Shown one piece after another: positions 1 to 64,000 of a stretch of 64,000 bases of DNA. Each line of letters begins with the position of its first letter. The first letter of the stretch is position 1. The DNA is from Labrenzia sp. OB1 (GTDB lineage Bacteria > Pseudomonadota > Alphaproteobacteria > Rhizobiales > Stappiaceae). The stretch spans positions 186,001 through 250,000 of the forward strand of contig NZ_JSEP01000002.1 in the NCBI RefSeq assembly GCF_001624695.1. The letters run 5' to 3'. The notes beneath the pieces are model-generated. The model worked only from the letters and a program-made list of their open reading frames with translations. It was not told the origin of the DNA and ran no database searches. A program made the translations under genes and the position numbers.

Positions 1-639
1 TTGCATCATCTTGTCGCCACCGATGATGTTCTTGATCGCCGCCGTCGCGATGGTCGTGCGCGGCCACAGTGCGTTCACCGCAATCCCTTTTGACCGCAGC
101 TCGCCGGCAAGGCCCAGGACCACTAGACTCATGCCGTATTTGGCTATGGAGTAAGGCGTGAACGGAGCAAACCATTTTTCCTGCATGTCGAGCGGCGGTG
201 ACAGCATCAGGACGTGCGGGTTGTCGGCATTCTTGAGGTGTTCGACGGCGTGTTTGCAACACGCCAGCGTGCCGCGCGTATTGACCTGGTGCATCAGGTC
301 GAAGCGCTTCATGTCGGTCTGGGCCAGCGGGGTCAACTGAATGGCACTTGCGTTGTTGACCAGAATGTCCAACCCGCCAAATTCCGCGGCCGTCTTGTCG
401 ATTGCAGCTTTCACGGCCTCGTCATCGCGCACATCGACAACCAGGGGGAGCGCTTTGCCACCGGCTGCTTCAATCTCCTCGGCGGCCGTAAAGATCGTGC
501 CTTCCAGCTTTGGATGCGGCTCGGCGGTCTTGGCGGCAATGGCGATGTTGGCGCCGTCCCGAGCCGCCTTGAGTGCGATTGCCTTGCCGATCCCGCGCGA
601 GGCGCCTGTGATGAACAGGGTTTTGCCATTCAGTGACAT
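1..639 (-). CDS. SDR family oxidoreductase, partial (C-terminus outside window)
   Basis: Open reading frame running off the left edge; 213 codons are visible from the ATG at 639. The N-terminus carries the Rossmann nucleotide-binding motif TGASRGIG (residues 11-18), then LVNNAS near residue 95 and the catalytic pair YSIAK, so it is a classical short-chain dehydrogenase. The overall look (NKTAEPHPKL-like stretch after the second strand, LMLSPPL before the active Tyr) resembles the HSDL2/hydroxysteroid-dehydrogenase-like group often found with acyl-CoA genes. It is the third gene of a minus-strand cluster after acyl-CoA dehydrogenase and enoyl-CoA hydratase, which suggests a role in acyl-CoA or short-chain acid degradation. 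The substrate cannot be told from sequence. Confidence 0.85.
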   Translation of the reverse strand, partial: MSLNGKTLFITGASRGIGKAIALKAARDGANIAIAAKTAEPHPKLEGTIFTAAEEIEAAGGKALPLVVDVRDDEAVKAAIDKTAAEFGGLDILVNNASAIQLTPLAQTDMKRFDLMHQVNTRGTLACCKHAVEHLKNADNPHVLMLSPPLDMQEKWFAPFTPYSIAKYGMSLVVLGLAGELRSKGIAVNALWPRTTIATAAIKNIIGGDKMMQ

Positions 640-724
640 CTTCTAGTTCTCCGGATTACCGCCGTTCTGGCGCATGTTCGTTTTTCAAGGCACTTGCCGC
701 CGATGACAGCCGATATCTCTGTCT

Positions 725-1471
725 CTAAGTCTTCCCGGATTTCGACATGAAAGCCTGGAATGCGGCTATCGTTTCCGGCGAACTCAGCCGGCTTGCAAAG
801 ATCCTGATTTCTTCTTCCACGCGCTCTGAAAGCGGGCCGGTGTCGCCGCGCAGGAGCTTGCGAGACAGCGCCATCGCCTCCGGCGGCTTGGCCGCGATCT
901 CCCTGGCGCAGTCCAGGGCGGCGGCATCGACATCGCCTTCCACCACCTCGTTGACAAGGCCCGCCATCTCAGCCTTTCGCGCTGAAAAGGGTCTGCCGAG
1001 ACAAAGCAGTTCAAAAGCACGAGCCTGACCGAGCATCTGTGGCCCTAACAGGCTGGAGCCGGCTTCCGGCACGAGGCCAAGATCCACGAAGGGGGAGCGG
1101 ATAACAGTGCGCGGACTGGCGAACACCATGTCGCAATGCATCAGCAAAGTCGTACCGACGCCGATGGCGATGCCGTCGAGCGAGGCCACAAGCGGCTTTT
1201 CGTTGCGCACCAGCGCGCGCAGGAAACGGACCACCGGGGTTTCCGTCATGCCGGACTTGCCGGCGTATTGCAGGAAATCGCCAATGTCATTGCCCGCCGT
1301 AAACACCTCCGGCTGGCCGCAGATCAGATGGCAGCGCACGCCGTCATCCGTGTTCCCGGCCTCCAGAGCCTCGGCGAGATCCGTATACATGGCCCCTGTA
1401 AGGGCATTTTTCTTTTCCGGCCGGTCCAGCCGCAGAATCTGGACACCGTTCTCAATGGTTTTCAGGATCAT
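725..1471 (-). CDS. Enoyl-CoA hydratase/isomerase family protein
   Basis: 248-aa crotonase-fold protein. The oxyanion-hole region is present (TAGNDIGDF near residue 60; DGIAIGVGTTLLMHCD near residue 100). The two hydratase glutamates of the classical enzyme (in GGGCEL and QPEILLG) are replaced here by T and F in GVGTTLL and SPFVDLG, while the VPEAGSS segment matches enoyl-CoA isomerase/PaaG-type members. An isomerase or non-standard hydratase is therefore more likely than a classical hydratase. The start is preceded by a clear GGGAG. It lies 21 bp downstream of the acyl-CoA dehydrogenase on the same strand and is probably cotranscribed. Confidence 0.9.
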   Translation of the reverse strand: MILKTIENGVQILRLDRPEKKNALTGAMYTDLAEALEAGNTDDGVRCHLICGQPEVFTAGNDIGDFLQYAGKSGMTETPVVRFLRALVRNEKPLVASLDGIAIGVGTTLLMHCDMVFASPRTVIRSPFVDLGLVPEAGSSLLGPQMLGQARAFELLCLGRPFSARKAEMAGLVNEVVEGDVDAAALDCAREIAAKPPEAMALSRKLLRGDTGPLSERVEEEIRIFASRLSSPETIAAFQAFMSKSGKT

Positions 1472-1492
1472 AGGGTTCTCCCGTGCGGCACT

Positions 1493-3274
1493 TCAGGATG
1501 CCAGAGCTTCCGCATCGAACGCCTGGATGGCTTCGGCCGACAGCAGGATGTCCGACTTCAGACCGGCTGTTTCGCAGAGCGTGGTCTCGCAGAAATTTCG
1601 GGCGAGCAAAGTCCGTTCGGCGAGCCTTTGTGCCGGTTCCCCCACGGAGCGCAACGCCCCCCTGGCGAGCAGCGCCCCGCCGAGTGCCAGTCCGGCCACG
1701 CGCAGGTAAGGCGTCGCACCTGAAAGAGCGTCGGCGATCCGGCCCTCTGACTGGGCTGCCAGCATATAGTCGCTCGCCTCTCTCAGATCCTCGATGCTGG
1801 CTGCGAGGCGTTCTGCTGTCGCGCCGAATTCCGGCCGGTTGGAGGCGGCGACCTCATCGGCAACGGCCTTGAGCTCGGCAATGAAGCCCCTGATGTGATC
1901 TCCGCCCGACAACGGCAGTTTGCGCAGGACAAGATCAATGGACTGAATGCCGTTGGTGCCTTCATAGATCGGCGCGATACGCGCGTCGCGCAGATGCTGT
2001 GCGGCGCCCGTCTCCTCGATGAACCCCATGCCGCCATGGATCTGAACACCAAGCGAGGCCACTTCGACACCGAAATCGGTCGACAGCGCCTTGGCGATCG
2101 GTGTCAGCAGGCCGGCGCGTTCGCTCCAGAACCTCCTGGTATCATCGTCCTCGGCTCCGTTCGTCATGTCGATGGCATGCGCGCAGGCGTAACAGATCGC
2201 GCGGGCAACCTGGGTTCTGGACTTCATGGCAAGCAACATACGCTTGATGTCGGGATGGCGGGCGATGGGGCTCATCCCTTCGCCCCTATCCTCCGGTGCC
2301 CTGCCCTGCTTGCGGTCCAGCGCATACTGCAGGGCATGTTGATAAGCGCGCTCGGCGACACCGAGACCCTGAATGCCGACGGCGAGACGGGCGTTGTTCA
2401 TCATGGTGAACATGCAGGCGAGACCCCGGTTTTCCTCACCGATCAGCCAGCCCGTCGCTCCGCCCTCATCGCCATAGATCATGGTGCAGGTCGGGGAGCC
2501 GTGAATGCCCATCTTGTGCTCAACCCCGGCCACACGAACATCGTTGCGCGCGCCCAGCGAGCCGTCGTCATTGACAAGAATCTTGGGCACCAGGAACAGC
2601 GAAATACCCTTCGTCCCGGCGGGGGCATCAGGCAGGCGCGCCAGAACCATATGAATGATGTTGTCGGTCAGATCGTGATCGCCATAGGTGATGAAGATCT
2701 TCTGGCCGAAAACCCGGTAGGTCCCGTCGTCATTGCGTTCCGCCTTCGCCTTGAGTGCGTTGAGGTCGGATCCGGCTTGAGGTTCGGTGAGGTTCATCGT
2801 CCCCATCCACTCCCCGGAAACCAGTTTCTCCAGATATTTCGCCTTCAGATCTTCGGAAGCGTGTTTTTCCATCGCCTCGATCGCGCCCATGGTCAGCGTC
2901 GGGCCAATCGCGAAGGCCATCGAGCCGGAGTTCCACATCTCCAGCGCAGCGGCGGAGAGCATCTGGGGCAGCCCCTGACCACCAGTGGCCGGGGACGCCG
3001 ACAAGCCGTTCCAGCCACCCTCGATCCAGGCATGATAGAGGTCCCGCCAGCCGGGAGACGTTGTGACCTCACCGTTCTGGAAGGGGGTTCCGTGCCGATC
3101 CGCGACGGCGTTGAGCGGTGCGATTTCCTCGGAGGCAAACCGGCCGGCCTCGGTCAGAATGGCATCGACAAGATCGTCACCGAGCTCCGCATGAAGCTTG
3201 TTTTTCTGCAGGTCATCAAGGCCACAGACATGTTTCAGGGTAAAAGCAATCTCATCGACCGGCGCGCGATACAT
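1493..3274 (-). CDS. Acyl-CoA dehydrogenase, long form with C-terminal extension
   Basis: 593 aa, against about 380 aa for simple acyl-CoA dehydrogenases. The N-terminal and middle domains carry MNLTEPQAGSDL and the FITYGDHDL segment; the C-terminal helical domain carries QIHGGMGFIEE and YEGTNGIQSIDLV. About 130 residues follow, as in the long bacterial acyl-CoA dehydrogenases that include the DMSP-pathway enzyme DmdC. It is followed by a crotonase and an SDR in the same orientation. In a marine alphaproteobacterium a DmdC-like role on 3-methylmercaptopropionyl-CoA is possible, but general fatty acyl-CoA oxidation fits equally well; sequence alone does not decide. Confidence 0.92.
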   Translation of the reverse strand: MYRAPVDEIAFTLKHVCGLDDLQKNKLHAELGDDLVDAILTEAGRFASEEIAPLNAVADRHGTPFQNGEVTTSPGWRDLYHAWIEGGWNGLSASPATGGQGLPQMLSAAALEMWNSGSMAFAIGPTLTMGAIEAMEKHASEDLKAKYLEKLVSGEWMGTMNLTEPQAGSDLNALKAKAERNDDGTYRVFGQKIFITYGDHDLTDNIIHMVLARLPDAPAGTKGISLFLVPKILVNDDGSLGARNDVRVAGVEHKMGIHGSPTCTMIYGDEGGATGWLIGEENRGLACMFTMMNNARLAVGIQGLGVAERAYQHALQYALDRKQGRAPEDRGEGMSPIARHPDIKRMLLAMKSRTQVARAICYACAHAIDMTNGAEDDDTRRFWSERAGLLTPIAKALSTDFGVEVASLGVQIHGGMGFIEETGAAQHLRDARIAPIYEGTNGIQSIDLVLRKLPLSGGDHIRGFIAELKAVADEVAASNRPEFGATAERLAASIEDLREASDYMLAAQSEGRIADALSGATPYLRVAGLALGGALLARGALRSVGEPAQRLAERTLLARNFCETTLCETAGLKSDILLSAEAIQAFDAEALAS

Positions 3275-3505
3275 TCATGTCCTCCCAAGGCAGCCTGTTT
3301 TGCCTTGAAAGCAATCAGGATGCTCTAACACTTTAAAATTGATCGACTTTTCAGCCCTCCACATCTTCAGAACAAGCTTGTCGATCCCTCATTCGCCAGT
3401 TTCTCCGCTGCTGGCAACCGGCTGTTTTACTGCTCAAAGCTTGACGACGGCAGTGGTTCTCCGCAAAAGGCGCATGAGACAGTGGTTTGACAGGACAGTA
3501 GCCCT

Positions 3506-3523
3506 GTTGACGTAAACGTCAAC
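3506..3523. promoter_or_regulatory. Palindromic operator candidate upstream of acyl-CoA dehydrogenase
   Basis: GTTGACGTAAACGTCAAC: two perfect 8-bp arms around AA. It lies in the divergent 317-bp gap (3275-3591), 232 bp from the acyl-CoA dehydrogenase start and 69 bp from the threonylcarbamoyl-AMP synthase start. ACGT-centred palindromes of this kind are typical of MerR-family regulators of acyl-CoA and branched-chain amino acid catabolism (LiuR type), which would suit the minus-strand operon. The rest of the gap shows nothing I recognise. Confidence 0.5.
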
Positions 3524-3591
3524 CCATATCGCAGCGGCAGGTGCGCAGGTTTTCGGTGAAAACAGACGCACCCGTCATGAAGAGACCGGCA

Positions 3592-4587
3592 ATGCAACGT
3601 TGGACGCCCGACTTGAAGTCCCGGGATTGGCAGGACACCTCCGAAGCGGAGGCCGTGTGCGCAGCGCTGGTCGCAGGTGAACTGGTCGCGGTACCGACCG
3701 AAACCGTCTACGGTCTGGCGGCAGACGCCACCAGCGGGACCGCCTGTGCCGGGATCTTCGCAGCCAAGGGGCGGCCGCAATTCAATCCGCTTATTTCCCA
3801 CGTCGCCTCTCTCGAGTCGGCCATGGAGCACGGTGTCTTCGACTCGCGAGCCCTGGCGCTGGCTGAAGCGTTCTGGCCCGGCCCGCTGACGCTGGTCGTG
3901 CCCAAAAGCAAGACTTGCCGGATATCCGATCTCGCCACCACAGGGCTTGAAACCGTTGCCCTGCGTCTTCCGGACGGTCCGGTGATGCGGTTCCTGTCCG
4001 AGAACACCGGCCGGCCACTGGCCGCACCAAGCGCCAACCGGTCCGGCCGGATCAGCCCGACGACCGCCGGTGACGTGATTACGGATCTCGGCCCGTCCCT
4101 GAGTTTCGTCATCGATACCGGACCTTGCACGGTCGGGATCGAGTCGACCATCGTCGGCCTGGGCGATGATACGGCGCGCCTGCTGCGTCCCGGTGGCATT
4201 TCGCGCCAGGACATCGAAACCGTTCTCGGTCATCCGCTGCAGGGTGCTTCTTCCGATATGCGCGCGGACGCACCGGCAGCTCCGGGAATGCTGTCCTCGC
4301 ATTACGCGCCTGCGGCGGCTGTGTTCCTGAACGCGCCGGAAGCGCACCCGAAAGACGGCTTGCTTTCCTTCGGTCCCGATATACTCCCCCGTGCGTCCGA
4401 GGCCCTGGCGGAGGTCAATCTGAGCCCTTCGGGAAACCTCACCGAGGCAGCTGCCAACCTGTTTCAGGCCATGCGAACCCTGGATGCGAGCGGTGCCCGC
4501 ACCATTCGGGTGCAGTTTATCCCCAACTTTGGACTGGGCGAAGCGATCAACGACCGTTTGCGCCGGGCAGCTGCACCGCGCGATTGA
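3592..4587 (+). CDS. L-threonylcarbamoyladenylate synthase, Sua5 type
   Basis: Makes threonylcarbamoyl-AMP from threonine, bicarbonate and ATP for the t6A37 modification of ANN-decoding tRNAs. The YrdC domain occupies about the first 200 residues (GELVAVPTETVYGLAADA, KGRPQFNPLISH, APSANRSGRISPT, PSTIVG-like STIVGL, LLRPGGIS). A C-terminal Sua5 domain follows after the usual linker (APGMLSSHYAPA), so this is the long TsaC1/Sua5 form. I place the start at 3592 because AAGAGA sits a suitable distance upstream; an in-frame ATG at 3577 and a GTG at 3541 are alternatives. It is apparently monocistronic. Confidence 0.93.
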   Translation: MQRWTPDLKSRDWQDTSEAEAVCAALVAGELVAVPTETVYGLAADATSGTACAGIFAAKGRPQFNPLISHVASLESAMEHGVFDSRALALAEAFWPGPLTLVVPKSKTCRISDLATTGLETVALRLPDGPVMRFLSENTGRPLAAPSANRSGRISPTTAGDVITDLGPSLSFVIDTGPCTVGIESTIVGLGDDTARLLRPGGISRQDIETVLGHPLQGASSDMRADAPAAPGMLSSHYAPAAAVFLNAPEAHPKDGLLSFGPDILPRASEALAEVNLSPSGNLTEAAANLFQAMRTLDASGARTIRVQFIPNFGLGEAINDRLRRAAAPRD

Positions 4588-4920
4588 CCGGGCAGCGCCC
4601 GGACAGACGCCGATATCCGGTCATACCGGCAACCGGGAAGGTGACAGCAAAGCTCGCTATCCTGCGGAAAAGCCTTAAAAATCAGCAACTCCTGCGAGAA
4701 ACCTGCCACTTGCACTCAATCCGGACCGCATTAAGTTATTCGGCGACTTCAGCAAGTTCTCCGTCTTGAAGTTCTCAAGAACACAATGACCAAGCATCAA
4801 AAAAGCCTAAGCAAAACAATCGATGGCAGTTGATAATCACGGGTCAATTTTCGCGATTTCTACACCACGTTCTAAATGGATAACGGTTAAAGGCTCGCCA
4901 AAGCTTACCGGAATCACGTA

Positions 4921-5016
4921 ATCTGTTTTTGAAATTGAGATGCAGCGGACCTCCCCTCGGGCATTGCGGTGCTCGCACCTTTAAACGGCCGGCCATGATT
5001 GCCGGCCATTTTTTTG
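4921..5016 (+). ncRNA. Candidate small RNA ending in an intrinsic terminator
   Basis: The gap 4588-5149 has no convincing gene, yet contains a strong terminator at 4987-5016, 400 bp past the preceding gene. The stretch just before it holds ACCTCCCCTCG, an anti-Shine-Dalgarno-like run of the kind seen in many alphaproteobacterial small RNAs, and short self-complementary segments. The 5' end is not defined by a clear promoter, so the left boundary is arbitrary. I do not recognise an Rfam family. The remainder of the gap (4588-4920) shows nothing else. Confidence 0.35.
4987..5016 (+). terminator. Intrinsic terminator
   Basis: Stem GGCCGGC (4987-4993), loop CATGATT, stem GCCGGCC (5001-5007), then a T-rich tail ATTTTTTTG. 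It is oriented for plus-strand transcripts. Confidence 0.8.
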
Positions 5017-5149
5017 TCCTGTTGCCGATATCCGGCCTTTCCCGTCTACTCCCCATCGTTAATTGACAGAAGCACCGGCGACCGCTCTGATAGCTTTGGT
5101 TCATGACGCAGGTCATTCCCCATAACAAAGCCGCCCGGAAACGCTCTCA

Positions 5150-6082
5150 GTGTCCACACTTCTGCTCCACCATCCGTCGTATCTTGATCACCTGACGCCG
5201 GTCGGCCATCCGGAACGGCCGGACAGGATACGCGCCATAGACCGGATACTGGAACACGAAAAGTTCCAGTCGCTGGAGCGGGATCTTGCTCCAGTCGGCG
5301 CTTTGGAAGATATCGCCCGGGCGCATCCGATGAGCTATATCGACCAGCTTCACAGGCTGGCCCCGAAAGAAGAAGGCACGACGAGGGTCGATGCCGACAC
5401 CACAATGTCTCCCGGAACCTGGGAAGCCGCGTTGAGAGGGACGGGCGGAGCCTGTCTCGCCGTGGACGAAGTTCTGGCCAAAAAGGTCAGCAATGCCTTT
5501 TCCGCCTCCCGGCCTCCGGGTCACCACGCCGAAAAAGACAGGACAATGGGGTTCTGCTTTTTCAACAACGCCGCCGTTGCCGCCCGCCATGCCCGGACAG
5601 TCCACGGCATCGGACGGGTCGCCATCGTGGATTTCGACGTTCACCACGGTAACGGAACCCAGGATATTTTCTGGAACGATCCCGAGGTGATGTATTGCTC
5701 GACGCATCAGATGCCGCTTTATCCGGGCTCCGGTGCCGCCTCGGAATGCGGCGATGCCAACACGATGGTCAATGTGCCTCTTTCCCATGGTGATGACGGC
5801 GCTGTCTTCAAGGAAGCTTTCGAAGCCGTCATCCTGCCCCGCCTGGAAAGCTATGCTCCGGAGCTCATCATAATTTCCGCGGGCTTCGATGCACACGCAC
5901 GCGACCCGCTTGGCGGACTCAATTTGGTGGAAGCCGATTTCGCCTGGGCGACCCGCGCTCTCATGGATGTCGCAGACAGGCACAGCGACGGCCGCGTGGT
6001 CTCGCTGCTGGAAGGCGGATATGATCTGGAAGGACTTGCCCGCTCGGTCGCCGCCCATGTCATGACCCTCATGACGGGCTGA
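5150..6082 (+). CDS. Histone deacetylase family (arginase/deacetylase fold) hydrolase
   Basis: 310-aa zinc hydrolase of the class II HDAC/acetylpolyamine amidohydrolase group. Visible motifs: RPPGHHAEKDRTMGFCFFNN (the two active-site histidines), VAIVDFDVHHGNGTQ (metal ligands Asp and His), IISAGFDAHARDPLGG (third metal Asp) and LEGGYD near the end. In bacteria such proteins deacetylate polyamines or other small acetylated amines, and some act on proteins; the substrate here is unknown. The start is the GTG at 5150, with GGAAA upstream. It sits just upstream of xseB, a pairing common in Rhizobiales. Confidence 0.93.
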   Translation: MSTLLLHHPSYLDHLTPVGHPERPDRIRAIDRILEHEKFQSLERDLAPVGALEDIARAHPMSYIDQLHRLAPKEEGTTRVDADTTMSPGTWEAALRGTGGACLAVDEVLAKKVSNAFSASRPPGHHAEKDRTMGFCFFNNAAVAARHARTVHGIGRVAIVDFDVHHGNGTQDIFWNDPEVMYCSTHQMPLYPGSGAASECGDANTMVNVPLSHGDDGAVFKEAFEAVILPRLESYAPELIIISAGFDAHARDPLGGLNLVEADFAWATRALMDVADRHSDGRVVSLLEGGYDLEGLARSVAAHVMTLMTG

Positions 6083-6224
6083 GCCGCACCAGCAGGTTCG
6101 GGAGGCAAAACCACGGGGACCACCGGGCCGAATTTGAAATCAGACCTTGACCTCGGCCCTTTGGACCGCAAGTTTGCGCTGAAGATCAACCGACATCCAG
6201 AGATCAATACCGGGGACCGCAGCT

Positions 6225-6473
6225 ATGAGCGATGCAGCCAAAGACATTTCCGGCCTTTCCTTCGAAGAGGCGCTCAAGCAGCTGGAGACCATCGTGCGCG
6301 AACTTGAGCAGGGCAATGTGCCGCTTGAGAAAAGCATCGACATGTACGAACGCGGTGACGCCCTGCGCAAGCACTGCGATGCGCTTCTGAAATCAGCCGA
6401 AGCGAAGGTGGAGAAAATCCAGCTCGGTCAGAATGGCGAAGCAAGCGGAACCGGCGCTCTGGATCCCCAGTAG
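6225..6473 (+). CDS. xseB: Exodeoxyribonuclease VII small subunit
   Basis: 82 aa, the usual length. The conserved core [34 protein letters not shown] and [19 protein letters not shown] are hallmarks of XseB. With the large subunit XseA (not in this window) it degrades single-stranded DNA into oligonucleotides in mismatch repair and recombination. The gap from the deacetylase gene is 142 bp. The large subunit is encoded elsewhere, as is usual. Confidence 0.95.
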
Positions 6474-6721
6474 ATCCCACTGCCACCCTCCTCAACGAGG
6501 TACATATCTCTCCGGATTTGAAAAACGCGCGCGCGAGCCGATAACCCGCGCTCTTTGCTGAGCCTGTTTCCGAGAGTTTTCAATCGGTTGCATTTACGCC
6601 CGACACTTGCCTGCCCGATGTCTTAGACAAGACCAGACTCTTTAATATACTTGATCATGGAGAAATCCATTATATTCGCGCAGCTTTCGGTTATTATTTC
6701 CGTTGCGCTCGGCTTAGATAA

Positions 6722-6741
6722 TTGTTAACAATATTTAACAA
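6722..6741. promoter_or_regulatory. Inverted repeat upstream of the LuxR-type gene
   Basis: TTGTTAA-CAATAT-TTAACAA, 7-bp perfect arms, ending 42 bp before the start of the LuxR-type regulator. It lies in a very AT-rich 310-bp gap (6474-6783) that otherwise holds no gene I can see. It could be an operator for self-regulation. Confidence 0.35.
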
Positions 6742-6783
6742 ACTGTGGAGTTCAAATGTAATCGTTAGTAGATAAAGTATTCA

Positions 6784-8001
6784 ATGCCCGAACTCAGTAA
6801 ATCAGATGAAGCAAAACTACTTATGCGCGTTCTTGAGTGCTCTGCGCAACCTGAGGGATGGAATTCCATTCTTGAGCTCATCGAAGAACAACTGGACTGC
6901 AGATCATTTCTGGTGGATTTTGATCAGAACGGCGATCCGACACCGAAATTCGGCGAAGACCGGCGAGCACGACAACTTGGTGAAATCTTTCAAAACATAC
7001 GGATGTCCAGTAGCCGCACCGCGCTGCAGTTTCTGATCGCCGAAGCATCCCTGTTCCAACCCTATTGCAAAACCTCGATCGACGCAGATACGGGCGGCAA
7101 CAGCTCCCCACCGGATGCGTTGCGCGGCGACGGCCCGGACCGGATGGACCTGTCCGCGACCGGTCAGGATGAGCCGGAGCAGCATCAGATGAGGCTGCTA
7201 TCCCGCGCTCCGGGACTTGTTTCTCCTCTCAGGCGAACAAAAAATTCAACAATATTGTTCGCCTGCCTGTTCACAGCTCATACGGCGGACACAATCGACA
7301 GCGCCGTCGCAAGCGACACCTTCAGGACAATCGTCAAGGCACTCGCGCCCGGCCTGCATACCTTCCTGCGACTCGAACAGGAGAGGTCCCTCGTTCAAAT
7401 CCACCGCACGTTCCTGTCCGCTCTCGAAAGTCCTGCGATCCTCATCAATGCCAATCGCGATATTCTGGTGCAGACTCCCACGGCACTGGAGATGCTTCAG
7501 CAACTGGGGCTGGCCGGCGGGTCGAGCCTCAGGCTACTGGTCAGAAACAAGGATTTTGAAAACGGTCTTCAGGCTCTCGCGCTCGCCGAAGGTCACCAGC
7601 GCGCCACAAACGGCGAAACACCAATGGCGCGGTCCGTGTACATCACAGGCCGGGACGGAACGCTCAAACGGATTTCCATTGAAAGTGTCGAAAGCGCCGC
7701 CTCGTCTTATTCGAATTCAGACGATGTCGCACCACCGTTTTTCCTGATCCGTATCGCCGCCACGGCAGAGTTGTCCGAGGACGTCGAGAACATCCTCCAC
7801 GACCTCTACGACCTGTCTCTGTCGGAAGCCCATCTGGCAAGATATCTGACGATGACCGGCTCAATGCATGTCACAGCTGAGCATCTCGACATCACCCGCA
7901 ATACGGCCAAGACCCATCTTCGGCGTATTTACGAGAAAACCGGTGTGCACACGCAGCTTCAACTCGCAAGGCTGGTACACCAACTGGCGGGCCTTTTCTG
8001 A
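6784..8001 (+). CDS. LuxR-family transcriptional regulator (C-terminal HTH)
   Basis: 405 aa. The last 60 residues form a LuxR/GerE helix-turn-helix (LSLSEAHLARYLTMTGSMHVTAEHLDITRNTAKTHLRRIYEKTGVHTQLQLARLV). The N-terminal 330 residues match no autoinducer-binding or receiver domain I can recognise. A PAS-like segment (TFLSALESPAILINANRDILVQTPTALEML, about residues 205-235) resembles the orphan LuxR proteins common in Rhizobiales. There is no aspartate receiver motif and no N-terminal kinase. It is transcribed alone, with an AT-rich leader containing an inverted repeat. Confidence 0.88.
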   Translation: MPELSKSDEAKLLMRVLECSAQPEGWNSILELIEEQLDCRSFLVDFDQNGDPTPKFGEDRRARQLGEIFQNIRMSSSRTALQFLIAEASLFQPYCKTSIDADTGGNSSPPDALRGDGPDRMDLSATGQDEPEQHQMRLLSRAPGLVSPLRRTKNSTILFACLFTAHTADTIDSAVASDTFRTIVKALAPGLHTFLRLEQERSLVQIHRTFLSALESPAILINANRDILVQTPTALEMLQQLGLAGGSSLRLLVRNKDFENGLQALALAEGHQRATNGETPMARSVYITGRDGTLKRISIESVESAASSYSNSDDVAPPFFLIRIAATAELSEDVENILHDLYDLSLSEAHLARYLTMTGSMHVTAEHLDITRNTAKTHLRRIYEKTGVHTQLQLARLVHQLAGLF

Positions 8002-8142
8002 ACATTCTGTGACGGACAGGATTGATGCCGCAACAAAACCGCCAGGCGGCCCTCCGCTCAATTTTTCCATCGGATTTCCGGCAGTCTCCGGGTTGGATGC
8101 GGGCGGGCGACCGGATTTTTACGGACTCGCAGGTGCGTGCGC

Positions 8143-8172
8143 ATAAAAAAACGGGGCCGCATAAATACGACC
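8143..8172 (-). terminator. Intrinsic terminator facing the minus strand
   Basis: Read on the minus strand: GGGGTCG, loop TATTTATG, CGGCCCC (one T-G wobble), G, then seven T. No minus-strand protein gene lies upstream of it. It may also act weakly as a plus-strand hairpin after the LuxR-type gene. Confidence 0.7.
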
Positions 8173-8330
8173 CCTAGTTGATCACTGTGCACGTGGCCCC
8201 ATCGACCACGAATAGTCCATTAAGACAGATCAGTAGGAGATGCATCACCCAAAAGGGTGACTGGGCCGAAATTCGTCCGAAGTTACGTAAAATCCACAAG
8301 CTCAACCCCTAATTTTACAACCTTTCCGGG
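8143..8330 (-). ncRNA. Candidate minus-strand small RNA upstream of dxs
   Basis: The strong minus-strand terminator at 8143-8172 has no gene before it, only the 8173-8466 non-coding stretch between the LuxR-type gene and dxs. On the minus strand this stretch contains a CACCC-TTTT-GGGTG hairpin (8247-8260), GGCCC/GGGCC pairing that brackets it, and a CTCCT motif. The 5' end is not defined. No RNA family is recognised; 6S RNA and tmRNA were considered without a match. Confidence 0.35.
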
Positions 8331-8466
8331 AGCCAACTCCCGACTTGGGTACGCATCTGTTCACAACCGATGCTGTTACGCCGCATTCCATTTGCCGAAT
8401 TTGCGCCCTATATCGGGTTGGTGTATGCCTGCCCGCCATGTTGCAACTCCCGGAGCCGTCGACAGA

Positions 8467-10386
8467 GTGACTTCCAAACCCCATACGCCTTTTCTCGACA
8501 AGGTGGCCTCGCCCGCGGATCTGCGCGAGCTAGAGGAAGCCGATCTCCAACAGCTTGCCGACGAGTTGCGCACCGAGACGATAGATGCCGTGTCGATAAC
8601 CGGTGGCCACCTGGGGGCCGGACTTGGTGTCGTGGAACTGACCGTCGCCCTCCATTATGTGTTCAATACACCCGATGACCGGATCATCTGGGATGTCGGT
8701 CATCAATGTTACCCGCACAAGATCCTTACGGAGCGCCGTGACCGCATCCGCACCCTGCGCCAGGGCGACGGCCTGTCCGGCTTCACGAAGCGCACAGAAA
8801 GCGTCTATGACCCCTTCGGCGCAGCGCATTCCTCCACCTCGATCTCGGCCGGCCTGGGAATGGCAGCTGCCCGTGACCTGAAGGGCGGCGACAACAACGT
8901 GATTGCGGTCATCGGAGATGGTGCGATGTCCGCGGGCATGGCCTATGAGGCGATGAACAATGCCGGTCATCTCGGATCACGGCTGATCGTCATCCTGAAT
9001 GACAATGACATGTCCATCGCGCCGCCCGTCGGCGCGATGTCGGCTTATCTGGCAAAGCTTGTGTCTGGCCCGACGTACCAGTCCCTGCGCGGCGCGGCGA
9101 AGAACATCGTCAAGAATCTTCCCAAGCCGCTGTTCGAGAAAGCCGCCCGGGCGGAGGAATATGCCCGCGGCTTCTGGACCGGCGGAACCTTGTTCGAGGA
9201 ACTCGGCTTCTATTATGTCGGACCGGTGGACGGCCATAACCTGGAACATCTGCTTCCGGTGCTGAAGAATGTCCGCGACACCCACCAGGGCCCCGTGCTG
9301 ATCCACGCGGTCACCCAGAAAGGCAAGGGTTACGGTCCGGCGGAAGGCGCCCGGGACAAGTACCATGGCGTGGCAAAGTTCGATGTCGTCACAGGCAAGC
9401 AGGCGAAGCCGAAGGCAAACGCTCCGAGCTACACCAATGTCTTCGCGACATCGCTCATCAAGGAAGCTGAAACCGACGACAAGGTCGTGGCGATCACCGC
9501 AGCCATGCCGGACGGAACCGGCCTGAACCTCTTCGGCGAGGCCTTTCCGGAACGCACCTACGATGTCGGCATTGCCGAACAGCATGCGGTGACCTTTGCA
9601 GCCGGTCTTGCGAGCGAAGGCTTCAAACCCTTCGCCACCATTTACTCCACCTTCCTGCAGCGGGCTTACGACCAGGTCATCCATGACGTGGCGATCCAGG
9701 GGCTGCCTGTTCGGTTCCCGATAGACCGCGCCGGACTTGTGGGCGCCGACGGGCCGACCCATGCGGGTGCCTTCGACACCGCCTTCCTGTCCTGCCTGCC
9801 CGGCTTCGTCGTGATGGCGGCCGCCGACGAAGTGGAACTCAGGCATATGGTGGCAACAGCCGTCGCCTATGACGAGGGACCGATTTCTTTCCGCTACCCG
9901 CGCGGCGAGGGCGTCGGCCTGGAAATGCCGGAGCGCGGCAGCGTGCTCGAGATCGGCAAGGGTGTCATCCGCAGGGAGGGCACGAAGGTCGCCCTGCTCA
10001 GTTTCGGCGGCCGTATGGGCGAATGCCTGAAGGCAGCCGATGAACTGGACGCCGCCGGTCTGTCGACGACCGTGGCCGATGCCCGGTTCGCCAAGCCGCT
10101 GGACATTGATCTCATCCGCCGGCTGGCCCGCTCGCACGAAGTACTCGTGACCGTCGAGGAAGGCGCTGCGGGCGGATTCGGCAGCCATGTCCTGACCAGC
10201 CTTGCGGACGAAGGTCTGCTCGACAACGGCCTGAAGATCCGCACGCTCGCACTGCCGGATGTCTACCTCGATCACGACAAGCCGGACACCATGTATGCCA
10301 AGGCCGGTCTCGATTGTGACGGTATCCTGAAAACCGTGTTCACAGCGCTCGGATCTCAATCCCTGAGGTCACCTCAGCGGGCCTGA
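8467..10386 (+). CDS. dxs: 1-deoxy-D-xylulose-5-phosphate synthase
   Basis: Thiamine-diphosphate enzyme condensing pyruvate and glyceraldehyde-3-phosphate, the first step of the MEP isoprenoid pathway. From the GTG at 8467 the protein is 639 aa, the family length, beginning [22 protein letters not shown]. The reading frame stays open further upstream (ATG at 8425 and beyond), but that part is not conserved in character, and CGGAG precedes 8467 by 11 nt. Motifs: [39 protein letters not shown] with [15 protein letters not shown] (ThDP/Mg binding), the catalytic Glu in [16 protein letters not shown], and [16 protein letters not shown] terminator follows at 10519. Confidence 0.97.
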
Positions 10387-10518
10387 GAGCTCCGGATGCG
10401 GCGATAAACCGTCACAAACGGCAACAGAAGCGTCCTTTGCGGGTTTGCGCGGCGCGCGCGCCCAGAACCTGATTGACACCCGCTGTCAGACCTGAAAATG
10501 CTGATCGGAAGAATAAAC

Positions 10519-10548
10519 GCGTCGGCTCGAACCGGCGCTTTTGTTTTT
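10519..10548 (+). terminator. Intrinsic terminator after dxs
   Basis: GCGTCGG, loop CTCGAA, CCGGCGC (one T-G wobble), then TTTTGTTTTT. It lies 133 bp downstream of dxs and 24 bp before the next start. Confidence 0.7.
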
Positions 10549-10571
10549 AGCCCGATTTTCAGGAGACAGCC

Positions 10572-11999
10572 GTGGCTCAGACGCTTCTTTCCGTGTCCGC
10601 TCTATTGTTGTCCGTCGCGCTGCTGATCTTCGGCCATGGCCTGCAGACAACCCTCCTGCCGCTGGCCGCAGACCGCTTCTATTTCTCCGACTTCGAAATC
10701 GGCCTGGTGTCTTCGGCCTATTTCTTCGGCATGGTGCTCGGCTGTCTGGGAGCGCCGCTGATTATCATGCGGGCAGGTCATATCCGCGCATTCGCCGCAC
10801 TGGTGTCCCTGATGTCGGCAGCCGCGATCCTGCACCCGGTGCTTATCGACCCCTATGCCTGGATGATCATCCGCCTGATTTCCGGTTTCAGCCTGGCCGG
10901 GTTCTACATGATCGTGGAAAGCTGGCTGAACGAGACCGCCACGAACGAAAATCGCGGCACCGTGATGTCGACCTACATTCTCATCCTGTTTGGCGCTCTC
11001 ATGATGGGGCAGGTTTCCATCGCCACGATGAACATTTCCTCCTTCGTGCCGTTCGTGATCGCCTCGGTGATGGTCAGCCTTGCGGTCATGCCGGTTGCCC
11101 TGACCACCTCCAACCAGCCCGCGCCGATCACGCTGGTGCGCTTCCGCCCCGCACAGCTCTACAAGAACTCTCCAGCCGCGTTTGTCGGCGTTCTTTTTGT
11201 CGGCTGTTCGCAAGGGGCTCTGCTGACGTTATCGCCGCTGTACGGATCGCAGATAGGCCTGTCGACCACGCAGTCCGCCTTTTACGCGGCTGCGATTATC
11301 GGCGGCGGCCTGATCGCCCAGTGGCCGGTCGGCAGACTGTCGGACAAGCTCGACCGGCGCCTTGTCATGGCCGGCCTTGGCGGGGGAACAGCGGCCGTTG
11401 CCCTTGCAATCGTGCTGTTTTCGCCCGGTGAATTTCAGATCGCCATTCTGTGTGCCGTTGTTATTGGCATGTTCTGCCAGCCGCTTTACGCGATTGCGGT
11501 TGCCCATGCGTTTGACCACGCGGCGCATGAGGATTTTGTCGAAACCTCGTCCGGCATGCTGCTTTCCTTCGGGATCGGCTCTATCGCGGGACCGCTGATC
11601 GCCTCGCTTGTCATGAGCAAGACCGGCCCTTCCGGTCTGTACATCATGGTCGTCGGGGCCAACGTCTTGATGGTTGCCTTCATCCTGACCCGCGTGCTGA
11701 CGCGCGGTGCGCTCACGGCGGAGGAAAAGACGGACTTCGAATATGCCTCTACCGCCCAGGTCGGTTCGGTCATTTCCGCCGAACCACTGGACGCTGACGA
11801 AGAAGAATATGTTATCTCGCCTGAAGATTTTCCGGCCTACGAAGACGATATCTACAACTTCGACCAGACCTCGCCCGATGATGAGGGAGAAGACCAGCCG
11901 GGCCTGGCGGCGGATAACAACTCCGAAACACAGCCAACGTCCGCGAAGGCCGGCGCAGACGACGACACAGACGGTCCAGCTCCGAAAAAGAACGGCTGA
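10572..11999 (+). CDS. MFS transporter with acidic C-terminal tail
   Basis: 475 aa. Residues 1 to about 380 form 12 hydrophobic segments of a major facilitator of the YcaD/UhpC-like 'MFS_1' style (LGCLGAPLIIMRAGHIRAF between helices 2 and 3; GRLSDKLDRR between helices 8 and 9). About 90 residues follow, rich in D and E (for example DADEEEYVISPEDFPAYEDDIYNFD), ending in a polar tail. The tail is absent from most MFS proteins and is probably cytoplasmic. The start is GTG with AGGAGA upstream. Substrate unknown. Confidence 0.88.
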   Translation: MAQTLLSVSALLLSVALLIFGHGLQTTLLPLAADRFYFSDFEIGLVSSAYFFGMVLGCLGAPLIIMRAGHIRAFAALVSLMSAAAILHPVLIDPYAWMIIRLISGFSLAGFYMIVESWLNETATNENRGTVMSTYILILFGALMMGQVSIATMNISSFVPFVIASVMVSLAVMPVALTTSNQPAPITLVRFRPAQLYKNSPAAFVGVLFVGCSQGALLTLSPLYGSQIGLSTTQSAFYAAAIIGGGLIAQWPVGRLSDKLDRRLVMAGLGGGTAAVALAIVLFSPGEFQIAILCAVVIGMFCQPLYAIAVAHAFDHAAHEDFVETSSGMLLSFGIGSIAGPLIASLVMSKTGPSGLYIMVVGANVLMVAFILTRVLTRGALTAEEKTDFEYASTAQVGSVISAEPLDADEEEYVISPEDFPAYEDDIYNFDQTSPDDEGEDQPGLAADNNSETQPTSAKAGADDDTDGPAPKKNG

Positions 12000-12073
12000 C
12001 CGGGTGCCCCCGGCCGACCTGCTGCGCCGTTTCGCCGCTCGACATACGGCCCGATTGAGCCTATAGCCGCACC

Positions 12074-12469
12074 ATGACCGCACGCATAACACCAATGCAA
12101 GTGTTCCGGAAGGAGCGTCACCCGCTGGTGACGCTAACGGCGCTTGCCTTTGCCATGCGTCTTGGCTTTTTCGTTCTCGCCTCGGCACTGTCTCCCGATG
12201 CGGCCGCGGCAGCAGGCCTGACAAGTCTGTGCAACTCTTCCGGCCAGCAGCAGTTTCTGCCCGGCGCGCATGATCCGGCCACCTGCCAGTGCGGACCGGT
12301 ATGTGCCCATGGCTGCTCGCTGAAGACTGATCTTTCCGGCGGTGCGCATGCGCCCTTGCTGACCGGCTCTGCCAACGGAACCGGCGAGACGAGCGTTGCC
12401 CGGGACGGACTGCGTCCATTTCTGGGCAGGCTCGCCGCGATCCGTGGCCCTCCCCTTTCCTTGATCTGA
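12074..12469 (+). CDS. Small Cys-rich secreted/membrane protein, DUF2946-like, upstream of copper genes
   Basis: 131 aa. One N-terminal hydrophobic segment (LTALAFAMRLGFFVLASALSP, roughly residues 19-39) acts as signal or anchor and ends in an Ala-rich cleavage-like site. A Cys cluster follows (LCNSSG, then CQCGPVCAHGC). The arrangement resembles the DUF2946 proteins that precede copper-handling genes in alphaproteobacteria. It lies 36 bp upstream of the PCu(A)C chaperone in the same orientation, so a part in periplasmic copper handling is a fair inference. The family assignment is not certain. Confidence 0.65.
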   Translation: MTARITPMQVFRKERHPLVTLTALAFAMRLGFFVLASALSPDAAAAAGLTSLCNSSGQQQFLPGAHDPATCQCGPVCAHGCSLKTDLSGGAHAPLLTGSANGTGETSVARDGLRPFLGRLAAIRGPPLSLI

Positions 12470-12505
12470 CACTTTTCTCAAATTCAGAAATCAAGGACAT
12501 GAAAA

Positions 12506-13012
12506 ATGAAGCTCTGGACATCCATCGCCGCAGCAGCGGCTCTCACGCTTGTTTCCCTTTCCGCCCTGGCCGCGGAATACACGGCCGGCGACCTTACGAT
12601 CTCCGGCCCCTGGACCCGCGCAACGCCGCCGAAAGCCAGGGCCGGTGGCGGTTTCATCGAAATTGTCAATAACGGTTCGGAGGACGACCGGCTGATCGCC
12701 GCGGCTTCGGATGTGGCCGGCAAGGTCGAACTGCATGAAATGGCCGTCACCGACGGGGTAATGACAATGCGCGAAATGGAAGCCGGCATAGACATACCGG
12801 CCGGCGAAACAGTCGCCTTGCAGCCCGGTGGCCTGCACATCATGTTCATGGGACTTAACCAGGCCTTCGAAGAAGGCACCAAGGTGCCCGTCGTCCTGAC
12901 ATTCGAAAAGGCCGGTGATGTCGCAATCGAACTCGACGTCGCCGCCATGGGCGCTAAATCAATGGGCGCTGGCCACGCGGGCCATGGCAAGATGAAACAC
13001 GGCAAGAACTGA
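12506..13012 (+). CDS. Copper chaperone PCu(A)C
   Basis: 168 aa with a clear signal peptide (residues 1-23, ending LSALAA). The PCu(A)C copper site is complete: H followed by M (ELHEMAVTDGVMTMREMEAGIDIPAGETVALQPGGLHIMFMGL), the H(M)X10MX21HXM-type ligand set of DUF461. The tail HAGHGKMKHGKN adds His and Met residues that could bind extra copper. These periplasmic proteins deliver Cu(I) to the CuA site of cytochrome oxidase together with SCO, which is the next gene, 23 bp downstream. Confidence 0.95.
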   Translation: MKLWTSIAAAAALTLVSLSALAAEYTAGDLTISGPWTRATPPKARAGGGFIEIVNNGSEDDRLIAAASDVAGKVELHEMAVTDGVMTMREMEAGIDIPAGETVALQPGGLHIMFMGLNQAFEEGTKVPVVLTFEKAGDVAIELDVAAMGAKSMGAGHAGHGKMKHGKN

Positions 13013-13035
13013 ATGTTTCCAGAAGAGGACACCTC

Positions 13036-13662
13036 ATGTCAGGACTGAAACTCTTCCGGTACGGGGCCTGGGCGGCAGTTGCCGCCCTTGCCGTCGTCTC
13101 CGGCGTGCTGGTCTACCAGCAAACCGCGGGCAATCAGAATTCGGGCGCCCTGATCGAACCGCTCAGTGCCATCGGCGGGCCGTTTGAAATGGTCAACGGC
13201 AATGGCGAGACGGTGACGGACCAGACCTTCGCCGGCAAGCCCACGCTGATGTTCTTCGGCTTCACCTATTGCCCCGACGTCTGTCCGACTACCCTGTCGG
13301 AACTGCAGGGCTGGATGGAAGCACTCGGCGAGGACGCCGGCGGGCTCAATTATGCCTTCGTGACGGTAGATCCCGAACGCGATACGCCGGACGTCATGCG
13401 TGACTATGTCTGGGCCTTCGACAAGCGCATCACGCCGCTGACCGGATCCCGGGAGCAGGTCGACGCAATGATCAAGGCTTACCGGGTCTATGCCAAGAAA
13501 GTCCCGCTTGACGACGGCGACTATACGATGGACCATTCGGCGGCCGTTTACCTGATGGATTCCAACAATCGGTTCGTTGGCACCATCGCCTACGGGGAAG
13601 ACGAGGAAACCGCGCTGAAGAAGCTGCACCGCCTGATCGGCAAGGCACCGGCTTCCAGCTGA
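13036..13662 (+). CDS. SCO family copper-binding protein
   Basis: 208 aa; an N-terminal membrane anchor (AAVAALAVVSGVLVYQQTAG, residues about 13-32) and a periplasmic thioredoxin-like domain. The copper ligands CPDVC (TYCPDVCPTTL) and the distal His (MDHSAAVYLMD) are all present. It acts in assembly or thiol reduction of the CuA centre of cytochrome c oxidase, working with PCu(A)C directly upstream. Confidence 0.95.
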   Translation: MSGLKLFRYGAWAAVAALAVVSGVLVYQQTAGNQNSGALIEPLSAIGGPFEMVNGNGETVTDQTFAGKPTLMFFGFTYCPDVCPTTLSELQGWMEALGEDAGGLNYAFVTVDPERDTPDVMRDYVWAFDKRITPLTGSREQVDAMIKAYRVYAKKVPLDDGDYTMDHSAAVYLMDSNNRFVGTIAYGEDEETALKKLHRLIGKAPASS

Positions 13663-13687
13663 CCCTGCAACGGAGCAAACCGGACCG

Positions 13688-13822
13688 ATGCGCATGCCGC
13701 TCTACATCGGACTGACCGTCGGCGCGACGAGCCTCGTCGCGCTGTCGGTTCTGTTGTGGCTGTATTCCGGTGAACGGGTCTATGCGGACCGGCTGATCTC
13801 CGCCATCGCCGGCTGTTTCTGA
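13688..13822 (+). CDS. 44-aa single-pass membrane protein after SCO
   Basis: MRMPLYIGLTVGATSLVAL... ends ...RLISAIAGCF; one hydrophobic helix spans residues 5-25 and a short polar tail contains a single Cys near the end. It sits 25 bp after SCO and 13 bp before the tlyA-like gene, on the same strand, and no overlapping frame explains this interval. Its place in the copper block suggests a small subunit or helper for oxidase assembly, but this rests only on position. Confidence 0.6.
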   Translation: MRMPLYIGLTVGATSLVALSVLLWLYSGERVYADRLISAIAGCF

Positions 13823-13835
13823 AAACCCGGCACGC

Positions 13836-14576
13836 ATGTCCAAGCAACGCCTTGACCAGCATCTTGTCGATACCGGCCTGTTCGCCAGCCGCGCCCGGGC
13901 GCGCGACGCCGTCCTGCGCGGCACCGTTCGGGTGGGCGGCGAGATATGCACCAAGCCGGCCCGCAAGGTCGGTGCGGATGCCGCCGTGGAGGTGGAAGAC
14001 CCGGCCGCACAATATGTTTCCCGTGCCGCGCTGAAACTGATGGAGGGACTGTCCCGGTTCGATATCGACCCCAAGGGCAGGATCTGCCTCGACATCGGCG
14101 CTTCCACCGGCGGGTTCACCCAGGTTTTGCTGGAGCGCGGAGCCGAGAAGGTGCATGCGATCGATGTTGGGCACGACCAGCTTCATCACACACTGTGCGG
14201 CCATCCCCGGGTCACGGCCAGGAACGGTCTCAACGCGCGCGATCTTACGCAAGACCACCTTGACGGTGACTGCCCGGACCTGCTGGTCTCCGACGTCAGT
14301 TTCATTTCCCTGAAACTTGCTCTTCCGCCCGCGCTCGACCTCGCCGCCCCCGGTGCGGAGGGCGTTTTTCTCGTCAAGCCCCAGTTCGAGGCCGGCAGGG
14401 ACAATATAGGCAAGGGCGGCCTGGTCGAGGCAGGGGTCGCGGAGGAGACTGCAACGAGCCTGAAGATCTGGCTGGCATCCCTCCCCGGCTGGCAGGCGGG
14501 CGATCTTGTGCCCTCCCCCGTGAAAGGTGGCGACGGCAACAAGGAGTGGTTGCTTTACGGGAGGAAAACAGAATGA
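13836..14576 (+). CDS. tlyA: TlyA family RNA 2'-O-methyltransferase
   Basis: 246 aa. An N-terminal S4 RNA-binding domain (MSKQRLDQHLVDTGLFASRARARDAVLRGTVRVGG) is followed by an FtsJ-like methyltransferase with the SAM motif CLDIGASTGGFTQVLLERGA. Further K-D-K-E-type residues appear in DLLVSDVSFISLK and FLVKPQFEAG. Members methylate ribose 2'-OH in 16S/23S rRNA (capreomycin sensitivity) and some are annotated as hemolysins. Neighbouring dxs, tlyA and the RumA-like gene is a common Rhizobiales arrangement; here the copper block separates dxs and tlyA. Confidence 0.92.
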   Translation: MSKQRLDQHLVDTGLFASRARARDAVLRGTVRVGGEICTKPARKVGADAAVEVEDPAAQYVSRAALKLMEGLSRFDIDPKGRICLDIGASTGGFTQVLLERGAEKVHAIDVGHDQLHHTLCGHPRVTARNGLNARDLTQDHLDGDCPDLLVSDVSFISLKLALPPALDLAAPGAEGVFLVKPQFEAGRDNIGKGGLVEAGVAEETATSLKIWLASLPGWQAGDLVPSPVKGGDGNKEWLLYGRKTE

Positions 14577-14677
14577 GCGTCGCAGGGCCGCAAACACTTT
14601 CGTGACGTTTCCAGCCTGTTACCCTTTGGGAAGGTCAACGGCATTTCTGCCAGAAACAAGCCCGGTCGTGTGCGTGT

Positions 14678-15265
14678 TCACTCTTTCGGCTGCGGAGCAA
14701 TCTCGATCTTCACCGAAGCGTACCAGTCGGCCGCAGCGCGAATGTCCGCATCGCTCATGTCGGCTGCAACCTCGCTCATGATCTCGTGGGTTCGCTTGCC
14801 ATTGCGGAAAGCCTTCAACTGAGTGTCGGTGTAGATGCTGGTTTCCCCGGCCAGGTTGGGCGCATCCTCGATCATCGCGATGCCATCGACACCGTGGCAG
14901 GAGACACACGCCTCCGGGGCTTCGCTTTCATCCCGGGTCAGCGTTACGGTGACTTCGTGTCCGGCATACCATGCTGCGAGGTCGGCAATTTGTCCGTCAT
15001 CAAGGTTTTTAGCCACGACACTCATCATTTCATGAACGCGCGTGCCCTCGCGAAATGCCCTGAGTTGATGCTCAATATAGGCGGCCGGTTCACCGCCGAT
15101 ATGCGGGGCGATGGGAATTTTTGCAAAACCGTCAAGGCCATGACAGGTCCTGCACGCGCCGGCCTGTTTCCTGCCCGCTTGCGGATCGCCCGGCGGCAAT
15201 TCTGTCGCCTGAACAGCCCCGGCGAGGAAAACCACGCCGAGGCTCAAAATCGCGGCTCGCATCAC
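14678..15265 (-). CDS. Di-heme c-type cytochrome
   Basis: 195 aa with a signal peptide (residues 1-20, ending VQATE). Two cytochrome c domains carry CRTCHG (residues about 37-42) and CVSCHG (about 131-136). Each is followed by a conserved methionine-containing loop (HEMMS and HEIMS), the likely sixth haem ligands. The domains are repeats of one another. The start overlaps the stop of the PQQ dehydrogenase by 4 bp, so it is translationally coupled and is the probable periplasmic electron acceptor for that enzyme. Confidence 0.93.
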   Translation of the reverse strand: MMRAAILSLGVVFLAGAVQATELPPGDPQAGRKQAGACRTCHGLDGFAKIPIAPHIGGEPAAYIEHQLRAFREGTRVHEMMSVVAKNLDDGQIADLAAWYAGHEVTVTLTRDESEAPEACVSCHGVDGIAMIEDAPNLAGETSIYTDTQLKAFRNGKRTHEIMSEVAADMSDADIRAAADWYASVKIEIAPQPKE

Positions 15266-16515
15266 TGGCCGTAGCTGATGCGGTAGATCGCACCGGCCAG
15301 ATCGTCGGAGACGAGAATGGAACCGTCACGCAATTGCGCGATATCCACCGGACGGCCGAGATATTCTTCGTTCTCGTCGATCCAGCCTTCGGCGAACGGT
15401 TCACTGGTCGCATTGCCCTCGTCATCTATGAAGGTGACCATGACGCGCGCACCGACCGGCGTCGTCCGGTTCCAGGACCCGTGCTGGGCCGAGAAGATCG
15501 CGTTCCTGTATTTCTCCGGGAACATCTTGCCTGTGTAGAAGGTCATGCCGAGATCGGCGGCATGCGCCACCATTTCGACGGCGGGGAACACGGCATCCGC
15601 AGGCGGTTCACTGTCCTTGTACTCATTGGTGCGGACGCTCCCGCCGCCATACCAGGGAAAACCGAAATGCTGGCCGGCCTCGGTCTGGTGGTTGAGCTCA
15701 CCGGGAGGGATATCGTCTCCCATTCCATCGACCTGATTGTCGGTGAACCACAAGTCGCCGGTCACCGGGTGGAAATCATGACCGACCGAGTTGCGAATTC
15801 CGAGCGTATAAACCTCTCGGTCCGTTCCGTCGGTGTTCATCCGGATCATGCCGCCAATGCCCTGCTCGGTATAAAGATCCATCTTTTCCGGTGCGAAGAC
15901 GTTGAACGGCTGACCGAGCGAGATATAGACCTTTCCGTCCGGGCCGATCTTGCAGACCCTGGCAGTGTGGTTGTAGCTCTCTTCTTCCGGCGGGACGAGT
16001 TTGCCGCCCGGTACAATAGGCACCGCAACGACGTCGGGGCTTTCATAGAAGAATTCTGCTGCCGGGTAGAGCAACACCCGGTTCTGTTCGGCAATGATCA
16101 GGAAACCGTCCTTGGTGAAGCAGGGCCCGTTCGGGATCGCCTTGGTCAGCGAGGGGGCGAAGTTCTTTACCTCGTCCGCCACCCGGTCCTTGTTGCGGTC
16201 GGTCACCGCCCAGACTTCGGTTTTCCGGGTTCCGACGAAGGTCACGATCCCCTGCGGTCCGACCGCCATGTGGCGGGCGTCCGGGACGACCGCATAAAGC
16301 TCGATCTTGAACCCGTCGGGCAACTTGATCCGCTCAAGGTTTTTCTTGATGCCGTCGGCAAAGGGGCCGGTCTGTTCGACAACGGTGAAATCCGTGACAC
16401 CCGTGGTCTTGAAAGCACCGAGCTTTGCCAGATTGTCCGGCAAGGCTGCTGTTTGCGCAAGTGCAGGTGCGGCCAGCAGCGTGACCGCAGCCAATGTCGT
16501 CAGGAATGTCTTCAT
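15262..16515 (-). CDS. PQQ-dependent sugar (sorbosone/glucose) dehydrogenase family protein
   Basis: 417 aa, signal peptide MKTFLTTLAAVTLLAAPALAQ. The beta-propeller GSDH signature is visible: GLRNSVGHDFHP-like GIRNSVGHDFHPVTGDLWFTDN, FGFPWYGGG and ISAQHGSWNR-like FSAQHGSWNRTTPVGARV. These are the features of sorbosone dehydrogenase-type quinoproteins. It would oxidise an aldose or polyol in the periplasm and pass electrons to the adjacent cytochrome c. PQQ synthesis genes are not in this window. Confidence 0.9.
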   Translation of the reverse strand: MKTFLTTLAAVTLLAAPALAQTAALPDNLAKLGAFKTTGVTDFTVVEQTGPFADGIKKNLERIKLPDGFKIELYAVVPDARHMAVGPQGIVTFVGTRKTEVWAVTDRNKDRVADEVKNFAPSLTKAIPNGPCFTKDGFLIIAEQNRVLLYPAAEFFYESPDVVAVPIVPGGKLVPPEEESYNHTARVCKIGPDGKVYISLGQPFNVFAPEKMDLYTEQGIGGMIRMNTDGTDREVYTLGIRNSVGHDFHPVTGDLWFTDNQVDGMGDDIPPGELNHQTEAGQHFGFPWYGGGSVRTNEYKDSEPPADAVFPAVEMVAHAADLGMTFYTGKMFPEKYRNAIFSAQHGSWNRTTPVGARVMVTFIDDEGNATSEPFAEGWIDENEEYLGRPVDIAQLRDGSILVSDDLAGAIYRISYGQ

Positions 16516-16753
16516 TACTTCCTCCCAAAATCAAGTCGACAAGTTTCTGTTTTCTTTTTTCGACACCTTCAACGCTAGATTTTTATTTCTCTCACTTCAA
16601 CTTCGATTTGAAATCCAGGTTATCTGCAAAAATCAAAACACTTATTCCCCTGGGTTAAATATCCTGGTGACCAACTTGCGGTTTTCCGGCAGGTTTTCTC
16701 GCCCTTCTGTCAAACGGCTTGCTCATCCCCTTGCTTGGCGCTATCGCTCTGCA

Positions 16754-17986
16754 ATGAGTGAGAGAGAGCTGACAATTTCTGAACTCGGTCATCGTGGCGA
16801 TGGTATCGCCCGGACCGAAACCGGCCCGATATACGTCGAAGGCGCGCTGCTGGGCGAAATCGTCCGGGCACGGGTCGAGAGCGGCCGCGCGCTTGATGCG
16901 GTTATCGAAACACCTTCCGCGGACCGGATTTCACCTGTTTGCAGGCATTACGACGCCTGCGGCGGGTGTTCCATTCAGCATCTGGCGAAAGCGCCTTATC
17001 TGGCCTGGAAGCGCGGCATCGTCGTCAATGCACTGCGCGAGCGGGGGATCGAATGCGATGTCCCGGACACTGTTGCCGCGACAGAGGGCGGACGACGGCG
17101 AGCTGTGCTGACGGCAGCCCGGGCCGGCAACCATACGCTGCTCGGCTATCACGAGAAGGCCAGCCACCGGCTGGTCAATATCAGCGAATGCCCGGTTCTG
17201 GACCCCGCCATTGTGAGCGCCCTGCCCGGCCTGAAAGCGCTGGCCGCGCAGGTGCTGCCCAAAAAGGGCGAGCTGCGCCTTACGGTTCTGAACACGACCA
17301 CCGGCCTGGATGTCTCCATCGACAAGGCCGACAAAGGCTACGACCGCAAGATACCCATGCTTTCGCAAAAGGCGGCCGAACTCGGTTTCGCCCGCTTGTC
17401 CGTCAACGGCGAAGTGATCGTCGAGTTTCGACCGCCGTTGCTCGACATGGGCGGGATCGGGCTTGTGGCCGCGCCGGGCGGTTTCACCCAGGCAACAGTT
17501 GCTGCCGAAGAGGCCCTGTCCCGGCTGGTTCTGGAGGGCGTCGGCAAGGCCAAGCGGGTGGCCGATCTCTATTCCGGCGCCGGCACCTTTGCCCTGCGTC
17601 TCGCCAGGAAAGCCAACGTTCATGCGGTTGAAGGCGATGCGGCCGCCATGGCCGCCTTCGACAAGGCGCTGCGCAAGCCGCAGGGCCTGAAGAAGGTCAC
17701 CTTCGAGCGGCGTGACCTTACCCGCCGTCCGCTCGTACGCGATGAACTGGAGCCCTTCAATGCGGTGGTCTTCGATCCGCCCCGCGCCGGCGCGCAAGCC
17801 CAGGCGGAGCAACTGGCTCTCTCGAAGGTCAAAACCATCGTTGCCGTCTCCTGCAATCCGGCAACCCTGGCCCGGGACCTGAAAATCCTGATCGGCGGCG
17901 GCTATGTGCTGCAAAGCGTCACACCGGTGGACCAGTTCCACTATTCGCCCCATATTGAAGCAGTGGCAGTCTTGAAAAGGGAGTGA
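16754..17986 (+). CDS. Class I SAM-dependent RNA (uracil-5-)methyltransferase, RumA/RlmD-like
   Basis: 410 aa starting MSERELTISELGHRGDG. The frame is open 450 nt upstream but that region overlaps the divergent promoter. It has an N-terminal TRAM domain, the iron-sulfur cysteine set in CRHYDACGGCSIQH, the SAM motif VADLYSGAGTFALRLA, DPPRAGAQAQ, and the catalytic cysteine in VAVSCNPATLARDL. It methylates uracil C5 in rRNA (RlmD-type) or tRNA. Its stop is 4 bp before the next methyltransferase. Confidence 0.92.
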   Translation: MSERELTISELGHRGDGIARTETGPIYVEGALLGEIVRARVESGRALDAVIETPSADRISPVCRHYDACGGCSIQHLAKAPYLAWKRGIVVNALRERGIECDVPDTVAATEGGRRRAVLTAARAGNHTLLGYHEKASHRLVNISECPVLDPAIVSALPGLKALAAQVLPKKGELRLTVLNTTTGLDVSIDKADKGYDRKIPMLSQKAAELGFARLSVNGEVIVEFRPPLLDMGGIGLVAAPGGFTQATVAAEEALSRLVLEGVGKAKRVADLYSGAGTFALRLARKANVHAVEGDAAAMAAFDKALRKPQGLKKVTFERRDLTRRPLVRDELEPFNAVVFDPPRAGAQAQAEQLALSKVKTIVAVSCNPATLARDLKILIGGGYVLQSVTPVDQFHYSPHIEAVAVLKRE

Positions 17987-17989
17987 GCC

Positions 17990-19105
17990 ATGAGTGCGGC
18001 GGACAATGAATTCAGGCCTTCTTCGGGCTCTTCTGGAAGTCCACCGCTCTGGTCAATTGCACGCCGGTCGCGCTATGCGCTCCAGCAAGGCAGCCGGGTC
18101 GCGCTATATACGCTGCACTCGGAAGTCATGCGGCGCATGAACCGGCGACTGCAGAAAGAACTCCCCGAAACGCCGAAGGTCGTGCCCGAGGGGCCGCTGC
18201 CGGGCCAGCGGCGCATGCTGGCGGATATCGTCAAGCTGTTCGCCGAGGATCTCAAGGCCGTCGAGAACGGTCTTTACCCGATGCCGTCGGACGGCACCAT
18301 GACCCCGCGCGAACTGCTTTCCACCAGTCGGGCCTTTTTCCGGGATGTGCCGCAAGTCGCCCGCCGCAGAGCGGCCGGTGCGCATCAGGAAGTGAACGAA
18401 CAGGCGGATGGATTTGCAGACGCCCTGCCGCGCTACTATCGCCAGAATTTTCATTTCCAGACCGATGGCTGGCTCTCGCAGGAAAGCGCACGGCTCTACG
18501 ATTTTCAGGTCGATGTGCTGTTTTCCGGCGCCACGGCCGCGATGCGCCGCCGCGCGCTTGTGCCCTTTGCGGACATTCTGCGCAAAAAGGATCAGCGCAG
18601 GGTCGCCTTCGTAGACCTTGCCTGCGGTACGGGCGGGCTTCTGCACCCTGCCCTCGCGGCTTTCCCTCGCCTGAGAGGAACGGGACTGGATCTTTCGGAG
18701 CCTTATCTGAACGTTGCCCGGGAGCGAACGCCCTCGAAGCGCGCCAGCTATGTGACAGCAATGGCGGAAGATCTGCCGTTCGCGGACAATTCGCTCGATG
18801 TCGTATCCTGTGTCTTCCTGTTCCACGAGTTGCCTCCGAAGATCCGCAGACAGGTGATTGCCGAGGTCGCGCGGGTGCTGAAGCCGGGTGGATCCTTCCT
18901 CTTTGTCGACAGTCTGCAGAGCGGAGATGTGCCGGAATATGACGGGCTTCTTTCCGTCTTCCCGCAGCTTTTTCACGAGCCCTATTTCACGTCCTATCTC
19001 GACGAAGATCTGACCGACCTGTGTGCCAACAGCGGCCTGCAGCAGCAGCGCTGGATGACGCCGGCCTTCGTGTCGCGCGTGGTGGAATTCGTCAAAAGCA
19101 GCTAG
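17990..19105 (+). CDS. Class I SAM-dependent methyltransferase
   Basis: 371 aa. The first 170 residues have no motif I recognise (contain FFRDVPQVARRRAAGAHQEV and YYRQNFHFQTDGWLS). A UbiE/Methyltransf_11-type domain follows: VDLACGTGGLLHPAL, GLDLSEPYLNVAR, AEDLPFADNSLDVVSCVFLFHELPPKIRRQVIAEVARVLKPGG. The substrate is unknown. It starts 3 bp after the RumA-like gene and is probably cotranscribed with it. Confidence 0.85.
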   Translation: MSAADNEFRPSSGSSGSPPLWSIARRSRYALQQGSRVALYTLHSEVMRRMNRRLQKELPETPKVVPEGPLPGQRRMLADIVKLFAEDLKAVENGLYPMPSDGTMTPRELLSTSRAFFRDVPQVARRRAAGAHQEVNEQADGFADALPRYYRQNFHFQTDGWLSQESARLYDFQVDVLFSGATAAMRRRALVPFADILRKKDQRRVAFVDLACGTGGLLHPALAAFPRLRGTGLDLSEPYLNVARERTPSKRASYVTAMAEDLPFADNSLDVVSCVFLFHELPPKIRRQVIAEVARVLKPGGSFLFVDSLQSGDVPEYDGLLSVFPQLFHEPYFTSYLDEDLTDLCANSGLQQQRWMTPAFVSRVVEFVKSS

Positions 19106-19143
19106 ATCTATTCAGCGATACTGAATTTTTGACGACCATTCTC

Positions 19144-19172
19144 TTGAGGCTGAATGCGAACAGGTTTATATC
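19144..19172 (+). promoter_or_regulatory. Candidate sigma-70 promoter placing the start site at the ATG of HTH-ribB
   Basis: -35 TTGAGG (19144-19149), 17-bp spacer, -10 TATATC (19167-19172). The expected transcription start falls at about 19179-19180, and the ATG of the long HTH-RibB frame is at 19180, so the mRNA would be leaderless. No Shine-Dalgarno sequence is seen before 19180. This is an inference from spacing. Confidence 0.5.
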
Positions 19173-19179
19173 CTGTCGC

Positions 19180-20499
19180 ATGAGACTCGATCAATGGCTC
19201 TTGCAGACCGGAGAAAACCGCAGCGCCTTCGCGCGCCGCGCCAACCTGTCCCCTGCTTCTGTAACCGCCCTTTGCAATGACCCCAACGTGTGGGTGTCGC
19301 GGGACATGGCCCGCAAAATCGCCATCGCCACCAGCGGCGAGGTTACTCCAAACGATTTTCTCGGACTGTCTACAACCAAGGAGCATCCCGTGTCCCAGGC
19401 CCGTGTCGCAGAAGCAATCCGTGCGTTCGAACGTGGTGAAATGGTGGTCGTGACCGACGATGACGACCGTGAGAACGAAGGTGACCTGATTGTCGCCGCC
19501 TCCAAGATCAAGCCCGAGCAAATGGCCTTCATGGTGCGCCACACATCCGGCATCATCTGTGCACCGATGACGGTTGCCCAGGCACGGCGCCTGAGGCTCG
19601 ATCCGATGGTTGCGGAAAACGATGCGCCGCTGTCGACAGCCTTCACCATATCCGTCGACTACCGGCACGGCCTGAAGACCGGCATCTCTGCCGAGGAGCG
19701 CTGCTCCACGGTCAGGGCCCTCGCCAATCCCAATGTCGGTGCGGAGGATTTCGTGCGTCCGGGGCATATTTTTCCGCTGGTCGCGAAGGAAGGCGGCGTG
19801 ATGCTCCGCTCCGGCCACACGGAAGCCGCCGTCGATCTCTGCCGCCTCGCCGGTCTGGAACAGGTCGGCGTCATCAGCGAACTCGTCAATGACGACGGCA
19901 CCGTCAAGCGTGGCCAGCAGGTCGCGGAATTCGCCGCCGAGCACGATCTGAAAATGGTTTCGGTCTCCGACCTGATCGCCTGGCGCCAGCGCACGGAACG
20001 GCTTGTGGAACGGGTCAATGAACAGCCGGTCGAAACCGTCGCCGGCACGGCCTATGCAATGACCTATTCCACGCCCTACGATCCGATGCACCATCTTGCC
20101 ATCGTCTACGGAGATATTCTCGACGGCCGCAGCGTGCCCGTGCGGCTGCAACTGGAATCCGTTCTCGACGATGTCTTCGGCGGCGGCAAGCCGCTCGATC
20201 ATATCATGAGGCATTTCGCGGATCGCGGCAGGGGAATCATCGTCTATCTGCGCGAGGGCTCTGTCGGTGTCGCGCAACAATCCAGACGCACCCGGAACGA
20301 TTTGGAAGCCGACGAAAACGAGGACCACAGCTCCGCGCAAGCTAGACAGGAACAATGGCGTGAGGTTGGACTGGGCGCACAGATCCTGAAAGATCTGGGT
20401 GTCAGCTCAATTCGCCTGCTGGCCACTCGTGAACGGCACTACGTGGGGCTGGAGGGTTTCGACATCAAAATAGACGAGACGGAGATTCTCGATAGCTGA
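19180..20499 (+). CDS. ribB: 3,4-dihydroxy-2-butanone-4-phosphate synthase with N-terminal HTH and degenerate GTP cyclohydrolase II-like domain
   Basis: 439 aa from ATG 19180. Residues 1-65 look like a Cro/C1-type helix-turn-helix (RSAFARRANLSPASVTALCND, then RDMARKIAIATSGEVTPNDFLGL). Residues about 71-280 are RibB: DDDDRENEGDLIVAA, HTSGIICAP, RSGHTEAAVDLCRLAGL, KMVSVSDLIAWR. The last 150 residues resemble RibA (YSTPYDPMHHLAIVYGDI, DVFGGGKPLDH), but the zinc cysteines of GTP cyclohydrolase II are missing, as in the RibB hybrids known from rhizobia. RibB makes the 4-carbon precursor of riboflavin from ribulose-5-phosphate. An alternative start at GTG 19390 has a strong ribosome site and would remove the HTH. 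Confidence 0.9.
   Translation: MRLDQWLLQTGENRSAFARRANLSPASVTALCNDPNVWVSRDMARKIAIATSGEVTPNDFLGLSTTKEHPVSQARVAEAIRAFERGEMVVVTDDDDRENEGDLIVAASKIKPEQMAFMVRHTSGIICAPMTVAQARRLRLDPMVAENDAPLSTAFTISVDYRHGLKTGISAEERCSTVRALANPNVGAEDFVRPGHIFPLVAKEGGVMLRSGHTEAAVDLCRLAGLEQVGVISELVNDDGTVKRGQQVAEFAAEHDLKMVSVSDLIAWRQRTERLVERVNEQPVETVAGTAYAMTYSTPYDPMHHLAIVYGDILDGRSVPVRLQLESVLDDVFGGGKPLDHIMRHFADRGRGIIVYLREGSVGVAQQSRRTRNDLEADENEDHSSAQARQEQWREVGLGAQILKDLGVSSIRLLATRERHYVGLEGFDIKIDETEILDS
19378..19392 (+). promoter_or_regulatory. Internal ribosome-binding site and GTG start for RibB without the HTH
   Basis: AAGGAG (19378-19383), 6-nt spacer, GTG (19390) in the same frame as the longer protein. The resulting protein VSQARVAEAIRAF... 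(369 aa) is the normal RibB length. Both a 439-aa fusion and a 369-aa form could be made from this locus. Confidence 0.6.
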
Positions 20500-20522
20500 G
20501 GTCTCTGAAGAGGTAGTCATTC

Positions 20523-21077
20523 ATGGCAACTGGGAACGAGGCGCAAATTTCGGAAGACAGTGAACAGGAAGCCGCGGCGCCTTTCACGGTCAGTTTCAAT
20601 CGCAGCCAGAGCGAACTCATTGTCTACGGGAGTCTTGTGCTCGGTGTCCTGTTTGCCGCTATCGGCGTCTTTACAGGAGTTCATCTGCTGACACTGGCCG
20701 CAGTCGCCCCCATTGCAATGGCCTACTGGCATTACCCGATGATCGAAAAGGGCAAACCGCAGCTCGGAGCTAACGAAGAAGGTCTTTACGTCGAACGGAT
20801 CGGCTTCATCGACTGGTCTGCCATCCGGATGACTGATGTCAAACGGAAAACCGTCCGCAATATCGAACAGGTCCGGCTGGACGTGCTGCTAACCCGCCCT
20901 CTCGACAACGCGCTTACCAGGGCCCAGCCCTTTCCATTCTGGAAAAAATACATGAAACGGAACTGGAAAAGGTCCAGGCGCGAGCACGGCAGGGAGCTGA
21001 TCGCCATCGACCTGCACACGCTTGCCGCCGACCCGGATGAAATCCTGAGCCGTATCCGCGCGTTCAAGTTTGTCTGA
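20523..21077 (+). CDS. Membrane protein, PH-domain-like (YcxB/STM3941 style)
   Basis: 184 aa. Two hydrophobic helices (about residues 37-56 and 59-77) form a hairpin. They are followed by a soluble region with the pattern LGANEEGLYVERIGFIDWSAIRMTDV and REHGRELIAIDLHTLAADPDEIL, typical of small bacterial PH-like membrane proteins. It lies 23 bp after ribB in the same orientation. There is no catalytic motif, and I cannot assign a function. Confidence 0.75.
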   Translation: MATGNEAQISEDSEQEAAAPFTVSFNRSQSELIVYGSLVLGVLFAAIGVFTGVHLLTLAAVAPIAMAYWHYPMIEKGKPQLGANEEGLYVERIGFIDWSAIRMTDVKRKTVRNIEQVRLDVLLTRPLDNALTRAQPFPFWKKYMKRNWKRSRREHGRELIAIDLHTLAADPDEILSRIRAFKFV

Positions 21078-21128
21078 ATTGCCGGAAACTGAGTCGCGAC
21101 ACCACTGACCGTCAAGACGGCAAGATGC

Positions 21129-21157
21129 GGCGGCAGCCTGAACAAGCTGCCGCCTTT
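21129..21157. terminator. Hairpin between convergent genes
   Basis: GGCGGCAGC, loop CTGAACAA, GCTGCCGCC followed by TTTC on the plus strand; on the minus strand the stem lies just before the dienelactone hydrolase stop side. The T tract is weak. Confidence 0.5.
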
Positions 21158-21164
21158 CGCTTGC

Positions 21165-22070
<906 letters not shown>

Positions 22071-22186
22071 GTGATCACTCCCTCAAAGGCACGAAACACT
22101 GCAGTGCTTCTGAAACTTAGAGAGAAGCTGCCCAAGGTCCAGCCCCGGGCTCTAGAGAATTGTAACAATATGTAACCGGGGGAGGG

Positions 22187-23272
22187 TTACCCCACCTGAC
22201 CGCGGTGGCGCAGGAAGTGATCGGCAAGCACACAGGCCATCATGGCTTCGCCGACAGGAACGGCGCGGATACCGACACAAGGATCGTGCCGTCCCGTGGT
22301 TCTCACATCGACTTCTTCGCCCTGCCGGGTGATCGACATGCGTTCGGTCAGGATCGAGGAGGTCGGTTTGACGGCGAAGCGCACAACAAGCGGATCGCCG
22401 TTCGAAATTCCCCCCAGAACACCGCCTGAATTGTTGGAAAGGAACTTTGGACGGCCGGCATTGTCCATGCGGATCTCGTCGGCGTTGTCTTCACCGCTCA
22501 GGCTTGCCGCTTCGAAACCGTTGCCGACTTCAACGCCCTTCACGGCGTTGATCGACATCATCGCGGCCGCGAGGTCGGTGTCGAGTTTGCCGTATACCGG
22601 AGCTCCCCAGCCTGCGGGAACGCCTTCTGCCACAACTTCGATGACCGCGCCGACCGAGGACCCCGCCTTGCGGACATCGTCCAGATAGTCGGCCCACAAG
22701 GCCGCCGCTTCGGCATCGGGCGAAAAAAACGGATTTCTGTCGACTTCATCCCAATTCCAATTGCCGCGATCGATCCTGTGCGGACCGACCTGGACAAGCG
22801 CGCCGCGGATGCTTACCCCCTGGACAACCTTTCGGGCAACGGCACCTGCTGCAACCCGCATTGCCGTCTCGCGCGCGGACGAGCGCCCGCCACCCCGGTA
22901 GTCCCGGATACCGTATTTGGCATCGTAGGTGAAATCCGCGTGGCCCGGACGGAAACGGTCCTTGATCTTCGAGTAGTCCTTCGAGCGCTGATCGGTGTTT
23001 TCCACCATCAGGGAAACAGGTGTGCCGGTCGTCTTCTGAGTCCCGTCCTCATCGATCATGACACCTGACAGGATCTTCACTTCATCGGCTTCCCGCCGCT
23101 GCGTCGTGAACCGGGACTGTCCGGGTTTACGCCTGTCCATGAAGCCCTGGATATCCGCTTCCGTCAGCGGGATCAGAGGCGGGCAGCCATCGACGACACA
23201 GCCGATTGCCGAGCCATGGCTTTCCCCCCAGGTTGTGACCCGGAACAAGTGTCCAAAACTGTTATGCGACAT
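22187..23272 (-). CDS. aroC: Chorismate synthase
   Basis: 361 aa, typical length. Signatures: [17 protein letters not shown] (residues 13-29), [36 protein letters not shown], and [22 protein letters not shown] near the C-terminus. It converts EPSP to chorismate, the last common step of aromatic amino acid synthesis, using reduced FMN. Placement next to fabI, ribB and a histidine phosphatase is normal for Rhizobiales. Confidence 0.97.
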
Positions 23273-23600
23273 GTACGGCTACCGTTCTCACGCGAAAGAA
23301 TGTCAGGAGCCGAGCGATACGCCATACTGGATGGAAGCTCAAGTCCTTCGGCCACGACCTGTAAACCCCAGCAACCAAATCCAGGGCGTGCTCAATCACC
23401 GACGCCGACAGTCTCCCAATTATTACCCTCCCCAAGAACAATTGGTTCGCGCAACAGAATTGCAGGCTATCGCTATTCATGAGAATCCGCGAAATCCAGA
23501 AAACGGAAGAATTAAACGTATCGGACTTTCTAGACTTGATTTGCAAAGTCTTAAACCCTTGCAATTAATATGTAATTAGAACGATCAATAATCAAAAGGC
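23273..23600. other. 328-bp divergent intergenic region, aroC / GGDEF-EAL gene
   Basis: No gene seen. It becomes AT-rich toward 23560-23600, just before the GGDEF-EAL gene, where a promoter is likely (TTGCAA near 23550 followed by ATTAAT/TAATAT), but I cannot fix it. No clear operator found. Confidence 0.4.
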
Positions 23601-25883
23601 ATGCAGGTGCGGATCAGGGGCTGGTTGACTGGACTGATCGTGTTCATGCTGGCTCCCAGCCTGCTGTTCGCTTCCCTCTGGTTTCACAACAAGATCGAAA
23701 ACGTTCGCGCGATTGACCGCAGCCTTGAAGGGCTGCATCTGATCGAGGCCCTCGGCCCGCTGATGCAGGAAAAAGCCCTGATCGGAAATGTGAAGGGTCC
23801 TTCCGCGAATTTTCGTGTTCAGCTCCGGGAACTTGCCGGAGAAGATCGTTCTCCCGCCCTGCTTGCAGACCTGGAGGCCTTTGTCGCCGAGCCCGGTGTC
23901 TCCGCCCTGCAACAGGCCCGCAAGCTTACGTCCGCCCTCTCGCAGCTTGCGAAGCTCAGTTCATCGGCCTCTCCCGAGACGTCAAGACTGCCCAGTCTGA
24001 TCGACGATACGCTTCTGGCCGTCGTTATAGAATCTTCCAAAATGGCCAAGAACGCCGGTCACCTGGCAAGCCTTGAAGACATCAGCGTCTGGGACAAGAT
24101 GCTGATCCCGGTGCAGGCCGGTCAATTCAAGGCGGCCGCGGATGAAGCCGCCAAGGACACGGCAATCTTTCTAGGGGACCCGGCAGTCACAGCCGCGAAT
24201 GGCCTGAGCGAACAGGCCCGGCGTTACCGCAAGACCAACCGTTCCTTTCAGACAGCAGGCTCGCAACTGTTGTCTTCCACCATCAAGGCCCATACGAGCG
24301 CGGACATAGTTTCAGCCCCCCTCATCGCGAAGCAGCCGGAACTGGTTCAGGTGACTTTTCAGCTGTGGCAAGCAGCTCTGGACGCGCTCAGCGCGGATCT
24401 GCAGCAGCAACGGGCAGGGACCCTGTTCGCCGTTGCCCTTGCAGGGCTGGCAGGCAGCGTGGTCATCCTTGCCGCCTTTGCCATTGCCGTGGCGCTGAGC
24501 CGCACACTTGCCGCACGCACGCAGCAGGAATTTGAAAATCTCGGATTCCATGATCCGCTCACCAGTCTCCCCAATCGCCGGGCTCTGCTCAAAACCATTC
24601 AGAACCTCCCCCGCCCGGGCGAGGGCGTGAGGATCGGGCTGCTGGTCTTCGATCTGTGCCATTTCAAGAAGGTCAACGACCTTTTCGGAGATCAATACGG
24701 CGACTCCTTTCTCAGACAGGTAGCCGAGCAGCTGACGCAGCTTGCCGAGCCGGACGATTTCGTCAGCCGAACCGGAGGCACCGAATTCATGCTGCTGCGC
24801 CGACGGTTGAAAAATCCGCTGGAGTTCGAGCAGTTTGCGGCCAGGCTCATTCACGAACTTGGCAAGGAGCGGTACCTGCACACCCACAAGGTGACAATCG
24901 ACGGCAATGCCGGTTTGTTCATCAGCCGGCCCGCCGCGGAAGTCACCGATCAGATCATCGTCGACGCGGCGCTTGCCCTGCGCTCGGCCAAGAAACTTGG
25001 TCCGAGAAAGTACAGTCTCTTCACCCGCAACATGCGGGAAACCTTCGAAGAGAACGGACAAACCGCCAAACAGCTTCTCAACGCGTTGCACGACGGCAAC
25101 GTCGTCCCCTGGTATCAGCCGCAGATAGACATCCACACCGGCACACTGATCGGAGCCGAGGCCCTGGTGCGCTGGATTGACGGCAGTGACGTCCGCACGC
25201 CTGCTTCCTTCTTTCCGGCCGCGGTGGAAGCCGGCTATATGGATATGATCGAGAAAACCGTCCGGGAGAACGCGATAGGGCTGGCGGCCAGTGTGAGCGG
25301 CAAGACACTGCATCCGATCCATTTCGGTCTGAATGTCACCGCCGATCTTCTGGGCAACTCCGACGCGGTGGACGCATTGGACCGTCAGGTCCGTTCCATG
25401 GGCCTGCTCCCCTCCCATATCAGCCTGGAAATTCTCGAGGCGGTCATGATCGACGAGAGCACGGTCGCCCCGATCAAGGAGAATATCGCCCGCTTGTCCG
25501 ACCTTGGATTCTTCATAGAACTGGACGACTTCGGCACCGGCCATTCCAGCATTTCCAGCCTGCGGGATCTGAAGGTGGACAGGGTCAAGATCGACCGCAG
25601 CTTCATCTCGGGCGTGGACACGGACCCGGATCTGCAAAAATTCACCAGCGCGTTGATCAACCTCGCCAAGAGCCTCGATATCCGCGTGCTTGCGGAAGGT
25701 GTGGAGACAGAGGGCGAACTTGAGTGGCTGAAGCAGAACGGCTGTGACGACATTCAGGGTTTCCTGATCTCGCCAGCTGTGCCCGAAGACCAGCTTCTGA
25801 GCCTGATCCTCAAACACAATTTCCTTTCGGCTCTGAGTGCTCCGGTGCCGCGTAAAACAGTTCTGGGGCTAAGTCGCCGGTGA
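23601..25883 (+). CDS. Membrane GGDEF/EAL protein, probably a c-di-GMP phosphodiesterase
   Basis: 760 aa. TM1 spans residues about 7-27; a periplasmic sensor region follows to about 270; TM2 is about 275-300. The GGDEF domain (about 310-470) has the motif GGTEF (392-396), so the signature acidic residue is Thr and cyclase activity is doubtful. The EAL domain (about 490-750) looks intact: GAEALVRW, HFGLNVTADLL, LEILEAV, ELDDFGTGHSS, VDRVKIDRSFI, LAEGVETEGEL, DDIQGFLISPAV. It likely hydrolyses cyclic di-GMP in response to a periplasmic cue, with the GGDEF part regulatory. Its 3' end overlaps the convergent DUF3095 gene by 15 bp. Confidence 0.92.
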   Translation: MQVRIRGWLTGLIVFMLAPSLLFASLWFHNKIENVRAIDRSLEGLHLIEALGPLMQEKALIGNVKGPSANFRVQLRELAGEDRSPALLADLEAFVAEPGVSALQQARKLTSALSQLAKLSSSASPETSRLPSLIDDTLLAVVIESSKMAKNAGHLASLEDISVWDKMLIPVQAGQFKAAADEAAKDTAIFLGDPAVTAANGLSEQARRYRKTNRSFQTAGSQLLSSTIKAHTSADIVSAPLIAKQPELVQVTFQLWQAALDALSADLQQQRAGTLFAVALAGLAGSVVILAAFAIAVALSRTLAARTQQEFENLGFHDPLTSLPNRRALLKTIQNLPRPGEGVRIGLLVFDLCHFKKVNDLFGDQYGDSFLRQVAEQLTQLAEPDDFVSRTGGTEFMLLRRRLKNPLEFEQFAARLIHELGKERYLHTHKVTIDGNAGLFISRPAAEVTDQIIVDAALALRSAKKLGPRKYSLFTRNMRETFEENGQTAKQLLNALHDGNVVPWYQPQIDIHTGTLIGAEALVRWIDGSDVRTPASFFPAAVEAGYMDMIEKTVRENAIGLAASVSGKTLHPIHFGLNVTADLLGNSDAVDALDRQVRSMGLLPSHISLEILEAVMIDESTVAPIKENIARLSDLGFFIELDDFGTGHSSISSLRDLKVDRVKIDRSFISGVDTDPDLQKFTSALINLAKSLDIRVLAEGVETEGELEWLKQNGCDDIQGFLISPAVPEDQLLSLILKHNFLSALSAPVPRKTVLGLSRR

Positions 25884-27041
25884 GAGGGCTACCTGCCTTT
25901 TCTTGAATTCCGCGGCTGCAAGCGAAAGGCCGCCATCCGCGCCGTCGACGAAATGGATGTGACGGCAGTTGCCGATGTCCTCCACGAAACAGGTCATCAG
26001 CGCCGCGCCGGACACATGCATCCCGTAGACGACGTCTCCGGCTTCAAAGGCCCTGTTCAGGCAGCTTTCGACCGCCGCAAGCTGCGCCGACGTCAGATCG
26101 AGCACAAGCTGGAGACTGTCCCCCACTTTACGATGGTCGGTGTTGAGGCTCAGCTCCCGAAAATACTTCGTCGGAGCCAAAGGTCCAATTCGCCAGCCGG
26201 TGGTGGTGCTCAGCATGAAAGCCAGACACTCGAAAACGCTCGTCATCCAGCCGCGCGCAGCCTTGCCCGCGAAGGACATCGCCACTTCCAGCCGGAGGTT
26301 TCGGGGCGGGAACCTAAAGCGCAGCCGGTTTTTCTCCGCCAATTTTGTGCGGTTGTCGTCCGTCAGTGGATTGAATCCAAGCTCTTCGGCCACATCGTCC
26401 ATGACTTCCGGAAGGGTTTTGCGGCCGGACGGTTTGACGATCAGAGAGACGATGTGACCATGTTTCGCCGGCAGCGGCTCCCAGCGGCAGGACAGACCGT
26501 CAAGTGGCGGTAGTGCCGTGTCCTGAAGTTGGATCGCGAAGGGCTGCGAGGCTTTCGGATCCTTGAGGATGCGGTCGGCTATGGCAAGCCCGTCTCCAAG
26601 GATCATCGCCAGGTGATTGCCTTCACTCAGCTGGTACTTGCGCAACTTGACGTCTCCGCCGAGCGCCCTGAGATGCGCCACCGGGATGGCTGCGGCGCGC
26701 AGATGCAGTTCCATGACCTGCCGGGAAAGGTCGACAACTCCGGCAAGCGCTTCGCGTCCTGCCTGCACATCGTGTTCGGACACCAAGAGCATCGCGCCGT
26801 CGCCGCCGAAGACGAAAGGCACCCGGTCGTGGCCAAGGCGGTTCACGATAGCGGCAATGACCGCCGCCCCCACCATGTTGACCTCCTTGTAGCGCCCGGC
26901 GGCAACAGCATCTCCCGAGCGCACGATGTCCGCAGCCAGGACGTACCAGTCATCCGGCACTGGTCGGTAACCGTCCAGTTCGCCGACCGAACTGAAATCC
27001 GAGAAGCTCGGCAGATCGCTGTAAAATTCATCCGCTGACAC
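25869..27041 (-). CDS. DUF3095 domain protein
   Basis: 390 aa. The N-terminal half carries WYVLAADIVRSGDAVAAGRYKEVNMVGAAVI and FVFGGDGAMLLV, an arrangement reminiscent of nucleotide cyclase catalytic domains (D-I-x-x-S ... GDG). DUF3095 proteins are often described as adenylate-cyclase-like. The C-terminal half (DHRKVGDSLQLVLDLTSAQLAAVESCL, GADGGLSLAAAEFKKR) is conserved in the family but without known function. It is convergent with the GGDEF-EAL gene. Whether it makes a cyclic nucleotide cannot be said. Confidence 0.85.
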   Translation of the reverse strand: MSADEFYSDLPSFSDFSSVGELDGYRPVPDDWYVLAADIVRSGDAVAAGRYKEVNMVGAAVIAAIVNRLGHDRVPFVFGGDGAMLLVSEHDVQAGREALAGVVDLSRQVMELHLRAAAIPVAHLRALGGDVKLRKYQLSEGNHLAMILGDGLAIADRILKDPKASQPFAIQLQDTALPPLDGLSCRWEPLPAKHGHIVSLIVKPSGRKTLPEVMDDVAEELGFNPLTDDNRTKLAEKNRLRFRFPPRNLRLEVAMSFAGKAARGWMTSVFECLAFMLSTTTGWRIGPLAPTKYFRELSLNTDHRKVGDSLQLVLDLTSAQLAAVESCLNRAFEAGDVVYGMHVSGAALMTCFVEDIGNCRHIHFVDGADGGLSLAAAEFKKRQVALSPAT

Positions 27042-27362
27042 GACACATGCTCCTGACGCCTTTTCGAACCCCGGCTGACACGACGGTCAACACTCCGCAA
27101 ATCTGTCTACGATGAGTGGAAGCGATCAGATCGGGAGCACCCGGCTCTCACAACTAAAATTTACCACCGGTTTGGTGCCGCCAGTTCCTCGTCAGAAATC
27201 GGACGTCGGCGGAGGCCGCGCACTCTCCGGGACCAGGGGTCTCAGCCGGGAGCAAGGCTTTTAAAACAGGCTGACAGGAGGCCCGCCCGCGGAGCCATCC
27301 GGTCGAACCGGTTCTCCCTCAATATCATGCTGGAAAGAAGTCGCGCCGGACTTCTGTTTGTC
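27042..27362. other. 321-bp intergenic region
   Basis: No gene seen. A small hairpin AGAAGTC-CGGCGC-GACTTCT (27336-27355, read on the minus strand, followed by TTCC) could serve as a weak terminator for the histidine phosphatase; other parts show nothing. Confidence 0.35.
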
Positions 27363-28007
27363 TCAGACGACCTCGAACCGGCTGTCCCTCCAGACGAAGA
27401 TCTTGTCCTGAGGCACATCCAGCTTGGGAGCCGCCGTTTTTTGCAGCCCTTCCAGCAACCCGCGCACAACACGGAACACACCGCCATGCGACACGACAAC
27501 CGAGGGGCGGTTAACCGAGCGCAGCCAGGGGCCGATCCGGCCGGTGAGCATTTCGTAGCTTTCGCCGCCCGGGGGAACAAACCCCCATTTGTCGGCCCGC
27601 CGCCGCGCGATCAGAGCCTCCTCCTCATCCGCCAGTTCCTCCAGGGTATGACCTTCCCAGTCTCCGAAGGTGATCTCCTTGAGCTGGTCGTCCAGCCGGT
27701 AGGCCGCGGGGTCCACGCCCAGTGCCGAGCGCAACAGTTCCATGGTCATACGGGTTCGCCCGAGCGGGGATGCCACGAAGTCGAGCCTGTCCGGCCGGAT
27801 ATTCCCGGCTTCCAGAAGTGCTTTCAACCGCTTGCCGTTTCCAGTCGCCTGGGCCTTGCCGGTGGCGTTGAGCGGAATGTCGCGCTGCCCCTGCATACGC
27901 CCTTCCGCGTTCCAGTCCGTCTGGCCGTGACGGATGAAGATCAGCAGTTCAGGGTCATGGAGCCTAGGAAGCAGGCCGGTGTCGGGTGCGGATTGCGGGA
28001 TCGTCAT
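27363..28007 (-). CDS. Histidine phosphatase family protein
   Basis: 214 aa from ATG 28007, which follows GAGTGAG; an upstream in-frame ATG at 28043 is less well placed. The catalytic RHG motif is FIRHGQTDWNAEGRMQGQRDIPLNATG, with the second His in VVVSHGGVFRVVRGLL and an Arg in VASPLGRTRMTMELL. This makes it a phosphoglycerate mutase-like phosphatase (GpmB/CobC type). Substrate unknown. It lies downstream of fabI on the same strand, with a terminator-like hairpin between them. Confidence 0.9.
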   Translation of the reverse strand: MTIPQSAPDTGLLPRLHDPELLIFIRHGQTDWNAEGRMQGQRDIPLNATGKAQATGNGKRLKALLEAGNIRPDRLDFVASPLGRTRMTMELLRSALGVDPAAYRLDDQLKEITFGDWEGHTLEELADEEEALIARRRADKWGFVPPGGESYEMLTGRIGPWLRSVNRPSVVVSHGGVFRVVRGLLEGLQKTAAPKLDVPQDKIFVWRDSRFEVV

Positions 28008-28065
28008 GGTCTCACTCAGGCAATGCAAAGGCTTCAGCTGCAAACAGAAGACACGTAATAGAAGA

Positions 28066-28087
28066 ATGGCCGGTTGAAACCGGCCAT
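28066..28087 (-). terminator. Hairpin after fabI
   Basis: ATGGCCGGTT-TC-AACCGGCCAT (minus strand), a perfect 10-bp stem followed by TCTTCTATT. It sits between fabI and the histidine phosphatase and probably ends the fabI message. Confidence 0.55.
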
Positions 28088-28136
28088 CACGAACTCTTCA
28101 GAAAAATAAGGCGGCGGTGTCCGGTCCTTGACCCGT

Positions 28137-28955
28137 TTAGTCCTTCACCACGGAAATGTCGGGTGCATCGACGGCCTTCATGCCGACGATGTTGTAGCCG
28201 CAATCAACGTGCTGGATTTCACCCGTGACACCGCGGCCAAGGTCGGAGAGCAGAAACAGCGCACTGTCGCCGACTTCCTCGATGGTGACCGTGCGGCGGA
28301 GCGGCGAATTGTATTCATTCCATTTGAGGATATAGCGGAAATCGCCGATGCCGGAGGCAGCGAGTGTCTTGATCGGTCCTGCGGAAATCGCATTGACGCG
28401 AATGTTCTGCGGGCCAAGATCCATTGCCAGATACTTTACGCTGGTTTCCAGCGCGGCCTTGGCGACGCCCATCACATTGTAATGCGGCATCACCTTCTCC
28501 GCGCCGTAATAGGTCAACGTCAGGATGGAGCCGCCATCGCTCATCAGCTTTTCGGCACGTTGGGTGACGGACGTCAGCGAATAACAGGAAATATCCATTG
28601 TCCGGGCGAAGTTATCGGAAGAGGTATCGACGAAGCGGCCGGTCAGTTCTGACTTGTCGGAGAAGGCGACCGCGTGGACCACAAAGTCGATCTTGCCCCA
28701 TTTTTCTTCAAGCGCGCTGAACACCGCATCGATCGAAGCCCCGTCGGTCACGTCGCAGTGACCGGCCACAAAGGCGCCGAGCTGTTCGGCAAGCGGCTCG
28801 ACACGCTTTTTCAATGCGTCGCCCTGATAGGTCAGCGCCAGTTCGGCTCCTGCGTCGGCAACTGCTTTGGCAATGCCCCAGGCAATTGACTTGTTGTTAG
28901 CCACGCCCATAATCAGACCACGTTTGCCGTTCATCAGTCCGCGCGTTTCCGCCAT
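28137..28955 (-). CDS. fabI: Enoyl-[acyl-carrier-protein] reductase (NADH)
   Basis: 272 aa from ATG 28955 (CGGAG with 6-nt spacing); the frame is open further upstream to 29069 but has no ribosome site there. FabI signatures: GLIMGVANNKSIAWGIAKAVADAGAELALTYQ, the catalytic Tyr-Lys in YNVMGVAKAAL, and INAISAGPIKTLAASGIGDF. It catalyses the last reduction step of fatty acid elongation and is the usual triclosan target. Length matches the Rhizobiales FabI1 type. Confidence 0.96.
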   Translation of the reverse strand: MAETRGLMNGKRGLIMGVANNKSIAWGIAKAVADAGAELALTYQGDALKKRVEPLAEQLGAFVAGHCDVTDGASIDAVFSALEEKWGKIDFVVHAVAFSDKSELTGRFVDTSSDNFARTMDISCYSLTSVTQRAEKLMSDGGSILTLTYYGAEKVMPHYNVMGVAKAALETSVKYLAMDLGPQNIRVNAISAGPIKTLAASGIGDFRYILKWNEYNSPLRRTVTIEEVGDSALFLLSDLGRGVTGEIQHVDCGYNIVGMKAVDAPDISVVKD

Positions 28956-29125
28956 CGTCATCTCCGAAAAGGATTCCTGTACCGCCCCCGAGGGCTGGCA
29001 TCCTATGGCACAAGGGGTTTCTTCCTTCAAGTGAGCAGGCACGCGAATGAAGCGTCGACGGCGGCGCAATCAGCCACTATGTTGGCGCCCGAATTTCACC
29101 GTCAAACTTCACAAGGATCCCGTTC

Positions 29126-30538
29126 ATGGAGCGCTCTTCCCATGCTGATCGCTTCGCCGAAATGATCGGCGCGGCACATGTTCTGACCAACCCGGAAGAC
29201 CAGGCTCCGTTCCTGACCGAATGGCGAGATCTTTACCAGGGGGTCACGCCTCTGGTGCTGCGTCCGGGCAGCACCGAAGAGGTCAGCGCGGTGATGACAT
29301 ATGCCTGTCAGCATGGTTTGAAAATCGTGCCGCAAGGAGGCAACACCGGGTTGGTGGGCGGACAAATTCCGCAGGAATCCGGGGATGAGATCGTCTTGTC
29401 CCTCTCGCGTATGAACAAGATCCGATCCGTCGACCCGGCCGGTTTCACCATCACGGTGGAGGCCGGAGTGATCCTTGAGGCCCTGCAAAACGAAGCTGAA
29501 AAAGTCGACCGTCTGTTCCCTCTTGCCCTCGGTTCGCAGGGCTCCTGCCAGATCGGCGGCAACATTTCCACCAACGCCGGCGGCACCGCCGTACTGTCCT
29601 ACGGCAACACCCGGGACCTGGTCCTGGGCCTTGAAGTCGTGCTGCCGAACGGGGAGATCTGGAACGGTCTGAGGACCCTTCGCAAGGACAATACCGGTTA
29701 TGATTTGAAACAATTATTTATCGGCGGAGAGGGGACCCTGGGGATCATTACCGCCGCTGCGCTGAAGCTGTTTCCCAAGCCGAAGAAACTGGAAGCGGCG
29801 TTTGTCGGATTGCCCGATCCACAGGCCGCCCTCAAGCTCTTCTCACTGGCAAAGGCGCAGGCCGGACCGGTTCTGACCGGTTTCGAAATCATGCCGCGCA
29901 TCGGCCTGGAATTTTGCCTGCGACATCTGGAAGGCAGCCGCGATCCGCTGGAAAACGCTCATGACTGGTACATTCTCATGGAGCTCTCCAGCGCTTCGGA
30001 GGCGTTTCCGGTCCGCGACCTGCTGGAGAGCATTCTCGGCGAAGCCTTCGAAGAGGAACTGGTCGAAGACGCCGCTTTTTCACAGAACCTCTCCCAGGTG
30101 CAGGATTTCTGGCACATCCGCCACGGCATGTCGGAAGTTCAGAAGCCGGAAGGCGGTTCCATCAAGCATGACGTCTCCGTTCCCGTTGCCGCCATCCCGG
30201 ACTTTCTCGACAAGGCCATGGCGGCGGTCGAGAGTCTCGTGCCCGGCTGCAGGCCGGTGCCCTTCGGCCACATGGGCGACGGCAACATCCATTTCAATGT
30301 CAGCCAGCCGGTCGGCGCCGACAAGGAAAGCTATCTCGCAGGATGGGACGAGATGAACGCTGTCGTGCACGATATCGTTCGTGACTTCGGCGGCAGCATT
30401 TCCGCCGAACACGGCATCGGACGCCTGAAGCGCGATCTCCTGGCAGAAGTGAAGCCGGAAATTGAGCTGGATCTGATGCGGCGGATCAAATCCGCGTTCG
30501 ATCCCGGGAACCTTCTCAATCCGGACCGCGTCATCTGA
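29126..30538 (+). CDS. FAD-binding oxidoreductase, D-2-hydroxyglutarate/D-lactate dehydrogenase-like
   Basis: 470 aa of the GlcD/D2HGDH class. The N-terminal PCMH FAD-binding domain shows PGSTEEVSAVMTYACQHGLKIVPQGGNTGLVGGQIP and GSQGSCQIGGNISTNAGGTAVLSYGNTRDLVLGLEVVLPNG. The C-terminal cap contains the metal-binding GHMGDGNIHFNV and the terminal SAEHGIGRLK and SAFDPGNLLNPDRV. These sequences fit a D-2-hydroxyacid dehydrogenase feeding electrons to ETF. It is divergent from fabI with a 170-bp gap. Confidence 0.93.
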   Translation: MERSSHADRFAEMIGAAHVLTNPEDQAPFLTEWRDLYQGVTPLVLRPGSTEEVSAVMTYACQHGLKIVPQGGNTGLVGGQIPQESGDEIVLSLSRMNKIRSVDPAGFTITVEAGVILEALQNEAEKVDRLFPLALGSQGSCQIGGNISTNAGGTAVLSYGNTRDLVLGLEVVLPNGEIWNGLRTLRKDNTGYDLKQLFIGGEGTLGIITAAALKLFPKPKKLEAAFVGLPDPQAALKLFSLAKAQAGPVLTGFEIMPRIGLEFCLRHLEGSRDPLENAHDWYILMELSSASEAFPVRDLLESILGEAFEEELVEDAAFSQNLSQVQDFWHIRHGMSEVQKPEGGSIKHDVSVPVAAIPDFLDKAMAAVESLVPGCRPVPFGHMGDGNIHFNVSQPVGADKESYLAGWDEMNAVVHDIVRDFGGSISAEHGIGRLKRDLLAEVKPEIELDLMRRIKSAFDPGNLLNPDRVI

Positions 30539-31506
30539 AAGTATCCGCGCCGTGTCCCGCTGCTCTTGTCCTGATCTGACAATAAAGGACAGTAGTAGCA
30601 GACCCTCGAACAGGCTCCTGTTCACTGCAGTCTCTATTGCGCGTGTACTTGGAGAGCCTGACTTTCATCTACGGATCAGGCCGCCAGAAACGGATCGCTT
30701 TTCAAGACAGGGTTCGCAAGGCAGATCAATATGCACATTTGACGAGTTGCCGGAATTTCGGCAACCCTGTGGATAGCCTTAACGCAGTTGGCAAAACACG
30801 ACAGTGCAAAGATCACTTTCACAACTCCGGTCAGCATTCTGTTCTGAAATGAATTTTCGTGACAGGTCATACCGGTAAAAATTTTACCTCTTGGTCAAAT
30901 CAATCGAATCTTCCCGGAAAGTTTTCCCCACCTTCGCGATGCGCGGCAGGCCGGGTGGACAGGATTGAGTCGTTTTCAGGTCAAAACCATGTTCGCCAAG
31001 AGTTCGCCCCACTGAAACGTCTCTGTAAAAATTAACCTGCTTTTCAGCGAAGCATCGAAATCCAACTTGATGAAACTCACTATTTTTACAGCTGCCTTTT
31101 GAAAACCTTCAGAAAATTCTGCCGTGCGTTAATTTTTCGCTAATGATTTTCACCAGTCGAAAGTCAATGGTGAACGGACTACAGAAAATCAGCTCCCTCA
31201 GGACTTATGCCTCGTTCTGAAGTCGATGGAGCTTAAGATTTCCTATGTAAAAATCCACCTTTCGACCAGAAAACATCTACAAAAATTACTATGGGATCGA
31301 TCTATGACCTTATAAGAATAAGCTATTTGAAAAGATGGTAAATCAAAGGTTAATTTCGTCTGATAGGCGTTAAAAAGCCATCCCGGTCAAGAGACCTTCA
31401 AAGGGTCCGCAGGCCGGAAACAATAAACGGGCTGCGACGTGGCAATTGCGGCTCAAACAAAGTGCACAGAGAGGCGTTACGCGCCCACCCCATGAAGGAG
31501 GCCACA
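30539..31506. other. 968-bp AT-rich non-coding region upstream of dnaA; candidate replication origin or dnaA control region
   Basis: The longest gene-free stretch of the window, clearly richer in A and T than its surroundings from about 30840 to 31380. Visible elements: a DnaA-box-like 9-mer CTATCCACA on the minus strand (30768-30776, 8/9), a weaker TTTTCCCCA (30922-30930), two CcrM-type GANTC sites (30906, 30967), and three near-matches to the CtrA box TTAA-N7-TTAA (31032-31046, 31129-31143, 31339-31353, each 7/8). A hairpin GTTGCCG-GAATTT-CGGCAAC lies at 30746-30765. Strong clustered DnaA boxes are absent. Small frames in it look like chance. Confidence 0.5.
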
Positions 31507-32970
31507 ATGCAGCTTCAGGCTTTAGCCGATTCCGGTCCTTGGGACCGGGTCAAGAAAGAACTGAGGAACGAACTGGGAGAAGATATCTTCTCGAATTGGT
31601 TCGGCAGGGTCAATCACGAGGAAACGACAGGTGACGCGGTTCGCCTTTCCGTTCCAACCCGTTTTCTGAAGAACTGGATCCAGAGCAATTACGAAAAACA
31701 GCTCGTCGGTCTTTGGAAGCGGGAAAAAGACGGCATCAGCCGTATCGAACTTACCGTTCGCGGCGCCTTGCGCCCCCGCCTGATCGAAGGCCCTCAGGCC
31801 TCGAAAGCCATCACGGCCCGGCGGATCAGCGGCCGCCCCGCTCCCTTCAACAGCACTCCGCAGTTCAGTGCCGGATCAGGCATCGCCGCGATCCCCTGCC
31901 TTGCGGACACAGGCGAGGAGTCCGCGTCGGAATTTCTGAGCGGCGCCGCCCTGAACCCGAAACTGACTTTCGACACTTTCGCGGAAGGCACATCCAACAG
32001 TCTGGCCTGCGCCGCCGTACGCCAGATGGCGGCGGGCCATGAAGGCACGTTGAACATGCTTTATGTTCACTCGTCCACCGGCATCGGCAAAACCCATCTT
32101 TTGCAGGCAGCCGCGTGCCAGGCCAGAAAGACCGGCCGGCATGTCGCCTACCTGTCAGCGGAATTCTTCATGTACCATCTGGTTCCCGCTCTGCGGACAC
32201 CGGCTTTCCCGGTGCTGCGTCAGGCCATGAAGTCCATCGATCTGCTCCTGATCGACGATCTGCAATTTCTTCATGGCAAGCAGGCGCAAGAAGAATTCAG
32301 CAAGACGCTCGAGCTGCTGATGGAATTCCCGTCCCAGGTCATCATGGCGGCGGATCGCGCTCCGGAGGATCTTGAAACGCTTGGCACCGGCCTGTGCCAA
32401 TACATCCAGAAAGGTGAAGTCATCGGCATTCAGGCAACGGACTATGCCCTGCGCCTCGACATCGTCAACAAGCGCATCGCGGCGGCGCGCAAGACACACC
32501 CCGGCTTTTCGGTTCCGGACGAGGTCACGGACTATATCGCCCGCTATGTGATTGCGTCGGCCAGGGATCTGGAAGGCGCGCTGAACCGGCTCTTCGCGCA
32601 TAATCAGCTTTCCAGACAGCCGGTCACCCTCGAACTTGCCGAAAAGACCCTGCATGATCTGGTGCGGATCGGAGAACCCCGTTCGATCAAGGTTGAAGAA
32701 ATCCAGCAGGTCGTCTGCAAGCATTTCAGTGTCACCAAGGCGGATCTTCTGTCCTCCTGCCGGGCCCGGGTTCTGGTCCGACCGCGTCAGATCGCGATGT
32801 ATATCGCCAAGGTCATGACCGGCCGCTCGTTGCCGGAAATCGGCCGCCGCTTCGGCAACCGGGACCACACCACCGTTTTGCATGCGGTCCGCAAGATCGA
32901 CAGCATGGTGAAAACGGACAGGGCTCTTTCACAGGAAGTGGAACTGCTGAAGCGCCTGATCCAATCCTGA
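31507..32970 (+). CDS. dnaA: DnaA-family replication initiator, divergent: arginine finger lost
   Basis: 487 aa from ATG 31507, preceded by AAGGAGG with 5-nt spacing. Domain I is residues 1-75, a variable linker about 85-150, AAA+ domain about 150-350. Walker A is TGIGKTH (191-197), Walker B LLLIDD (246-251), sensor II SARDLEGALNRL (R353). The domain IV DNA-binding signature RPRQIAMY...SLPEIGRRFGNRDHTTVLHAVRKI is intact. In place of the usual ERVRSRLAGGL segment with the box VII arginine finger it reads GTGLCQYIQKGEVI (294-307). The first Walker A glycine is Ser. The usual rhizobial neighbour rpsT is missing and dnaN is not next to it. Either a divergent chromosomal DnaA or a second, specialised copy. 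Confidence 0.9.
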   Translation: MQLQALADSGPWDRVKKELRNELGEDIFSNWFGRVNHEETTGDAVRLSVPTRFLKNWIQSNYEKQLVGLWKREKDGISRIELTVRGALRPRLIEGPQASKAITARRISGRPAPFNSTPQFSAGSGIAAIPCLADTGEESASEFLSGAALNPKLTFDTFAEGTSNSLACAAVRQMAAGHEGTLNMLYVHSSTGIGKTHLLQAAACQARKTGRHVAYLSAEFFMYHLVPALRTPAFPVLRQAMKSIDLLLIDDLQFLHGKQAQEEFSKTLELLMEFPSQVIMAADRAPEDLETLGTGLCQYIQKGEVIGIQATDYALRLDIVNKRIAAARKTHPGFSVPDEVTDYIARYVIASARDLEGALNRLFAHNQLSRQPVTLELAEKTLHDLVRIGEPRSIKVEEIQQVVCKHFSVTKADLLSSCRARVLVRPRQIAMYIAKVMTGRSLPEIGRRFGNRDHTTVLHAVRKIDSMVKTDRALSQEVELLKRLIQS

Positions 32971-32999
32971 CCCTCAACAGGGCGGCCTCGCCCTGAAAA

Positions 33000-33033
33000 T
33001 TCTGCGGCAGCGGGTTCACCCGCTGCCGCAGAA
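33000..33033. terminator. Long perfect hairpin after dnaA
   Basis: A 16-bp perfect stem beginning TTCTGCGGCAGCGGGT with a 2-nt loop, 30 bp after the dnaA stop. There is no run of T on the plus strand, so it may act as an mRNA-stabilising or Rho-assisted end rather than a classical terminator. The rest of the gap 32971-33313 shows nothing further. Confidence 0.5.
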
Positions 33034-33313
33034 CTCTGTTCAGGTCCTGAGTATCCGTCCTCCCGGAACATCCTTTTCAATCGGAACCAAAAGCAGGCAC
33101 CGCGGCTTTCTTTTTGCGCCGTTGACAGCGCCCGCCCGTGTCCCTATGCCTGTTGCCGGTTTGAGGGAACCGGCCGCCCGCGGGCAAACAGCCTTGGTGA
33201 ATCCCTTCAGCGAAGTTTTCTTTCGCTGTGCTGAGCGACCTTCACAAGGGAGTGCAGGCTGATGGTAATGCGGGCTCCATTACTTTCGCCTGACGTTCTT
33301 GAAAGGTATTCCC

Positions 33314-33748
33314 ATGACGCTTCCCAGCGTTGACGCGCTCAAAACCCAGGCCAAACGCCTGCGAACAGCACTAACCGCCAAGGGGCAGGTGCTCTCGCAC
33401 AGCCAGGCGCTCGAACTGCTCTCCGCCCAATACGGCTACAAGGACTGGAACACCGCCTGCGCCGCGGCGTCCACGAGTGGAACGGCCCTGCCCTTCGCTG
33501 TCGGCGACCGGGTTTCCGGCATCTATATGCGGCAGGCCTTTACCGGCGAGATAAGAGGGCTGTCGCGGGTTGGCCAGTCAGGGCACCTCCGCGTGACCCT
33601 TCAGTTCGACAATCCCGTCGATGTTGTGACTTTCGAGAGTTTTTCCTCTCATCGCAGCCGGGTCACCTGCGTTGTTCGCGAGGACGGAATTGCGATCAAG
33701 AAAACCTCGGACGGCGAGCCTCATCTGAGAATGAAGCGCGCCGGCTGA
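33314..33748 (+). CDS. Small protein with Glyoxalase_8-type N-terminal domain
   Basis: 144 aa from ATG 33314 (AAAGG upstream; an ATG at 33299 is in frame). The first 50 residues (LKTQAKRLRTALTAKGQVLSHSQALELLSAQYGYKDWNTACAAA) match the glyoxalase-related domain found in many small alphaproteobacterial proteins and at the ends of larger ones. The second half is a beta-rich region (AVGDRVSGIYMRQAFTGEIRGLSRV ... LQFDNPVDVVTFESF). No catalytic motif. Function unknown. Confidence 0.75.
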   Translation: MTLPSVDALKTQAKRLRTALTAKGQVLSHSQALELLSAQYGYKDWNTACAAASTSGTALPFAVGDRVSGIYMRQAFTGEIRGLSRVGQSGHLRVTLQFDNPVDVVTFESFSSHRSRVTCVVREDGIAIKKTSDGEPHLRMKRAG

Positions 33749-33790
33749 AACCCTTGATCAAGGCGGCTTCGACATTCCGATGCGTTGCCG

Positions 33791-34651
33791 TCACCGGCGC
33801 CGCGCCATGACAAGATGACCGGGCACGGGTTCGTTTTCCTCCAGCCGCACGACAATCGGTTCCATGGCGAGGATTTCGAACCCGGCCGCGTCGAGCGCCG
33901 TCCGGATGTAGACGTCCCCCTGAGCGAAGCGGTTTTTCGCGCCAACCATGTAGGGCCGCCCCTTCAGGGTTTCCTCCGGCAGCGTTTCGGTCGAAAAAGC
34001 CAGACAACCACCCGTCCGAAGACGGCCGTCAGCACCGGCCAGAAACGGTTCAACGGCGCCGAGATAAGGGAATACATCAGTGGCGGTAATCAGGTCCCAG
34101 CTCGGCTGCGAACCATCCTCTTCCTCGAATTCCTGCAGAAACTCCACAGCCTCGCCGACATACAGATCTTCATAGACCTGCCTGTCATAGGCCAGTTCGA
34201 CAATGCGTTCGGACAGGTCCAACCCCGTCCGATGAACGGTGCAATCCGCAAGGGCCATGCCGGTCAGCCCGGTGCCGCACCCCAGATCCAGCAGACGGGT
34301 GAACGGCCCGATCTCCAGACGGCGGATCAGGTCCCGCACCAGCAAGGGAACGCAATAGCCAAGCTCATCCACCAGAATGTCGTCGAAAACGTCCGCATGC
34401 TGATCGAAGAGCGTTGCGACATAGGCATCGGGCATTTTTTCCGGGGCATCCTGCACACCCATGGCCGCGAGACGGATGCTGACACCGCCGGTATCTACCG
34501 GATCGAGCGTCAACGCATGGCGATAGGCCTTTTCCGCCCCTTCAAGATCGCCGGCTTTCTGGAGATCAAGGCCGCGATTATAGGCCTCCGCCAATGCCTC
34601 GTTTTCTTCCGTGTCTTGCTCATGGGGGGCGAAGTTGTCGTTGTCGCTCAT
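33791..34651 (-). CDS. TPR-containing class I SAM-dependent methyltransferase
   Basis: 286 aa from ATG 34651, with AAGGA 7 nt upstream; the frame is open to 34711. The N-terminal 75 residues contain a tetratricopeptide-like pair (ALAEAYNRGLDLQKAGDLEGAEKAYRHALTLDP). The methyltransferase follows: LLDLGCGTGLTGMALAD, TGLDLSERIVELAYDR, DLITATDVFPYLGAVEPFL. This architecture matches the widespread 'putative TPR repeat methyltransferase' (COG4976) group. Substrate unknown. It is convergent with the preceding gene. Confidence 0.88.
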   Translation of the reverse strand: MSDNDNFAPHEQDTEENEALAEAYNRGLDLQKAGDLEGAEKAYRHALTLDPVDTGGVSIRLAAMGVQDAPEKMPDAYVATLFDQHADVFDDILVDELGYCVPLLVRDLIRRLEIGPFTRLLDLGCGTGLTGMALADCTVHRTGLDLSERIVELAYDRQVYEDLYVGEAVEFLQEFEEEDGSQPSWDLITATDVFPYLGAVEPFLAGADGRLRTGGCLAFSTETLPEETLKGRPYMVGAKNRFAQGDVYIRTALDAAGFEILAMEPIVVRLEENEPVPGHLVMARRR

Positions 34652-34738
34652 GTCGTCATCCTTACCGGCAGAGCTTTCCCCTACAGCGGCCGCGAGGCGA
34701 ATGCACGGCAATTCTGGCGGAGCGGCCGCGGTGTAGGC

Positions 34739-35497
34739 TCAGAACAGATCGAGCTGACTGTCATCGGGGGCCGGCTTTGCCGTCCGCTTCGCCCCGGTCT
34801 CTTTTCCGGCAACTGCCGGCCGGCCATCAAGATCCACGGGTTCGTGCAGATCCGCATGGTCGTTGGAAACCTTGTTGACCCGGCTGGACACAGGTGTCGC
34901 CACCAGAAAGCTGTCCTCTACCGGGAGAAGCAGTTTTTCGGCCTCTCTCCGGTCAACATGAGCGATGTCCAGCCAGGTGTCGAATACGTCGGGCTTGAGG
35001 ATCACCGGCATACGATCATGGATCTGTGACATCATCCGGTTCGCCCTGATCGTCAGAATTGCGCCGGTATCGATGTCACCGCCGTCAGGATCCGACCAGG
35101 TGTCCCACAGACCGGCAAAGGCCATGACCCCGCCGTCCGCCGGCCTGATCCAGAAAGGCTGCTTGCCTTCGGGTGTCCGCCGCCACTCGTAAAACCCGGA
35201 GGCCGGTACCAGGCAGCGGTGGTGGCGCATGGCCGAGCGAAAGGACGGTTTTTGCGATGCGGTTTCCGCTCTTGCGTTGATGAGCAGGCTGAAGCTTGAC
35301 GGATCCTTGCTCCAGGCAGGGATGAGCCCCCAACGGACAAGGTGGAACTGCCGTTTGCCGCCAAGGTTCTGACGGACGATCGCCAGCGGCTGGGTCGGGG
35401 CAATGTTGTAGCGCGGCGGAAAATTCGGCCGCTCATCATAGCCAAAAAAGGTCCGCACGGCGTCAGGGGGGGTGGTGAGCGCAAGCCGGCCGCACAT
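34739..35497 (-). CDS. SRAP domain protein (HMCES/YedK family)
   Basis: 252 aa. It begins MCGRLALT, so Cys2 becomes the N-terminal catalytic residue after Met removal. Other SRAP features: YNIAPTQPLAIVRQ, WGLIPAWSKDPS, INARAETASQKPSFRSAMRHHRCLVPASGFYEWRR, and the active-site His region MSQIHDRMPVILKPD. These proteins crosslink to abasic sites in single-stranded DNA and protect them. The C-terminal 50 residues are Lys/Pro-rich and not conserved. Confidence 0.94.
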   Translation of the reverse strand: MCGRLALTTPPDAVRTFFGYDERPNFPPRYNIAPTQPLAIVRQNLGGKRQFHLVRWGLIPAWSKDPSSFSLLINARAETASQKPSFRSAMRHHRCLVPASGFYEWRRTPEGKQPFWIRPADGGVMAFAGLWDTWSDPDGGDIDTGAILTIRANRMMSQIHDRMPVILKPDVFDTWLDIAHVDRREAEKLLLPVEDSFLVATPVSSRVNKVSNDHADLHEPVDLDGRPAVAGKETGAKRTAKPAPDDSQLDLF

Positions 35498-35584
35498 ATC
35501 GGGTTTCTCCGTTGCCTGACATCATTCACCGGATGCCGGTCCTATACTGCCAAGTTAGGTAATTGGAAATAAAAAGGAAGTAGC

Positions 35585-35852
35585 CTAGTTCACAGACTCG
35601 TAAATGAGCATGAAATGGTTTGAATAGGATTGCTCCTCGGCAAGGTTCGAAAGTGCAGGAAATGTAGCGCATTTCCCGGCCTTTCGCGCCGCGGAATTGG
35701 AGCAATCCGGTTAAATCCGGAGGACATGGAAAAGCTCTCTCCCGTTGCGTCAGCGCGCTGCACCGGGGAATAGCCCGCTCTTCATGTCCTTTTACGCGAT
35801 TACCCGCCATTTCCGATGCCATTTCATCCTCATTTATGAGTCCGTGAGCTAG
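35585..35852. mobile_element. MITE-like element with 34-bp terminal inverted repeats and CTAG ends
   Basis: Left end 35585-35618 starts CTAGTTCACAGACTC; right end 35819-35852 is its inverted complement at 30 of 34 positions. Both outer ends read CTAG. Internally there are more nested inverted pairs (GGATTGCTCC/GGAGCAATCC, AGGACATG/CATGTCCT, GGAAATG/CATTTCC, CGAAAG/CTTTCG), so either strand could fold into a long branched hairpin. No transposase is encoded. It fills most of the gap between the SRAP gene and the next plus-strand gene, 30 bp from its start. Confidence 0.65.
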
Positions 35853-35882
35853 AAACGCAAACTCAACAAGCGGGGGCAAGGT

Positions 35883-36395
35883 ATGGAGTGTTTGGATCCA
35901 GTTTTGGGCGCCGGAGATCTGGCTGCCGACAGGCTGGAACAGGCCAACATCAACCCCCAAACGGGGCTTGCCACCGATTACCTCAATCACTTCAATGAAG
36001 TAATGATGCTTCTTGAAATGCTTCCCGCGATGCCGGATTGCGCCGGAGATGTGCTTGACTGGAAGCCGCTTGACTATATCGGTCATTTCGAGATTTCGAC
36101 CTTCAAGGACAAGAACCTCGCCATCCAGGCCTATCACGCCGCACCTGCCCAACTGCGCAATCACCTTGAGATCCAGGTCGCGAAAATCAATGCCCTGGTC
36201 GTACGAATCCAGGACCAGCTTCGCGAGGCTCCGTCCCCTTCAGCCGTTGCCGCGGAAATCGCCGACATTGCAACCCATGAAATCAAGCCGCTGATTTCCG
36301 TTGCCGGTGCGGTCATTCACGGTCATGTTGAACCGGAAGCAACCCAGCACGAAGGCGAAGGCGCCCAGGCGGAAATCGACGCACTGTTCGCTTGA
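35883..36395 (+). CDS. Conserved hypothetical protein
   Basis: 170 aa, mainly helical. Notable segments: LATDYLNHFNEVMMLLEMLPAMPDCAGDVLDWKPLDYIGHFE, then LRNHLEIQVAKINALVVRIQDQL, an acidic end EATQHEGEGAQAEIDALFA. No signal peptide, membrane helix or catalytic motif. The start codon is 30 bp from the right end of the MITE-like element, so transcription may originate in the element. I do not recognise a family. Confidence 0.75.
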   Translation: MECLDPVLGAGDLAADRLEQANINPQTGLATDYLNHFNEVMMLLEMLPAMPDCAGDVLDWKPLDYIGHFEISTFKDKNLAIQAYHAAPAQLRNHLEIQVAKINALVVRIQDQLREAPSPSAVAAEIADIATHEIKPLISVAGAVIHGHVEPEATQHEGEGAQAEIDALFA

Positions 36396-36429
36396 AACGC
36401 CCCGCGTTTGAGATTTTCCAAGGCGCTCC

Positions 36430-36852
36430 ATGTCCAGGTTATATCCAGATGCCCCCCGCGTCGGCGTCAGTGTCCTGTGCCACAGGAACGGACAGGTGCT
36501 GCTGATCAAACGCGGCAAGGCGCCCTACAAGAACCACTGGAGCCTGCCCGGCGGGCTGGTGGAACTGGGCGAGACGCTGCTTGAGGCCGCAGAACGGGAA
36601 CTCATGGAAGAAACCGGCGTGACGGCGCACCTTGGAGCGCCTGCCGAAACCTTCGATTCCATTCAGCGGGATGCCGACGGGACGGTTTCCGCGCATTTCA
36701 TTCTCACCGTTTTCTGCGGAGCCTATCAGTCAGGCAACGCCGAACCCGGAGACGATGCCAGCGCGCTTGAGTGGGTCGCCCCCGCCCGTCTGGACGAAAG
36801 GCTGACCACACCGGGCACACCGGACCGTATCCGCCGCCTGCTGGCCAGATAG
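36430..36852 (+). CDS. NUDIX hydrolase
   Basis: 140 aa. A full Nudix box GGLVELGETLLEAAERELMEETGV fits GX5EX7REUXEEXGU. The beginning SVLCHRNGQVLLIKRGKAPYKNHWSLPGG is typical of ADP-ribose/NTP pyrophosphatases. Substrate not predictable. It is followed by the TIGR02301 gene, a frequent neighbour in Rhizobiales. Confidence 0.93.
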   Translation: MSRLYPDAPRVGVSVLCHRNGQVLLIKRGKAPYKNHWSLPGGLVELGETLLEAAERELMEETGVTAHLGAPAETFDSIQRDADGTVSAHFILTVFCGAYQSGNAEPGDDASALEWVAPARLDERLTTPGTPDRIRRLLAR

Positions 36853-36946
36853 CGAACGAGCCTTCGGTTCCATCGCCGACAGCCAATTCTTGGGATCACC
36901 GTTCATTGTGCTTGCGGCACGCCCTGCCGTTGCGCATGATCCGTTC

Positions 36947-37357
36947 ATGATGAAACAGTGCATACGTTCTGTCTGCGCCGGCACCGCGTTGCTTGTGCTG
37001 GTCGGCCTGTCAGGTCCGGGTCAGGTTGTATCCGCACAGGAGAGCGCGGCCGACGAACCGCCTTTCGAGCAGCAGCTCATGCGCCTGTCGGAGATTTTCG
37101 GCGCCCTTCATTTTCTGCGGCCGCTCTGCAAGAAAAGCGATACTCCGAACTGGCGCGACCAGATGGAGGACTTTCTGGACGCCGAAACGCTTGACGACAA
37201 TCGGCGGCGGCGGTTCATCGAACGCTTTAACCAGGGTTACAGAGGTTTTTCAGTCGCTTACAGAGACTGTACCGAGGCCGCGCGTATCGCAATGGCACAG
37301 TATCTGACTGAGGGCGAGACCATCATCAGCGACGTCACCAGCCGCTACGGACGATAA
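36947..37357 (+). CDS. TIGR02301 family secreted protein
   Basis: 136 aa from the ATG ATG at 36947; a signal peptide covers residues about 1-30 (CIRSVCAGTALLVLVGLSGPGQVVSA). The mature part has the family pattern SEIFGALHFLRPLCKK, WRDQMEDFLDAE, RRRFIERFNQGYRGFSVAYRDCTEAA and YLTEGETII, with two conserved cysteines. The family is restricted to Rhizobiales and relatives and has no known function. The preceding TTG at 36890 is an unlikely start. Confidence 0.85.
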   Translation: MMKQCIRSVCAGTALLVLVGLSGPGQVVSAQESAADEPPFEQQLMRLSEIFGALHFLRPLCKKSDTPNWRDQMEDFLDAETLDDNRRRRFIERFNQGYRGFSVAYRDCTEAARIAMAQYLTEGETIISDVTSRYGR

Positions 37358-37547
37358 ACCGGCAGAAAATCGTCAGTTTGTTACCGGTCGGTTAACCATT
37401 TGAATCAAATTTGTGGGTGGCCGTTAAGTTTGCGTTCACGGTTGCTTATCAGTGCGGTTAGCCGTGCTAGGATCAAGTCATCAGATTCGGGCATCGGCAC
37501 GTTGGAGTTGACTCCAAAGCGTTCGGGAAGGACCGGTAAGGAAACGA

Positions 37548-37820
37548 ATGATAAACGATGATTACGCTGAAGCGGCGATGGAAGCCGAGTTTGCGGAAGA
37601 TGAAGACATCAGACGTGCTGCTCTCGGCTTTATCTCTGACGCGTGGGCAGAAGCCATCGCAAACGGTGTCGACGCCGACGCCGTTGCTCACGCAGCGATG
37701 TTCACGGCGCTAGCTGACCTTGTCGCTGCCTATGGTGAAGATGCCGTCGCCAAACTGGCCGAAGGGCTGCCCGACCGCATCCTGCAGGGCGACTACACGG
37801 TCAACCGCGTTCTTCAATAG
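37548..37820 (+). CDS. Small acidic hypothetical protein
   Basis: 90 aa, strongly acidic and helical (MINDDYAEAAMEAEFAEDEDIRRAALGFISDAWAEAIANGVDADAVAHAAMFTALADLVAAYGEDAVAKLAEGLPDRI). Codon use is like its neighbours and a perfect terminator hairpin follows, so it looks like a real gene. A 190-bp leader precedes it. Function unknown; it resembles the small helical proteins common in Rhizobiales. Confidence 0.75.
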   Translation: MINDDYAEAAMEAEFAEDEDIRRAALGFISDAWAEAIANGVDADAVAHAAMFTALADLVAAYGEDAVAKLAEGLPDRILQGDYTVNRVLQ

Positions 37821-37842
37821 CCAGCGGCGAAACGCTTCCCTG

Positions 37843-37869
37843 ACAAAGGCCGGCACGTCCGGCCTTTGT
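37843..37869. terminator. Bidirectional terminator hairpin
   Basis: ACAAAGGCCGG, loop CACGT, CCGGCCTTTGT: a perfect 11-bp stem between the plus-strand 90-aa gene and the convergent LysE gene. Confidence 0.7.
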
Positions 37870-37936
37870 GATTCCTGCAGCTGAGCGGAAGGCTTCGGAT
37901 AGGGCGAATGGCGAATGCCGGTCCCGCATTTTCGGC

Positions 37937-38581
37937 TTATTTCAGGAGCGTGAGATCCAGGACCAGTTTCAGATAGATCAGTGCACCGAAGGTGATCAGA
38001 ACGACCCCGGCGATGTGATTTGCCCTGCCCAGCCATCTGTCGTCGATCCTGGCCCTGTAATGTGACACCGCCGCCGAGACGACGATCCACCAGGTCGTCG
38101 CGCCGCAGGCGACACCCGAGACCATGACAAGCGCACCGAAGTGATCTCCGGGAGGTGGCCGGAACTCCCCCAATCCGCCGAATATCGCGACAAAGGCGAT
38201 GACCGTTCCCGGATTGGTGATCGCCATGAAGAAGGCAGCCGTGGCGTCCCCCAGAAATCCGCGCTGCCAACCGTGGCCGTCCTTGTCGAGATGCGGATGC
38301 GTATTCCAGATCTTGAGACCGAAGACAATCAGCAGGGCGCCGCCGACAATCTCGATGAGATTGATCTGGCCTTCGATGAAATTGGTAATGGCCGACACAC
38401 CGAAGATCGCGACGGCGGCGAAGACCGTGTCGGCGACGACGGCGCCCAGCCCGACATACACCCCCTGCCGAAACCCGCCATAGACCGCGTGCTGAATGGC
38501 CATGACATTAACCGGTCCGACCGGTGCCGTGGTAAGAATCCCGACGAAAAAGCCGATCAGCACATATTCCACAAATGTCAC
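37937..38581 (-). CDS. LysE family amino acid exporter
   Basis: 214 aa, six hydrophobic segments. Begins MTFVEYVLIGFFVGILTTAPVGPVNVMAIQHAVYGGFRQGVYVGLGAVVADTVFAAVAIFG, the LysE/RhtB N-terminal pattern, and later contains DATAAFFMAITNPGTVIAFVAIFGG. It exports amino acids or related metabolites; the substrate cannot be told. Transcribed alone. Confidence 0.92.
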   Translation of the reverse strand: MTFVEYVLIGFFVGILTTAPVGPVNVMAIQHAVYGGFRQGVYVGLGAVVADTVFAAVAIFGVSAITNFIEGQINLIEIVGGALLIVFGLKIWNTHPHLDKDGHGWQRGFLGDATAAFFMAITNPGTVIAFVAIFGGLGEFRPPPGDHFGALVMVSGVACGATTWWIVVSAAVSHYRARIDDRWLGRANHIAGVVLITFGALIYLKLVLDLTLLK

Positions 38582-38816
38582 GAACAGCCCTTTTCGCTGA
38601 ACCCCGCGTGGGGTGCGGCCCCATAGATGAAAAGTTTCGCTATTCGTTATCTGCCCTGCAGCGCCATGACAAGAACAGGAAAACCCAATCGACCACTTTC
38701 ACTTTGGCACGAATTGTTTAAGGAATGACGCCGGGGTGTACGCTTTCAGCAGAAAGCATGGGAAACCGCGTTGATCCGGGCTATGCCTGAGCGACTGAAA
38801 CCGGGAGATGGTCACC

Positions 38817-39482
38817 ATGGCGCGCATTATCGCCGCAGCAATATTGACTGCCTGTCTTTCCCAGGGTGCCGCCCTGGCAAAGACCGTTCAGACCGAGATT
38901 ATACGGCCTCTGGCGGAGAACCCGCAGAGCGATCCTGCGACCGGCAGCGGGCAATACCTGCCAGAGAGCCTCACCTCACCGCAGGATAGTGAAACCGACT
39001 CTGCGGACGACGACGGAAAACCCCAGGTGCTCTACAACACCGACATGCTGCCCAGGACGGTCGCGCGCATGCACGCGCAACTCCGGGAAGCCGCCCTTGC
39101 CGGCAGTATGGACAGGCTGCGCATGGTCCTGGAAAGCAACGAGCTTCCGCCGACGCTTTCCTTCACCGAAACCGGCGATCCCATCGAGTTTCTCAAATCG
39201 AGTTCCGGCGACGGCGAAGGTTTCGAGATTCTTGCAATCCTGGCGGACATACTCGATGCGGGCTTCCTGCATGTTGACGCCGGGACGCCACAGGAAATGT
39301 ACATCTGGCCGTATTTCTCCCGCTATCCGCTCTTCGATCTGACACCGGACCAGAAGGTCGAACTCTACCGTATCGTCACGGCCGGAGACTTCGCCGAAAT
39401 GCAGGATTTCGGCGCATGGACCTTTTACCGCGTCGGCATAGGCCCCGACGGAACGCTGCATTATTTCGTGGCGGGGGACTGA
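38817..39482 (+). CDS. Exported hypothetical protein
   Basis: 221 aa from ATG 38817 (GGGAGA upstream; an ATG at 38808 abuts that ribosome site). A signal peptide MARIIAAAILTACLSQGAALA is followed by a disordered acidic region (residues about 25-75), then a conserved-looking domain: RTVARMHAQLREAALAGSMDRLRMVLESNELPPTLSF, EILAILADILDAGFLHVDAG, EMYIWPYFSRYPLFDLTPDQKVELYRIVTAGDFAEMQDFGAWTFYRVGIGPDGTLHYF. I recognise it as a periplasmic family frequent in Rhizobiales but without known function. Confidence 0.78.
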   Translation: MARIIAAAILTACLSQGAALAKTVQTEIIRPLAENPQSDPATGSGQYLPESLTSPQDSETDSADDDGKPQVLYNTDMLPRTVARMHAQLREAALAGSMDRLRMVLESNELPPTLSFTETGDPIEFLKSSSGDGEGFEILAILADILDAGFLHVDAGTPQEMYIWPYFSRYPLFDLTPDQKVELYRIVTAGDFAEMQDFGAWTFYRVGIGPDGTLHYFVAGD

Positions 39483-39524
39483 TACCAACATCAACAAACA
39501 AGACCCTATTTGTTGATGTTGGTA
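39483..39524. repeat. 16-bp perfect inverted repeat
   Basis: TACCAACATCAACAAA (39483-39498) and its exact complement (39509-39524), separated by 10 nt. It lies directly after the stop codon at 39482 and at the truncated end of the lactonase-like pseudogene. It could terminate transcription of either neighbour or be a scar of recombination. Confidence 0.6.
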
Positions 39525-39525
39525 C

Positions 39526-39941
39526 CAGTTCCGTATCGCCTTCGATCAACCGATAGTTCAGAGCCGAATGGTCTCACGCATCACGGTTTGCAGCGAAACG
39601 CGGATGGCCGCTTTTGGCAAGCTCATAGTGTTTTCGCTGTATGACGAGTTCGGCGTCCGGGAAGAGGTCGTGGTTGCCGGAGTGGTCGTCGTCCAGATGC
39701 GAGCATACGAGGATATGTATATCGGATGGCGCCAGCCCGATTGAATTCAGGCGCGCGGTGACAGTGTCCTGCGGCGAAATTTCAAGTGTCAGTCCCGGCG
39801 GATTGTGAGGATTCTCCACATATGCGCGCGGCCAGCCGGTATCCTCGAGTATATTGCTCCCCTCGCCTGTTCGGAAGAGGTAGCCGGCAACGGGAATGTT
39901 CCCGGTTACATCTTGCCAAGAGAAAGGATGTAGAGGCGCAT
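39526..39941 (-). pseudogene. Metallo-beta-lactamase-fold N-acyl homoserine lactonase-like pseudogene
   Basis: The start MRLYILSLGKM (ATG 39941, GGAG upstream) reads into TAA. One base back the next frame continues as DVTGNIPVAGYLFRTGEGSNILEDTGWPRAYVENPHNP... HILVCSHLDDDHSGNHDLFPDAELVIQRKHYELAKSGHPRFAANRDA. Then comes an in-frame TGA, and then DHSALNYRLIEGDTELV still in frame. The TGA stands where Trp is expected, and the early shift fits loss of one copy of a GATG pair. The HLDDDHSG metal site resembles the HxDxDH lactonases that degrade acyl-homoserine lactones. The 3' third is missing past an inverted repeat. Confidence 0.8.
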
Positions 39942-40217
39942 TATCTGACTTTCTCCGGTTGAGGCCCGGCCTCTTCGGCCAAGGCGTGGAAATTTGGCGA
40001 CATGTCTATTGGGATACCCAAACGCAGGAAATCATCCCCATCAATCGGGCGACCGGCAGAAACGTCCGGGTTCCCGGCGTTTTTCCAAAGCATAGTGAAT
40101 CATGCTTGTCAGCCCACCGATGTGCGCGCGCCTTGTTGACAGTTGATTTAAGCTGGACCCTGGCGCCGTCTCCGAAAGTGCCAGGGTATCGCAAAGATGG
40201 TTCGGTCTGGCTGATGC
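39942..40217. other. 276-bp intergenic stretch without a gene
   Basis: Short frames exist on both strands but show no family resemblance or ribosome site. It may be debris from the event that truncated the lactonase-like gene. Nothing else is seen. Confidence 0.4.
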
Positions 40218-43200
40218 TCATCCGGGCATTTGTTCTCTTGCGTCTGAAACCAGGGCGGAGACACCGATGAAGTCGACCTTTCCCGTCCCGAGGAGTGGAA
40301 CTCTGGGAACGATCCGCACTTCGGCGGGCACCATCAGATCCTGCACGCCATTGGCTCTGGCGAATTTCACGAAGTCCATGCGGGTAGCGTCCTTGTTTTC
40401 GGTGATCAGGATCAGCCTTTCGCCCTTGCGCTCGTCCTTCATCGTGGCGACCGCGGACAGGGCGTCGGGCCAGAGCGTGCCCGCGATCTCCTCGACCGCC
40501 GCCAGGGACACCATTTCCCCGCCAACCTTCGCGAACCGCTTTGCCCTTCCCTTGATGGTCACGAATCCCTCGGCATCGATCTCGACGATGTCGCCGGTAT
40601 CGTGCCAGCCGTCCGCGAGCGGTTGCAATATTCCCGGGTTCTCGGTGCGCAAGTACCCCAGCATCACGTTCGGACCGGAGACGAACAACCGCCCACCATC
40701 CTTGACACCCGGGACCTTTTCCAGGCGCGAACGCATGCCGGGCATAATCTTGCCGACGGTGCCCGGTTTGCTGAACATCGGCGTGTTGATCGCGATGACG
40801 GGTGCGGTCTCTGTGACGCCGTAGCCCTCAAGAATACGCACTCCAAACCGCTCCATGTAGGTTTGCCGCGTGGATGCCTTCACCGGTTCAGCGCCCGCGA
40901 AGCAATACCGCAACGAGCGGAAGTCATAAGCATGGGCTACCCGGGCATAGCCGTTCAGGAATGTGTCGGTGCCGAACAGGATCGTTGCGTTTGATGAGTA
41001 GATCAACTCGGGCACGATCCGGAAATGCAGCGGCGAGGGATACATGTAGATCGGTACGCCGGAAACCAGCGGCAGGATAGTGCCCGCCGTCAGGCCGAAA
41101 GAATGGAACATGGGCAGGACGTTAAAGACCTTGTCCTCGGCCGAGAAATCGATCCGGGCGGCCGCCTGAGTGACATTGGCCAGTATGTTCTCGTGGCTCA
41201 GCACAACGCCCTTTGGCGTGCCTTCGGAGCCGGATGTGAACAGGATCGCAGCCGGATCCGTGTAAGCACGGCGAACCAGCGGGCGCGCACGCGTCAGGAG
41301 ACCACGAAGTTTGTCGGCCAGACCTATATCCTTGCGGATGTCCTCCAACCAGACGACCTCGACATCGCGGCCAAGTGCCGCCACCAGATCGGACAATTTG
41401 GCCTGCTCGACGAAGGTACGCGAGGTCAGAACCCTGGCCACTTTCGCCGTGCGGCAGGCCGACACCACATTGGTCGCGCCGGCGGTGAAGTTGATCATTG
41501 CCGGCACCTTTCCGGCGGACATGACAGCGAGAGTCGTAACCGTAGCGCCGTTGGCATTCGGCAGCATCACGCCGATTGCTTCTCCTTCCCGGCCGATCCT
41601 GGAAAGTTTGCGTCCGAGGACAGCGATGCTCGTGAGCAGCTTGCCGTAGGTGAGAGCACCGGTGACCGGATCCTCAATCGCGACTTTGGACATCCCGCGA
41701 TCCTTCGCGGTTCTGACGGTCCGTTCGATAATCGTTTGCCTGCTGGCCAGATCGGTCTCGAAAATAAGGCCTGACAAGATATCATAAAGCCGGGCCCCGG
41801 CAGCCGCGCGGCGGCGACGGCCTTTCAGAGCCTCGTCCACCGCGAGCTTTTCGGGCTCCAGAATAGTCACCGTGACCTTCGGAAACAGCCTCTTTCGGAT
41901 CTGCGCCGGGCGCAGATAGGAGAACGGTGTCCGCTCCAGTCCCTCGATGCGGATCGGGACCACCATTGCTCCGGTTTTGTCGGCGACCATCGCCGCACCG
42001 TCGTAGACCTTCATCAGGCTGCCGGTGACGGTCAAGCGCCCTTCGGGGAAGATCACCATCGGCTGGCCGGCGTTGACCGCCTGAATCAGAGATCTCGTGG
42101 CCAGGGGTTTGGCCGGATTGATCGGCAAGGCATTTGCCATCTTCAGAAACGGGCGCACCCACCGGCGCCTGGCGACAGCGTAGTCAATGGCGAAGGTCGG
42201 CGCTTTCTCGGTCAAGGTCAGTGCCAGGCCCGCGTCCAGATAGCTGACATGGTTCAGAGCGAGGATCGGGGCCACTCCCGCCTTCTCGAGATTTTCAAGC
42301 CCCCTGATTTCTATCCTGAAGAACGCACGATAGATGATCGAGACAAGGTCCCGGAGCGGATCTGTCGGCAGGAACCTGAACATGATGACCCCGGCAAAGG
42401 CGTTCAGAACCGCCAGCACCAGCATCACGTGAACCGGTTCGGCACCGGCGCCCTGCGCGATGGCGAGCAGGCCGCTTGACACTGCCATCAGGCCCGCACC
42501 CAGTGCGTTGGCCCCGGCGATGGTCCGCGCCCGCCGTTCGGGGACGGCCCAGGCCTGAAGGGCGGCAAAGGTGGGAACGACAAGAAGGGCTCCCGCGATG
42601 GCAAGGCCGGCCATATCGATACTCAGCCGAATGACGTCGGCGCGGGCAAGGAATGCGGTGAACCCTGCATATGGCACACCGGGGACAACGTGAGACAGCG
42701 TCAGGGCCGTATCGAGCGCGAAAACGGCAATCAGAGCAGTTCCGGCGACGGCGGGCAGAAGCACAATGCGGCCGGCGGAAAGCCATGCGGCCAACGCCGA
42801 GCCAATACCGATCGAGACGGCGAAGACGGTCAGGAACCAGGTCACGGCCAGTTCGCCACCACCGAGGATATCGTTCACGATGACCGGCAGAAGCGACATT
42901 ACCAATGCGCCTACCACCCAGAACCAGGAGGTCATCAGGGCGGTGCGGCCCAGACGCGTGTCGCCAAAGAGATCGCGAAGGATGCCGTGGCTCGACCGCA
43001 GTATGTTCCAGTCGGCCTTCAGATCCGGATCGGCAATGGCCGTCGACGGGATCTTGCGGCTGATGGCATAACAGGCAAGAGCCAAGCCGATCATCAGCGG
43101 TGCGAACAAGAGCGACGCGTTCCCGGAGGAAAACATCAAGCCCGCCGCGATGGTGCCGCCGAGGATCGCCAGAAACGTTCCCGCTTCGATCCACGCGTTG

Positions 43201-43616
43201 GCCCTGGTCAGTTCGGAACGGTCGAGATGGTCGGGCAACAGGCCGTATTTGACCGGGCTGAACAGGGCCGAACCGACACCAAAGACCAGGAGAGCCGCAA
43301 AAAGCACCGGAACATTCGAAACTGCCATACCGGCAACGGCCAGCATGGCACCGACGATTTCCAGGATTTTCAAACGCTGGGCAACAACCGCCTTGTCGCT
43401 CCGGTCCGCGATCTGCCCACCGAGGGCCGACAGGAACAGGAACGGCGCGATGAAAACGGCGCTCGCCACCGATATCAGAACCGCCCCGCCGTCAGCGACC
43501 TTGAACAGGATCAGAAAGACGAGAGTGTTCTTCAAAAAATTGTCGTTGAATGCAGAAAGGAACTGTGTCCAGAACAGGGGCGCGAAGCGCACTGATTTCA
43601 TCAAGGGCTGGGACAT
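40218..43616 (-). CDS. aas: Three-domain acyl-[ACP]-phospholipid O-acyltransferase (LplT-PlsC-acyl-ACP synthetase fusion)
   Basis: 1132 aa from ATG 43616, which has GGAG with 7-nt spacing. Residues 1 to about 415 are a 12-helix MFS carrier similar to the lysophospholipid flippase LplT. About 430-620 is a PlsC acyltransferase with NHVSYLD (near 455) and FPEGR (near 523). From about 640 an AMP-forming acyl ligase follows with LFTSGSEGTPKGVVLSHENI (near 795), GYGVTETAPVI and WHDTGDIVEID. In enterobacteria LplT and Aas are two proteins; here one chain could flip lysophospholipid inward, activate a fatty acid and re-acylate it. This fusion is known from other proteobacteria. The long gene is intact. 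Confidence 0.93.
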   Translation of the reverse strand: MSQPLMKSVRFAPLFWTQFLSAFNDNFLKNTLVFLILFKVADGGAVLISVASAVFIAPFLFLSALGGQIADRSDKAVVAQRLKILEIVGAMLAVAGMAVSNVPVLFAALLVFGVGSALFSPVKYGLLPDHLDRSELTRANAWIEAGTFLAILGGTIAAGLMFSSGNASLLFAPLMIGLALACYAISRKIPSTAIADPDLKADWNILRSSHGILRDLFGDTRLGRTALMTSWFWVVGALVMSLLPVIVNDILGGGELAVTWFLTVFAVSIGIGSALAAWLSAGRIVLLPAVAGTALIAVFALDTALTLSHVVPGVPYAGFTAFLARADVIRLSIDMAGLAIAGALLVVPTFAALQAWAVPERRARTIAGANALGAGLMAVSSGLLAIAQGAGAEPVHVMLVLAVLNAFAGVIMFRFLPTDPLRDLVSIIYRAFFRIEIRGLENLEKAGVAPILALNHVSYLDAGLALTLTEKAPTFAIDYAVARRRWVRPFLKMANALPINPAKPLATRSLIQAVNAGQPMVIFPEGRLTVTGSLMKVYDGAAMVADKTGAMVVPIRIEGLERTPFSYLRPAQIRKRLFPKVTVTILEPEKLAVDEALKGRRRRAAAGARLYDILSGLIFETDLASRQTIIERTVRTAKDRGMSKVAIEDPVTGALTYGKLLTSIAVLGRKLSRIGREGEAIGVMLPNANGATVTTLAVMSAGKVPAMINFTAGATNVVSACRTAKVARVLTSRTFVEQAKLSDLVAALGRDVEVVWLEDIRKDIGLADKLRGLLTRARPLVRRAYTDPAAILFTSGSEGTPKGVVLSHENILANVTQAAARIDFSAEDKVFNVLPMFHSFGLTAGTILPLVSGVPIYMYPSPLHFRIVPELIYSSNATILFGTDTFLNGYARVAHAYDFRSLRYCFAGAEPVKASTRQTYMERFGVRILEGYGVTETAPVIAINTPMFSKPGTVGKIMPGMRSRLEKVPGVKDGGRLFVSGPNVMLGYLRTENPGILQPLADGWHDTGDIVEIDAEGFVTIKGRAKRFAKVGGEMVSLAAVEEIAGTLWPDALSAVATMKDERKGERLILITENKDATRMDFVKFARANGVQDLMVPAEVRIVPRVPLLGTGKVDFIGVSALVSDAREQMPG

Positions 43617-43676
43617 GGCCATTCTCCGGTTTGGTTCAGGCAGGGGCCGGAATGACCGGGCCCCTGCGCGTTGACA

Positions 43677-43991
43677 TCAGGACACGCCGGTCTTGCCGAC
43701 TTCCATCAACAGTTTTTCGGTCCTGGCTTCCTCAATCCGGTTATGGAGCTTGCCCACCTCATCCCGGTCCCGCAGCGTTTTCGTCAGCGTCACGGACGTG
43801 TGGACAAGCATGATCGCAGCCATGGCATAGAATCCCTTCGCCGAGAAGCTGGCTTCGAGATTGTAGATGCCGATGGCCATCATGCCGGCAGCAACAGCAA
43901 AGCTGACGATGGTGAATATGACCCAGTTGCTGGAGTGTTTAATCTGTTCGTCCTGCATGGTCTCTGACCTTTCTCTGAGTGGGTTTGTCAT
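43677..43991 (-). CDS. YiaA/YiaB-type small membrane protein
   Basis: 104 aa with two hydrophobic helices (about residues 23-45 and 53-72), HSSNWVIFTIVSFAVAAGMMAIGIYNLEASFSAKGFYAMAAIMLVHTSVTLTKTLRDRDE, matching the YiaA/B family. Its ATG overlaps the stop codon of the upstream PspA-like gene (ATGA), so the two are translationally coupled; an internal Met at residue 12 is an alternative start. The pair likely forms a membrane stress module. Confidence 0.85.
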   Translation of the reverse strand: MTNPLRERSETMQDEQIKHSSNWVIFTIVSFAVAAGMMAIGIYNLEASFSAKGFYAMAAIMLVHTSVTLTKTLRDRDEVGKLHNRIEEARTEKLLMEVGKTGVS

Positions 43992-44677
43992 TTGTATGCA
44001 ATCGCCTTGTCTGTCCCGCTCCTCAGGCGCTCAAGAACAGCGTCGGCTGAGCTTCTGACAGAGGAGCCGCACCCTGCATCGGCAAGGCGGGCAATCAGAT
44101 CCTTGGGACGGTCGATGACGGACAGGGCTGCGAGCGCCTTGTCCGCGAGCGCCCCGCGTTCCTGTCTGCTGTTGATACGCTCAAGCGTTTCTTCCGCCTG
44201 GTACAAGGACGCCGGAGAGGCAGAAGCAGAGCCAGCCGCGCTAATGCGGGTCCGGACACGCGCAACTTGCCGGCCGCGTTCGAGATCCCGCAAACGCGCT
44301 TCCGTACGGCGCAGGTTTTCCCTTAAAGCCGCGAGATCAATGTCGAAGCTCCGAACCGACTGGTCGAGGGCCTCCCGCTCGTCTTCAAGAATTGCGATCG
44401 CTTCCGCGCCCTCCCGAGCGAACTCGGTCTGGTCCTGACCGAGCGCAGCCCGGGTCCGGTCCTCGAGTTCCTGAATGGTCAGATCAATCCGGTCCTTGCG
44501 ATTCTGGTCCTGCGTGTGCTGGGCAGAGGCAAGAGCCAGAGCAAGCCGGGCCTGGCGCACCGCGTTGCCGGCTTCCCGTAATTGACCTGACAAAAGCGCT
44601 AGATCGGTGCGCGCATCAAGTCCGCCACCGTCCCCCTCGAAGAGGCCCTTTAATGAGTAAACAAGTCTGCTGATCAT
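43988..44677 (-). CDS. PspA/IM30-like coiled-coil protein
   Basis: 229 aa from ATG 44677, with GGAGG 4 nt upstream (an ATG at 44698 lies inside the operator). After a short amphipathic N-terminus (MISRLVYSLKGLFEGD) it is mostly a long charged coiled coil (LREAGNAVRQARLALALASAQHT ... EREALDQSVRSFDIDLAALRENLRRTEARLRDLERGRQVA). This fits phage-shock protein A-type membrane-associated proteins that protect membrane integrity. It is the first gene of an operon with the YiaA-like gene, under the divergent TetR regulator. Confidence 0.8.
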   Translation of the reverse strand: MISRLVYSLKGLFEGDGGGLDARTDLALLSGQLREAGNAVRQARLALALASAQHTQDQNRKDRIDLTIQELEDRTRAALGQDQTEFAREGAEAIAILEDEREALDQSVRSFDIDLAALRENLRRTEARLRDLERGRQVARVRTRISAAGSASASPASLYQAEETLERINSRQERGALADKALAALSVIDRPKDLIARLADAGCGSSVRSSADAVLERLRSGTDKAIAYK

Positions 44678-44691
44678 GCGTCCTCCAAAAA

Positions 44692-44704
44692 TGAACAATG
44701 TTCA
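44692..44704. promoter_or_regulatory. TetR-type operator 1
   Basis: Palindrome TGAACAATGTTCA, preceded by AAAA, 14 bp upstream of the PspA-like start codon and overlapping its leader. It is identical to operator 2. Confidence 0.8.
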
Positions 44705-44708
44705 CTAT

Positions 44709-44737
44709 TTGACAAAACCACACTCGATTGGCATGGT
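44709..44737 (+). promoter_or_regulatory. Candidate promoter of the TetR gene
   Basis: -35 TTGACA (44709-44714, full consensus), 17-bp spacer, -10 CATGGT (44732-44737). Start of transcription expected near 44744, so operator 2 covers the first transcribed bases and would allow self-repression. Confidence 0.5.
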
Positions 44738-44746
44738 CAAGAAAAA

Positions 44747-44759
44747 TGAACAATGTTCA
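44747..44759. promoter_or_regulatory. TetR-type operator 2
   Basis: Second exact copy of TGAACAATGTTCA, also preceded by AAAA, 55 bp from the first centre to centre and 24 bp before the TetR start codon. Confidence 0.8.
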
Positions 44760-44783
44760 ATTTCTAAAAAAGGGACAGGGTTA

Positions 44784-45371
44784 ATGCCCGGCCTTCAAAA
44801 AACGAAAAGCGAAGAGACGCGACGGCGCGTGCTTGAGGCTGCGGCGTCCATCATGAGCGAACTGGGAATAGACTCAGTCCAAATCCGGGAAGTCGCATCC
44901 CGGGCAGGCTGTTCTGTAGGCTCTGTCTACAAGCATTTCGATGATCGGGACGAGTTGATTATCGCCGTGAATGCAAGGACACTCGCGGAAATCCGGGCTG
45001 CATTGACCGAAGCGACCGCGGGAGAAACCGTCCCCTTGATCCGTCTGAAGCTCCTGGCGCGGATGTATCTGGACTACGCGGTGGCGAACACGAATGCCTG
45101 GCGCGGTTTGTTCGCCCACCAGTTGCCGGACCGGCGCGAGATGCCGGAAGAACACAGGACAGAAAACATTCGCCTGCTGTCTCTGATAGCCGAAGCGCTC
45201 GACGACCTCGTCCCGGAGCTTGACGAGAACGCTCTCGCGGCGCGGACACGCACCTGCTTTGGGGCAATTCACGGGCTCGTTTCAATCGCTCTGGAAAGGC
45301 GCTTCGTGGCTCTTGGAAAAGAAGAGTTGCACTCGGAGATGGAGTTCGTCGTTGAGCGGCTGTGCTCATAA
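44784..45371 (+). CDS. TetR/AcrR family transcriptional regulator
   Basis: 195 aa from ATG 44784; the frame is open to 44676 but that part contains both operators. The N-terminal HTH is ETRRRVLEAAASIMSELGIDSVQIREVASRAGCSVGSVYKHFDDRDELIIAVNARTL. The C-terminal ligand domain (LRAMYLDYAVANTNAWRGLFAHQLP) is of the WHG type. It is divergent from the PspA-like/YiaA-like operon with two identical palindromes between them, so it very likely represses both directions. Confidence 0.92.
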   Translation: MPGLQKTKSEETRRRVLEAAASIMSELGIDSVQIREVASRAGCSVGSVYKHFDDRDELIIAVNARTLAEIRAALTEATAGETVPLIRLKLLARMYLDYAVANTNAWRGLFAHQLPDRREMPEEHRTENIRLLSLIAEALDDLVPELDENALAARTRTCFGAIHGLVSIALERRFVALGKEELHSEMEFVVERLCS

Positions 45372-45391
45372 ATCAGGTACAACTGGCCCCT

Positions 45392-46105
45392 TTACGCCCT
45401 GCCCATAACTCCCGCCTTCCGCAGTTCCGCGTAATGCGCGTAGCCCCGGTATAGTGTCCGGGTCATCAGTTCCTTCCCCGTCTTGTCCGCCAGGCTTTGA
45501 AGTTCGCTTTCCAGCTCCGCACGCGGCGTGACGTGGAAGAACCTCAGCCAGGCGAACAGGAGCGACCGGAACCAGCCCGGGAGACGTTTCTGCTGGCCGA
45601 AATCGACCACATGGATACGCCCGTCGTCCGCAAGGCGGGCGGCGCCGGCGGCGAGGGCTTCGCGCCAGACCGGAATCATCGAGAGGGTGTAGGAGTAGAA
45701 CACCCGGTCAAAGGCGGGAACGCCGAGGCGGTCTGTCACCACCGGATTGGCGGCGTCGCCCTCGATCAGGGAAATCCGGTCTCTCAGGCCGGCCTTGGCA
45801 ATGTTGGTTTGCGCCGTCTCGAGCATCTGCCGGGAGATGTCGAGACCGTAGAAACGGGCCTGCGGGTAACGTCTGGCGGCTGCGATCAGGTTGCGGCCGG
45901 TGCCGCAGCCGAGTTCCAGCACCGTGCCTCCGGCGGGTGGTTGCAGTTCCTCGATCAGCAGATCGCGGCCGAGCAGGTAATATTTGCGGGTCAGGTCGTA
46001 AAAGTGACGCTGGCGGCGGTAGACACCGTCCATCAGCCGGGCTGTTTCGGCAGCTTCGCTCATCAAGGTTTCCGCCCGCGCTCTGCTGTCAGCCGTTGAA
46101 GACAT
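45392..46105 (-). CDS. btaB: Diacylglyceryl-homoserine N-methyltransferase (betaine lipid synthesis)
   Basis: 237 aa from ATG 46105, which overlaps the end of btaA by 17 bp; ATG 46063 is an alternative start. Methyltransferase motifs: VLELGCGTGRNLIAAARRYP, FYGLDISRQMLETAQ, FDRVFYSYTLSMIPVWREAL, IHVVDFGQQKRLPGW, with the N-terminal pattern YRRQRHFYDLTRKYYLLGRDLLIEEL typical of BtaB. It methylates diacylglyceryl-homoserine three times to give DGTS, a phosphorus-free betaine lipid. Partner of btaA directly upstream. Confidence 0.9.
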   Translation of the reverse strand: MSSTADSRARAETLMSEAAETARLMDGVYRRQRHFYDLTRKYYLLGRDLLIEELQPPAGGTVLELGCGTGRNLIAAARRYPQARFYGLDISRQMLETAQTNIAKAGLRDRISLIEGDAANPVVTDRLGVPAFDRVFYSYTLSMIPVWREALAAGAARLADDGRIHVVDFGQQKRLPGWFRSLLFAWLRFFHVTPRAELESELQSLADKTGKELMTRTLYRGYAHYAELRKAGVMGRA

Positions 46106-47351
46106 AAAGGTGGAAGCCGCCATAGATGGAGGAGCGGTCCTGCCGGCCGAATTCAAGGCTTTCCGCCTCTTCATAGGTCCAGCGGTTCAGGATCCCCTCG
46201 GCAACACGGCCGGGTAGCAGGGTCGGCTCGGCCGCCGTGCGGAAAATGACGCGGGCGCCAGGGCGCGCGGTTCGGGTGATCTCGCTCCAAAGGGCGTTGA
46301 GCTGGTGATCGGTCATCCAGTCCTGCGCGTCGAGCAGCACATAGGCATCGAGCGTGCCGTCTGCCACGGTTTGAAGATGTTCGGTGAAATTCCGGTTCAG
46401 AACCCGGACGCGGTCCGCGCGCTGACGGATCGCCTCGAAATGATCGCGTTTCAGATAAGGCGGCAGGGGGCCGGATTCTCCGGTCGTTTCACCGGACTTC
46501 GGGGCATAGCCCCGACCGAAGGCCTGCCATGCGAAATAATTGTCCTGCATGGAGAAATCGCAGGCCAGCTTTTCCAGCCGCTGACGCAGCACGGCGGACA
46601 TGTTGCCATCCGCGTTGGCCGAAACCAGCGCATCGTATTGCGCGGGCGGAATGCCCAGGCCGTAGAGCGACATTTTCTTAGAGGTCGCCCAGCGCACGAG
46701 GCGTTTGTCGAAGAGCGGTGCCAGCGCCGTATCGAAAAAACTGCGCTGCTCTTCAAGCGACCTGGTCTTCACCATGTATTTCGGATCGATGCCGTAAAGG
46801 CGCGCTACCAGGTGGCCAAAGCCGATGCAATAGCCGAGCAGACCGTGATGATAGAGATCGCGGGAGAACAACGTGATGCGTTTGCGGCCCCGGTTTGCAA
46901 AGTCGCGGCCTTCCCAATAGGTGACCGTTTCCGCATCGAGATTGTCTTTCAGGAAGCGGTTGTAGGCCGCGACATTGGCCTTTTCGTCGGCTTCACCGAA
47001 AAACCGGTAGAAGGTTTCGTAATTGGGGAGATGTTTCGCTGCGGCCAGTTTCAGGCGTCCCAGGGCAACATGCGCCCTGTTCAGATCGACCGCGGTGATT
47101 TCGGCCGGATTGGCGATGAGATACGACATGACGTTGCAGCCCCCGGACGCGATGGTGACCATGCGGCTCTGGGACGTGAGCCGCAGAGCCTTCATGTCGA
47201 CATCCGGATCTTCCCAGATCTGCGGGTAGACCAGCCCCTTGAACGCGAAGGTGAAAAGGCGTTCCAGAATTCCGTCGCGAGAGGCCGCCTCGGAGCGATG
47301 AACCGCATTCCCGAGCCGTTTTTTCGAGGCCGTCAGCGTGCCGTGCGCCAT
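46089..47351 (-). CDS. btaA: SAM:diacylglycerol 3-amino-3-carboxypropyl transferase (betaine lipid synthesis)
   Basis: 420 aa from ATG 47351, with GGAG 6 nt upstream. DUF3419/BtaA features: YPQIWEDPDVDMKALRL, VTIASGGCNVMSYLIANPAEITAVDLNRAHVALGRLKLAA (SAM site), RLYGIDPKYMVKTRSLEEQRSFFDTALAPLFDKRLVRW, and YVLLDAQDWMTDHQLNALWSEI. It transfers the homoseryl group from S-adenosylmethionine to diacylglycerol. With BtaB it replaces phospholipids by betaine lipid, in known bacteria under phosphate starvation; a candidate Pho box lies 44 bp upstream. Confidence 0.94.
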   Translation of the reverse strand: MAHGTLTASKKRLGNAVHRSEAASRDGILERLFTFAFKGLVYPQIWEDPDVDMKALRLTSQSRMVTIASGGCNVMSYLIANPAEITAVDLNRAHVALGRLKLAAAKHLPNYETFYRFFGEADEKANVAAYNRFLKDNLDAETVTYWEGRDFANRGRKRITLFSRDLYHHGLLGYCIGFGHLVARLYGIDPKYMVKTRSLEEQRSFFDTALAPLFDKRLVRWATSKKMSLYGLGIPPAQYDALVSANADGNMSAVLRQRLEKLACDFSMQDNYFAWQAFGRGYAPKSGETTGESGPLPPYLKRDHFEAIRQRADRVRVLNRNFTEHLQTVADGTLDAYVLLDAQDWMTDHQLNALWSEITRTARPGARVIFRTAAEPTLLPGRVAEGILNRWTYEEAESLEFGRQDRSSIYGGFHLYVFNG

Positions 47352-47394
47352 GTTTTTCTCCAGAGTCAACCGCGCGAATGGACTGCCTTGCGAT

Positions 47395-47412
47395 ACGTCA
47401 GCGACACGACAG
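47395..47412 (-). promoter_or_regulatory. Candidate Pho box upstream of btaA
   Basis: On the minus strand CTGTCGT-GTCG-CTGACGT, two 7-mers in 11-bp spacing, 11 of 14 positions agreeing with the PhoB consensus CTGTCAT repeat. A third, weaker unit ACGTCAC lies at 47417-47423 in the same phase. The box ends 44 bp before the btaA ATG, a distance suited to a PhoB-activated promoter. Confidence 0.5.
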
Positions 47413-47715
47413 TTTGGTGACGTTTCGGGAGATTTGTGCGTTTATCCGGATATTATAAAACCTGCAGAAGCGGGGGACGCAGACCGCTAACAAAAATCCG
47501 CGGTCATTCCGGACGGTCTGCAGCCACAGCTCCATGGCCAGAGCCGGAATCCAGACATATTCTACGCCGTAGGCGCTCTTTGAATTGTTATTTTTCCGAG
47601 ACTTGTTTTGCTTTTGTGCTCGCTCACGTTCGCGCCGATGCACTGGATTCCGGAGCTGCGCGCAGCTTTGCTGCCCTTGTCCAGAAAGACGCGTGAAGGT
47701 TTTTAACAAACACAA
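47413..47715. other. Intergenic DNA between btaA and the L,D-transpeptidase gene
   Basis: Short frames on both strands, none convincing. No gene or further regulatory site recognised apart from the Pho-like box on its left and the terminator on its right. Confidence 0.4.
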
Positions 47716-47733
47716 CCCCCGCCGAAGCGGGGG
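47716..47733 (-). terminator. UUCG-loop terminator after the L,D-transpeptidase gene
   Basis: Minus strand CCCCCGC-TTCG-GCGGGGG followed by TTGTGTTTGTT. It lies on the btaA-facing side, 48 bp past the transpeptidase stop. Confidence 0.7.
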
Positions 47734-47781
47734 CTAGATGCTTATCGGACTGATCAATCCCTGACCAGCGCCAGCTTCATC

Positions 47782-49011
47782 TCAACGGGTGATCACCACG
47801 AAATCCGTGCCGAGACCGGTATTGCGTGTGAAGCTCCGGTCGGTGATCGTGAGCGACGTGCCCGGCGTCAGCATCTTCGCAAGGTCCGTTGCAACCTTGT
47901 CCGACATCTCGATGCGGTCGAGAATGCCGGCCGGCGCACCGCCACGCCCGCCCTCGGCGGAAACGGCGATCCACTCGACGGACCCATCGCCCGGCTTGAA
48001 ATCGAGGGCTGTGAAGACATGCGTGCCCATTTCCCGGCCGAGATCCTTCACGCTCACCGGAGCCGAGTAGATGTCGCGGAACTTGCGGCGCACGCGCAGC
48101 ATGGCGTTTTGAGGTGCCTCGTAACCGGCTTCGGCGCGAATGCGCGCCTCGAGAGCGTCGGTGATCTGACCGGTGACCGGCAGATCCGCACCTTCCTGAT
48201 AAAGACTGATGGCCGCACGGGTCTTTCGGCCCGGAACACCGTCAACGGGACCGGCCTTGAAGCCCATACGGTTGAGAAGATCCTGCAGGACCTTGACCCG
48301 GCCCGGCTGCTTCTGCGGTGTGATGATCATGCGCAGCGGCTGGTCGAAGTCCGGATTCTCCGGCTGGATCAGCGTCAGGGAGGCATTGAGTTCCGTTTCC
48401 CGGATCGCCCCGCGCAGGGCCGGATCGGCTTCGATGGTCCGGTTGGAAAGGCTCGCGACTTCCGTTGCGGGCGCAAAGGGCTGCGGCAGGACCGAGTGAG
48501 ACACGTGGACAGGATCGGTGGACCCCCGAGTGACGACCACATGCATTCCACGATCCGTCATGCCGTAGAGTGACTTGGCGAAGTTTCGCGGCAACCGGAT
48601 GCAGCCATGCGAGGCCGGACGGCCGGGAAGCCTGCCGACGTGCATCGCGACACCGGACCATGTCAGCCGCTGCATGAACGGCATCGGTGCGTTGTCGTAG
48701 AGGTTGGAAAAATGCTTGCGGCGCTTTTCAAGAATGGAAAAGACGCCGGTCGGCGTGCTGTGCCCGCGCTTGCCGGATGAAATCGGTGAGGTCTCGATCA
48801 GGTCGAGGCCGCGATAGACCCTGATCTGCTGGTCGTCCAGCGAGACCAGCATATGCAGCGGCGGCTGCGAAGCTTCACCCTGATCCACCGCAGGCGCGGC
48901 ATCGCGCGCCATCGCGCCCGACAAGGCAGTGACCGAGAAGAACGCGGCGCCTGCAAGGCTCACAAACGCGCCCGCTCGCCGTTTCCGGGTATAAATCTTA
49001 TCAAACAACAT
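47782..49011 (-). CDS. L,D-transpeptidase with peptidoglycan-binding domain
   Basis: 409 aa from ATG 49011 (GGAG 7 nt upstream). An N-terminal signal-type hydrophobic stretch (RAGAFVSLAGAAFFSVTALSGAMA) is followed by the YkuD catalytic domain with the motif AMHVGRLPGRPASHGCIRLP (nucleophile Cys). A PG_binding_1 repeat follows near VLQDLLNRMGFKAGPVDGVPGRKTRAAISLYQ. It forms 3-3 crosslinks in peptidoglycan or anchors proteins to it. The protein is periplasmic; a C-terminal region of about 130 residues (ARIRAEAGYE ... SFTRNTGLGTDFVVITR) has no motif I know. Confidence 0.92.
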   Translation of the reverse strand: MLFDKIYTRKRRAGAFVSLAGAAFFSVTALSGAMARDAAPAVDQGEASQPPLHMLVSLDDQQIRVYRGLDLIETSPISSGKRGHSTPTGVFSILEKRRKHFSNLYDNAPMPFMQRLTWSGVAMHVGRLPGRPASHGCIRLPRNFAKSLYGMTDRGMHVVVTRGSTDPVHVSHSVLPQPFAPATEVASLSNRTIEADPALRGAIRETELNASLTLIQPENPDFDQPLRMIITPQKQPGRVKVLQDLLNRMGFKAGPVDGVPGRKTRAAISLYQEGADLPVTGQITDALEARIRAEAGYEAPQNAMLRVRRKFRDIYSAPVSVKDLGREMGTHVFTALDFKPGDGSVEWIAVSAEGGRGGAPAGILDRIEMSDKVATDLAKMLTPGTSLTITDRSFTRNTGLGTDFVVITR

Positions 49012-49265
49012 TCCAGAGCTCCCCAACGCAAAAACTCTTAAAGCTCGATTCAAATTCTAATCGTCACGTATGTAAATCAGGTTAGGAAACAAGGTTACCC
49101 ATTGGTTTCCTTTACTGTTCCCTCCAAAGTTCCACATTATCCGGGTTTGGGCTGTTATTCACATCACAAAATGTAAGGAATCCATCGCATTCGCCAAAAT
49201 GCCGTACTCCCTGCAGCCAAAAGGCCTGACTGACGGTGTGGATTGTCCCGAGCATGCGGGCTTTC

Positions 49266-50597
49266 TCAGCCCTTCATGCCATCCTGAAAAACGACAGCTT
49301 CCCCTTTCGAAGGGTCCACCAGTTCCCCCTCCCACATCACACGCTGTCCACGGACCAGGGTGCCGACCGGCCATCCGGTGACCTGTTTGCCGTCATAGGG
49401 CGTCCAGCCGCATTTGGAGGCAATCCACTCGTTGCGAATGGTTTCCTTGCGCTTGAGATCGACAACGGTGAAATCCGCGTCGTATCCGAGCGCTATCCTG
49501 CCCTTGAGTGCTGTCTGGAAGAGGCGGGCCGGGCCGGCACTGGTCATGTCGACAAACCGGGCAAGTGAGAGGTGGCCGGCATTGACGTGATCCAGCATGA
49601 TGGGGACAAGCGTCTGCACGCCGGTCATGCCGGAGGGCGATGCCGGATAGGGTTTCTGTTTTTCTTCCAGAAGGTGCGGGGCGTGATCGGACCCGAAAAT
49701 GTCCAGCAGGCCCTGCTGCAAGCCCCACCACAGGCGTTCAGAGTGGCGCGGCGCGCGAACTGGAGGGTTCATCTGCACCAGTGTCCCCAGACGATGGTAG
49801 GCCTCGTCGGTCAGGGTCAGGTGATGCGGAGTGACCTCGATGGAGGCGACATCCTTGTGGTCGATCAGGAAATCGACCTCCTCGGCGGTAGACAGATGCA
49901 GGATGTGGATCCTGGCACCGGTTTCACGGGCAATCGCGACCAGCCTCTGCGTGCATTTCAGCGCGGCGATCTCGTCGCGCCAGACAGGGTGTGATGCCGG
50001 GTCGTTCTCGACCCTTTCGCCCATGCGCTCACGCAGGCGGAACTCGTCTTCCGAATGAAAGGCGGCCCGGCGGCGGGTGACGGACAAGATGTCCCTGACG
50101 CCCCGGTCGTCTTCCACCAGTAAGTCTCCGGTGGATGAACCCATGAACACCTTGATCCCGGCAGCACCCGGCAGGCGCTCTAGGTCGGGAATGTCCGCAA
50201 CATTCTCCCGCGTGCCGCCGACCCAGAAGGCGAAGTCGCAATGCATGCGGTGATGACCGCGCCGGACCTTGTCGGCCAGCGCCGCCTCGGAGGTCGTCAG
50301 CGGATTGGTATTCGGCATTTCGAAGACGGCCGTCACACCGCCCATCACGGCGGCACGCGATCCCGATTCCAGATCTTCCTTATGATCAAGGCCCGGCTCG
50401 CGGAAATGCACCTGGGTGTCCATCACACCCGGCAGGACGTGCAGCCCCGTGCAATCGACCACCTCGCCCGCCTGGGCGCCATCGAAAGAGCCTATCCCGG
50501 CAATACGCCCATCCCTGACGGCAACGTCGCGCAGACCCTCGCCATCCTGATTGACTACGGTTCCACCCTTCAGGATCAGGTCATAGGTCGCGCTCAT
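49266..50597 (-). CDS. pyrC: Dihydroorotase
   Basis: 443 aa amidohydrolase of the type found in Rhizobiales, with ILKGGTVVNQDGEGLRDVAVRDGRIAGIG, then GLHVLPGVMDTQVHFREPGLDHKEDLESGSRAA, ITPHHLT-like SIEVTPHHLTL, the Asp region FGSDHAPHLLEEK and PASPSGMTGVQTLVPIML. It closes N-carbamoyl-aspartate to dihydroorotate in pyrimidine synthesis. The first His of the usual DxHxH motif is Gln (TQVHFR), as in other rhizobial members; the remaining His/Asp ligands are seen. Divergent from ygfZ. Confidence 0.92.
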   Translation of the reverse strand: MSATYDLILKGGTVVNQDGEGLRDVAVRDGRIAGIGSFDGAQAGEVVDCTGLHVLPGVMDTQVHFREPGLDHKEDLESGSRAAVMGGVTAVFEMPNTNPLTTSEAALADKVRRGHHRMHCDFAFWVGGTRENVADIPDLERLPGAAGIKVFMGSSTGDLLVEDDRGVRDILSVTRRRAAFHSEDEFRLRERMGERVENDPASHPVWRDEIAALKCTQRLVAIARETGARIHILHLSTAEEVDFLIDHKDVASIEVTPHHLTLTDEAYHRLGTLVQMNPPVRAPRHSERLWWGLQQGLLDIFGSDHAPHLLEEKQKPYPASPSGMTGVQTLVPIMLDHVNAGHLSLARFVDMTSAGPARLFQTALKGRIALGYDADFTVVDLKRKETIRNEWIASKCGWTPYDGKQVTGWPVGTLVRGQRVMWEGELVDPSKGEAVVFQDGMKG

Positions 50598-50766
50598 GAG
50601 GCTCCTCCGGCATTTGTCTCGGGACTGTTTTTTCAGCTTCCCCGGGCTTATACGCGGCCCCTGTCAAAAGAACCAGATGCTGGACAGGAATTCCAAATCT
50701 TGTCCGATCAGGGCAAAGTGACTATCTGGAACCGAGATCCCGCACTCATGTCTTTAGGAATGCCTT

Positions 50767-51654
50767 GTGCCCTCACCGACCTTCGCTCACCTGACCGACC
50801 GCGCCCTGATCCGGGTCTCCGGCCCCGACACGCATCATTTCCTGCAGAATCTGATCACTGCGGATCTGGACTCCGTCGACCGGACCGGCGCAGGATCGGC
50901 GGCTCTGCTGACACCTCAGGGAAAGATCCAGTTCGATTTCCTGATCTACAGGGCCGATGAGGCCTATTTGCTCGATGTGCCTGGCGCCGCGGCGCCGGAT
51001 CTTCTCAAGCGCCTCACGTTCTACCGGTTGCGCGCCAAGGTGGATCTGGAGCAGCTCGGAGGCCAGACAGGTGTTTTCGCAATCTGGGACGGCACTGCCG
51101 AACCGGCGGACGCGGACCTCACGGTCACCGATCCGCGTCTGCCTGCTCTTGGCATGCGATCGGTCGGCCCCATCACGATGCCCTCCGGACCGGCAGCAGA
51201 GCAAAGCGATGTTGCCGCCTACGATGCTCACCGCATCAGCCTCGGGGTACCGGAAGGGCTGAAGGACTACGACTATTCGGACATCTTTCCGCATGACGCG
51301 GATCTCGACCAGCTCAACGGCGTCTCGTTCAGGAAGGGCTGTTTTGTCGGTCAGGAAGTCGTCTCACGCGTCCAGCATCGCGGCACCGCCCGCAAGCGGT
51401 TTCTTCCTGTGGAAAGTTCAGATGCCCTGCCCGGCAAGGGAGAGGCTGTCACGGCCGACGGCAAAAGCGTGGGCACGCTCGGCTCCAGTGCCGTGGTTGC
51501 GGGAAAGACCGTCGCTCTGGCGCTGCTGCGTCTTGACAAGGTTGCCCAGGCCAAGGAAAACGGCAGCCCTCTTCAATGCGGCGAGGCGGAGCTTCAGGCC
51601 AGGCTTCCCGACTGGGCGGCCTTCACCTGGCCGGAACCGACCAACGCGGCCTGA
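50767..51654 (+). CDS. ygfZ: YgfZ/GcvT family folate-binding iron-sulfur repair protein
   Basis: 295 aa from GTG 50767 (AGGAATG upstream). It carries LIRVSGPDTHHFLQNLITADL, the signature KGCFVGQEVVSRVQHRGTARKRF with the conserved Cys, and the GcvT-like fold. YgfZ helps assemble or repair Fe-S clusters in enzymes such as MiaB, using tetrahydrofolate. It heads an operon with an HD hydrolase, a tyrosine phosphatase and nadQ. Confidence 0.93.
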   Translation: MPSPTFAHLTDRALIRVSGPDTHHFLQNLITADLDSVDRTGAGSAALLTPQGKIQFDFLIYRADEAYLLDVPGAAAPDLLKRLTFYRLRAKVDLEQLGGQTGVFAIWDGTAEPADADLTVTDPRLPALGMRSVGPITMPSGPAAEQSDVAAYDAHRISLGVPEGLKDYDYSDIFPHDADLDQLNGVSFRKGCFVGQEVVSRVQHRGTARKRFLPVESSDALPGKGEAVTADGKSVGTLGSSAVVAGKTVALALLRLDKVAQAKENGSPLQCGEAELQARLPDWAAFTWPEPTNAA

Positions 51655-51676
51655 ACCGCGCGAAAAACGAGGACCG

Positions 51677-52339
51677 ATGCCCTCCGCCCCTTCCGATCCT
51701 CCGCCCCGTGCATGGCAGCGCATGCTGTCCGGCAGGCGCCTCAACCTGCTGGACCCTTCGCCGCTGGATGTCGAGATTTCAGATATCGCACACGGACTGG
51801 CGCGGGTGGCGCGCTGGAACGGTCAGACCTACGGCGATCATGCGTTTTCCGTTGCCGAGCATTCGCTGATCGTTGAAGATATCGCGCTGATGCTGAAGCC
51901 CGACCTGCCGCCGCACTGGCGCCAGGCCGTACTGTTGCACGATGCGCCGGAGTATGTGATCGGAGACATGATCTCCCCCTTCAAGGCAGTCATCGGCGAA
52001 GCCTACAAGGGTGTCGAGGCGCGCTTGCAGGCAGCGATCCACCTGCGCTTCGGCCTGCCCGCGGAAATTCCCCAGGCTATCAAGAAACTGGCGAAACGGG
52101 CGGACATCATCTGTGCCTATTTCGAGGCGGTGGAACTTGCCGGTTTTGAGGAAAAGGAAGCGGCGAAGATCTTCGGCAAGCCGCGCGGTTTTCCGCTGAA
52201 CAGCGAAGGCAAACTCCATTTCGGACTGGAACCCCAGCCCGTTGCCAGGGCACAGCAGAGGTTCATGAAACGCTTCGAGGAGATCGAGGCGCTGCGCGAA
52301 GCTGGGAACAAACACAAAAGCACGCGCGCAGGCGGGTGA
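51677..52339 (+). CDS. HD-domain hydrolase (YfbR-like)
   Basis: 220 aa from ATG 51677 (GAGG upstream); the frame extends to 51293 inside ygfZ but without sense. The HD pattern is YGDHAFSVAEHSLIVEDIAL with the metal ligands in AVLLHDAPEYVIGDMISPFK and a later Asp in KRADIICAYFEAVELAGF. It looks like a metal-dependent 5'-nucleotidase or phosphohydrolase of the YfbR group. Located 22 bp after ygfZ. Confidence 0.9.
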   Translation: MPSAPSDPPPRAWQRMLSGRRLNLLDPSPLDVEISDIAHGLARVARWNGQTYGDHAFSVAEHSLIVEDIALMLKPDLPPHWRQAVLLHDAPEYVIGDMISPFKAVIGEAYKGVEARLQAAIHLRFGLPAEIPQAIKKLAKRADIICAYFEAVELAGFEEKEAAKIFGKPRGFPLNSEGKLHFGLEPQPVARAQQRFMKRFEEIEALREAGNKHKSTRAGG

Positions 52340-52394
52340 CCTCAGCAGCGAATGACCCTAGTTTATTGGCAGAGAAGATTAACCTGGTTGTTCA

Positions 52395-52901
52395 ATGCTG
52401 CATGTTTGTTCCCTGTCCAAATTGCCCGAAACGATCTCGGCGACTGGTGCAAGATCCCTTGTCACCCTGATCAATGCCGAGATGGAGGTGCCCACGCCGG
52501 CAGGAATTGCACCGGACAGGCACCTGTTTCTGGCGTTCAACGACATTGTCTCACCGGTTGACGGACTGATCCCGGCCAGCGAGCAGCAGATCGGCGATTT
52601 CGTTGCCTTCATCCGCGCCTGGGACAGGCAGGCACCTCTCGTGATTCACTGCTGGGCGGGCATCAGCCGGTCGACGGCCGGAGCCTATGTGGCGGTCTGC
52701 GCACTCAACCCGGATGCCAACGAGCACCATCTGGCCGCTCTGTTACGCGAACGGTCTCCCTCGGCAACCCCCAACGCACGCATCGTCGCAATGGGGGACA
52801 GGCTGCTCGGGCGGGAAGGCCGCATGATCGATGCGATCCGCGGCATCGGGCGCGGCGCAAATGCTTACGAAGGTGTACCATTTGAATTGCCGCTCGACTG
52901 A
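52395..52901 (+). CDS. Tyrosine-phosphatase-family protein
   Basis: 168 aa. The P-loop is VIHCWAGISRSTAGAYVA (HCX5RS), the hallmark of dual-specificity/tyrosine phosphatases, with an Asp in FIRAWDRQAPL region upstream. The short length and single domain match rhizobial 'protein tyrosine phosphatase' genes. Substrate unknown. In the same operon as ygfZ, HD and nadQ. Confidence 0.9.
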   Translation: MLHVCSLSKLPETISATGARSLVTLINAEMEVPTPAGIAPDRHLFLAFNDIVSPVDGLIPASEQQIGDFVAFIRAWDRQAPLVIHCWAGISRSTAGAYVAVCALNPDANEHHLAALLRERSPSATPNARIVAMGDRLLGREGRMIDAIRGIGRGANAYEGVPFELPLD

Positions 52902-52920
52902 CGAGTAACCGGGAGAGACC

Positions 52921-53904
52921 ATGCCGCACCGGCAAGCCAGTATTGAGATCGGACTGAACGCCGTCATCGTTTCCGTGGCCGGAGGCATGCCGCAGATCGT
53001 CCATGTGAACGATACGGATGACCGTGCTCTCGACAGCCTGCCCTTCGGCCCCTTCGACCCGATCCACCACAGAACCTTCGAGATCGGCCTGCGGTCGTGG
53101 GTGGAAAACCAGACCGCGCTGCGGCTCGGCTATGTGGAACAGCTTTATACCTTCGGTGACCGTGGACGCCACCGGTTGTCCGGAGACGAGGGCCCGCATG
53201 TTGTCTCGGTCGGCTACCTGGCGCTGACGCGGCAGACACCGGACTCCGAAAGCATGCTTGCCAGACACAACTCCGCCTGGCGCTCCTGGTATGACTATTT
53301 TCCCTGGGAAGACTGGCGCACAGGCCGCCCGGCCCTGCTGGACAAGGAGATCCTTCCGTCCCTCGACAGTTGGGCGCACGACCCGCCGGGCGCGGGCGAA
53401 GCGCCGAAACCTCTCAGTCGCAGCGAGCGCATTCGCCTCGCCTTCGGGACCGGAAGCACAAGCTGGGACGAGGAGCGCGCACTGGAGCGCTATGAACTTC
53501 TTTATGAAGCCGGGCTCGTTCTTGAGGCTCGGCGGGACGGTCGGCCGGCGGCCCTGGCGCGTGAAACGCTGCCGTTTCTCGGTGCGGCGATGCACTTCGA
53601 TCACCGCAGGGTGCTGGCTACCGCGATTACCCGGCTGCGCGGCAAACTGAAATACCGGCCTGTGATCTTCGAGCTGATGCCGGAAACCTTCACGCTGACG
53701 GAGCTGCAGAATTCCGTCGAGGCAATTTCCGGACGGCATCTGCACAAGCAGAATTTTCGCCGCCTGGTGGAAAATGCCGACCTGGTGGAACCGACCGGGG
53801 CAACATCCACGGCCACTGGAGGACGTCCCGCGGCCCTGTTCCGCTTCCGCCACCAGTTGATGAGCGAACGCCCGGCTCCGGGATTGCGGGTCGGCGGACG
53901 CTGA
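52921..53904 (+). CDS. nadQ: NAD biosynthesis transcriptional repressor NadQ (COG4111)
   Basis: 327 aa. The N-terminal 200 residues resemble a Nudix fold (EIGLNAVIVSVAGGMPQIVHV, GYVEQLYTFGDRGR) but lack the GX5EX7REUXEEXGU catalytic box, as in NrtR/NadQ regulators that only sense a nucleotide. A C-terminal winged-helix part follows (LMPETFTLTELQNSVEAISGRHLHKQNFRRLVENADLVEPTG). COG4111 members control nad genes in alphaproteobacteria. nadABC lie 3 kb downstream with a matching palindrome over the nadA promoter. Last gene of the ygfZ operon. Confidence 0.82.
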   Translation: MPHRQASIEIGLNAVIVSVAGGMPQIVHVNDTDDRALDSLPFGPFDPIHHRTFEIGLRSWVENQTALRLGYVEQLYTFGDRGRHRLSGDEGPHVVSVGYLALTRQTPDSESMLARHNSAWRSWYDYFPWEDWRTGRPALLDKEILPSLDSWAHDPPGAGEAPKPLSRSERIRLAFGTGSTSWDEERALERYELLYEAGLVLEARRDGRPAALARETLPFLGAAMHFDHRRVLATAITRLRGKLKYRPVIFELMPETFTLTELQNSVEAISGRHLHKQNFRRLVENADLVEPTGATSTATGGRPAALFRFRHQLMSERPAPGLRVGGR

Positions 53905-54138
53905 CTGCCCCATTCCGGGCCGTATTTCGCTGCTGCATGGTTATAAGTACTTAAGGTTATTAACCATAATTCTCTCACTTTCGTGAAAAGTTCCACGAAA
54001 TTCCTCGAATTCTTCGTCCATTAACGCTCTTTCAAGGTTAAGCGCACATCTTCAATTCTAGTGTTGCCGTTAACACGGCGTTGGCACGGGTCATCCGGCG
54101 TTTCGGGATGATATGTACCGAGTTGGAGTTGGCTGCGT
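53905..54138 (+). promoter_or_regulatory. AT-rich promoter region of the cell wall hydrolase with CtrA-like TTAA motifs
   Basis: 234 bp, AT-rich, with repeated TTAA elements, among them TTAACGCTCTTTCAA (54021-54035, TTAA-N7-TCAA, 7/8 to the CtrA box) and GGTTATTAACC near 53955. No gene seen. Confidence 0.3.
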
Positions 54139-55389
54139 ATGTCTGGCCCTAAATCCCGCAACAAAAAGCGGTTTTCTCATAACGTGACACAAGAATACGG
54201 CCCGGTCCGAGCGCGTATGCGCCGGCTCAAACGCATGCTTGTTGCCTGCCCGCTGATCTATCTGGGCCTCGCCGGCAGCGTCGGTCAGCAGGATATATTC
54301 GCGCTCATCAATGACCGCGGCAACGAAACGCCGCGCTGGATGATGTCGCTTGAACCGGCGAATTTCACGTCGAAACTCACCCCGCAACTGGCACTTGGAA
54401 CGACACCGCCGCCGAGCCTGGCCAGCACGCCGGTACTGACGCTGACATCCGCCGACATGGGATTTGAGACCAGGCCCCTCTACGGCCTGCAGGACGTGGC
54501 CGACAGCGTGCGCCCCACGGAACTTCCGAACAGGATCGTCACCAGTAAGTCCAGCAAGGGCGACAGACTGATCTCGGTGGCGCCCGACTGGCAGACGGTC
54601 GAAATGGCCTCCGGCAACGTCTATGCCATGTCGAGCATGATTTCGTCCGGGGAGCAGCATCAGGACATGCCCCGCGTGTCCTTTGTGAAGGCGCACCCGC
54701 TCAATTCCCGGGAAACCGACAATCTTCTGGCGAAAGCCAGGAAGGACGGCCTGCTTGAAGACGGTCCGCTGGACCTGCAGAAGGTGATGATGGCGCGCAA
54801 TGCCGCTGCCGCCAGCTTCTCACTCGTTTCCGCCTATGCCCCCGAAAGCGTCAGGGAAACGAAAGAGCCGTTCGACGCGTTGTTCGGTTCCGCCAAATAC
54901 GAGCAGGAGCTGCCGCCGCCGGAAGATCCGGATAACCCGCACTGGTGGGCGCAAAAACCCCTTCCCCTGTCCGTCAGCGAGAAGAAGGAACAGCGCTGCC
55001 TTGCGGAAGCCATTTATTTCGAGGCCCGCGGCGAAAGCGAAGAAGGTCAGGTGGCCGTTGCCCAGGTGGTCCTGAACCGGGTGAAGAACCCGTCCTATCC
55101 GAATTCGATCTGCGGTGTCGTCTACCAGAACCGCCACAAGCGCAACCGCTGCCAGTTCTCCTTCGCCTGCGACGGCATCAAGGACCGGATTTCCAGTCCG
55201 ATCGCCTGGAAAACCGCGCAGCGGCTGGCAAGGGAAGTTCTGGACGGCAAGCAGTATCTGAAGATGGTCGATGCCTCCACCCACTATCACGCGACCTATG
55301 TGAACCCACGCTGGGCCAAATCCATGGCCAAACGCGGTCAGGTCGGCGAGCATATTTTCTACAAGACCTTCGCGGGTGGCTGGAACTAA
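54139..55389 (+). CDS. SleB/CwlJ-type cell wall hydrolase
   Basis: 416 aa. One N-terminal membrane helix (LKRMLVACPLIYLGLAGSV) and a long low-complexity periplasmic part, then a C-terminal SleB domain of about 130 residues: EQRCLAEAIYFEARGESEEGQVAVAQVVLNRVKNPSYPNSICGVVYQN, RCQFSFACDG and ASTHYHATYVNPRWAKSMAKRGQVGEHIFY. The Glu of EARGES is the expected catalytic residue. In Gram-negative bacteria these are peptidoglycan lytic transglycosylase- or amidase-like enzymes, in spite of the spore-germination name. Confidence 0.92.
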   Translation: MSGPKSRNKKRFSHNVTQEYGPVRARMRRLKRMLVACPLIYLGLAGSVGQQDIFALINDRGNETPRWMMSLEPANFTSKLTPQLALGTTPPPSLASTPVLTLTSADMGFETRPLYGLQDVADSVRPTELPNRIVTSKSSKGDRLISVAPDWQTVEMASGNVYAMSSMISSGEQHQDMPRVSFVKAHPLNSRETDNLLAKARKDGLLEDGPLDLQKVMMARNAAAASFSLVSAYAPESVRETKEPFDALFGSAKYEQELPPPEDPDNPHWWAQKPLPLSVSEKKEQRCLAEAIYFEARGESEEGQVAVAQVVLNRVKNPSYPNSICGVVYQNRHKRNRCQFSFACDGIKDRISSPIAWKTAQRLAREVLDGKQYLKMVDASTHYHATYVNPRWAKSMAKRGQVGEHIFYKTFAGGWN

Positions 55390-55665
55390 ACCATGTCGCG
55401 TTCAAGCGTCTTCCTGGTTTCAGGAAGGCGCCCGAGGCAGCGTTTGAATGGCAAATGCGTTCGGGCGATTTCCTGAATTCAATTCAATGCGGCATGCTCG
55501 AGAGCGAAACTGAATAACTGTTTTCGCGTGACCATAAGAACATGGAACATTGGGGTAATTCACAACATGTCCGGAATCGGGCATGGTGCGGACGCGTTTC
55601 AAAGAAACGCATGAACGGCGCGACCCATCCCGGGGCGCCGGAGTGACCCATCGAAGGATCGTTTC

Positions 55666-56259
55666 ATGATTTTCCGCATAATTCTCGCAGCAGCCATCAC
55701 CCTTTTCGCCGCGTCCCCGGCCCTGGCGCACCTGGACCCGTCCGAACACGGTTCTTTCGCCGCCGGGTTCAGCCACCCGATTTTCGGCACGGACCATGTT
55801 CTGGCAATGATCGCCGTCGGTCTCTGGGCCGCCCTCCTGGGCGGCCGGGCGATCTGGCTTCTGCCAAGCGCCTTTGTCGGCGCCATGCTCGCCGGCTTCG
55901 CGCTGTCGGTCTCCGGCCTTCCGCTGCCCTATGTAGAGCCGGTCATCCTGACGTCCGTGATCGTGCTCGGCGTGGCGGTCGCGCTGGCTCTGCAATTGCC
56001 CCTCGGGGCATCGGCTGCGCTGGTCGCGGTATTCGGTCTCTGCCATGGTCACGCCCACGGCGGTGAAATGGGAGCGGCGGGTGCGATCGGCTATGCCGCC
56101 GGTTTCGTTCTCGCCACGATCCTGCTCCATGCCGCGGGCCTGCTGATCGGTTACGGGGCGAATATCGCCACCCGCAATGACCCGGCCTGGGCAAGACGCA
56201 TCATCCGCAGCCTCGGCGTCCTGACGGCTATTGGCGGATTGTACCTGGCAGCAGGCTGA
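55666..56259 (+). CDS. HupE/UreJ family membrane protein
   Basis: 197 aa. A signal peptide (MIFRIILAAAITLFAASPALA) is followed by the HupE/UreJ pattern HLDPSEHGSFAAGFSHPIFGTDHVLAMIAVGLWAALLGGRAIW and the His motif GLCHGHAHGGEMG, with about six membrane helices. Such proteins are thought to take up nickel or cobalt. No hydrogenase or urease genes are in this window. The stop codon directly abuts that of the convergent nadC. Confidence 0.9.
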   Translation: MIFRIILAAAITLFAASPALAHLDPSEHGSFAAGFSHPIFGTDHVLAMIAVGLWAALLGGRAIWLLPSAFVGAMLAGFALSVSGLPLPYVEPVILTSVIVLGVAVALALQLPLGASAALVAVFGLCHGHAHGGEMGAAGAIGYAAGFVLATILLHAAGLLIGYGANIATRNDPAWARRIIRSLGVLTAIGGLYLAAG

Positions 56260-57123
56260 TCAGGATATTTCGATATCCAGTCCGAGATCCAGAACCGGAG
56301 CCGAGTGGGTGATCCAGCCAGAGGAAATCAGGTCCACTCCGGCTTCGGCGACTGCCTTGACGGTGTCCAACTCGATACCGCCGGACGCCTCCAGAAGAAC
56401 TCTGCCATCTGCAATTTCAACGGCCTTCCTGAGGACTTCGGGCGGCATGTTGTCGAGCATGACCACATCCGGGCTGGCCGTCAGCGCTTCCTGAAGCTGC
56501 TCCAGCGTATCGACTTCCACCTCGATTTTCACAAGGTGCCCGGCGAAAGCCTTCGCGGCTTCGACAGCCTTTACAACGCCGCCTGCCACAGCGATGTGAT
56601 TGTCCTTGATCAGGATCGCATCATCCAGCCCGAAGCGGTGATTGGTGCCGCCGCCGCATCTGACAGCGTATTTTTCAAACGCCCGCAAACCGGGGGTCGT
56701 CTTGCGGGTGCAGACGATATCGGCTTTTGTGTGCGCGATCAGGTCGGCGAAGCGGGAGGTCGCCGTCGCGATACCCGACAGGTGACCGAGATAATTAAGC
56801 GCGACGCGTTCGGCCGACAGCAGCGCCCGCGCCGGCCCTTCGATACGGGCGACGATCTCTTTGACGGACAGGCGGTCGCCGTCCTGTCGGACAGCTTCAA
56901 AACGCAAGTCCGAATCGGTCTGCCGGAAAGCACTTTCGGCAAATCCCAGCCCTGCCAGAACACCCGGTTTGCGGGCCGCAACGACGGCCGTCGCCCGGGC
57001 GCCGGAGGGAAGCGTTGCCTGGCTGGTCACGTCTCCGGCGCGGCCCCAGTCCTCGAACAGGGCGGCCTTGACCGCGTCATCGATCATCAATTGCGGCAGA
57101 TGCGGCAGGTTTTTGCGGGTCAT
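56260..57123 (-). CDS. nadC: Nicotinate-nucleotide diphosphorylase (carboxylating)
   Basis: 287 aa. Quinolinate phosphoribosyltransferase features: EDWGRAGDVTSQATLP, LNYLGHLSGIATATSRFADL, CTRKTTPGLRAFEKYAVRCGGGTNHRFGLDDAILIKDNHIA, EVEVDTLEQLQEAL, VMLDNMPPEVLRKAVE, LEASGGIELDTV. It converts quinolinate and PRPP to nicotinate mononucleotide. Third gene of the nadABC operon, 12 bp after nadB. Confidence 0.96.
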   Translation of the reverse strand: MTRKNLPHLPQLMIDDAVKAALFEDWGRAGDVTSQATLPSGARATAVVAARKPGVLAGLGFAESAFRQTDSDLRFEAVRQDGDRLSVKEIVARIEGPARALLSAERVALNYLGHLSGIATATSRFADLIAHTKADIVCTRKTTPGLRAFEKYAVRCGGGTNHRFGLDDAILIKDNHIAVAGGVVKAVEAAKAFAGHLVKIEVEVDTLEQLQEALTASPDVVMLDNMPPEVLRKAVEIADGRVLLEASGGIELDTVKAVAEAGVDLISSGWITHSAPVLDLGLDIEIS

Positions 57124-57135
57124 GAACCTCTCCGC

Positions 57136-58737
57136 TCAGGCGGTTTCCAGAGCCTCGGCAGTGACCGCCTCGACCTCTTTCAGTGTGGTGTAGGAACGTC
57201 TGGCCTGAGCCGGATCTTCATCGGGGAAATCCTTGCGGAAATGTCCGCCTCGGCTTTCCTGGCGCTTGAGGGCAGCGGCGGTGATTATTTTGCCGGTCAC
57301 CATCATGTTCCTGATGGACTGGCGCACGCAGATCCTTTCCGCGCCGGCGATTTCGGCCAGAGCGGTTTTCAGACCATCCGCGTCCCGCATCACCCCGACA
57401 TTTCTGGCAAGGGTATCGCGCAAGGTCGTGATTGCCTCACGCTCTTCCGTATTGCGCCGGCTCGGCAGGCTCGGCTCTTCGTCCATCTCGTTCCAGTAGG
57501 CACTGCGCGGAGTGGGCATGAGGCCCTGAATGTCCTCAGCGATACGTGCCGCGAACACAACGGCTTCCAGCAGCGAGTTGGAGGCCAGCCGGTTGGCGCC
57601 ATGCGCCCCGGTGGAGGCGACTTCTCCGGCCGCCCAGAGGCCATCCAGAGAAGTGCGGCCGTTGGCGTCGGTCAAAACCCCTCCCATGTGATAGTGCTCG
57701 GCAGGTGCGACCGGAAGCAGTTCATTCGAGGGATCGATGCCGGCCGAATTGGCCGCGGCAAAGACCGTCGGGAAGTCTTCCTTGAATTTCGCACCAATAG
57801 CCTCGCGACAATCCAGATATGCGCCCCGGCCCTCGGCGATTTCCTTGTGGATCGCACGGGCGACTATGTCGCGCGGAGCCAGTTCCAGATCCGGATGAAC
57901 GCCTTGCATGAACCGGTCGCCGGCCTTGTTGACCAGCGTCGCGCCTTCACCGCGCAGGGCTTCCGTTGCCAGAGGGGCCGGATCCTTGCCGACATCCAGC
58001 GCCGTCGGGTGAAACTGGACAAATTCGGCGTCGGCGATCACCGCGCCGGCTCGGGCCGCCATGGCAAGGCCATGACCGTTCGCCTCATGCGGATTGGTCG
58101 TCAGGCCAAAAAGGTGGCCGACGCCGCCGGAGGCCAGCACAACAGCCTTCGCCGGAAAGGCAAGACGCTCGATACCGCCACGCTTGCGGGCCAGGACGCC
58201 GGTAACATACCGGCCCTCACCAAGGAAACTTTCGCCGATATACCCTTCCAGCACGCGAATGGAGGGGGCCTTTCGCACGGCGGCGATAAGCGCGTCCATG
58301 ATCGCCCTGCCGGCCATGTCGCCGCGCACGCGCACGACGCGGCTCTGGGAGTGGGCTGCCTCACGGGAAAACTTCAACCGGCCTTCAAGATCATGGTCGA
58401 ACGGAACGCCGTATGACAGCAGATCATGCACCCGGGCGCTGCCCTCGCGGGTCATCTGCTCGACGATTTTTTCTTCGCAAATGCCGCAACCGGCGGCCAG
58501 CGTATCGTCGCGGTGTTTTTCAACCGAATCCTGTTCGGAGATGGCCGCGGCGATCCCGCCCTGAGCCCAGGCGGAGGATGCGCCTTCCCCGATAGGTGCA
58601 TTGGTGATCACCGTGACCGGGCGCGGACTGAGTTTCAGCGCGCAGAACAGTCCGGCGAGACCGCCCCCCAATATGACAACGTCATCCACATCCTTGCCCA
58701 GGTAGGCAGGTGCGAAATCCTCTTGCGAGACGGCCAT
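57136..58737 (-). CDS. nadB: L-aspartate oxidase
   Basis: 533 aa from ATG 58737 (AGGA 9 nt upstream); an upstream in-frame stretch to 58809 overlaps the intergenic hairpins and is unlikely. FAD motif [112 protein letters not shown]. It oxidises aspartate to iminoaspartate for NadA. Second gene of the operon. Confidence 0.95.
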
Positions 58738-58777
58738 GGGATACATCCTGGAAAAGGGCCGGGCTTTGCCCGAAGGA

Positions 58778-58802
58778 CTTCCGGGCGCAAGTCGCCCGGA
58801 AG
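58778..58802 (-). promoter_or_regulatory. Hairpins between nadA and nadB
   Basis: Perfect 10-bp stem CTTCCGGGCG-N5-CGCCCGGAAG (58778-58802), followed on the minus strand by a second hairpin CGGGC-AAA-GCCCG, in the 97-bp nadA-nadB gap. Neither has a T tract. They may set message stability or attenuate between the genes. Confidence 0.45.
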
Positions 58803-58834
58803 GAGACACGTTGTGCGGTTTAGACCAACCGGGA

Positions 58835-59917
58835 TCAGATTTTCAAGTTGATCATCCGCTCGACGGCGGTGCGAGCCCTGTCGGCGACGACGGGATCGAC
58901 GACAACTTCCTCTTTCATCTCGACCAGAGCGTCAAGAATCTTGTCCAGCGTGATCCGCTTCATGTGCGGGCACAGATTGCAGGGACGGATATAATCGACA
59001 CCCGGCGTTTCGCTGGCAATGTTGTCAGCCATGGAGCATTCGGTGATCATCATCACCTTTTCGGGCTTGCGGGTCTTCACCCAGTCGATCATATGCGCCG
59101 TGGAGCCTGCGAAGTCGGCTTCGGCCACCACCTCCGGCGGGCACTCGGGATGTGCGATGATCTTCACGTCCGGCTCGATGGTGCGGTAATCACGCAGTTC
59201 CTTCGCCGTGAAGCGCTCGTGCACCTCGCAAGCGCCATCCCAGACCAGCACTTCAACATCGGTCTTGTTGCCGATATTGGCGGCCAGATATTTGTCCGGA
59301 ACGAGGAACACCTTGTCGACGCCGAAGCTCTCCACCACCTGCAGGGCGTTGGAAGAGGTGCAACAGATATCGCATTCCGCCTTCACTTCGGCGGAAGTGT
59401 TCACATAGGTGATGATCGGCACACCCGGGTTGCGCTCACGCAGAGCGCGCACGTCCGCGCCGGTGATGGATTCAGCCAGCGAACAACCTGCCCGCATGTC
59501 CGGAATGAGCACCGTCTTCTCCGGGCTGAGGATCTTCGAGGTTTCCGCCATGAAGTGCACGCCGCACTGAACGATCACCTCGGCGTCCGTCCGCGTCGCC
59601 TCGATGGCGAGCTGCAGGCTGTCGCCGAAGATATCGGCCACGCCATGGTAGATATCCGGCGTCATGTAGTTATGCGCCAGAATGACCGCGTTGCGTTGCT
59701 TCTTCAGCACATTGATCGCATGGATCGTCGGCGCCAGCGCCGGCCATTCGATCGCGGGGATGATGTGTTTGACTTTCTGATAGATCGGCGCGGTTGCTTC
59801 CGCAACTTCGGGCGTATAGCGCAGGTCCGGGCGGTCCACTCTGCCGTACCGGTCCAGGGCGGTCAGCCCATTTGCGATCGGAGCGCCAACGGGAACGGAT
59901 GTCTGGGCAATGGTCAT
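58835..59917 (-). CDS. nadA: Quinolinate synthase
   Basis: 360 aa. The 4Fe-4S-binding cysteines are recognisable: [24 protein letters not shown] and [16 protein letters not shown], with the substrate region [36 protein letters not shown] and [10 protein letters not shown]. It condenses iminoaspartate with dihydroxyacetone phosphate to quinolinate. First gene of the nadABC operon, with a NadQ-type palindrome over its promoter. Confidence 0.96.
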
Positions 59918-59973
59918 GACGACCTCCCTCTTGTTTGCGGCTCCAACCAGAACCGGTTGGTCCGCGCCGTTAT

Positions 59974-59992
59974 TATACTCAATTTGAGCATA
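59974..59992. promoter_or_regulatory. Candidate NadQ operator at the nadA promoter
   Basis: 19-bp palindrome TATACTCAATTTGAGCATA with arms CTCAA/TTGAG around T and outer TAT/ATA; one mismatch. A consensus -10 TATAAT (59977-59972, minus strand) overlaps its downstream arm. Bound repressor would block the nadABC promoter. Gene nadQ is 6 kb away. Confidence 0.6.
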
Positions 59993-60240
59993 TTAGATTC
60001 AAAAGAAAACGGGCACATCGGCCCACACCCTTTTGCTCTTTCAGAGCTTATATAATAGTCACACGGTTAAAAATCCATCACTTTCGTAAACTTTCTGACA
60101 TCAAACCATTTTCTCCTTTCTTTTAAGTTACTTATGGGAATTCAAACGACTCCCTTCCGGCTCGACAGAAAAATGCGTTGGAAGCGGGCGCACCGAAATC
60201 ATTCATTCCCGACGTTGATGTATCGATCAAAATTACGCGT

Positions 60241-60269
60241 TTGGCGAAACTCCAGCACCCGCGTATTTT
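60241..60269 (+). promoter_or_regulatory. Candidate promoter of the MFS gene at 60298
   Basis: -35 TTGGCG (60241-60246), 17-bp spacer, -10 TATTTT (60264-60269); start of transcription near 60276. The remainder of the gap 59993-60240 is AT-rich and shows nothing else. Confidence 0.45.
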
Positions 60270-60297
60270 ATCGTAAGTTCACGATGAGAGACTTTCC

Positions 60298-61533
60298 ATG
60301 ACTGCCGAAGAAACAACCGGACGCACCGGCCCGAACATTCCGCTCGTTATCGCCTGCGGCTGTCTGATCGCATTGATTTCCTTCGGACCCCGATCCGCGA
60401 TGGGCCTGTTCTTTCAGCCGATGACGGAAGCCCGGGACTGGAGCCGCGAGTTGTTCGCGCTCGCGCTCGCCATCCAGAACCTGCTTTGGGGCGTCGGACA
60501 GCCGATCGCCGGAATGATGTCGGACCGCTTCGGCACCTGGAAGACGATGACACTCGGCACCGTCCTTTATGCCTCCGGCCTCCTCCTGATGATCGATGCC
60601 CAAAGCGCCGTCGCGCTGCATGTGTCCGCGGGTGTGCTCATCGGGCTGGGTATTGCCTTTTCCTCCTTTTCGCTGGTGCTTGCCGCTTTCGGGCGGGCCG
60701 TGACGCCGGCGCAGAGATCGCTTGCCTTCGGCATCGGCACGGCGTCCGGGTCGCTCGGCCAATTCCTGTTCGCCCCGATGGGCGGCGCGCTGATCGCAAA
60801 TATCGGCTGGCAGGACACGCTGATCGTCTTTACCGGACTTATCGCCCTCATTCCCTTTCTCGCCATCGCGCTCAGGGGAAAGTCGGAGCTTCCCAAGGAC
60901 AGCAATCCGGCGAACGAACAGAAGCTGACATCGGCGATGGCGGAGGCCTTCGGCACCCGTGGTTTCATTCTGCTGACCTTTGGCTTCTTCGTCTGCGGTT
61001 TTCACGTGGCCTTCATCACGGTTCACCTGCCGCCTTATATCGCCGATCTTGGTCTCGACCCGTCCTGGGGGGCAACGGCAATCGCACTCATCGGTCTGTG
61101 CAATGTCGCCGGGTCGCTGATTTCCGGATATGTCGGCGGGCGCTATTCCAAGCCACTGCTCCTGTCGGCGATCTATATCAGCCGGTCAGTCGCGATTTTT
61201 GCCTTCATCATGCTGCCGGTCACCCCTTTCTCGGTACTGGTCTTCGCCGGGGTCATGGGGCTCCTGTGGCTGTCCACCGTGCCGCCGACATCCGGGCTGG
61301 TCGCGGTCATGTTCGGCCCGCGCTACATGGCGACACTGTTCGGCTTCGTCTTCCTTTCCCACCAGATCGGCGCCTTCCTCGGCGTCTGGCTGGGGGGCAA
61401 GCTCTACGACGAAACCGGATCCTACGACGGCATCTGGTGGCTGGGAATCGTCCTCGGCATCTTCGCGGCTGTCGTCCACTGGCCGATCGAGGAAAAGCCG
61501 GTGGCAAGGCTGGCGCAGCAGGCGGCTGAATAA
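60298..61533 (+). CDS. MFS transporter
   Basis: 411 aa with 12 hydrophobic segments. RSAMGLFFQPMTEARDWSRELFALALAIQNLLWGVGQPIAGMMSDRFGTWKTMTLG is typical of the OFA-like (oxalate:formate antiporter) MFS group of organic-anion transporters. Later sections include GYVGGRYSKPLLLSAIYISRS and PPTSGLVAVMFGPRYMATLFGFVFLSHQIGAFLGVWLGGKLYD. Monocarboxylate transport is plausible. Convergent with glyS. Confidence 0.92.
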   Translation: MTAEETTGRTGPNIPLVIACGCLIALISFGPRSAMGLFFQPMTEARDWSRELFALALAIQNLLWGVGQPIAGMMSDRFGTWKTMTLGTVLYASGLLLMIDAQSAVALHVSAGVLIGLGIAFSSFSLVLAAFGRAVTPAQRSLAFGIGTASGSLGQFLFAPMGGALIANIGWQDTLIVFTGLIALIPFLAIALRGKSELPKDSNPANEQKLTSAMAEAFGTRGFILLTFGFFVCGFHVAFITVHLPPYIADLGLDPSWGATAIALIGLCNVAGSLISGYVGGRYSKPLLLSAIYISRSVAIFAFIMLPVTPFSVLVFAGVMGLLWLSTVPPTSGLVAVMFGPRYMATLFGFVFLSHQIGAFLGVWLGGKLYDETGSYDGIWWLGIVLGIFAAVVHWPIEEKPVARLAQQAAE

Positions 61534-61633
61534 GGCAGGTCGGACGAAAAAGAATTTGTCTGGAAGGGCACGGGGTTTCGAGAGGGCCGATACCCCGCGC
61601 ACTCCAATGGCAGCTCAGTAAAATTCCACCGGA

Positions 61634-63721
61634 TTAACCGGCTACCTTGGAAAAGTCCGCCACGACATGGGTCGCGTCGCGGATTTCGGCGAGGAGCTGC
61701 AAGCGGTTCATGCGCAGGGCAGGATCGTCGGCATTCACCAGAATATCCTCGAAAAACCTGTCGACCGGCGCCCGCAATCTGGACAGCGCTTCCATCGCGC
61801 CTTCGAAGTCCTCGGCTTTCACCGCCTCGGCAGCTTCCGCTCGTGCGGTATCGATTGCGGCGGCCAGATCAATCTCGGCCTGCTCCTGAAAATGATCGGC
61901 GTGCGGCTTGCCCGTGACCGGGGCAGCGTCTTTCTTTTCCTCCGCACGCAGAATGTTGACCGCGCGCTTGTAGCCGGCCAGCAGGTTCACGCCGTCGTCG
62001 GAAGAAACGAACTTTCCGAGAGCCTCGACGCGCCGGACAACCATCAGCAGATCGTCCTGGCCTTCGAGGGCGAATATCGCATCGATCAGGTCGTGGCGTG
62101 CGCCCTCGTCCTTCAGGTGAACCTTCAGGCGATCGGCGAAGAAAGAAAGCAGATCGGCAACGAGCGCAGACGGATCGCCGAGCTGGACCTGATGCAGGCC
62201 GGAGGCCGAGAGAATGCTCTTGCCCAGATTGATCCGCAGGCCGTTCTCCAGAACGATCCGGATGATGCCAAGAGCCGCGCGGCGCAGCGCGTAAGGATCC
62301 TTGGAACCGGTGGGCTTTTCGTCAATCGCCCAGAACCCGGCCAGCAGGTCGAGTTTTTCGGCCAGCGCGACCGCGACAGCGACCGGGTCCGTGGGCACGG
62401 TGTCGCTCGGCCCCTGCGGTTTGTAATGCTCTTCAATCGCCGTGGCGACGGACGCATCCTCGCCCTGCGCAGCCGCGTAGTAGCGGCCCATCAGGCCCTG
62501 CAGTTCCGGGAATTCGAAAACCATGTGCGAGACCAGGTCGGCCTTGGCCAGTTCCGCGCCGCGTCTCGCCTTGGTCTGATCGGCGCCGACGAGGGGAGCC
62601 AGTTCGGCGGAGAGCGCGATCAGGCGCTTCACCCGTTCGCCGACACTGCCGAGCTTTTCGTGAAATTTCACGTCATCGAGTTTCGGCAGATTATCTGACA
62701 GTCTGGATTTCAGGTCCGTGTCCCAGAAGAAACGCGCATCGGACAACCTTGCCCGGATTACCTTCTCGTTGCCGGCGACAATCATCTTGCCGCCATCCTC
62801 GGCAACAAGGTTCGACACAAGCGCGAACCTGTTGGCAAGGCGTCCGGTGGTCGGGTCCCTGAGGACAAAGCACTTCTGGTTGACCCGAATGGTGAGCTGA
62901 ATGCATTCGTCCGGGATCGTCAGGAAGTCCTCGTCGAAACTGCCGGTCAGCACCACGGGCCACTCGACGAGGCCCGCAACTTCCTCAAGAAGTCCCGGAT
63001 CCTCAACGAGGTCGAGGCCCAGCGCCAGCGCCCGGTCCTTGGCGTCGTGGAGAATGATTTCCTTCCGGCGGTCCGCATCCAGCACCACCTTGTGCTTTTC
63101 AAGTCCGGTCGCGTAGTCGTCGAAACGGCGGACGCTGAAAGCCTCATTGGCCAGGAAGCGGTGGCCGAATGTTGTCTTGCCCGACTGAATGCCGTCGAAC
63201 TCGAACGGCACGACATCCGGATCTTCCGTCTCCGGCCCGAAGGTCGCGATGATGGAATGCAGCGGACGCACCCAGCGGGTTGAGGTCGATCCCCAGCGCA
63301 TGGATTTCGGCCACGGAAAATTGCGCAGGATGGCGGGCATGAATTCGGCAATGATGTCGATGGCGGGACGGCCCGGCTTTTCGATCACCGCCACATAGAA
63401 ATCGCCCTTTTTAGGGTCGTTCTGGATTGACGCTTCTTCCAGCGAGGAAAGACCGGCGCCGCGCAGAAAGCCCTCGACGGCCTTTTCCGGAGACCCGACG
63501 CGCGGTCCCTTGCGTTCTTCGCGGGTTGCGGCCGAGCCGGACGGAACGCCCGCCACATGCAGCGCCAGACGCCGCGGCGTGGCGAAAGCCTTGGCGCCTT
63601 CATAAGGAAGGCCGGCCTCCACCAGGGCGTTGGTGACAAGGGATTTCAGATCTTCGGCCGCCTTGCGTTGCATACGGGCCGGAATTTCTTCGCTGAACAG
63701 CTCAAGCAGAAGATCGGGCAT
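61634..63721 (-). CDS. glyS: Glycyl-tRNA synthetase beta subunit
   Basis: 695 aa from ATG 63721, start [25 protein letters not shown], the typical GlyS N-terminus; 63784 would add a non-conserved leader. Later motifs include [69 protein letters not shown] and [20 protein letters not shown]. With the alpha subunit GlyQ (probably just beyond the window on the right) it charges tRNA-Gly. The C-terminal part resembles the arginyl-tRNA-synthetase-type anticodon domain. Confidence 0.96.
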
Positions 63722-63944
63722 GAAGATTATGGCCTTCGGTCTTGGCGGGACGCCACGTAAAATGGGTTGCGCGTCCGTTACCAAGTCATTGCCGTCTTGT
63801 CACCCCTTTTCCCGTCCTGACGGGCGGCACCTCAGCACGTCTCCATGTTCCGTTACCTGCAAATCCGATTTCACCCTTCATCAACAAATACATGCAAAGT
63901 TCAGTGAAAGTCTAACTTCAGACCACCTCAGGATCAGGACCGTG
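63722..63944. other. Intergenic region upstream of glyS
   Basis: No gene seen; the last 100 bases are AT-rich. No terminator recognised. Confidence 0.4.
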
Positions 63945-64000
63945 ATGAAACGAAATATTTCGCTCAGTCATTACATAACACGATCCCTAGTTGCTTTATT
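63945..64000 (+). CDS. Possible start of a plus-strand gene, cut by the window end
   Basis: ATG 63945 with AGGA 5-6 nt upstream opens MKRNISLSHYITRSLVAL, then the window ends. The basic then hydrophobic character suggests a membrane or signal-bearing N-terminus. If real, it separates glyS from glyQ. Only 18 codons are visible, so this is weak. Confidence 0.35.
   Translation, partial: MKRNISLSHYITRSLVAL

Follow-up and report, generated by a model that had tools for sequence, protein, structure and literature searches.

A second, faster-evolving DnaA of Roseibium with an altered box VII and, in one small subclade, without the arginine finger

The arginine finger of one DnaA molecule senses the ATP that is bound to the next (PMC6727663, PMC6127211). 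The gene described here encodes a DnaA in which this arginine is absent, and it raises the question of whether such a protein is the chromosomal initiator, working differently, or a second DnaA, and what it would then do. It lies in a stretch of 64 kb, referred to as the window; the reading frame and its coordinates are correct on re-check, and an AGGAGG is located directly 5' of the ATG.

31507..32970, plus strand: dnaA2, coding sequence of 487 residues, full-length DnaA with domains I-IV

DnaA2 passes the NCBIfam DnaA model TIGR00362 with 404.9 bits (cut-off 343.9), for which the other DnaA of the same genome, DnaA1, obtains 499.3 bits, and both proteins stay under the cut-off of the narrower models NF001154 and NF009087. 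The Pfam domains DnaA_N (PF11638), Bac_DnaA (PF00308) and Bac_DnaA_C (PF08299), being domains I, III and IV, are all found. When compared with solved structures by phmmer, the top match is the DnaA of 8btg (B. subtilis), and in the fold search with a structure model of DnaA2 (mean pLDDT 71.9, pTM 0.46) the entries 8btg, 1l8q and 3r8f rank first; the model only confirms the DnaA fold, the oligomer face being outside its reach. An identity as Hda, the protein of RIDA, was considered and rejected, as DnaA2 has domains I and IV and reaches 84.2 bits with TIGR03420 (cut-off 194.8). A scan of the whole 64-kb window at Rfam gathering thresholds gave 0 matches to RNA elements. It is practically certain that the gene is a dnaA paralogue, and the description in the earlier note as a DnaA homologue without arginine finger holds for the frame, the family and the finger position, which is Tyr299. 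Since the genome also encodes an intact DnaA1, the family match alone is no proof that DnaA2 functions as an initiator.

The two DnaA proteins of the window genome, which its relatives place in Roseibium, are both found with the PF00308 profile. DnaA1 (G000:C35:142632-144089) is 56% identical to DnaA2, and its gene has the usual context, with rpsT (TIGR00029) before it, separated by one small ORF (8248-8703 of L058), and dnaN, recF and gyrB after it. The suggestion of a second DnaA, made from the lack of rpsT and dnaN beside the window gene, is thereby confirmed: these genes flank the other dnaA. Among the matches listed (to about E = 8e-6), a second full-length dnaA occurs in 41 of the 45 Roseibium genomes and is missing from four (G014, G015, G017 and G024), so that the case of close relatives having only this one dnaA does not apply, most of them having two. 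Again among the matches listed, each of the 42 genomes from six further genera of the family has a single full-length dnaA (0/42 with dnaA2), which in G077 is split into two adjacent pieces. One DnaA each is also found in 24 genomes of other families (in G057 as two pieces of one frame), and 142 further alphaproteobacteria that were drawn gave one match in 138 cases, none in 4 and two in 0 (E <= 1e-60). Roseibium mostly carry a fast-evolving second DnaA beside a normal DnaA, on the same chromosome where this is visible.

One genome, G016, has a third DnaA (L057:5965-7386, G016:C1:4909982-4911373), which is 45% identical to P0001, has an intact finger and is located near genes for a thymidylate synthase, an adenylosuccinate-synthetase-like protein and an HNH nuclease. 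It perhaps belongs to an integrated phage or another island with its own DnaA; its matches in phage records are all below 60% identity. The numbering of contig C1 of the same assembly starts at dnaA2 (base 1), which was probably mistaken for the dnaA that usually marks the start.

The relationships were examined with an alignment of 86 rows, these being the window DnaA2 and 85 others. The canonical rows (n=44) comprise 28 Roseibium DnaA1 (from 28 of the 45 genus genomes) and 16 outgroup sequences, and the third DnaA of G016 is included and assigned to neither the DnaA1 nor the DnaA2 group. All 41 second copies group together in the tree of all rows (SH-aLRT 100), and the 39 that remain after removal of ten long-branch rows are still a single clade. 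This clade joins Roseibium DnaA1 in the pruned tree with a support of 86.8, which is not decisive. Both trees are quick searches without bootstrap, and the software issued a warning about long branches that meet. The locus is also shared, as the same genes flank dnaA2 in 32 of the 33 distinct loci with flanks, including those of copies that are only 50-59% identical.

29126..30538, plus strand: GlcD-like FAD-linked oxidase, left syntenic marker (profile matches and synteny)
33299..33748, plus strand: Glyoxalase_8 family protein, right neighbour, on a side that varies by subclade (Pfam and synteny)
33791..34711, minus strand: TPR/methyltransferase protein, right syntenic marker (profile matches and synteny)
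34739..35497, minus strand: SRAP (HMCES/YedK-type) protein, right syntenic marker (Pfam and synteny)

FabI is encoded on the same side of dnaA2 as the GlcD-like oxidase. The Glyoxalase_8 gene is found 3' of dnaA2 in the main group (L023-L044) and in G036, G013 and G031, and 5' of it in G026, G009, G029 and G021 (L053-L056); this switch of sides is a minor rearrangement within a locus that otherwise stays in place. The exception to the common locus is G090, whose second copy (L121, G090:C7:153000-166000) is located elsewhere and has Lys at the finger position. In other genera the oxidase and methyltransferase genes directly adjoin in G072 and G063 and are apart in G068, G065 and G080; in G106 a match to the methyltransferase was not found. 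A tblastn search for a DnaA remnant at five empty sites, those of the four species without dnaA2 and of G090, found none.

Across 24 genomes, pairwise DnaA2 distances follow those of DnaA1 (r = 0.94; 0 of 2000 permutations as high) and are 2.7 times larger on average. All 41 dnaA2 genes are open full-length frames without inner stops. Among G000 (the window genome), G011, G020 and G035 the dN/dS values are 0.043-0.074 for DnaA2 and 0.016-0.026 for DnaA1, and nine other DnaA2 pairs give 0.020-0.141, so that all 13 DnaA2 pairs are well below 1. As judged from these sequence comparisons, dnaA2 is a paralogue of the chromosomal initiator gene that is inherited vertically and evolves faster, yet under purifying selection. 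Import from a plasmid or a phage was also considered and rejected: the 61 plasmid records and the 54 phage records with a match are all below 60% identity.

The box VII region of DnaA2 reads GTGLCQYIQKGE. The earlier note had correctly recognised the segment that faces the ERxRSRLxxGL-type sequence, its numbering (294-307) being one too high.

32383..32424, plus strand: box VII segment GTGLCQYIQKGEVI, residues 293-306 (alignments with 8btg and the 85 DnaA rows)

In the alignment with 8btg, EDRLRSRFEWG of B. subtilis faces GTGLCQYIQKG of DnaA2. When counted on this alignment, B. subtilis R260 (E. coli R281) corresponds to G295 and R262 to C297, and the arginine finger (E. coli R285, B. subtilis R264) corresponds to Tyr299, the codon of which is at 32401-32403 on the plus strand. 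No arginine aligns with the finger position of the window protein. All three box VII positions are Arg in 44 of the 44 canonical rows. The finger itself is retained in 35 of 41 second copies (28/32 in the main group, 7/9 in the divergent group), which shows that its loss is not a trait of the whole paralogue; the residues found instead are Tyr in G000, G011 and G020, Val in G035, Lys in G090 and Leu in G094. These comprise the fingerless subclade of the window, with four genomes (G000, G011, G020 and G035), and two other fingerless copies (G090 and G094). The R281-equivalent arginine, present in 44/44 rows of the DnaA1 group, is kept in 2/32 main and 0/9 divergent copies and is thus missing in 39 of 41. 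The finger state needs three changes on the full tree and one on the pruned tree, which lacks G090 and G094; the R281-equivalent state needs three on both trees alike. A single early loss of the latter followed by two returns is one reading among several. By analogy with the E. coli and B. subtilis mutants discussed below, the ATP-dependent oligomerisation of DnaA2 may reasonably be expected to be impaired.

The ATPase core and the DNA-binding motif are, in agreement with the earlier note, intact.

32071..32094, plus strand: Walker A, residues 189-196, SSTGIGKT (DnaA alignment)
32242..32259, plus strand: Walker B, residues 246-251, LLLIDD (DnaA alignment)
32563..32565, plus strand: sensor II arginine R353 (DnaA alignment)
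32758..32766, plus strand: domain IV basic loop, C418-R419-A420 (DnaA alignment)
32827..32898, plus strand: helix-turn-helix for DnaA-box recognition, residues 441-464 (no residue differs from DnaA1 of the window genome)

The window protein retains K195, T196, D250, D251 and R353 as well as the helix-turn-helix, and the Walker A Lys, both Walker B Asp and the sensor II Arg are invariant in 41/41 DnaA2 sequences. The first P-loop position is indeed Ser (S189), as had been noticed, and this is no anomaly: it is Ala in 28/28 canonical Roseibium rows, and 14 of the 16 outgroup rows also lack a Gly (12 Ala, 2 Ser, 2 Gly). The argument from the P-loop is therefore dropped. Residues R202 and K222 of B. 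subtilis presumably bind ssDNA; the residue facing K222 is Lys in 41/41 DnaA2 and that facing R202 is Arg or Lys in 40/41. B. subtilis I190 also binds ssDNA (PMC10721633), and it faces a Val in 41/41 DnaA2 and in nearly all DnaA1 rows.

Of all parts of DnaA2, domain IV is closest to DnaA1 (71% identity; 61% for domain I). Its basic loop is changed, position 418 being Arg in 44/44 DnaA1 and Cys in 40/41 DnaA2 (Trp in G090), and position 420 being Thr or Ser in DnaA1 and Ala in 39/41 DnaA2. R419 and A420 are taken here to be the equivalents of E. coli R399 and S400. In E. coli DnaA, R399 and S400 sit in the minor groove (PMC9638019). With the same recognition helix and a changed loop, DnaA2 likely binds DnaA boxes, as predicted from the residues, and the strength or preference of this binding may be shifted. 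As regards residue 418 (codon 32758-32760), a redox-sensitive contact is conceivable for a Cys that is located in a DNA-binding loop in 40/41 copies.

The position of dnaA2 was compared with that of the likely origin. In other alphaproteobacteria hemE is a neighbour of the origin. The window genome is in 100 contigs, and G034 (one contig, 5.98 Mb) was used for the GC skew, sampled in 20 stretches of 20 kb. Its cumulative skew turns between 4.2 and 4.5 Mb, with hemE at 4.2075 Mb, dnaA1 at 4.63 Mb and dnaA2 at 5.69 Mb, about 1.5 Mb from hemE; the curve is noisy, the 0.3 Mb sample on the positive side being slightly negative and the sign flipping more than once within the 20 kb around hemE. In this one sampled genome dnaA2 is thus away from the skew minimum, at which the earlier note had considered that it might lie. 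In seven long-contig genomes, if their contigs are taken as whole chromosomes, dnaA2 is at 0.41-0.50 of the half contig from hemE, in five of them at about 0.50. In two hemE stretches the densest clusters of DnaA-box-like sites (<=2 mismatches) adjoin hemE, with 9 sites per 600 bp in G034 (mean 1.5) and 8 in the window genome (mean 1.6); the clusters are visible only at <=2 mismatches, no exact TTATCCACA being found near hemE. The dnaA2 locus has no such cluster, the best value in the window at <=2 mismatches being 4 per 600 bp (mean 0.96). It is likely that the hemE region contains the origin and that dnaA2 is far from it, on the main chromosome where this is visible: dnaA1 and dnaA2 are on one contig in the single-contig genomes G034, G091 and G096, which also speaks against the replicon-specific job that had been proposed.

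The region 5' of dnaA2 is also conserved.

31057..31506, plus strand: non-coding region 5' of dnaA2 with several conserved blocks (21 aligned sequences)
31129..31143, plus strand: CtrA-box-like site TTAATTTTTCGCTAA (TTAA-N7-CTAA), its place conserved in close orthologues
31339..31353, plus strand: second, weaker CtrA-box-like site TAAATCAAAGGTTAA, within a conserved block

The CtrA consensus is TTAA-N7-TTAA (PMC9437464), and 6 of the 22 close orthologues have this strict form. A relaxed form, TTAA-N7-(C/T)TAA, picked after viewing the alignment of orthologues that are not independent, is found within 450 bp 5' of dnaA2 in 23/23 cases (the window and 22 loci) and in 0/26 of the dnaA1 upstream regions compared, which come from 26 of the 45 genomes of the genus. 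The 22 loci (288,496 bp) contain 24 relaxed sites, of which 23 fall within these 450 bp; L042 has its site at the nearer position in place of the distal one. Ten more distant dnaA2 genes include eight with a site at <=1 mismatch from the strict form, in varied places, and two without (G026 and G009), and at this threshold a site occurs 5' of dnaA1 in 1/26 of the genus and 0/6 of other genera. The window contains another relaxed site at 6714, which makes two in total against 0.36 expected, a number reached in 8 of 100 shuffles. The genome has a CtrA-like gene (85% identity to a CtrA query). On the basis of these motifs, the dnaA2 promoter may couple the amount of DnaA2 to CtrA. A palindrome-like ATGTAAA-TTTACAT block is also present 5' of dnaA2 in many orthologues (L023-L044), being degenerate in the window, and is possibly another operator.

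The most likely mechanism, with a probability that we put at roughly 0.43, is that DnaA2 binds to DnaA boxes, is poor at extending ATP-DnaA assemblies and in this way tunes DnaA1. DnaA2 would bind the boxes that it has in common with DnaA1 and would join DnaA1 assemblies through its ATP side, accepting the finger of DnaA1. Its own finger side could not engage the next ATP-DnaA, and the growth of the assembly would stop there. Being able to take a neighbour's finger and not to offer its own, DnaA2 would cap or shorten ATP-DnaA assemblies at oriC and at DnaA-regulated promoters; the net effect on DnaA1 would be tuning, most likely restraint, and the dnaA2 promoter may tie the level of DnaA2 to CtrA.

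Capping is favoured by the combination of an altered box VII with retained ATPase and DNA-binding residues, by the single clade and locus, the co-divergence and the low dN/dS, by the CtrA-like site 5' of dnaA2 in a genome with a CtrA-like gene, and by the defects of two mutants. In B. subtilis R264A strand separation fails, the fingers facing the ssDNA side (PMC10721633), and E. coli R281A forms stable assemblies on oriC only poorly (PMC6127211). The latter mutant still unwinds the origin, which weakens the mechanism, as does the lack of a DnaA-box cluster at the dnaA2 locus, and the changes from R to C at 418 and from T to A at 420 could mean that the DNA preference is altered and no longer shared with DnaA1. 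A fingerless DnaA need not inhibit, because the lethality of E. coli DnaA(R285A) can be suppressed by an oriC of ATP-indifferent sites (PMC6727663) and strand separation in a DnaA reaction is reported to proceed at similar rates with ADP and with ATP (PMC8287927). This ADP result and the history of the R281 equivalent, which is not simple, make capping slightly less likely. Finger loss cannot be the founding function of DnaA2, as most copies keep the Arg, and the gene is dispensable somewhere, being absent from four species. A more specific version, in which DnaA2 is a CtrA-linked anti-initiator and chain terminator of the ATP-DnaA filament, with the R281 contact broken first and the finger removed later in one lineage, is unlikely; if it is true, replication would be restrained by a paralogue of the initiator itself.

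Other explanations are to be weighed against capping. DnaA2 could be mainly a transcription factor at DnaA-box-like sites without a role at oriC, which we consider somewhat doubtful. Box VII would then be free to drift, oligomerisation not being needed, with constraint remaining on domain IV and the AAA+ core. This agrees with domain IV being the best conserved part, with the paralogue-specific changes of the basic loop and with the reuse of the DnaA-type DNA-binding part in GafA and a small DnaA-like partner (PMC9638019); however, a plain regulator would not need the Walker and sensor II residues that are invariant in all copies, and domain I is retained as well. It is rather improbable that DnaA2 is a back-up or stress initiator acting in mixed oligomers, in which DnaA1 supplies the finger and its loss from DnaA2 is nearly neutral. 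Such a role is consistent with the finger Arg in 35/41 copies, with the fingerless subclade having dN/dS values that show no relaxed selection when compared with the nine other pairs, and with the rescue of E. coli R285A by origin design (PMC6727663), but the absence of the R281 equivalent from 39/41 copies makes the altered interface the rule and not an accident.

The remaining two explanations have very little probability. As a complete DnaA-family protein, DnaA2 might drive a second replicon or a second chromosomal origin; against this, the two genes share a contig in three genomes, the box density near dnaA2 (maximum 4 per 600 bp) is below that beside hemE (9 and 8), the turning point of the sampled G034 skew is close to hemE, at a distance of about 1.5 Mb from dnaA2, and no plasmid record matches at >= 60% identity. 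A decaying duplicate heading for loss would explain the 2.7-fold faster evolution and the absence from 4/45 species, but hardly the intact full-length frames of all 41 copies, the dN/dS well below 1 in 13/13 pairs and the conserved upstream region.

When compared with canonical DnaA, for which DnaA1 of the same genome is the reference, DnaA2 has in common the four-domain layout, Walker A and B, sensor II, the helix-turn-helix and 56% identity, and it differs in lacking the finger and the R281 equivalent, in its basic loop, in having its own locus and upstream region and in its accessory distribution. Hda, which lacks domains I and IV, drives the hydrolysis of DnaA-ATP with its finger. Hda/HdaA is, like DnaA2, an AAA+ relative of DnaA and acts on DnaA, and DnaA2 matches TIGR03420 below the cut-off, but DnaA2 has domains I and IV and no finger; a separate Hda-like gene is on contig C57 of the genome, also below the TIGR03420 cut-off. 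Chlamydiales likewise have two dnaA genes, neither of which is linked to the GC-skew minimum in Waddlia (PMC2878342); this lineage is unrelated to Roseibium, and the likeness concerns copy number and position. Acidaminococcus fermentans has two dnaA genes in tandem on one chromosome, and its pair is in the rpmH-dnaN-recF-gyrB cluster by the predicted oriC (PMC4403523), whereas Roseibium dnaA2 is >1 Mb from hemE. GafA and its partner show that the DnaA-type helix-turn-helix is reused in Alphaproteobacteria; GafA resembles DnaA in the DNA-binding part only (PMC9638019), whereas DnaA2 is a full-length DnaA. In the available parts of the literature on DnaA in Labrenzia/Roseibium and on dnaA duplicates, which included few subscription journals, no account of a second dnaA in this genus was found.

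The other alphaproteobacteria that were sampled have one DnaA, and the finger Arg is present in every canonical row aligned; Roseibium keeps a second DnaA, under selection, in which the contact face is dismantled. Relatives with the finger, without the finger and without the gene form a natural series for the roles of the finger and of R281 in vivo, and this series also bears on a possible role of a DnaA paralogue in setting replication timing.
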